Virus record (IMG/VR): IMGVR_UViG_3300037189_019798
Span: 1 to 23,979 of that record
Source: a virus
Direction: 5' to 3' (one strand)
Length of the DNA: 23,979 bases
This document shows, in pieces, positions 1 to 23,979 of the stretch. The translations under genes were made by a program, and so were the position numbers. The notes under the pieces were generated by a model, which saw only the letters and a program-made list of their open reading frames with translations, made no database searches and was not told where the DNA came from. Positions within the stretch are counted from its first letter, which is position 1, and every line of letters begins with the position of its first letter.

Positions 1-1140
1 GATGGTCCCCGTCCAGCTGGTGACATTCGCGGGCTCGTTCGTGCCGGCGAGGATGACCGCCCGCAGCCTCGAGCTGGCCGTCTGGAAGTCCGGGTAGCGG
101 ATGAGCAGCTGGGTCAGCGTGTTCAGCGCGACCGCTGTTGGGTAGGGCGCGAACCATTGCAGCATGCCGGCTGTGGGTGCTGCAGCGCCGACCGCGGCGA
201 CGGCGACGCCATCGGTACCCATGGCGCCGAAAGCCTCGCACCAGACCGGGAAGTCAATCTGCCCCTCGTTCGCGAGCAGCGAGCGCGTGTGCGCATGGAA
301 GCGCGACTGCGATGGGTCCGTCGGGTCGGCGACGCCGCCGGTCTGGTCCTCGTGCGTGTAGGCGAAGTTTCCGCCGGCGGGCCAGCCGCTGCCGAACTCG
401 AGCAGCCCGTTGATGTTGCGGTCGAGGTGCGCGGTGATGAAGCCATCGAACGCGGCGCCGCTCGAGAACCAGTTACTGTCCATCGTCGTGTGCGACACGG
501 CCTCGGATGCGCCGGGAATCGTCACGCCGACCGACGTCGAGCCCGACGGCGCGCGCGACACCGACGACGGCCGGCGCGCGCGGTCGAAGTACCCATGCCA
601 CGACAGCAGCAAGAGGTCCGTGAGAGACGAGCCCTGCGTGTTCGCCTCGACGAATATCAGGTTCTCGCCCTCGGTCATGCCCGTCAGGCGAACCGATGCG
701 ATGCCGTCCTCGACGTCCATGACGGCCGTTTGCCGCGTCGTCCCCGTCGTCGACGTCACGCGCACCGTCGGGCGCAGCGGCGCGAGGTTGCCGCCCTCGG
801 TGACGAGGCGCACGTTGAGCGTCGATTCGCCCCGCGGCAGGTAGAACGGATGCGCGATGAGGAAGACGGGCGCCGGGATGCCGCCCTTGCTGGTGCCGCT
901 CCCGACGTAGTTGATGCTGCGCCCGATGTACTGGTTCCACAGGGGGACGCCGAGGACGGAGCCGCGCCCCGGGCCGGTGTGGTTCACGGGCAGCGGTTCG
1001 GCGTTCTCGCCGGTGAGCTTGTCGTAGACGAGCGCGACGTCGCCGACCGCGTTCTGCAGCGTGCGCCCCAGCGTCAGCGCGTCAACGTCGACCTCGAACG
1101 GCGTTGCGCCCTGAAATGTGCTGCTCTTGACGCGCGCCAT
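1..1140 (-). CDS. Partial phage structural protein, tail-distal region (C-terminus beyond window)
   Basis: The frame is open from ATG at 1140 to base 1 without a stop, so at least 380 residues are encoded and the C-terminus lies outside the window. A GAGGAG Shine-Dalgarno sequence sits about 6 bases before the ATG, 9 bases after the stop of the preceding gene. The protein begins MARVKSSTFQ. It is rich in Thr, Gly, Val and Asn, with a beta-rich appearance around residues 50-200. The only Cys seen is near residue 309, in a WCEAFGAMG stretch. I see no signal peptide, membrane segment or enzyme motif. As the last visible gene of the tail operon, after fibre-like genes, it is probably another distal tail, fibre or host-contact protein, but this rests on position only. 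A large plus-strand open frame here is its shadow. Confidence 0.8.
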   Translation of the reverse strand, partial: MARVKSSTFQGATPFEVDVDALTLGRTLQNAVGDVALVYDKLTGENAEPLPVNHTGPGRGSVLGVPLWNQYIGRSINYVGSGTSKGGIPAPVFLIAHPFYLPRGESTLNVRLVTEGGNLAPLRPTVRVTSTTGTTRQTAVMDVEDGIASVRLTGMTEGENLIFVEANTQGSSLTDLLLLSWHGYFDRARRPSSVSRAPSGSTSVGVTIPGASEAVSHTTMDSNWFSSGAAFDGFITAHLDRNINGLLEFGSGWPAGGNFAYTHEDQTGGVADPTDPSQSRFHAHTRSLLANEGQIDFPVWCEAFGAMGTDGVAVAAVGAAAPTAGMLQWFAPYPTAVALNTLTQLLIRYPDFQTASSRLRAVILAGTNEPANVTSWTGTI

Positions 1141-1149
1141 CGTCGCTCC

Positions 1150-1803
1150 TCAGTACGCAGCCATCTCCATCCAAGTCACGTCGATGCTCGCCGTCCACGT
1201 CCCCGTCGCCGGCACGGTAGCGCGCACGACGATGCCTTCGTTGGCGGCGAGGATGATGGGTTGGCCGTCATTCTCGTTGATTTCGTAGAGGTGCGCGGCC
1301 GGCCAGAGCGGGACGCCTGCGACCGCCGTCACCGACGACACAATCGAACCGAGCGGCTGCGCATCGAGCGTCTTGGTGCCGACTGTCAATGCCGCCGTCG
1401 ACGCGACACGCATGTCGTTCACCAGCGACGTCCCCATCGAAGAACGCAGCTTGTTGTTGTTCGTCGTCAGCGTGATGGCGGTGCCGCCCGTGCCCGGTGC
1501 GGTGAATGAGCGCGCCGCGAGGACCTCCATGACGGTGACGCCAGCCGCGAACGCAGCGATGCTGCCGCCGCCAGAGCAATGCACCGACGTGATGACGCAG
1601 AGGCGCGTGACATCAGTCCATCGCAGCTGGAAAATCTCGCTGTTGGCGGCGAGGCCGGCGGCCATAACACCGGTACGAGCAGAGACGGCGTAGCTACCGA
1701 GGGCGCCGTAGTCCATCGGCCGCTTCGTCGTCCGCAGCGCGCGAAAGCTTGTCCCGTCGACCTCGCCGATGGTGCCGCCGTTGCCCTGAATCTGAATCGC
1801 CAT
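1150..1803 (-). CDS. Phage structural protein, probable tail/fibre accessory (217 aa)
   Basis: The 217-residue protein starts MAIQIQGNGG and ends in MEMAAY. It is almost entirely short hydrophobic/Thr/Gly strands, so an all-beta fold is likely. A segment around residues 28-60 (PMDYGALGSYAVSARTG, then a LRW motif) resembles uncharacterised virion proteins often found next to phage tail fibres. That is a family-level impression, not a domain call. The start at 1803 lies 3 bases after the stop of the preceding small gene, with only a weak GGGTG as ribosome site, so translation is probably coupled. The following gene begins 9 bases downstream. Residues 20-30 (SFRALRTTKRP) are the basic patch. I cannot assign an enzymatic role; it is most likely a virion component at the tail end. 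Confidence 0.72.
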   Translation of the reverse strand: MAIQIQGNGGTIGEVDGTSFRALRTTKRPMDYGALGSYAVSARTGVMAAGLAANSEIFQLRWTDVTRLCVITSVHCSGGGSIAAFAAGVTVMEVLAARSFTAPGTGGTAITLTTNNNKLRSSMGTSLVNDMRVASTAALTVGTKTLDAQPLGSIVSSVTAVAGVPLWPAAHLYEINENDGQPIILAANEGIVVRATVPATGTWTASIDVTWMEMAAY

Positions 1804-1806
1804 GCG

Positions 1807-2016
1807 TCACCCACCCTGCAGATGCTGGAGAACCTTCGCCACCGCGCGCTCGACGATAGCGTCGAACACCGGGCCAGAGAAGTAGCTCGGCGGGAGGTCG
1901 TGAACCTCCCATGCGTCGCCGTTCGGGCGGCACTCAGCGAGCGGCCACTCAGCGGCGATGCTCGCGAGGTATGCGTGCGCCTCATCCTGCGACGACGTCG
2001 AGAAAAGGACTGCCAT
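1807..2016 (-). CDS. Small hypothetical protein in tail operon (69 aa)
   Basis: I chose ATG at 2016 (MAVLFSTSS), which is preceded by GGAG at 6 bases spacing and lies 2 bases after the TGA of the fibre-like gene (TGACAATG). In-frame ATGs at 2034 and 2046 would give 75 or 79 residues but would overlap the upstream gene and lack a comparable ribosome site. The product is small and acidic, with a predicted mixed alpha/beta composition: a helix near residues 10-22, a short beta stretch around WEVHDLPP, and a C-terminal helix (FDAIVERAVAKVLQHL). There are no Cys pairs, signal peptide or membrane segment. I do not recognise a family. Placed between two tail-distal structural genes, it may be a fibre chaperone or a minor virion protein; this is a guess from position. 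Confidence 0.62.
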   Translation of the reverse strand: MAVLFSTSSQDEAHAYLASIAAEWPLAECRPNGDAWEVHDLPPSYFSGPVFDAIVERAVAKVLQHLQGG

Positions 2017-2018
2017 TG

Positions 2019-2906
2019 TCAGCTCCACGACCATGCGATGGTCCATTGCCCGTAGATGCGCGTGCCCTTACCGCCGCTGTCGGCGGTAAGCCCGTCCTGC
2101 GGCCCTCCCCCACCCGGACGCGCAGCAATCTGGGAGAGGTTGTCCTTCGCGACGGCGTTCTCGGCGGGCTCGTTGATGGTGGCGGCGTTGAACGCGCTGA
2201 TGGTGAACCCGGTGCCGGCGACGATGGTGTGCGCATGCACCTTGATGGTCTCCAGCATGTGCTCGTCGGCGGAATGGTCCGCCGTCGCCACCGGGCGAAT
2301 CCATGCCTGCACGACGCTGCCGGCGACAATGCCGGCTTGTCCGGTCACCGCGACGCTCGCATCGGATGAGCCCGGGAACGCGCCAAAGTTGATGGTCGCG
2401 GTTCCCACGTTGGCGCCGCCGCCGCCGCCTGGTGGAGCAGCGAATGTCCCGTCAGCCCGCAGGAAGTTGGTCGTGCCGCCACCGCTGGCCGGGACGAGGC
2501 CCTTCAGCGCGCTCGTAAACGTGTCCAGAAGCGCGGTCGCCTGCGTACCCGTCAGGTCTTCAGGGCTGCCGCTGCCGGCCGTTGTGCGGCCTTTCAGCGT
2601 CGCCGTGGAGACGTTGGCGAGCTTTGCGTTCGTCACCGCTGCGGCGTCGATGGTCCACACTGTGCCGCTGCTGCTGACGGTGATGTCGCCTTTGTCGCCG
2701 TCGGCGATGCCGCCGGTCGCTGCGATGGTGACATTGCCACCCGCACCGCCGTCGGTGATGGTGATGCCGCCACCCGCCGTTAGCACGCGCTCGTTCGTCA
2801 GCGTGGCGTCCAGCGCGAGGACGACGTAGCTCGCGTTCGTCGGCGCGCCGCCGCCGCCCCCGCCGAGCGTCTGCAGGAAATGGTAGTTGTCGCGCCCGGA
2901 CGTCAT
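2019..2906 (-). CDS. Tail fibre/collar-like protein (295 aa)
   Basis: The protein has hallmarks of phage tail fibre repeats: an N-terminal attachment-like stretch (MTSGRDNYHFLQTLG), a poly-Gly hinge (residues 15-20), a GGGITITDGG region, then AVTNAKLAN and the fibre motif NFLRADGTFAAP around residue 145. A second Gly linker (about 158-163) leads to a distinct C-terminal domain (residues 165-295) ending IYGQWTIAWSWS. The LRADGT-F/W-AAP motif is widespread in trimeric fibre and collar proteins of tailed phages. The ATG at 2906 overlaps the stop of the upstream tail-tip gene (ATGA), so the two are translationally coupled. It probably sits at the tail tip and contributes to host binding, with the C-terminal domain as the variable receptor-contact part; that role is inferred. 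Confidence 0.8.
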   Translation of the reverse strand: MTSGRDNYHFLQTLGGGGGGAPTNASYVVLALDATLTNERVLTAGGGITITDGGAGGNVTIAATGGIADGDKGDITVSSSGTVWTIDAAAVTNAKLANVSTATLKGRTTAGSGSPEDLTGTQATALLDTFTSALKGLVPASGGGTTNFLRADGTFAAPPGGGGGANVGTATINFGAFPGSSDASVAVTGQAGIVAGSVVQAWIRPVATADHSADEHMLETIKVHAHTIVAGTGFTISAFNAATINEPAENAVAKDNLSQIAARPGGGGPQDGLTADSGGKGTRIYGQWTIAWSWS

Positions 2907-5158
2907 CGGTACCTCGTCATCGGCGTCGTCGTCGATTCCTGCTGGTAGGCGAACTCATCGGGCAGGTAGCCGTTCGCGCTTGCGACGGCCGGGAACACGG
3001 GGGCGATTCGGATGTAGTCGAGCCCGGGGTTCGGCACCGCAAGCGGCGCGGTGAGCGTGACGCTGGTCGCCGTTACGCTGGCAATCGTCGCCGTCGCCGG
3101 CGCGCCGAGTGCGACGGCGTAGCAGAGCTCGATGGTCCAGCCTGCCGCGAACATATTCCCAGGCGAAGCCGAGGAAACCTCGGGGCCCGAGGTCCTCAGG
3201 TTCAGCGTGTTGCCGACGACCGAGCTGACGACCGCCGCAGGCGCGACGTGTGCGAGCGTCTCGATGACCTGCAGCCGCAGCCGCACCGTCCCGCGGTCAT
3301 AGTCGGGCCGCCGGGCAACGATGCGCGCGCGCCGCCCGTTGAGGTCGCCGCCCTCGTAGTCGGGCAGCCCGGAAAATCCGATGGTGACGACCGCGCCGAG
3401 CTCGAGCAGGAGGCACGTCGCGGGCGCCACCAGGTCGACGTAGAGTCGGCCGCGGCCGTCCTCGAGCATCGCCCGCCGGACGAGCATCTCAACGTCGGTT
3501 CGGCTGCTGGTCGGGCGCTGGATGCCAGCCGTCCCCAGCGACAGCCCGCGGCTCTCCAGCTGGAGCGCGTCCTGGCGTTCCGGGTACCGAGCCGCCATGT
3601 TCTCGTCGACGATGGTCAGCGTGTCGAGGAACTCGCCCGACCATGGAGCGTACCCGAGCTCGATGGTCGCCCGCGGGTAGATAGCGTCCTCGAGCACCTC
3701 GACCGTCGGCTCCCCGATGACGTCGCTCGTCGTCAGCGTGCGCGTCGGCGTGACGCGCTGCTCGGACAGCGACTGCACGGTGAGCTTTCCCAGCCGGTCG
3801 ACGTACCAGAAAGATTGCGTCGCGAGGCACCAGTCAGCGAGGAACTCGTCGACGCCGATGGCCTCGTCGATGACGTAGCACCAGCCCTGCAGCACGTTTG
3901 CGCCGATGCTGATGAAGGCGCTGCTGTCGACCTCGAGGATGGAGATACCGGCGCCGAACCTCATCTCCTCGCCGGCGAGCGTCGTCGAGTCCCGGTTCGC
4001 GCCGGGGAGCACGTCGTATGCGCCGTTCGCTGCGTCGCCAAGGATGCTGGTCAACGCGAACAGCGCGAGGTTGCCGGCGTTGCCGCCCTGCAGGATGGCC
4101 CAGTGCTCGACGCTGCGCGGGTAGAGCCGGCCGGCGCGCGCGCCTGCTGCGGCATCCACCGGCGAGCCGGGCGACAAAAGACCGCTCGGCGCGGTGTAGA
4201 CGATGGAGCCGGCAGGGAACGTCGTCCGGTCGCTGCCCTTGAACCGCAACAGCTCGCCGCTGTCGTCCTCGTAGGTGATGGCCACCTCGGTCGGGTAGTA
4301 GCCCGTCGTCGTCGTCGGGAACAGCGACAGCACGCCGCGCGCGCGCCACTCGAGGCGGGTGTTGACGGCGTCGAACGTCGGCTGCGACGGCACGGCGTCC
4401 GCCTGCCGCAGGTTCACGCCGAGCTTTCGCGCAGCGACCTCGTCCGAAAGGTGGCTGCAGCGAATCTCCCAGCGGTCGTTGCCGACGTAGACCGGGGCTT
4501 CCTCGATGCGGAACGTGTCCAGCGTCGTCTCGCCGGCACCGTAAACGAACGTGAATCCGGGATGGTCGTCGATGAGCATCCCATGCAGCCGAACGCGCCG
4601 GCCGACCCATCGCGGAGGCGCCAAGTAGACCGGAGCGCCCCGGGTGACGTCGCCGTAGTGAATCTGCGCCGGGCTGCCGAACGATGCGCGCCCGCAGCCC
4701 GTTAGCGTCGTGCCGACGATGCTGGCGTAGAACACCGTTTCGCCGCCGATGTAGACGTAGCCCGACGCCGGCAGGCCGGCGACGCTGTTCACCGTGATGC
4801 TTGTCGTGATTGCCGTCGCGGTGCTGGTGACGAACGTGAGCGGCCGGCTGCGGCTCGCGAACAGGTCGCCAAGGGTGCCGTCATCGATGACGACGACGCG
4901 CAACGAGCCACCCAGCATGCGGCGGCGGTCGACGTCGATGCTGGATTCGCCCTGTTCGACGGTCTGCAGCACCGGCTTGCGCGCGCGCGATGCCAGCCAT
5001 GTCGGCATGCCGGCCGTCGACGCTTCCATGTCGGGCCAGTCGTGGAACGCCGTACCGATGCCGTCGATCTCGACAGCGAACCGCAGATTCCGCGCGCTGG
5101 CAATGGCGAGGTCGGTCGCGAACGTCACGACGTCGAGCCTAGCATCCGCAGCCGCCAT
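2903..5158 (-). CDS. Large tail-tip/hub-like structural protein (751 aa, or 741 aa from GTG)
   Basis: This is the largest protein in the window. It follows the tape measure and one other tail gene, where siphophages encode tail-tip (hub) proteins. The sequence has many short beta strands: an N-terminal domain to about residue 110, a SITVNSVAGLP and YVYIGGETVFY region near 120-140, a Trp/Tyr-rich middle (WCYVIDEAIGVDEFLADWC), and a C-terminal Val/Thr-rich beta domain (about 640-720). I see no peptidase motif. The start is uncertain. ATG at 5158 overlaps the upstream gene by 34 bases and has no Shine-Dalgarno site. A GTG at 5128 makes the GTGA overlap typical of this operon and may be the true start, giving 741 residues. 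The hub assignment is inferred from size and gene order. A 485-codon plus-strand open frame inside it (3248-4705) is antisense shadow. Confidence 0.75.
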   Translation of the reverse strand: MAAADARLDVVTFATDLAIASARNLRFAVEIDGIGTAFHDWPDMEASTAGMPTWLASRARKPVLQTVEQGESSIDVDRRRMLGGSLRVVVIDDGTLGDLFASRSRPLTFVTSTATAITTSITVNSVAGLPASGYVYIGGETVFYASIVGTTLTGCGRASFGSPAQIHYGDVTRGAPVYLAPPRWVGRRVRLHGMLIDDHPGFTFVYGAGETTLDTFRIEEAPVYVGNDRWEIRCSHLSDEVAARKLGVNLRQADAVPSQPTFDAVNTRLEWRARGVLSLFPTTTTGYYPTEVAITYEDDSGELLRFKGSDRTTFPAGSIVYTAPSGLLSPGSPVDAAAGARAGRLYPRSVEHWAILQGGNAGNLALFALTSILGDAANGAYDVLPGANRDSTTLAGEEMRFGAGISILEVDSSAFISIGANVLQGWCYVIDEAIGVDEFLADWCLATQSFWYVDRLGKLTVQSLSEQRVTPTRTLTTSDVIGEPTVEVLEDAIYPRATIELGYAPWSGEFLDTLTIVDENMAARYPERQDALQLESRGLSLGTAGIQRPTSSRTDVEMLVRRAMLEDGRGRLYVDLVAPATCLLLELGAVVTIGFSGLPDYEGGDLNGRRARIVARRPDYDRGTVRLRLQVIETLAHVAPAAVVSSVVGNTLNLRTSGPEVSSASPGNMFAAGWTIELCYAVALGAPATATIASVTATSVTLTAPLAVPNPGLDYIRIAPVFPAVASANGYLPDEFAYQQESTTTPMTRYR

Positions 5159-5997
5159 GAGTAGAGCGGTACGCCGGGCCCGTAGCGCTCAGGCCTGAAC
5201 CCGCCCTCGACGCTGTCTCCGTCAAGGTGCCAGCCCGTCCCCTGCGTCGGCGGCGCCTGCCGCGTCCCGCCGCTGGTCGTGGTCAGCGCGGCGAGCGTAG
5301 TCCCGGTCGCCGTCGCGAGGTGCAGCTCGAACCGCCGCCCGCTCGCGAGCTTGCCCCAGCAGCTCGAGAACGCCCGGCCTCGGTCAAGCACGCTGCTGAT
5401 GAGGGGCACGTAGCGCTCATGGGTGCGCTCGGCGGTCTGGAAACGCAGACCCATGCGGCCGACATCGTAGGGCCCACCACGCAGCCCGCCGACGACGAAC
5501 CCGGAGCGCGCGCGCTCGACGAACGCATCGGCCTCACTCTCGGGCTCGAACTCCTCGATGACGTCGTTTCCGACCCATTGCGCGGTCGGGCTGATGTCGC
5601 CGACGCAGCTGGTCCCCGTCGTCGTCGCAACGGTGCGATAGCCCCATAGCGCCGGGTCGACAGTCGTTGAGCCGCTGGCCCAGTCGATGCTGAAATTGTT
5701 GGTCCCGGTCGCCCGCGTGATGGTGATGCTCGACGGCAGCGCGGCGCCGTCGATGCTGCGGGTGATGGCGGCGGTATAGGTGTTCGCGCCGGTGTGCGAC
5801 TGCACCGTCTGCCGCAGCACCTCGACGAGGTCATCGGTCGCAGCGTTGCCGCGGAGGTGAAAGACCTTGTCGGTCGCGAGCGCGACGCCCGTTGCCGGGT
5901 CGACGACGGGAAGCGTCAGCGCCACCGCGTTTTCGATGACGCGGATGGATTGCCCAGCGCGCAGCAGGATGCCGGGGAGCAACACCGGGTAGGTCAT
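5125..5997 (-). CDS. Minor tail protein, tail-tip region (290 aa)
   Basis: The gene starts with ATG at 5997 in a TGATG overlap with the tape measure stop, so it is coupled to it. The product begins MTYPVLLPGILLRAG and is beta-rich. A segment around residues 85-125 (IDGAALPSSITITRATG, then FSIDWASGSTT) looks like one beta-sandwich domain. An acidic patch follows (VIEEFEPESEADAFVERAR, about 145-165). The C-terminal third contains GRRFELHLATATGTTLAALTT and ends YSWRLRMLGSTS. Lambda-like phages place distal tail (Dit/gpM/gpL-like) proteins directly after the tape measure, and this protein fits that slot by size and composition. I see no Cys cluster like that of iron-sulfur gpL. Function is inferred from order; being a virion tail protein is likely. 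Confidence 0.72.
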   Translation of the reverse strand: MTYPVLLPGILLRAGQSIRVIENAVALTLPVVDPATGVALATDKVFHLRGNAATDDLVEVLRQTVQSHTGANTYTAAITRSIDGAALPSSITITRATGTNNFSIDWASGSTTVDPALWGYRTVATTTGTSCVGDISPTAQWVGNDVIEEFEPESEADAFVERARSGFVVGGLRGGPYDVGRMGLRFQTAERTHERYVPLISSVLDRGRAFSSCWGKLASGRRFELHLATATGTTLAALTTTSGGTRQAPPTQGTGWHLDGDSVEGGFRPERYGPGVPLYSWRLRMLGSTS

Positions 5998-7637
5998 CAG
6001 TAGCCTCGCTTCCGGGCGCGTTGCTCGCCCTTCTTCAGCGCGCGCGCGCCGTCGTCAGCAGTCGGGCCCGAGAGTCCGCCGTAGACGATGGTGAGCTGCG
6101 TCCCGCCGCCTTCGCCTGGCATGGTGCGGGCCGGGCGAGCTCGGGCACCGGGATCCGTCGCCGTCCCCGATGCCGCTGCAGCGCCAGCGCCGCCGGACTG
6201 CCCCAGCAGCGACGACACGGCGAGCGGGCCGCCTGCTTGGATGGCAGCGCCCGCGGCGACGAGCCCTGCGCCGCCGGCAATCTGCCCGGCGCCGATAGGG
6301 TTTCCGAGGCCGAGGCTGGTGACGCCCGCGGCGATGAGCTTTCCGCCCTCGAGCATGACGAACCCGCCGGCCTGCTGGCTGGCCGCTTTCAGCAGGTTCG
6401 CGAGCGCGGCCTCCTGCCCCGCCGCGGATTCGGCAATGAACGTCCCGAGGGAGGCCGCCGCCGAGGTCGCGAGGTTGGCGAGCTCGTTGCCCGTCACGGC
6501 CAGGGCTTCCGTCACCTCGTTGCTCGCGAGCTTCCACGCCAGCGACCAATCTTGCGCAGCCAGCGCCGAGCGTTCAGCCGCCTTCCGCAGCTCGTTCAGC
6601 TCATCGTCCGGGCGAGCAGCGACGCCGCGGGCCGGCGCACCGGAAAGCCCGCCCGTGCGCATGCCGCCGGTCAGGGATATTGACCGCAGGTCTTCTTCGA
6701 TTGCCTCGCGTTCCTTCTCGACGTCGGCGCCGAAGTCCTTCAGCAGTTTCAGTCGGTCGGCGTATTCCTTCGCGAGCATGCCCTGCACGTCGCCGGTCGC
6801 GACGCCGCCGCCACCGCCACCGCCACGCGCCGACGCCTTTTTCGACTGTTGCTCAACGGCCATCCATGCGTCGGCAATCTGCCAGACGCTGTCCTCGATT
6901 GACGCCACCTGCGAACGGTAGACGGCGGCGTCCTCGCGGACCTTCTGCTGAACAGCGAGCGCGGTGTCGAGCTGCTCCTGCGCGGCGCCCATTGCCGCGA
7001 CGTCGCCTTTTCCTCGGGCGGATGCCAGCGCGCTCTCGGCTCGATTGACCGATGCCTGCCGCAGGCGCTCGCTCTTCTCGATGTTGGCGATCATCGTCTC
7101 GAGCTGCGTCTTCTGCGTCGCAGCCCGCGCCAGCGCTACCTCGTATTCGGTCTTCCCGGCGTTGCGAACCTCTTCAGAGAAGCGCTTCGCCTCATCGGCG
7201 AGGCTGGCGACACTTTGCCGGGCCCGCTCCTGTTCGGGCGTCGTCCGCTGAAGCATGCCGCGCCATACGTTCTCGGCTTCCGTCGCCTCCTTCTGGACGG
7301 CCAGATACTTGTCGAACGCCAGCGTCGTCGCGACAATGCCGAGGCCCAGCGGGCCGCCAGCGCCGAACGCAGCGGCGAGCTGCCCGAGGCCCGCGACCAC
7401 CTTCCCCGCTTCGCCGCCGGCCTGTCCGAGGGCACCAGCGACGCTAGATATCGCGGCGGCCGTTGGCGCGAGTTTCTGCTGCAGCGCCTGCGCGCCTTTC
7501 TGCAGGCCCTCGAGCGAGCCGATGACCTTGGCGGCGCCGCCGCCCATTTTCTCCGCAGCGAGACGGGTTTCCTCGAGCGCCCGCTGCGCGGGACGCCCGT
7601 CGACGGTCAGCCGCAGCTCGATGTCTTCAACGGCCAC
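5997..7637 (-). CDS. Tail tape measure protein (546 aa)
   Basis: The protein sets tail length and helps DNA entry in siphophages. It begins VAVEDIELRLTVDG and continues into Ala/Gly/Lys/Gln-rich helix. It then shows long charged, coiled-coil-prone helices (about 105-240 and 290-330) and a C-terminal Gly/Ala-rich hydrophobic stretch (about 395-500) of the kind found in tape measures. It lies directly after the frameshifted chaperone pair, the standard lambda-like order. The start is GTG at 7637, chosen because a perfect AGGAGG lies 6 bases upstream; it overlaps the stop of the chaperone extension by 11 bases. At 546 residues it is short: at about 1.5 angstrom per residue the tail would be roughly 80 nm. 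No lysozyme or peptidase domain is visible. Confidence 0.87.
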   Translation of the reverse strand: MAVEDIELRLTVDGRPAQRALEETRLAAEKMGGGAAKVIGSLEGLQKGAQALQQKLAPTAAAISSVAGALGQAGGEAGKVVAGLGQLAAAFGAGGPLGLGIVATTLAFDKYLAVQKEATEAENVWRGMLQRTTPEQERARQSVASLADEAKRFSEEVRNAGKTEYEVALARAATQKTQLETMIANIEKSERLRQASVNRAESALASARGKGDVAAMGAAQEQLDTALAVQQKVREDAAVYRSQVASIEDSVWQIADAWMAVEQQSKKASARGGGGGGGVATGDVQGMLAKEYADRLKLLKDFGADVEKEREAIEEDLRSISLTGGMRTGGLSGAPARGVAARPDDELNELRKAAERSALAAQDWSLAWKLASNEVTEALAVTGNELANLATSAAASLGTFIAESAAGQEAALANLLKAASQQAGGFVMLEGGKLIAAGVTSLGLGNPIGAGQIAGGAGLVAAGAAIQAGGPLAVSSLLGQSGGAGAAAASGTATDPGARARPARTMPGEGGGTQLTIVYGGLSGPTADDGARALKKGEQRARKRGY

Positions 7638-8582
7638 GGGCTGCCTCCTTTTGCACTGCCTCGGCGTCGGCCTTCGCCCGCGCCGCCCGCGCAGACGCTA
7701 CCACGTCAAACGCTTCTGCGGCATGGGTGCTGATGCGGTTGAGGCCGTCGACTCCGACGCGGCCGTCACACGCGCCCCAGACGTCGAACACCGCATGCAC
7801 GTCCGGGTGCTGACGGATGAGCCGCCGCGGGCACGTCCGCGTTGCGTGCGCGGTCCCCTCGAAAAACGTCACCCGGCCGCCGCCGTGGCATCCTCGAAAC
7901 ACGCGCTGCGGGCCGATGCAGCGGCTGCAGTCGAACTCGCTCAGGTCGACGACGACGGCAGCCCACAGCGCAGCGCTTTTCCCGGCGGCAACGTCAGGAA
8001 CCAGCGCGCCGCGGAGAACAACGGGCCCAGCAGCCCAGCCAGCCGCACGCCCTCCCAGAGGTCGACACCCTCGGGCGCGTCGATGCCGCCGAGGTGGACG
8101 ATGACCTTCCGCACGATGGCGAACTGCGCGGCGACGACAACCTCGTCTGCTGCGCGGCGCGCGGTCGCCGAGGAGCCCTGCCGCTCGAGCTCGGCCAGCG
8201 CCGCCCAGGCATCAGCCAGGGCAGCCATCAAATCGAGCCGCTCGGCCTGCGACAGGACGGCGCATGTGATGACGAGCCCGTCGATGCCCTCAGGCGCGAC
8301 GAACTCCCCGAGCTCGACCAGCGCGTGCCCCGCGGTCGCCTGCAGCAGCTCGCCGGCGAGGCGGGCCAGCGCGACGCTGTCCTGCTTCTGCTTCGCCTCG
8401 GCGATGGCGGCGGCGATGCGCTCGACCGCCGGCCATGCCGTCTCGTCGTCGAGCGGGACGCCGGCCTTGACGCGCGCGGCAATCTCGTCTGCTCGGGCGC
8501 GGCGCGCCTCGTTCCATGCGGCCTCGAGCACCGCCCGCAGGGGGGCGGGCTGCGCCCGCTGCCCCGGGAAGACCAGCAGCAT
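7627..8582 (-). CDS. Tail assembly chaperone GT fusion made by -1 frameshift (318 aa)
   Basis: A -1 slip at the G_GGA_AAA heptamer (7977-7983) joins codons 1-202 of the G-like protein to 116 residues in the -1 frame, stopping at 7627-7629. The extension begins SALWAAVVVDLSEFDCSRC and carries a Cys-rich motif (CSRC, then RGCH, then TCPRRL) followed by a helix and charged C-terminus. CPRRLI-type segments like this occur in small phage proteins encoded just before tape measures. The extension has no good start of its own: the first in-frame GTG (7902) would cut off the CSRC pair. In lambda, the minor gpGT product bridges tube subunits and tape measure during tail assembly, and the position here is identical. 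The fusion is inferred from sequence, with strong support from the slippery site, frame and motif continuity. Confidence 0.85.
7941..8582 (-). CDS. Tail assembly chaperone, G-like major product (213 aa)
   Basis: The unshifted product starts at ATG 8582 in a TGATG overlap with the tail tube stop and ends at 7941. It is mostly helical and rich in Ala, Leu, Glu and Arg. Most helices span residues 12-165, ending in a hydrophobic stretch (GLLGPLFSAARWFLTLPPGK) just before the slippery codons GGA AAA. After that only 11 residues remain before the stop. In lambda, gpG binds the tape measure together with a smaller amount of gpGT and is lost from the mature tail. Position between tube and tape measure, helical content and the frameshift signal together support the call, although sequence likeness to lambda gpG itself is not evident to me. 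Confidence 0.83.
   Translation of the reverse strand: MLLVFPGQRAQPAPLRAVLEAAWNEARRARADEIAARVKAGVPLDDETAWPAVERIAAAIAEAKQKQDSVALARLAGELLQATAGHALVELGEFVAPEGIDGLVITCAVLSQAERLDLMAALADAWAALAELERQGSSATARRAADEVVVAAQFAIVRKVIVHLGGIDAPEGVDLWEGVRLAGLLGPLFSAARWFLTLPPGKALRCGLPSSST
7977..7983 (-). promoter_or_regulatory. Programmed -1 ribosomal frameshift site GGGAAAA
   Basis: Read on the minus strand, the zero-frame codons are CCG GGA AAA GCG. The heptamer G_GGA_AAA therefore has the canonical X_XXY_YYZ form (X=G, Y=A, Z=A) and differs from the lambda G/GT site G_GGA_AAG only in the last base. After a -1 slip the next codon starts at 7977 and the frame is open for 116 residues to 7627. The zero frame stops 36 bases after the heptamer (stop at 7941-7943). 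GC-rich sequence follows the site and could pair, but I did not establish a defined stimulatory structure. Confidence 0.88.
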
Positions 8583-9835
8583 CAGAACACCCCGAGCGAG
8601 AACGGCGAGCCGCTGGCGGGCGCGGTCGCGAACGCCTGGAAAGGCAGCACCGCGAACGGGCCGCCCTCGCGCACACCGGCCGAGCGGAAGTCGGCGGCCG
8701 GGATGCGAAGGAACATCGCCGCGCCGGCGGCCGTGCCCACCTGCAGGCTGACGTCGACCGACGAGGGCGCCGCGCCCGTCGCCGAGCCGTCGCCGAGAAT
8801 GTCGTTCAGGAACGGCGACACGCCCGCGCCGCCGGTGTCGTCGCTGACGTCGCCGATGACGCCCGCGTTGTCGCCAACGTAGAGCTCGCCCTCGAGCATG
8901 ATGTTCGTCTTGTCGGTCGCGAGCCCGCCGCGGACGCCGTTGATGCCCGTCGTCGTCTCACGCATGACCATGCCGATGTTCACGGTCAGCCTGGCGCTGC
9001 GGAGCATGAAGGCGTTCGCGCCGATGAAGAACTGGCTGCCGCCCGAGACAACCGGCGAGCCGGCGGTCGGCGCAGCGAAGGAAGGGTTCGCCTCGGCCTG
9101 GTCGTCCCAGTCGTTCGGCAGGAAGGCGAAGTCGGCCTCGACGAGGCCGGCGTTCGGCACGTTCAGCACCAGCGACGATGGCTGGCAGTCTGCGTAGCGG
9201 CGGCGCCAGTTTTCGCCCTCGGCGTTGAACCACACCGGCGTGTGAACGGTCTGGCTGGTGCTGACGCTGTAGCGCGCGGCGCGGATGACGGCCGAGGATG
9301 CCGTCGGCGTGCCGATCCATGCGCGGTCAACGGTGACGGTCGTGGTGCCGCCGCCGCTGACAACCTGGCGGGCCTCGGTCCCGATGGACGTCTGCACCAA
9401 GATGATATCGAGGTTCGCGAGGACGTTCGTCGACACGGTCAGCGACGAGCCGGTGCCCGACGTCACCGTCGGCGCGGCGCCCACCGTCGTCGTCGCCGCG
9501 GTGCTGCCGAACAGCGACGCCAGAAGGTTGCCCTGCTCCATGACGAGCTCCCAGCCGCCGGCCGACGTGATTCCCGCGCCGGTGTTGCCGCTGATGCCCT
9601 TGAACTCGACGGGCAGCTGCAGCTCCGCGATGTCCTTCACGCCGAACACGCGCATGAAGCGGCGGCCGTCGACGCTGTAGAGCGCGCGGTCGATGGCCTG
9701 CCGCGTTCGAGGCAGAAACGACGGGACAGCCGCTCGCGGGAGCACCGTGGCGAACGATGCCGGCGCGGTGCCGATGGTCGTGGCGCTGGCGTTCAGACCG
9801 TAGGACAGGGAAAGCAGTCGGGCTACGTCGGTCAT
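8582..9835 (-). CDS. Major tail tube protein (417 aa)
   Basis: The protein lies between the tail terminator-like gene and the chaperone pair, the slot of the major tail protein in lambda/HK97-type phages. It is beta-rich and Thr/Val/Gly-rich. Features include an N-terminal SYGLNASATTIGTAP stretch, VDGRRFMRVFGVKDIAELQLPV (55-76), a TVTVDRAWIG strand pair (about 168-177), a central RYSVSTSQTVHTPVWFNAEG segment, and a C-terminal VSLQVGTAAGAAMFLRIP sheet (about 367-384). At 417 residues it is larger than a minimal tube protein (about 150-250), so an extra surface domain is likely, perhaps the Ser/Thr/Gly-rich part near 110-165. ATG at 9835 overlaps the upstream stop (ATGA), giving coupling. The tube call rests mainly on order and composition. 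Confidence 0.78.
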   Translation of the reverse strand: MTDVARLLSLSYGLNASATTIGTAPASFATVLPRAAVPSFLPRTRQAIDRALYSVDGRRFMRVFGVKDIAELQLPVEFKGISGNTGAGITSAGGWELVMEQGNLLASLFGSTAATTTVGAAPTVTSGTGSSLTVSTNVLANLDIILVQTSIGTEARQVVSGGGTTTVTVDRAWIGTPTASSAVIRAARYSVSTSQTVHTPVWFNAEGENWRRRYADCQPSSLVLNVPNAGLVEADFAFLPNDWDDQAEANPSFAAPTAGSPVVSGGSQFFIGANAFMLRSARLTVNIGMVMRETTTGINGVRGGLATDKTNIMLEGELYVGDNAGVIGDVSDDTGGAGVSPFLNDILGDGSATGAAPSSVDVSLQVGTAAGAAMFLRIPAADFRSAGVREGGPFAVLPFQAFATAPASGSPFSLGVF

Positions 9836-10284
9836 AGTGTCACCTCGAGGGGGAACGTGATACGCAGACGGCGACCGCCCTCGACGTCCTCGAGGCCGGC
9901 GCGAAACAGCACGTCGGCGTCAACGGCCCCGACGTTGCGGATGGTAGATGCTGGCCGATTCCAGTTGCTGTCGCGCATGAGCGCCGCGGTGATGGCCTCG
10001 AAGTCCTCGGCCATGCAGCTATCGAGCAGCCCGCTGTCGTTGGCTGCTTGGTACTCAACAACCAACTCGACGTCGTACATGCCCTCATTGACCTGCAGGC
10101 GAGAGGGGCCGCGACGAAACCCCTGTACCGCTCGCAGCCAGAAGCGACGACGGCCGCCGACGGGCTGCGCATCGTCCCCGCGCGCATCATGGCGGAACTT
10201 GTCGCCGAGTCCGAGCAGCAGCGTCGTCGGCGCCGTCGCCTCGACGATGCTGACGAGTTGAGCGCGGGCGATGGCGTAGCTCAT
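9832..10284 (-). CDS. Tail terminator/tail completion-like protein (150 aa)
   Basis: This 150-residue protein starts MSYAIARAQLVSIVEATAP, with an N-terminal helix. A beta-type segment follows (GMYDVELVVEYQAAND, about 68-83), then a helix (EDFEAITAALMRD, about 93-105), a strand region (STIRNVGAVDADVLF, about 112-126), and a C-terminal strand (RRLRITFPLEVTL). This helix/strand order and length match the gpU/gp17-type tail terminator fold that caps the tube after elongation. Gene order agrees: directly before the tube gene and directly after the connector-like gene. The ATG at 10284 overlaps the upstream stop (ATGA), and its own stop overlaps the tube start. A small head-tail joining protein is the main alternative. 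Confidence 0.7.
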   Translation of the reverse strand: MSYAIARAQLVSIVEATAPTTLLLGLGDKFRHDARGDDAQPVGGRRRFWLRAVQGFRRGPSRLQVNEGMYDVELVVEYQAANDSGLLDSCMAEDFEAITAALMRDSNWNRPASTIRNVGAVDADVLFRAGLEDVEGGRRLRITFPLEVTL

Positions 10285-11174
10285 CGGCTGATTCGCATGG
10301 TGTCAAACCTGCGCTCGTTGCCGGTGTCGCGTGGCGTCGATTCGTCTTGGCTACGCACGGCGAAGTCGGCGCGCGCCAGCGTCGTCTGCTGCTGCTGTTC
10401 GTGAAGCTCGCGCATGCGGCTCACAAAGTCGGTCGCGAACCGCGGGTCGGGCTCGATGAGGTGAAGCACGCAGGCCGTCGCATGCCATGGGATGAGCGCC
10501 TCGTCGCTGATGACGTCCTCGTCAAGGATGCCCTTCGCCGCCAGCGCCGGAACGATGCGATGCTCCCACGCCGCTTGGATGGTTTCCTCGTAGTCGATGT
10601 CATTCGTGTCGCGCAGCGACGCGAGGATGGGGTATGCATGCGTCAGCATCGTCGGGTTCAGCCGCGGGGACGTGATGCGGTTGACGACGCGGAACGATTC
10701 GCTCCACTCATAGGTGGACCCGTTGATGACAGCCCGGAACAGCGCCAGCGCGTCGCCCACTTGGTCGGTCTGCGCAGCAGTCAACGCGACGGTGACAGCC
10801 CAGCCCTTCAGGGCCGAGCCGTTCCGCACGGTGCATGGCAGCGGCTCGGCCGTGCGCAGCTGGTTCGTCGTGCCGCCCTCAAGGGCCCGCACGTCCAGGT
10901 GACGACCGTTGCCGGGTTCAAGCAGGTAGCGCCGGTTTGCGACGAGGGCGACCGAGGCTGACAGCGTGACGTGGTCGTCGCCTTCCTGATGGGCGCCCAG
11001 CGTCGTCGCTGACAACGTGTCGACCGTCGCCGGGTCGTAGGTCGTGCCTTGCACCGCAGGCATCAGCAGCTTCACCGTCGCCGACGTCGGCGCCTCCAGC
11101 AGCAGGCGCTGGGGCGCGAGGCGCGGGTAGGTGACCAGCGTCTGCGTCGATGCCCGGAGGATTTTCTGTTCCAC
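10281..11174 (-). CDS. Putative head-tail connector/adaptor protein, first gene of the tail operon (297 aa)
   Basis: The gene begins at GTG 11174 (V/MEQKILRASTQT) with no Shine-Dalgarno site. Instead a TACGCT box ends 7 bases before the start, suggesting a leaderless mRNA. The N-terminal half (residues 20-130) is beta-type; the C-terminal half (about 165-275) is helical, including YEETIQAAWEHRIVPALAAKG, a DEALIPWHATACVLHLIE segment and a Gln run (QQQQ). The helical part recalls gp6/gp36-type head-tail adaptors in size and style, and the gene precedes the tail terminator, so a joining protein is the best guess. I do not recognise a named family with certainty. Its 5' end is separated from the divergent peptidase gene by only 46 bases. 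Confidence 0.62.
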   Translation of the reverse strand: MEQKILRASTQTLVTYPRLAPQRLLLEAPTSATVKLLMPAVQGTTYDPATVDTLSATTLGAHQEGDDHVTLSASVALVANRRYLLEPGNGRHLDVRALEGGTTNQLRTAEPLPCTVRNGSALKGWAVTVALTAAQTDQVGDALALFRAVINGSTYEWSESFRVVNRITSPRLNPTMLTHAYPILASLRDTNDIDYEETIQAAWEHRIVPALAAKGILDEDVISDEALIPWHATACVLHLIEPDPRFATDFVSRMRELHEQQQQTTLARADFAVRSQDESTPRDTGNERRFDTMRISR

Positions 11175-11181
11175 GGCCGAG

Positions 11182-11187
11182 AGCGTA
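11182..11187 (-). promoter_or_regulatory. -10 box TACGCT of the tail operon (leaderless start)
   Basis: TACGCT lies 7 bases upstream of the GTG at 11174 on the minus strand, so transcription would begin at or very near the start codon. No Shine-Dalgarno sequence exists between them. A convincing -35 hexamer is not seen at 16-18 bp; the area there is GC-rich palindrome. The tail genes from here to the left edge all overlap or nearly abut, so this is the likely promoter of the entire tail operon. Confidence 0.5.
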
Positions 11188-11190
11188 TCC

Positions 11191-11204
11191 CGGCGCGCGC
11201 GCCG
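11191..11204. promoter_or_regulatory. 14-bp GC palindrome between divergent promoters
   Basis: The sequence CGGCGCGCGCGCCG is a perfect palindrome with an alternating CG core. Its centre (between 11197 and 11198) coincides within half a base with the midpoint of the two divergent TANNNT boxes (11182-11187 and 11209-11214). It could be an operator for a dimeric regulator, a structural (Z-DNA-prone) element, or a chance product of GC-rich DNA. Its central placement favours a function but does not prove one. Confidence 0.4.
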
Positions 11205-11208
11205 CGGC

Positions 11209-11214
11209 TACCCT
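11209..11214 (+). promoter_or_regulatory. -10 box TACCCT of the M15 peptidase gene (leaderless start)
   Basis: TACCCT ends 6 bases before the ATG at 11221 on the plus strand, with no ribosome-binding sequence in between. The position a -35 element would occupy (about 11186-11191) overlaps the -10 box of the opposite promoter, so RNA polymerase could probably hold only one of the two promoters at a time. No good -35 match is seen. Confidence 0.5.
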
Positions 11215-11220
11215 GCCCCG

Positions 11221-11688
11221 ATGCAGCTCTCGCCCTCGTTCTCGCTCGCCGAGCTCAGCCGCTCAGAGGCCGCCGCCCGTCGCGGGCTCGACAACACGCC
11301 GCCGCCGGAGGTCATCGAGAACCTGCGGGCCCTTTGCCTGCAGGTCCTGCAGCCCCTGCGCAACGGGCTCGGTCGTCCGATTCGCATCAACAGCGGGTAC
11401 CGCGGGCCGGCAGCGAACCGGGCCGTCGGCGGCAAGGCCTCGAGCCAGCACGCCGCAGGCGAGGCCGCCGACATCGAGTCCGCAGGCGTCGACACAAAGC
11501 GCCTCGCGCAGACCATCGTCGACCTCAGCCTGCCGTTCGACCAGCTCATCCTTGAGTTTTACGTCGTCGGCGAGCCGCGGTCGGGCTGGGTGCATGTCTC
11601 CCACAAGCGCAACGGCCCGCAGCGCGGCGAGGTGCTGCGAGCCGTTCGGCTGCCTGCGGGCGTCAGCTACTTGCCGGGGCTGTCCTGA
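11221..11688 (+). CDS. M15-family zinc peptidase, probable endolysin (155 aa)
   Basis: This is the only plus-strand gene supported in the window. The protein matches the Peptidase_M15_3 / DD-carboxypeptidase-like fold. It contains INSGYRGPAANRAVGG (56-71), the zinc motif SxHxxGxAxD as SQHAAGEAAD (75-84, ligands His77 and Asp84) and WVHVS (123-127, third ligand His125). The catalytic acid is probably in the PFDQLILEF segment (105-113). M15 enzymes cut peptide bonds in peptidoglycan stems or bridges and serve as phage endolysins or tail-associated lysins. There is no signal peptide or cell-wall-binding domain, so release would need a holin. I chose ATG 11221 because it follows a TACCCT box; a longer frame from 11131 would overlap the divergent gene. 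Its 3' end overlaps the membrane protein gene on the other strand by 22 bases. Confidence 0.9.
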   Translation: MQLSPSFSLAELSRSEAAARRGLDNTPPPEVIENLRALCLQVLQPLRNGLGRPIRINSGYRGPAANRAVGGKASSQHAAGEAADIESAGVDTKRLAQTIVDLSLPFDQLILEFYVVGEPRSGWVHVSHKRNGPQRGEVLRAVRLPAGVSYLPGLS

Positions 11689-12047
11689 TGATGGACGCCG
11701 CGGGCTGCATCGAGCGCATCGGCCGTCGCCTGCGCAGCGTCGGCTTCGTCCTGCAGCTGCAGCGCGACCTTGTCGTTGCCGGCGTCGCTGTCGGCCAGCA
11801 GCTCGGCCGCGCGGCGGCGCTTGGCTGCTGCGAGGGCCCGCTGCCGGGTCGCGATGGCAATCAACACGCGGGCACCCAGCCAGGCGAGGACGGGGCCGGC
11901 GAGGCTGCCGAGGTACGGCAGCCAGCCAGGCACGCCCGCCGGCGCTGGCGTCGTCGTGGCGACCGCTAGCGTGGCGAGGGTTGACGTAGCCCCTGCAGCC
12001 ATGGCGCCCGTGTGCTCGCCGATGATGCTGACCACCCCATGAGTCAT
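11667..12047 (-). CDS. Small membrane protein, holin or spanin-like candidate (126 aa)
   Basis: ATG at 12047 shares one base with the patatin stop (TGATG) and has GGAGGGG about 4-5 bases upstream. The protein has a weakly hydrophobic N-terminal stretch (residues 14-31), one clear membrane segment (about 42-66, GWLPYLGSLAGPVLAWLGAR onward), a strongly basic turn (RQRALAAAKRRR, 68-79), and an Ala/Asp/Gln-rich cytoplasmic-type helix (80-116). Small size, one or two membrane spans, a highly charged C-terminus and a convergent M15 peptidase fit a class II/III holin. The long helical tail would also suit an i-spanin or membrane-tethering role. No known holin family is evident to me. Its 3' end overlaps the opposing peptidase gene by 22 bases. 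Confidence 0.68.
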   Translation of the reverse strand: MTHGVVSIIGEHTGAMAAGATSTLATLAVATTTPAPAGVPGWLPYLGSLAGPVLAWLGARVLIAIATRQRALAAAKRRRAAELLADSDAGNDKVALQLQDEADAAQATADALDAARGVHHQDSPGK

Positions 12048-12853
12048 CACCCCTCCAGCTGCGCGCGCCGCATCGCCTCGATGCCTGCGTCCCAGCGCTG
12101 CTGAATATCGTCCGTGGAGAGGGAGAAGTCGAGCCCATCGCCGCCCGGCACGTCGACGATGGAGACGGCCGCCTTGTCGCTGCGGTAGGCGTTGTCCGCC
12201 GCCCATTGCCGCAGGCCGGCGAGGGCCCACAGATAGGCCTTGAGGTCGCGCACCGGACGCAGACCGTCTCGCCGCTGCGCCGGCCGGATGCCGACCGTCG
12301 GCGTGTCGGGCTGGTCGTCGAACAGGTCGAGCCCGAAATTCATTGACACGCCGCCGTCGACGTGAAGCCGGTTGCCGACGCCGAGCCCGCGAATCTCCTG
12401 CGCAGCGAACACGCCGGGGATAGCGGCCGTTGCTGTCGCTGCGTCCTCGACGAGCACGTTCGGCGTCGCCCAGGAGGACAGCACCCGGGGCGCGCGCGCG
12501 TACAGGTCGCCGACGACGACGGCGACGGGGCGCCGGGCATCGCCGAGGCGGGCGCCCTCGCCGATGAGGTTCCGCGCCGTCGCCCGCAGCGCATCGCCCC
12601 TGCACCAGCCATAGCGCGACAGGAAGCAGCCGAGGTCGCCGTCGAGCAGCCGGTTGTCAGCGAGCGCATGCGCAAGGACGGCCTGCAGGCGCTCGGGGTC
12701 GACGTCGAACGCGACGGCCAGCGCGACCAGCCCGCCCGCCGAGGTGCCGGCGACGCGGCGAATGACGCGCCGTTGACGGAGCTCGTAGGCCGCGGCGGCG
12801 AGGCCGACGCAGTTGGAGCCGCCGCCCTGCAGGACGACGTCGACGCCCGTCAT
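12047..12853 (-). CDS. Patatin-like phospholipase (268 aa)
   Basis: The protein has the complete patatin signature: an oxyanion-hole stretch VVLQGGGSNCVG (6-17), the nucleophile elbow GTSAG (36-40, Ser38) and the dyad motif HVDGG (164-168, Asp166). Patatins are acyl hydrolases that cut fatty acids from phospholipids or other lipids, using a Ser-Asp dyad. The usual basic residue in the oxyanion loop is not obvious (SNCVG follows GGG), so activity could differ. The length is near a minimal patatin domain. No signal peptide is present, so it would act from the cytoplasm or after lysis. It starts in an ATGA overlap with the gene before and ends in a TGATG overlap with a small membrane protein. 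Association with membrane proteins and a nearby endolysin suggests a role in envelope disruption; superinfection exclusion or lysogenic conversion are alternatives. Confidence 0.88.
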   Translation of the reverse strand: MTGVDVVLQGGGSNCVGLAAAAYELRQRRVIRRVAGTSAGGLVALAVAFDVDPERLQAVLAHALADNRLLDGDLGCFLSRYGWCRGDALRATARNLIGEGARLGDARRPVAVVVGDLYARAPRVLSSWATPNVLVEDAATATAAIPGVFAAQEIRGLGVGNRLHVDGGVSMNFGLDLFDDQPDTPTVGIRPAQRRDGLRPVRDLKAYLWALAGLRQWAADNAYRSDKAAVSIVDVPGGDGLDFSLSTDDIQQRWDAGIEAMRRAQLEG

Positions 12854-13380
12854 GGCGCACCCGGGCCGGCATCGATGGCCAGCAGGTTGAACGCCTCGGT
12901 GCGCTCCTCGGGCGCCGAGCTGCCCGCCCATTGCACCGGCAGTCCGGCCGGCGAGGTCGGCGTGAGCGTCGCGAGAACCTCGCCGCTGACGTTGCCCCCG
13001 GCGTCCTGCCCGGTGAGCGCCTGCCGCCACTCGGCCGCCTGCTGACGGGACAGCGCGACGGCGACGACGCAGCCAGAGTCGGCAGCGACGGTGCGGAACC
13101 CGTTGATTGCGCCGCCCTCGAGCAGCGCCACGAGGATGCGCGCCGCCTTCGCCTGGTCGCCCTCGAGGCCGGTCGCCTCGCCGGGCCGGTCGCCGCCGCC
13201 CTCGAGCAGGGTCGGGCATTGCTCGGCCGCCGGGCGGGCCGCCATGACGCAGTCACCCTCGGGGGCGCACTCGACGATGAGCTCGGCGCCGGGCTCGAGG
13301 ACGCCCTGCACGATGGTGACGCCGCCGACGATGGAGCCGGCGAGCGCGACGAGAAGACCGGCGAGCGTGGTTCGGTTCAT
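12850..13380 (-). CDS. Membrane-anchored or exported Cys-containing protein (176 aa)
   Basis: ATG at 13380 overlaps the stop of the LamG-like gene (ATGA); 57 bases of upstream open frame are ignored because they would lie inside that gene. Residues 1-5 (MNRTT) precede a hydrophobic segment (LAGLLVALAGSIVGGVTIV, about 6-24), which is either an uncleaved anchor or a signal peptide. The remaining domain is acidic and soluble and has four Cys (38, 44, 55, 104), consistent with disulfides outside the cytoplasm. A helix (GDQAKAARILVALLEGG, about 74-90) and SRQQAAEWRQALTG are notable. I do not recognise the family. Being just upstream of the phospholipase and a holin-like gene, it could be a regulator, partner or spanin-type component of an envelope-acting system. 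Confidence 0.7.
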   Translation of the reverse strand: MNRTTLAGLLVALAGSIVGGVTIVQGVLEPGAELIVECAPEGDCVMAARPAAEQCPTLLEGGGDRPGEATGLEGDQAKAARILVALLEGGAINGFRTVAADSGCVVAVALSRQQAAEWRQALTGQDAGGNVSGEVLATLTPTSPAGLPVQWAGSSAPEERTEAFNLLAIDAGPGAP

Positions 13381-15545
13381 GGGGCCACCGTCGGGTCGGC
13401 GAGGGACGACCAGAGACGAACGCGGGAGACAAGGCACGCGGGCTGCGCAGCCGTCGAGCCTGCGGTGCCGAGGTAGATGAGCGATGACGCGACGGTCGGC
13501 AGCGTGGCGAGCGTGTCCGTGCCGATGCTGACGCCGTCGTAGTAGGCCGTGATGTTGTTCGTCGCCATCGTCTGCCGCAGCGAGTGAGCGACGCCGTCAG
13601 AGACGTCACCGGAGGCCGCGACGATGGACCATTGCGCCGTCGAAACGGTCGCATCGGCGAGGGCCCGGTCGGCGGCAGCGTCGACGCCGAGGCGCGCGAA
13701 GTCGGTCGCGCCAACGCCAACGCTGGCAAACGCGGAGGACGCTTGCGTGTCATGCGGTGGGCACAGCACCGCGACGTCCATCGTCGACGGGCTGCCGGCG
13801 TAGTGGTTCGCGCCGCTGAAGCGCACGTCGTCCGCGTTGCGCGCCACGCTGGCCGTCGTCGTCGCGAGGTAGCTGGTCGCCATCGGGAACGCCTCGACGC
13901 GCACGCCCCAGAAGCCACAGTCCACAGTCGCATCGGCGTCGGTGTAGGGCGTGACGCCGTCGGATGGCGCACACAGCAGGTCGTGGTCGTTGAGTGCCGC
14001 CGTGCCGGTGTAGGTGATGCTGACGCGGCAGAGGTTAACGTCGGCCACGCCGTCGCCAGTCGTGTCGATAGGCCAGCGGGAAGCGGTCGCCTGCGTCACG
14101 CCCGCCTGCACGGTGCCGACAGCCGCAGCGCAGTCTTGCCCGACGGTGCATGTCGCGCACGCGGTCAGGTCGAACCATGCGGCACCGTTGGCGATGGTGT
14201 TGTCGCGCAGCGCGACGAAGGTCTGCGCACCGGCGCGAGCCCACGCGCTGAACGTGTGTGTGGCGGCCGTCAGCGTGATGGCTTGTCGCAGTCCGTGCTC
14301 ACCCAAGCTGTTGTTGCCGTCGATGTCGTCTCCGGTGACGGTCAGGTCTGCGCCTGCAAACGCATCGGCGAGGACGTTGTCTCCGACGGTGATGGCGGCC
14401 CACGTCGTGCCCAGCGTCTGCGACTGCAGCGCGATGTTGCTGACAGCGGGTTCGCTCATGTAGCCGGCAACGACGGTGCCGCCGCTGTGCGTGCGACGAG
14501 CGACGCGCGGGGCGCCGTTACCCGTCAGGTAGAGGTGGCGCACGCTGCCGTCGACGACGTCAACGTGTGCGGTGGTGGCGCGCGTCAGCGCGGTCGGCGC
14601 CCCATTGTCGGCGACGGCCGGCAGCACGCCGAACGCAGTCGCAGCGCGTCTCCTAGCAATCTCACCCCATTGCGTCGGATTCGTCGCGCCGCCGGCAAAG
14701 CAGCCTGCGCAGCGCCAGACGTGCAGGGTCGATGTGAGGGCGCCGCCAGCAATGGCGCTGCCAGATGGGCCGCCGTTGGCGAACAGCGCGGCGTTGTTCA
14801 GGGAGCCGCTTCGTGCGCTGATGTCGACGCCGGTGCCGGCTGCGCCGTTCAGGTAGCCAAACGAGCCGTTCGTGCTTGCTTCGCTGCGGTCAGCAAAAAA
14901 CAGCAGGTGGGCGAAGGCGACGTTCGCGGCGGATGCGGTGACGATGGCCGCTGTCGTCGAGGCGGTTCGCAGGCTCAGCCGAGGAGCGGTCGTGAACCCT
15001 CCGCTGATGGCCCAGCCGTCGGCTCCAGCGATGCCCTTGTCGACCAGGCTGGCGTTGGCGCTTCCCAGGCGACCCACCCACTCTACGACGAGGTCATCGG
15101 TGCCAAGGTCGCCGACGTTCGATGCCGAGGCGCTGTGCGTCTTTCCGGCCGAGGCATAGCTGACGCCTCGTTCAGACGCATCGGCGGCGTGGAACATCGT
15201 ATTGATCGTCGTCGTCGGCGATGCGCCCGCGCCCGTCTCGGCGAGGACGACGTTTCCGCTGCTGTCGCGGCATGTCCAGTTGGTGCCGCTGATGCCCTGG
15301 GCGTCGCACGCGAGGACGAGAGTCATCGTCGTGCTGTTGACCACGAGGCTATCCGGCAGGTCGTTCGGCGTCGCCGTGCCGGCGACGAGCTCGAAGACGG
15401 GCGCCGGCGCGACGTTGCCGGTAGCCGGAGGACGGTCGAACCCGCTGTCGGATCCGACGAGCCATGCTTCCTCGCCGAGGATGTACTGCGCGCGCGCGCC
15501 GCCAGCAGCCAGCGCCAGCGCGGCGAAGAAGGCTGCGCGTCTCAT
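13377..15545 (-). CDS. Secreted LamG-like (concanavalin fold) protein (722 aa)
   Basis: I chose ATG 15545, which makes an ATGA overlap with the upstream stop and exposes a clear signal peptide (MRRAAFFAALALAAGGARA, likely cut after residue 19). The frame stays open upstream to 15794, but that part is Arg/His-rich shadow. After export the protein shows a first laminin-G-like beta-sandwich (about 110-300, with VVEWVGRLGS, LVDKGIAGADGW and LLFFADRSEAS), a carbohydrate-module-like middle (about 400-590, with HTFSAWARAGAQTFVALRD) and a second LamG-like domain at the C-terminus (about 600-715, ending SLIYLG and CLVSRVRLWSS). It has more than ten Cys, several in close pairs (CAGC, CATC), fitting an oxidising location. 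LamG domains bind sugars or proteins. A cleavable signal peptide is unusual for a virion protein, so it may decorate the host surface or be released at lysis. Confidence 0.8.
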   Translation of the reverse strand: MRRAAFFAALALAAGGARAQYILGEEAWLVGSDSGFDRPPATGNVAPAPVFELVAGTATPNDLPDSLVVNSTTMTLVLACDAQGISGTNWTCRDSSGNVVLAETGAGASPTTTINTMFHAADASERGVSYASAGKTHSASASNVGDLGTDDLVVEWVGRLGSANASLVDKGIAGADGWAISGGFTTAPRLSLRTASTTAAIVTASAANVAFAHLLFFADRSEASTNGSFGYLNGAAGTGVDISARSGSLNNAALFANGGPSGSAIAGGALTSTLHVWRCAGCFAGGATNPTQWGEIARRRAATAFGVLPAVADNGAPTALTRATTAHVDVVDGSVRHLYLTGNGAPRVARRTHSGGTVVAGYMSEPAVSNIALQSQTLGTTWAAITVGDNVLADAFAGADLTVTGDDIDGNNSLGEHGLRQAITLTAATHTFSAWARAGAQTFVALRDNTIANGAAWFDLTACATCTVGQDCAAAVGTVQAGVTQATASRWPIDTTGDGVADVNLCRVSITYTGTAALNDHDLLCAPSDGVTPYTDADATVDCGFWGVRVEAFPMATSYLATTTASVARNADDVRFSGANHYAGSPSTMDVAVLCPPHDTQASSAFASVGVGATDFARLGVDAAADRALADATVSTAQWSIVAASGDVSDGVAHSLRQTMATNNITAYYDGVSIGTDTLATLPTVASSLIYLGTAGSTAAQPACLVSRVRLWSSLADPTVAP

Positions 15546-15940
15546 TGCGCGGTCACAAGGAAGCGGCATTGAAGGACCGTCGTGCCGGCCGTCGTGATGC
15601 AGCGCTCGGGCGTCTGCACGTTCGAGCCGAAGCGGTCGCCGCTGACGTAGTCGACGCCATTCGACGTGGTCAGCGCGGCGCCTGCGCCGGTCTTGCTGCC
15701 GACCGTGACGTTGCCCTTGGCCGTACATTCGTAGCTGATGAGGTTGAACCCACCCGTCGGCTGAATGGCGATGCCGCCGGCCGTCGTGTCGCATGTGATG
15801 CGCTCGGCGCGGGGGAACGCCGGGCCAACCTTGACCGCCGCGTCACGGACGGCCTCGACCACGGACACCGGCGACGAGAAGGCATAGAGGGCACCGGCGA
15901 ACGACAGCACGCCGGCGATGATGAGAAGACGATTGCGCAT
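15542..15940 (-). CDS. Secreted small Cys-containing protein, first gene of envelope operon (132 aa)
   Basis: The protein starts MRNRLLIIAGVLSFAGALYA, a basic n-region and hydrophobic core with a plausible signal peptidase site after residue 20. The mature part is beta-type with four Cys (50, 72, 114, 125) that could form two disulfides; segments include GGFNLISYECTAKGNVTVG and ERCITTAGTTVLQCRFLV. This resembles small periplasmic or surface beta-sandwich proteins, but I do not recognise a family. ATG 15940 follows a TTGACC-17-TACTTT promoter with only 5 bases between the -10 box and the start, and no Shine-Dalgarno site, so it is probably translated from a leaderless mRNA. Its stop overlaps the start of the LamG-like gene, tying the two together. 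They may act as a pair outside the cell. Confidence 0.76.
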   Translation of the reverse strand: MRNRLLIIAGVLSFAGALYAFSSPVSVVEAVRDAAVKVGPAFPRAERITCDTTAGGIAIQPTGGFNLISYECTAKGNVTVGSKTGAGAALTTSNGVDYVSGDRFGSNVQTPERCITTAGTTVLQCRFLVTAQ

Positions 15941-15945
15941 GGCGA

Positions 15946-15974
15946 AAAGTACCCCGGCAAAGGTGGACGGTCAA
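15946..15974 (-). promoter_or_regulatory. Promoter of envelope operon: TTGACC-17 bp-TACTTT, leaderless
   Basis: On the minus strand a -35 element TTGACC (15969-15974) and a -10 element TACTTT (15946-15951) are separated by exactly 17 bp. The ATG at 15940 follows after 5 bases, so the transcript would start on or next to the start codon. This is the best sigma-70-type promoter in the window. It lies directly after a strong hairpin that separates it from the head genes. Confidence 0.75.
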
Positions 15975-15978
15975 AGCA

Positions 15979-16010
15979 CCGCGCCCGCCATCAAGGGACA
16001 GCGGGCGCGG
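15979..16010 (-). terminator. Hairpin ending the head operon
   Basis: CCGCGCCCGC (15979-15988) pairs with GCGGGCGCGG (16001-16010) in a perfect 10-bp stem with a 12-base loop. It lies 19 bases after the stop of the decoration-like gene on the minus strand. The following bases (TGCTTTGACC) contain only a short T run, so termination may be weak or factor-aided. The hairpin separates the head genes from the independent promoter of the envelope operon. Confidence 0.6.
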
Positions 16011-16029
16011 CGTCAGTCATCTGGAAGGC

Positions 16030-16536
16030 TCAGACCTCGCCGATCTTGATGAGGTCAATCGACAGATCGCGGAACGTGACCGCGTTGCCGTTCGTCTGCA
16101 CGGCCACGCGAAGTTCGACAGTGTCACCGACGGCCGACAGGTCGATCATCGCCATCGCGACGCCACAGTTGCCCTGCGCGGCGGCCGCGCCTTCAAGCTT
16201 CTGCGCCTTGACGCCCTTCGCGGCAGCGGCGACGCCAGCCTCCTTGGCGTAGAACTGGATGTTGTGGAACGCCGCGTTCTGCCCCTGCGTGTTGCCGGCG
16301 CTGGCGATGGCGAGGTAACGCCCGCAGCCTGCAGGCGTCGCGACGGTGACCACGCCGGTACCGACGGCGAACGACAGACCGCCGCCGGTGCTGTTCTTCT
16401 TCTCCGTCAGGAGAGCGTTGAAGACGGCCTGCGGCGTCGCGCTGGCCGCCACGGTGATGGCGAAGCCGGTGCCGTCGCTGACGTCAGCGCGGAACAGGTT
16501 GTGGTTTCCGCCGGTGTTCAATGCTGCGAGAGACAT
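16030..16536 (-). CDS. Jelly-roll-like head decoration protein candidate (168 aa)
   Basis: The ATG at 16536 is preceded by AGGAGGT at 4 bases spacing, one of the strongest ribosome sites in the window, suggesting high-level synthesis. The sequence reads like a TNF/C1q-type beta jelly-roll: SFAVGTGVVTVATPAGCGRYLAIASAG (about 55-82), HNIQFYAKEAG (90-100), MAMIDLSAVGDTVELRVAVQTNG (about 128-150), and a last strand FRDLSIDLIKIGEV. Such trimeric folds occur in capsid decoration proteins and in fibre knobs. The placement shortly after the major capsid gene and the strong ribosome site favour a decoration (cement) protein. The family link is inferred from strand pattern only. Two Cys are present near residues 70 and 124. 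A strong hairpin follows the stop. Confidence 0.7.
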   Translation of the reverse strand: MSLAALNTGGNHNLFRADVSDGTGFAITVAASATPQAVFNALLTEKKNSTGGGLSFAVGTGVVTVATPAGCGRYLAIASAGNTQGQNAAFHNIQFYAKEAGVAAAAKGVKAQKLEGAAAAQGNCGVAMAMIDLSAVGDTVELRVAVQTNGNAVTFRDLSIDLIKIGEV

Positions 16537-16546
16537 TCAGACCTCC

Positions 16547-16702
16547 TCAGTTGCCGCCATTCTGGCGGCGTTCACGGTTGACACGCTCCGCAGATTCCCG
16601 CGCAATTTTGCGGGCCTGCTCAGCGGAAAGGTTCGAGCTCTTCTTCAGCTGCTCGGCCATCTTGTCGACGACCTTCGCAGGCACGTCCTTCTGGTCGCTC
16701 AT
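16547..16702 (-). CDS. Small hypothetical head-region protein (51 aa)
   Basis: This short gene begins MSDQKDVPAKVVDKMAEQLK and ends RERRQNGGN. The ATG (16700-16702) overlaps the TGA of the upstream gene in an ATGA junction. Its stop lies 10 bases before the next start, and the strong Shine-Dalgarno site of that next gene sits in the gap. The product is charged and should be almost entirely helical: KVVDKMAEQLKKSSN, then SAEQARKIARESAERVNRERR. No homologue is recognised. The coupling at both ends, continuous frame and protein-like composition support a real gene; a small capsid accessory or assembly factor is a guess from location. Confidence 0.65.
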   Translation of the reverse strand: MSDQKDVPAKVVDKMAEQLKKSSNLSAEQARKIARESAERVNRERRQNGGN

Positions 16703-17172
16703 GCGCTGGCCTTTCGGGCTGCGGTCGACTGCGCGACGTTGCGCACCAGACCCTGGATGCTCTTCGCGATGTCGGAGGACTGCATCTGCTCGAGCTGCGC
16801 ATCGGCGAGGCGCTTGGCCTCGACCGAGTCGGCGATGAACTTCGCCTGGGCTTTGCGCCAGCGAGCGAGCATCTCCTCGCTATGCTCGCGGTTGATGACG
16901 TCGTCCTCGAACGCACGCCATTCGTCCGAGTCGGGGATTTTCGAATCGTCGACGCGGCCGCCCTTGTGGTCAAGCCACGGCCCGACGCTGTCGACGAGGA
17001 AGATAGGCAAAACGTATTCCTTACCGTCGACGGTCGTCGTGACGCGCTTCGACAGGGCACGCATCAAGGCCTGCCGGTTGCCCGTTGGGTTTCCTTCACG
17101 GTCAACGCCGTGGTCGCCAAACTCGGCGGTATGTGGGTCCTTGATGCTCTTCAGAATCACAGCGCGTCGCAC
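16699..17172 (-). CDS. Hypothetical protein downstream of capsid gene (157 aa)
   Basis: GTG at 17172 is preceded by GAGGTG about 7 bases upstream, after the terminator that follows the capsid gene. The N-terminal part (MRRAVILKSIKDPHTAEFGDHGVDREG, residues 1-27) and YVLPIFLVDSVGPWLDHKGG (about 53-72) may form a small globular domain. The rest (about 85-150) is a long charged helix (SEEMLARWRKAQAKFIADSVEAKRLADAQLEQMQ). There is no Cys and no signal peptide. I do not recognise a family. Sitting between the capsid gene and a decoration candidate, it may be a connector, a minor capsid protein or an assembly factor. Its expression would depend on read-through of the hairpin upstream, implying lower levels than the capsid protein. 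Confidence 0.68.
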   Translation of the reverse strand: MRRAVILKSIKDPHTAEFGDHGVDREGNPTGNRQALMRALSKRVTTTVDGKEYVLPIFLVDSVGPWLDHKGGRVDDSKIPDSDEWRAFEDDVINREHSEEMLARWRKAQAKFIADSVEAKRLADAQLEQMQSSDIAKSIQGLVRNVAQSTAARKASA

Positions 17173-17192
17173 GTTGGCACCTCGTCAGAGGG

Positions 17193-17224
17193 AAAAAGGA
17201 GGGGGCCCGCGGGTGCGGGCCCCC
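17193..17224 (-). terminator. Intrinsic terminator after the major capsid gene
   Basis: On the minus strand GGGGGCCCGC pairs perfectly with GCGGGCCCCC (10-bp GC stem, 4-base loop, 17201-17224) and is followed by TCCTTTTT (17193-17200). It begins 8 bases after the capsid stop. The structure matches a rho-independent terminator. Because no promoter is seen before the next gene, it probably acts as a partial terminator that sets the capsid message above the downstream genes. Confidence 0.83.
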
Positions 17225-17232
17225 TCAGGCGC

Positions 17233-18222
17233 TCAGGTCGCCTTATAGATGATTTTGATACCGTGCTCGTCGGTGTGCTCACCGACGGCCCAGCACCAAC
17301 GACCGACACCCATGAGCGTGTCATCCCCCAAATCGTACTGGAACCCGAGCGATGGGGCGTAGCGCTCCGTCAGCTCGGCGAAGCCGCGCACGCTGCCCGG
17401 CTCGCCAGTGCCGCCGCGGCCGGCGACGATGAGCGCCGCCACGCGGTCGACGCCAGCGTTCGCCGTCGACATGACCGAGCGATTCGCCGCGTAAATCGGG
17501 ATGCCCGCGAACGAGCCGCGGAACCCGTTGCGCGACGCATCGGGACGGTGATTGAAGAACGCCACGTCGGCAGCCGACGACGCGAAGATGGTCGACAGCG
17601 GAGCGCCGGTGCCGGCGACGGCCAGCGCGCGGAGGTCGCCTACGCCCTTCTCTTCGAGCACGAACACGGCGTCCTCGCTCTCGACGTTGTTCGTCAGGAG
17701 CTTGGTCAGCGCGTCGAGCATGGTCGCGAAGGACAGCGCGGTGTTCGTCGTACCCGACGAGCCCGAGATACCCGGGAACAGCTGCAGCGCGTCAGTCTCG
17801 GCACGCAGATAGTGGGCCTGCAGCACCTCGGCCATGGCGTCACGCACAAGCGGGAGCACGGCGGCCGAGTTGCTCTGAATGGCGGCGATAATCTGGTCAC
17901 GCGAGACGCCCGGGAGCGCGAGCTCCATCGAGTCGCTCGTCAGCTGCACGCCCTGGACCTTCGTCGTCGGCGTGATGGTGACGTTCGCGGCGACCGAGTA
18001 GGTCGCCGGGTTCGAGAACGCGAGGCCCTCGGTGTCGTCGAGCGCCGCAGCCAGCGCGTTCTTCTTTCGAATCTTGCGGCTCTTCGACGAGCTGCCGGCG
18101 ATGGAGAACTGGTTGAGGAACGGCAGCAGGACGTACTTCCCGCGAAGCGGGTCGAGGGCCAGCTGGGACATGACTTCGGAAAGGAGCCAGTTTGCAACGG
18201 TCGTTGACGTAGTGACGGCCAC
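17233..18222 (-). CDS. Major capsid protein, HK97-like fold (329 aa)
   Basis: The protein follows the scaffold gene and has features of HK97-fold capsid proteins of the P22/N4-coat style. These are an N-terminal helix (MAVTTSTTVANWLLSEVMSQL), an extended loop with basic residues (KSRKIRKKNALAAALD), a spine-helix region (VSRDQIIAAIQSNSAAVLPLVRDAMAEVLQAHYLRAET, about 106-143) and a C-terminal P-domain strand set (RYAPSLGFQYDLGDDTLMGVGRWCWAVGEH). GTG at 18222 has GAGGAGG 5 bases upstream, so expression should be strong. No protease gene is seen nearby and the N-terminus shows no obvious processed delta domain, so it may assemble around the separate scaffold without cleavage. An intrinsic terminator follows. 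Confidence 0.85.
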   Translation of the reverse strand: MAVTTSTTVANWLLSEVMSQLALDPLRGKYVLLPFLNQFSIAGSSSKSRKIRKKNALAAALDDTEGLAFSNPATYSVAANVTITPTTKVQGVQLTSDSMELALPGVSRDQIIAAIQSNSAAVLPLVRDAMAEVLQAHYLRAETDALQLFPGISGSSGTTNTALSFATMLDALTKLLTNNVESEDAVFVLEEKGVGDLRALAVAGTGAPLSTIFASSAADVAFFNHRPDASRNGFRGSFAGIPIYAANRSVMSTANAGVDRVAALIVAGRGGTGEPGSVRGFAELTERYAPSLGFQYDLGDDTLMGVGRWCWAVGEHTDEHGIKIIYKAT

Positions 18223-18234
18223 GGGGCCCTCCTC

Positions 18235-18248
18235 GCGCCTTCTGGCGC
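18235..18248 (-). promoter_or_regulatory. Small hairpin in the scaffold-capsid leader
   Basis: GCGCC-TTCT-GGCGC forms a perfect 5-bp stem with a 4-base loop in the 34-base gap between the scaffold stop and the capsid start, just upstream of the capsid Shine-Dalgarno site. There is no T run, so it is not a classical terminator. It could protect the capsid message 5' end or be a processing site; its small size also allows chance. Confidence 0.35.
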
Positions 18249-18256
18249 ATCAAGCG

Positions 18257-18922
18257 TTAGGCACCCCGGTTACCACCGGGCGCGAATCGCCCGATGCCGA
18301 GGGAGGGAGCCGATTTGCCACCAAGCACACCGGCGAAGAACTTTGCGACGGCCGACGGGTCGCGAGCTTTGATTTCGGCGAACTTCCGCCCGGTCGGGTC
18401 AGCCAGAGCGGCCTCGATGTCGGGCGCAGTCAGTCCCGGCGGCGCGCCGAGGGCGGGCGGGACGCTGACGGCCTTCTGCGCACCGGGCGCGGCAAGTGTC
18501 GCGCGGAACGCGGCGAGCACCTTGGCCTTCGCCTCGACGCTGGCGGCGTCGGCGTAGAGCGCGCGGATGGCCTCGGGCAGCGTGGCGGCCTCGCTGTCCA
18601 GGCGCTTGGTTTCCGCTTCCTCATGGGCGCGCCAGCGAGCGGCGAGCGGCTCGATGCCCTCAAGCTCGGCGAGCCGGCTCTTCGCCGTCTCAAGCGCCTT
18701 CGCCAGCTCGCCGGATTTCTCGGCCTCCTCCTGCGCACGCTTGCGAGCGTCGCGGTCAGCCTTGCGGGCGGCGGCGCCCTCGGCCTTCAGCGCGGCCAGC
18801 TCGGCGGCGGCAGCGCGGAGCGCGGCAATGTCTTCCGCTGCATCGGCAGCAGCTGGGGCGGCTGCAGCGTCAGCCGCAGCGGTTTCGGGTTGAGGCACGC
18901 CATCGGCGGGTTTTGTCGACAT
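18257..18922 (-). CDS. Capsid scaffold protein (221 aa)
   Basis: The protein lies immediately before the major capsid gene and is dominated by Ala, Glu, Lys and Arg. It has a disordered Ala/Pro-rich N-terminus (1-30), a long coiled-coil (about 30-110, with LAALKAEGAAARKADRDARK and KALETAKSRLAELEG), a second helical zone (about 115-150), and a short basic C-terminal segment (KFAEIKARDPSAVAKFFAGVL, about 183-203) of the sort that docks scaffold on coat protein. No serine-protease motif is present, so it is not a Mu gpI- or HK97-type protease fusion. ATG 18922 has no Shine-Dalgarno site but is preceded by TTGCGG-18-TAGACT with 6 bases to the start, implying a leaderless message and an independent scaffold-capsid transcript. 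Confidence 0.84.
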   Translation of the reverse strand: MSTKPADGVPQPETAAADAAAAPAAADAAEDIAALRAAAAELAALKAEGAAARKADRDARKRAQEEAEKSGELAKALETAKSRLAELEGIEPLAARWRAHEEAETKRLDSEAATLPEAIRALYADAASVEAKAKVLAAFRATLAAPGAQKAVSVPPALGAPPGLTAPDIEAALADPTGRKFAEIKARDPSAVAKFFAGVLGGKSAPSLGIGRFAPGGNRGA

Positions 18923-18928
18923 AACCGC

Positions 18929-18958
18929 AGTCTACTGTATCGCCGAGACGAGCCGCAA
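18929..18958 (-). promoter_or_regulatory. Promoter of scaffold-capsid operon: TTGCGG-18 bp-TAGACT, leaderless
   Basis: On the minus strand TAGACT (18929-18934) ends 6 bases before the scaffold ATG, and TTGCGG (18953-18958) lies 18 bp further upstream. There is no ribosome-binding sequence between box and start codon. It gives the abundant scaffold and capsid proteins a transcript of their own, separate from the portal genes. Confidence 0.66.
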
Positions 18959-18973
18959 GCGGGTTGCCTGCTA

Positions 18974-19507
18974 TCACAAACCGAGCATCCGTCGGAGGTC
19001 CCGTAGGTCCTGCGGCGACAGCCCCAGCCACGGCCGCGCGCGCATCGTCGGCGTGCCGTGCTGAATCCATGCGCCGAGGACATTGTGCGCCGGCCCGCGC
19101 TTCCCGGTTCGCGATGCGCCCGGGTTCGATTTTCGCCAGGCAGCCGCGGCGGCCGGGTTGCTGGTCACCCATGGCGGCGCCAGCCGAACGCGCGGCGAGG
19201 TGCCAGCGTCAGGGGCGACCACGACCGTGACGACGCCATCGGCGCGGCGGATGATGCGCCGGGTCTTCACGCTGTTCATCAATCCGCCGGTCAGTCGGAG
19301 GTCGACCTTCGGGTCCTCGTTCGCGAGCTGCAGCGCCGCCGCGTAGTTGCTGGAGTATGGCGCGAACGGTTTGTCCTTGATGTCAAGACCAGCGTCGATG
19401 CGCTCAAGGATGAGGCCGGGAACGAGGGCGCCGATTCTCTTCGCGATGTCCTCGACCGGCCACTTCAGCCGCTCGCCCTTTCGGATGACCTCGACGGTGG
19501 CGCTCAT
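18974..19507 (-). CDS. Mu gpG/HK97 gp10-like virion morphogenesis protein (177 aa)
   Basis: The protein carries motifs of the phage virion morphogenesis family (Mu gpG-like): KDKPFAPYSSNYA (44-56), VDLRLTGGLMNSV (68-80) and a C-terminal RARPWLGLSPQD (about 155-166). In Mu, gpG acts in head/tail joining or tail completion and its gene follows the F head gene, as here. ATG at 19507 overlaps the stop of the MuF-like gene (ATGA). A basic/aromatic middle (residues about 105-135, with PPWVTSNPAAAAAWRKSNPG) is an insertion compared with short members and recalls K/R-rich loops in some homologues. The gene ends 52 bases before the scaffold start, a gap that holds the scaffold promoter. Confidence 0.8.
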   Translation of the reverse strand: MSATVEVIRKGERLKWPVEDIAKRIGALVPGLILERIDAGLDIKDKPFAPYSSNYAAALQLANEDPKVDLRLTGGLMNSVKTRRIIRRADGVVTVVVAPDAGTSPRVRLAPPWVTSNPAAAAAWRKSNPGASRTGKRGPAHNVLGAWIQHGTPTMRARPWLGLSPQDLRDLRRMLGL

Positions 19508-20298
19508 TCGTACACCCGCAACCCGCGGGCGATGGCGCGCTCGCGAGGGATGGGCGCCCAGCTGTGCCGGCAGTTGTAACCGCCGCAGTAGTCCTCGACG
19601 GGCAGGCCCTGCCCGTTGTCGAGCGTCGCCATGTGCTCGAGGGTGACCGCCTTCCGCACGCCGTCCTCGCGCCCCATCCAGATGGCGCAGAATGGCCGAT
19701 TTTTGGCGTCCGTCGGGCCGACATACACAAACACAATGTCCGCGTCGCCGGCCAGCTGAGCGGCGGCGCCGACGACAGCACGCCGACCGACGGCCATGAT
19801 GGCGCTGTCAACGGCCGAGGTCGCCCGGAAGAACGCGACCGACATGCGGTCAGCGACGGCAGCAACGAGGTCGCCGAGGTTGCCGCCCGTCGTCACACCC
19901 GCGTTGACGGCCTGCCGCACCTCGCTGGACGCGACGTTGAACACGTCGACGACGTCGGCAATCTGCCGGTTCACGATGGCCTCGAGCTCGCGCCGCACGT
20001 TCGGCGGCCATGCCTGCCCGGGCGCAACGGCGTCGATGGCCTGCAGCGCGCGCTCGGTCAGGACGGTGCGGATGGTAGAAACGCCCTGCTCCTTCAGCAT
20101 GCGCTCAACCTGGCGGTAGACCGCGGCGGCGTTCTTCCGTGCCTCGGTGTCGCTGATGAGAGCCGGCGTCCCGCGCTCGGTATCCAGGGCAGACATGATG
20201 CGAACGAGCTCGCGCTCGAGCCGCTGGCGAAGCAGCTCGAGGTCGCGGCGTGCGGCGTCCGCGCTGTCGCCCGCTGGGCCGGCGCCCCCTTCTGCCAT
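19504..20298 (-). CDS. MuF-like minor head protein (264 aa)
   Basis: The C-terminal domain fits the Phage_Mu_F/SPP1 gp7-like head morphogenesis family: VGPTDAKNRPFCAIWMG (193-209), TLDNGQGLPVEDY (225-237), then CGGYNCRHSWAPI (238-250), a typical Cys/Arg/His end motif. The N-terminal 180 residues are helical, including RQRLERELVRIMSAL and IADVVDVFNVASSEVRQAV. MuF-domain proteins bind portal or DNA and are packed in low copy inside heads; in some phages the domain is fused to toxins, but no toxin part is present here. The start shares a base with the portal stop (TGATG), with GAGG upstream. The order portal, MuF, gpG-like reproduces that of Mu. Confidence 0.87.
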   Translation of the reverse strand: MAEGGAGPAGDSADAARRDLELLRQRLERELVRIMSALDTERGTPALISDTEARKNAAAVYRQVERMLKEQGVSTIRTVLTERALQAIDAVAPGQAWPPNVRRELEAIVNRQIADVVDVFNVASSEVRQAVNAGVTTGGNLGDLVAAVADRMSVAFFRATSAVDSAIMAVGRRAVVGAAAQLAGDADIVFVYVGPTDAKNRPFCAIWMGREDGVRKAVTLEHMATLDNGQGLPVEDYCGGYNCRHSWAPIPRERAIARGLRVYE

Positions 20299-21818
20299 CA
20301 GAGGCCCTCAGAAGGAGGCAGGCCGAGCCCCAGCAGGCCGGCGAGCTGTCCACCCGGCGCAGCCGTGGCAGCCGTCGTGGTCGAGGTGCTCAGGTAGGCC
20401 TGCGCCTCGGCGCGATTCGACGATAGCCCGAGCATCACCCTGGCGTCAGCCTCGTCGATAATCCGCGCGGCCAGTAGATCGAGGACGCGCTGCGTCTTCG
20501 CCGCGTCGTCCTCATAGGCGCGGGACATGCCGAGCGTCACCTGCGGGTAGCAGCCCTCGAACGACGCCGGCGCCTCGGGCGAGAACCGGGCGAGCAGGTC
20601 GAGGATGATGGGCAGCAGCTCGCTGCGTTCGAAGTCGACAAAGGTGGGGCGCTGCTCGGCGATGCGCTGCTCGTGGGGAGCGTTCGCGATGAGCCTCGAC
20701 ACGCCCGATTGCGGCGCCCCGGGCTCGACGGAGTAGGCATCGGGGCTGTTGCCACGCGAGACGCCCAGCTCCTGCAGGTCCCGCGACGCCGAGGCCTCGA
20801 TAGCGGCGTGATCGGCCGACGGCGTCAGGTACTGCAGTACCTCGCCGTTGCCCACCTGGATGACGCTGTCAGGCCCGCCAACCAGCTCCTTTGTCTCGCG
20901 AGTGATGCCGCTGTAGACCGCTTGCGCATGCGCCTGCATGTTGACGACATGCTTCCGGTTGCTGCGGGCGACGTTGAGGTTGTCGACGTTGATGAGGCAG
21001 TCCCGGTCGGGCTCGGGCCAGAACCCGCCGGCCGGGGCCTCGGTGCGCAAGAACGCGATGGGCAGCATCCCCTCGTACACCTCGGACGGCGTCGAAACCT
21101 TTCCGTCTTCGCTGATGCGCCGATGCGTCCACGGTGACCACGCCTGGACGTTGCCGCGCTCGTCCTCGGTCCACTCACGCGACCAGACCCACCAGATATT
21201 CGCGCTGTCCCGGCCATGGTCGCGGGCCTGACGGATGGCGACGAACCAGAGCGCCTCGTCCTCGTCGGGCATCGAGGGATGCGTGATGGTGACGACGTCA
21301 TTCGGCCAATAGAGGTGAGCGACGCACTCACCCTCGTCGGCGGCGTCGATGCGCCGGAACCCGGCGACGATGACGACGGCGCGCGCGCCGGTTGCTGCCC
21401 GGCGCTCGGCCTCGGGCATGAGCACGTCGATGCGAACGTCCTCGAGGGCGTCCGCGAACGCGACGGCGCGCGGGTCATCGGCCGGCAGCGGTGCGCCGGC
21501 ATCGTCGATCAGCTCACGTTTCGCTGGCACCTGGTACACGCCCGAATCCTGCCGGGCGAAGAAGCGCATCCAGTTGATGGGATCGATGGGCATCGTCGAC
21601 CCGGTTCGCGGATAGGAACGCTCGAGCGCGGCGCGCACGATGGCCTGCTGGTCGCCGGCGTAGCGCTGGGCGATGCCCTTGATGGTGCTGTCGTAGTCGG
21701 CAGGGCGCGCGCGCCGGCCAGCGTCGAGCAGCGCCCGCAGCTGGTCTGGCTGCCACGCGCCGGCGTCCTGGCGAATCTGCTGCACGATGGCGTCGCTGGC
21801 GCTTCCGGGGATGAGCAT
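20298..21818 (-). CDS. Portal protein (506 aa)
   Basis: The gene follows the large terminase and encodes a 506-residue protein with portal-like layout. It has an N-terminal wing, a central beta-rich stalk/clip area (about 145-260, with HLYWPNDVVTITHPS and GMLPIAFLRTE), a conserved LNVARSNRKHVVNMQAHAQA helix region (281-300), then LGVSRGNSPDAYS (351-363) and SGVSRLIANA (371-380), common in portals. A C-terminal Thr/Ala- and Gly-rich tail closes it. It forms the dodecameric ring for DNA entry and exit. ATG 21818 lacks a Shine-Dalgarno site and follows GTTACA-17-TAGGCT by 6 bases, indicating a leaderless start, separate from the terminase genes 42 bases upstream. Confidence 0.88.
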   Translation of the reverse strand: MLIPGSASDAIVQQIRQDAGAWQPDQLRALLDAGRRARPADYDSTIKGIAQRYAGDQQAIVRAALERSYPRTGSTMPIDPINWMRFFARQDSGVYQVPAKRELIDDAGAPLPADDPRAVAFADALEDVRIDVLMPEAERRAATGARAVVIVAGFRRIDAADEGECVAHLYWPNDVVTITHPSMPDEDEALWFVAIRQARDHGRDSANIWWVWSREWTEDERGNVQAWSPWTHRRISEDGKVSTPSEVYEGMLPIAFLRTEAPAGGFWPEPDRDCLINVDNLNVARSNRKHVVNMQAHAQAVYSGITRETKELVGGPDSVIQVGNGEVLQYLTPSADHAAIEASASRDLQELGVSRGNSPDAYSVEPGAPQSGVSRLIANAPHEQRIAEQRPTFVDFERSELLPIILDLLARFSPEAPASFEGCYPQVTLGMSRAYEDDAAKTQRVLDLLAARIIDEADARVMLGLSSNRAEAQAYLSTSTTTAATAAPGGQLAGLLGLGLPPSEGL

Positions 21819-21824
21819 GCTGGC

Positions 21825-21853
21825 AGCCTACCACGCGCAGCCGGCCATGTAAC
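21825..21853 (-). promoter_or_regulatory. Promoter of portal operon: GTTACA-17 bp-TAGGCT, leaderless
   Basis: TAGGCT (21825-21830) lies 6 bases before the portal ATG on the minus strand, and GTTACA (21848-21853) is 17 bp upstream of it. A second TAGGCT (21858-21863) overlaps the terminase stop codon, so the hexamer occurs twice within 40 bases. No ribosome site precedes the ATG. It would let portal, MuF and gpG-like genes be expressed apart from terminase. Confidence 0.63.
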
Positions 21854-21860
21854 CGCCAGC

Positions 21861-23186
21861 CTACCCGACGATGCCCCACTCATCCGTCGCCGACGACGTC
21901 GACGCGACGTTCGCCCGCGGCCGGTACACCGGCCATTGCCAATGACAAAGGTAGCCGAGGGCGTCGATGCCATGGTCGATGTCGCCGCGCTTCTCGGGTT
22001 CGCCGTTCTTGTCGAGCGCCTGCGTCTCAAGCGCCTTCGCCAGCACCGGCGCAGCGTCGGCGTCGATGGTCACCCGGCGGTCGCGGAATAGCACGTTGAG
22101 CGTGTTAATGCGGTCGACGACGGGCGGGTTCGCCCGGCCATGCACCGGACGGAACCCGGCCTGCAGCAGGAGGTGAACGTCGGACAGCGACGAGGTCGAC
22201 CGCAGCGCGATGCCGCTGGCGTCGACGTAGGCCGGCACCTTCATCGCGTGCAGCTCCGACCGCGTCGGCTTCCGTCCGCGTGTGCGCTCGATGTGCCGGA
22301 GGATCCACCCGGCCGTGCGCTCAGCGTGCTCGTCCGTCGTCGTCCCGCCCTCTTTGATGACCTCGCCGACGATGTGCGCGACCTTCCGCTGCTCGTCGAC
22401 CTCGGCGACGACCCAATGCATGAACCGCACGTTGAAGTCGCACCCCACCATGATGCGCCCGGTGCCGGGCCGCACCGCCGGCGTGCCGCAATGCACCCGT
22501 CGGTCGAACCGCCCGTAGACCCTGCCGCCGCGCGCGGTGCGCACGCCCATCAGCTTCTCGCTGATGGCCTCGGCTGTCCCCAGGCGCGACCGTGACTCCT
22601 CGATGTACGCCGCCGGCAGGAAAGGGTTGTCCTCGGTGCGGATGACGTAGGCCCGCGTCGTCGGCGACGGCTTGGCGAGCACAAGGTCATACGCCGGTCC
22701 ATAGCCCTCGGGCGTCCCGGTCAGCACCAGCTCGAGCGCGTCGCCGACGCGCACGCGGGACATCGCCGGCACAAGCGCCTCGGGGTCGCACAGCTCCCAC
22801 TCGTCGATCCATGCGCCAATGGCGTTGATGCCCTCGGTGCTGCGCGGCCGGTCGAGCGAGCGGCACCAGAGCTCGAACTTCTTCTTCCGCCCCACCTCAA
22901 AAACGTGGGCCTGCTTCCAATGCCGCCAGGGGATTGCCCAGCGGTCGAGGCACTCCATGACCGCCCGCTCCATGACGTCGCGAACCATCGGGTAGGTCGG
23001 CTCGGTGCAGAGGATGGGGCCCTCGCTGCCGGCGCGCATGCCGAGGTCGAGGCAGAACGCGACGCCCAGGCTAGTCTTGCCCGAGCCATATCCGCCGCTG
23101 ACGACGCGCACGCCGGGCCCGCGGTCGGCCAGCACCTCGAGGTGACGCCGGCCGAACTGGGCGACGCCGCGCGTCGCTCCACTCAC
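21861..23186 (-). CDS. Terminase large subunit (441 aa)
   Basis: This is the packaging motor ATPase and nuclease. The Walker A motif is GGYGSGKTS (31-39), the Walker B motif is AWIDEWE (125-131, Asp128/Glu129), and a coupling-type LTGTPEG follows (155-161). The RNase-H-like nuclease domain begins at VGCDFN (247-252, Asp250), with further acidic candidates at VDASG (321-325) and DIDHGIDAL (402-410). All core residues are present, so it should be active. GTG at 23186 overlaps the TGA of the small-subunit-like gene (GTGA), and the start keeps Walker A at the usual distance. At 441 residues it is of typical compact size for HK97/Mu-like phages. I cannot assign a packaging strategy (cos or headful) by eye. 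Confidence 0.94.
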   Translation of the reverse strand: MSGATRGVAQFGRRHLEVLADRGPGVRVVSGGYGSGKTSLGVAFCLDLGMRAGSEGPILCTEPTYPMVRDVMERAVMECLDRWAIPWRHWKQAHVFEVGRKKKFELWCRSLDRPRSTEGINAIGAWIDEWELCDPEALVPAMSRVRVGDALELVLTGTPEGYGPAYDLVLAKPSPTTRAYVIRTEDNPFLPAAYIEESRSRLGTAEAISEKLMGVRTARGGRVYGRFDRRVHCGTPAVRPGTGRIMVGCDFNVRFMHWVVAEVDEQRKVAHIVGEVIKEGGTTTDEHAERTAGWILRHIERTRGRKPTRSELHAMKVPAYVDASGIALRSTSSLSDVHLLLQAGFRPVHGRANPPVVDRINTLNVLFRDRRVTIDADAAPVLAKALETQALDKNGEPEKRGDIDHGIDALGYLCHWQWPVYRPRANVASTSSATDEWGIVG

Positions 23187-23461
23187 TCGGCCGCCGTCGT
23201 CGTCACAACCGCAGGGACAAAGTCCAGCGTGTCATGCTTGCCCTCGTCGACCGCCACCGGCGCAGCCTCGGGGACCCTGCCGAGGTGGCGGTTGATGATG
23301 ACCTCGGCGGCACGCAGGCGAATCGCCTCGTTCTTCGATTGCAGCAGGGAAACCAGCGTAGCCACCGCCTGCGGACAAGCCTGCGCAAACGCTGCCTTGA
23401 CGTCGTCAGGGATGCGTTTTCGCCCACCGGGGTTTCCACTTTGTCCCTTTTGGAAAGGCAT
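23183..23461 (-). CDS. DUF5681-like, probable small terminase subunit (92 aa)
   Basis: The N-terminus carries FQKGQSGNPGGRKR (3-16), the signature of DUF5681 proteins, which often precede large terminases. A helical centre follows (DDVKAAFAQACPQAVATLVSL, 19-39, and NEAIRLRAAEVIINRHLG, 44-61), then an acidic/Thr-rich C-terminus. The basic N-terminal arm could contact DNA and the helices could oligomerise, as expected of a small terminase that recognises the packaging site. The ATG at 23461 has a good GGGGAG ribosome site 5-6 bases upstream and lies 16 bases after the stop of the HTH gene. Its stop is overlapped by the large terminase start. The small-subunit role is inferred from position. Confidence 0.8.
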   Translation of the reverse strand: MPFQKGQSGNPGGRKRIPDDVKAAFAQACPQAVATLVSLLQSKNEAIRLRAAEVIINRHLGRVPEAAPVAVDEGKHDTLDFVPAVVTTTAAE

Positions 23462-23477
23462 TGTTTCTCCCCTGCTA

Positions 23478-23975
23478 TCAGTCGGTAATATCTGTCATGT
23501 AGAGGTCAATCGGCAGCGTCCATCCTTCGAGCGGCCACGCCGGGGGCTGCTGGTCCGAGCGGCGAAAGACGTCGGCAATCTGCTGCGCCCGCCAGCGCAC
23601 GATAGCAGTCTGGTCCGACTCCCACCGGCTGACGGACTGCTTCTGTACCGACAGCGCCGCCGCGAGCTGGGGCTGCGACCAGCCTACCCGCTTGCGGGCG
23701 GCCCGCAGCTGTGCGCCGCCGCCGATGAGCACCGGGTCCGCCCGCCGCTCGTAGTTGAGCGCGCGCAGCCGGTCGCCCGACGATGCCCGAGCCTGCAGCC
23801 GCTGCACCGCCGCGGCGAGCGCGTCGACGCGCTCCTCGAGGCTCAGCGCCCGCCCATGCTCCGGTAAATCTTCATGACCAGCCCCCTGTCGCGCCTTGTC
23901 GGGGTCGTAGCCCGCAGAGCGGGCGACGGCTTCAAGGCCCTGAACCCAACCCGGCTTGTATTCCGTTGTGGTCAC
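23478..23975 (-). CDS. XRE-type helix-turn-helix protein (165 aa, start may lie beyond window)
   Basis: A Cro/C1-type HTH is clear at about 87-140: GAQLRAARKRVGWSQPQLAAALSVQKQSVSRWES, with recognition helix QKQSVSRWE (111-119). An N-terminal segment with a short heptad-like helix (LSLEERVDALAAAVQRLQA, 44-62) may mediate dimerisation, and the C-terminus (PPAWPLEGWTLPIDLYMTDITD) is not HTH. GTG 23975 is the only visible start and lies 4 bases from the window edge, so a longer N-terminus cannot be excluded. It is 16 bases upstream of the terminase genes. It might be a late-gene regulator, or a small-terminase-like DNA-recognition protein, since small terminases also use HTH folds. Confidence 0.76.
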   Translation of the reverse strand: MTTTEYKPGWVQGLEAVARSAGYDPDKARQGAGHEDLPEHGRALSLEERVDALAAAVQRLQARASSGDRLRALNYERRADPVLIGGGAQLRAARKRVGWSQPQLAAALSVQKQSVSRWESDQTAIVRWRAQQIADVFRRSDQQPPAWPLEGWTLPIDLYMTDITD

Positions 23976-23979
23976 ACGC

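Follow-up and report, generated by a model that had tools for sequence, protein, structure and literature searches.

A conserved three-gene module of predicted exported phage proteins beside an interchangeable lysis block

We analyzed the whole of a 23,979-nt stretch of viral DNA, hereafter the window (IMG/VR record IMGVR_UViG_3300037189_019798, positions 1 to 23,979). The locus of interest comprises five genes on the minus strand, named A to E in their order of reading, a convergent peptidase gene, a promoter-like site and a hairpin:

15977..16012, minus strand: GC-rich hairpin without T-run in the gap that separates A from the last head gene (RNA fold)
15946..15974, minus strand: promoter-like site TTGACC-17-TACTTT, ending 5 bases 5' of the ATG of A
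15542..15940, minus strand: gene A, predicted exported small protein of 132 aa with 4 Cys and an N-terminal hydrophobic segment
13377..15545, minus strand: gene B, predicted exported protein of 722 aa with 12 Cys, LamG and GTA head-spike-fibre domains
12850..13380, minus strand: gene C, 176 aa, predicted N-terminal membrane anchor and a domain of ~140 aa with 4 invariant Cys
12047..12853, minus strand: gene D, patatin-like phospholipase (PF01734) of 268 aa with GTSAG and DGG motifs and without export signal
11667..12047, minus strand: gene E, small membrane protein of 126 aa with a charged C-terminus, a putative holin-like or spanin-like protein of the lysis block
11221..11688, plus strand: M15_3 peptidase (endolysin, PF08291), convergent with E, start codon inferred

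The sequence-only reading that drew attention to this locus had described five reading frames joined by overlaps of 1 or 4 bases. They are all present, with successive overlaps of 4, 4, 4, and 1 bases, and its two four-cysteine proteins, A and C, have four cysteines each. The M15 endolysin and E share 22 bases at their 3' ends. The grouping of the genes is different from the one first proposed, which made a single dedicated envelope system of A to E. The locus consists of two blocks: A-B-C, and D-E with the convergent endolysin. The overlapping starts throughout speak for one system, but D is absent from all 23 related records searched, E aligns with a protein of an interchangeable lysis block, and the block that follows C differs between backbones. 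We consider a single conserved system very improbable.

The claim of a near-consensus promoter upstream of A stands in part. The string is there and the closest relative (L043) has TTGACG-17-TAAATT at the same place, but the site matches 8 of the 12 consensus bases, so the label was too strong. It is the sole TTGAC-N16-19-TA...T site in the 24 kb, and 32 sites at least as good by consensus occur on both strands of the window. Since the -10 element ends 5 bases ahead of the ATG of A, the predicted transcript would be leaderless. The idea that the genes have their own promoter fits the window and its nearest relative, but in four others (L041, L008, L053, and L044) A begins 5-28 bases past the head gene, where a promoter would not fit. 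The flanking hairpin is real (z -2.7), and its arms are largely kept in L043. An Rfam search gave no match.

These features bear on the possibility that A-B-C is a moron-type unit for lysogenic conversion or superinfection exclusion. Lom-type adhesins decorate the lysogen surface, and A-B-C would do likewise from its own promoter. The conservation of promoter-like site and hairpin in two phages agrees with this, as do the mobility of the module between backbones and the analogues in integrated prophages described below. Yet there are the four relatives without room for a promoter, the module is on the same strand as the late genes and coupled like them, and it lies beside lysis genes, which are necessarily silent in a lysogen. 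This makes a role in the lysogen quite unlikely.

Genes A, B, and C are kept together in 12 phage contigs on at least three unrelated backbones. A is directly upstream of B in all 12, and C is directly downstream of B in the 10 contigs long enough to include it (10/10). In the lineage of the window the module lies between head and tail genes, in a second backbone (L061 and L063) between the portal and scaffold genes, and in a third (L001 and L064) after a tail gene; L067 is a mosaic with a fourth backbone. Copies of B from four backbone types group together in its tree with a support of 100/100, which shows that B has moved between backbones. The dN/dS values of the module, ~0.13-0.4, indicate purifying selection. 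Directly 3' of C we found membrane proteins and a peptidase wherever we inspected the sequence, in a block that varies between backbones. A lack of conserved co-occurrence would have refuted the first reading. A-B-C passes this check, as a unit maintained in the 12 contigs beside lysis genes wherever the sequence reached that far and was inspected. The linkage with lysis genes could come only from a common insertion site or from both sets being transcribed late.

At the position of A-B-C, some relatives instead encode a virion structural protein of PHROG. In G008/L046 the module is deleted and the lysis genes are retained, so that it is dispensable there unless the contig is misassembled. The lysis block X1-X5 is found without A-B-C in L046, L051, L054, and L045. 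The same architecture, with A and C lacking detectable homology, occurs in two Myxococcota prophages (L111 and L112) and in phage MW202637, whose B-like and C-like proteins carry lipobox-like motifs and look like lipoproteins. The hosts of phages with A-B-C are probably myxobacteria-like. Searches with B gave no match at 1e-5 in phage records, and B was found neither by a pattern search of genome_contigs nor in 195 Myxococcota genomes.

The three export signals noticed earlier agree with hydropathy: A, B, and C all start with basic residues followed by a hydrophobic stretch, and N-terminal hydrophobicity among the 29 genes compared is highest in A and C. In B, the segment is followed by a cleavage-like site between ARA and Q. 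Each of the 11 homologues or positional equivalents of A has the N-terminal hydrophobic segment, and the B homologues with a clear start show a signal-peptide layout. These signals persist despite sequence divergence, and the cysteines are invariant, 12/12 in B across six homologues and 4/4 in C across its homologues. Export of A, B, and C thus appears to be conserved. None of the three proteins of the window has a lipobox cysteine; lipobox-like motifs were seen only in the L114 analogues.

B comprises a LamG-like domain (~60-310), a GTA head-spike-fibre domain (365-571), and a second LamG (597-714). The spike-fibre domain matches NCBIfam NF048003 with 55.5 bits (cut-off 36) and is found in 10 of the 11 B homologues. 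The earlier assignment of LamG to B has firmer ground in a relative, where the C-terminal domain reaches 1.6e-8 (Pfam LamG_3), than in the window, where it scores 20.5, below the Pfam cut-off of 27.6. The full-length AF2 model of B has a mean pLDDT of 45 and is usable for ~62-310 only. Its Foldseek matches are phage LamG and tail proteins. LamG-bearing tail and fibre proteins of phages (BFVD; the tailspike 9vyh of cyanopodophage Pan3) have the concanavalin A-like domain in common with B, which differs from them in being Cys-rich and apparently exported. Many matches to clostridial neurotoxin binding domains were set aside, as they reflect this common fold at ~10% identity and B has no other toxin feature. 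For A, directly 5' of B, no family match was convincing. No fold was recognised for C: its AF2 model (mean pLDDT 67) has no convincing PDB match, and the best hits by Foldseek (E 0.025) and VIA-align (Z 5.3, I-DmoI and topoisomerase II) are common arrangements. PDB sequence searches with B, C, D, and the X3 peptidase gave no meaningful match.

The domains of B weaken the argument from export, since they are adhesin domains of virion type. The main rival to a module acting on the envelope is a capsid spike with A as its small base and B as its fibre, the hydrophobic N-termini being assembly peptides. In RcGTA, the head spikes GhsA/GhsB consist of the jelly-roll base Rcc01079, encoded just ahead of the fibre, and the fibre Rcc01080 (PMC7296036, PMC6854486), and a hydrophobic fibre N-terminus with alternating I-A-L-G-L-G-L binds the base pentamer (PMC7296036). 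The NCBIfam domain of B, above its cut-off, takes its name from this fibre, the gene ahead of the fibre gene is small in both cases (PMC7296036), the Foldseek matches of B are phage LamG and tail proteins, and the module lies among head genes, at a spot where relatives carry a virion structural protein. However, the N-termini have the n-h-c layout of signal peptides with AxA-like sites, not the alternating I/L-A/G residues of RcGTA, and A has one too. Nor does a spike fit well with the invariant cysteines of B and C or with the lipobox-like motifs of MW202637. The spike domain also occurs in a tail protein of related genomes that has no such N-terminus, in G005 next to an exported B, so export seems specific to B. 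Compared with RcGTA, A-B-C has predicted export signals or an anchor with conserved cysteines, B has two additional LamG-like domains, and the module is coupled to lysis genes. A virion spike is doubtful on balance; spikes with export signals would be unusual for tailed phages.

The patatin assignment of D was confirmed (PF01734, 73.7 bits against a cut-off of 27.7, 3e-20). D has no match at 1e-5 in phage records, where we found only three marginal Mycobacterium phage matches (E about 2), and no D-like patatin was found in 80 M15 loci elsewhere. A CapV-type lipase of CBASS was rejected (NF041079, cut-off 200, D scoring 34.7 bits). The M15_3 peptidase matches PF08291 (2.8e-21) and the endolysin family phrog_894 (3.9e-41). 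By hydropathy only, E has a hydrophobic segment at ~residues 49-65, with charged residues beyond, and a weaker one at 16-30. It is 37% identical to L064:12803-13159, which in that phage lies between X2 and the CHAP endolysin of the lysis block, directly upstream of the latter. The small membrane proteins E, X1, and X2 stand where holins or spanins would be expected; none matches a holin or spanin family at E 0.001 or better. X3 resembles a C39-type peptidase by a motif only (SGC...GDHF/W...DP), with no Pfam, PHROG, or NCBIfam match. In the window, D-E and the M15 endolysin stand where other backbones have their lysis block, after C.

A patatin and a holin-like protein have been proposed as a lytic cassette in phage WO of Wolbachia (PMC9203015, PMC3173496). 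D-E resemble this cassette, in which the patatin gene neighbours one for a small, holin-like membrane protein near the tail module. The WO-type holin-like protein has <150 aa, a single membrane segment close to its N-terminus, and a charged C-terminus; E has 126 aa and, by hydropathy only, the weaker segment in addition. The WO cassette lacks a classical endolysin and has an ankyrin protein, whereas the window has the M15_3 endolysin and none of its genes searched matches ankyrin. D-E further differ in following the exported A-B-C, and the function of both cassettes is putative. By analogy with WO, D and E might damage the inner membrane and the M15 enzyme cut the wall, to which we give an even chance. 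This would make a second case for the patatin-lysis idea, in a phage also having an ordinary endolysin.

A-B-C itself could be lysis machinery proper. In a diderm host rich in polysaccharide, it would weaken the outer membrane, the capsule, or the matrix and so allow holin and endolysin to complete lysis. In all backbones inspected it has small membrane proteins as neighbours, and in most of them a peptidase as well, C is predicted to be anchored in the inner membrane, and the window lacks a clear spanin. Against this, no catalytic domain was recognised in A, B, or C, and the X1-X5 block is retained without them in four relatives. We regard this reading as rather unlikely.

We favor, with a probability of about 0.5, the reading of A-B-C as a mobile phage module whose exported proteins work at the end of infection, either within the host envelope or at its surface. 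The module would be coupled to a lysis block that is interchangeable. Of the original proposal that an exported set acts there, the conserved export and co-occurrence of A-B-C are retained; the virion-type domains of B count against it, as do the virion structural protein at this spot in some relatives, the apparent dispensability of the module in G008/L046, and the lack of a recognised fold in C. From conserved sequence features, A and B would pass through Sec, be cleaved and form disulfides, and C would keep its anchor in the inner membrane and expose its Cys domain to the periplasm. B may then be a free adhesin, since virions bind surface polysaccharide with LamG and spike-fibre domains like those of B, and together with A it might occupy the surface glycans recognised by the phage's own fibres. 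Such masking would prevent re-adsorption of progeny to cell debris, to infected neighbours, or to the dying cell itself. Receptor masking is our leading specific guess, and a tentative one. If it is right, phages put receptor-binding domains of their own to a second use, in proteins that are exported at the time of lysis; apart from small receptor-blocking lipoproteins, such a release step is hardly described. It is possible, though we would not bet on it, that phages of Myxococcota-like hosts share a late module not described so far. In it, an exported, disulfide-bonded version of a virion adhesin and two exported partners would enter the envelope just before lysis and leave the progeny unstuck. 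The module would move as a unit between unrelated phages, and at least five phage types would have evolved or retained it.

The working analogy is with Llp of phage T5, a lipoprotein that blocks the receptor FhuA (PMC9586334); both would be exported phage proteins keeping phage off receptor and cell fragments. Llp has no known sequence relation to B and is expressed early. It is also a small lipoprotein, whereas B of the window is a large adhesin that appears to be secreted. In MW202637, the lipobox-like motif brings the B-like protein closer to Llp in this respect.

The window is a linear viral fragment of 23,979 bases with 69% G+C. All but one of its genes are encoded on the minus strand. 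Its right side carries the terminase (phrog_2, 1.4e-31), the portal, and minor head and neck-type genes, and its left side tail-type genes. The five overlapping frames of the sequence-only reading, here A to E, are present between the head-side and tail-type genes, with consecutive overlaps of 4, 4, 4, and 1 bases.

Features of the window
17199-17226, strong terminator-like hairpin (12 pairs, T-run), directly past the capsid-type gene
15542-15940, minus, A, 132 aa, 4 Cys
13377-15545, minus, B, 722 aa, 12 Cys
12850-13380, minus, C, 176 aa, 4 Cys
12047-12853, minus, D, patatin, 268 aa
11667-12047, minus, E, small membrane protein, 126 aa
11221-11688, plus, M15_3 peptidase, endolysin by PHROGs, convergent with E
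1150-2906, fibre-like genes g2019-g1807-g1150, past the big tail gene

The same fibre-like genes lie between g8582 and g7941 in another locus (L053, 14602-16331) at 68-88% identity, and the block has moved as a unit.

The five genes had been proposed to form one exported/membrane operon, and this is not conserved: the unit is A-B-C. Among the contigs compared, which are metagenomic fragments, A is immediately 5' of B in 12/12, and C is 3' of B in all 10 that extend that far. Pattern and BLAST searches of the collections undercount distant relatives. Searching with the terminase returned 38 viral loci, and the head-tail spot among relatives shows three kinds of occupancy. A-B-C fills it in the window, G003, G004, G005, G013, G018, and G019. 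Proteins lacking an export signal, including a PHROG virion structural protein and 370-430-aa proteins, take the spot in G002, G006, G010, and G011. The spot is empty in the L023-L034 group, in which tail genes directly adjoin head genes. In locus L046 (contig G008, 1839-2155), A-B-C is deleted from A codon 66 to C codon 131, the lysis block is intact, and the downstream DNA is 94.6% identical to the module-bearing G005. The deletion is either natural or an assembly error; this locus is possibly a natural knock-out of A-B-C. In some relatives the spot is occupied by repetitive 380-401-aa proteins with A/T/V-rich repeats (L054 1862-3067 and a similar L045 gene), both without a family match.

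A-B-C is mobile as one unit; searches with B and C also found it on other backbones: between portal and scaffold (L061/L063), past a J-like tail gene (L064/L001), and in L067, where terminase and capsid are distant and a minor head gene is close. The A of L064/L001 is quite different in sequence, yet predicted to be exported and Cys-containing. In the B tree, proteins from four backbone types fall in one clade (support 100/100), so B has been transferred between phages. Estimates of dN/dS for A, B, and C are about 0.13-0.4. No description of the module was found in open papers, an absence that is not proof of novelty.

The genes downstream of C in relatives encode, in turn, X1 (77-82 aa, membrane segment and coiled coil), X2 (73 aa, single membrane segment), X3 (about 180 aa, with C39-like motifs and without a family match), a metallophosphoesterase, and X5. 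The window has D, E, and the M15 endolysin there instead, and these are a variant lysis block. Over its full length, E shares 37% identity with an L064 protein located between A-B-C-X2 and a CHAP endolysin. The patatin D was found in 0/23 related records searched, and its closest matches among Myxococcota genomes have 37-39% identity. For phage WO, it has been proposed that a patatin and a small holin-like protein next to the tail module form a novel lytic cassette (PMC9203015, PMC3173496).

B matches the NCBIfam 'phage head spike fiber domain' (NF048003) at residues 365-571, with 55.5 bits against a cut-off of 36; at a looser limit, so do 10 of 11 homologues. Residues 60-310 form a concanavalin A-like domain in the structure model, with LamG and tail proteins as viral matches, and residues 597-714 match LamG_3 weakly. 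In RcGTA, an NF048003-type fibre on a small base protein enables attachment to the host polysaccharide capsule (PMC7296036). This domain content and the gene order support the main rival explanation, in which B is a virion spike of the GhsA/GhsB type. The spike-fibre domain is also present in a tail protein devoid of export signal in G005, G008, G006, G011, G012, and G015, so the predicted export is specific to B and not tied to the domain. The tail gene g5125 has a homologue with an inserted spike-fibre domain in L086, L087, L088, and L090-L092 (1369-2727, match frame); the window copy lacks the insertion, whose presence is variable within the lineage.

Spike-domain proteins occur in 7 of 195 Myxococcota genomes, and two of these cases are prophage-like regions with an A-B-C-like layout, in which similarity to A and C is not detectable. 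L112 encodes, in order, a tail fibre, an exported 113-aa Cys protein, an exported 636-aa spike protein, an anchored Cys protein, a membrane/coiled-coil protein, and more small proteins. L111, with an integrase nearby, encodes exported proteins of 123 and 646 aa, an anchored one of 214 aa (8 Cys), and small membrane proteins. The deposited phage MW202637 encodes an exported Cys protein of 112 aa that is unannotated, followed by a spike-type protein of 489 aa and a protein of 170 aa, the last two with lipoprotein-like starts (LLGAMGC, MFMSC). More exported fibre-like or small proteins lie beside the B-like genes (L111 7195-8412; L114, the MW202637 locus, 10082-11826). The closest cellular terminase relatives are two loci of a Myxococcales MAG (48-49% identity), and we infer a Myxococcota-like diderm host.

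By hydropathy, A, B, and C start with basic residues followed by a hydrophobic segment; their predicted export also relies on cleavage-like motifs and conservation. The N-terminal segments of B vary in sequence and keep their signal-like character. None of the 12 Cys of B varies across six full-length homologues, and none of the 4 of C across nine. We favour the reading that A-B-C acts on or within the host envelope at a late stage of infection, because export signals are conserved, Cys are invariant and even-numbered, a partner is anchored, analogues have lipobox-like motifs, and lysis genes are constantly adjacent. B would then be a free adhesin, exported and built from virion-type domains. 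Its most economical specific use would be to occupy the receptor, a tentative suggestion. Llp of T5 likewise occupies a receptor (FhuA), but by another route (PMC9586334).

The near-consensus promoter attributed to the operon, TTGACC-17-TACTTT, is present before A and matches 8 of 12 consensus bases. At least as high a score is reached by 32 sites across the two strands of the window, and a scan of the region at 9/12 gave no promoter site. It is the only TTGAC-N16-19-TA...T site within the window. The nearest relative, L043 (contig G013), has TTGACG-17-TAAATT at the equivalent place, with the preceding hairpin kept, and promoters of this form lie near early genes in other relatives. In L041, L008, L053, and L044, A starts 5-28 bases past the head gene, leaving no space for a promoter. 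Since the site is kept in L043 and has no room in these four loci, a separate promoter is plausible in the window but is not a feature of the module. The M15 endolysin, the sole plus-strand gene, shares 22 bases with the end of E and would require its own promoter.

Several relatives carry divergent pairs of TTGAC-N17/18-TA...T promoters with a common CAGATC element in the spacer, which look like an immunity-type control region.

Divergent promoter pairs
L057, 8990/8999
L058, 10048/10057
L056, 1689/1698
L052, 10365/10374
L047, 3225/3234
L059, 14459/14468
L050, 7727/7736
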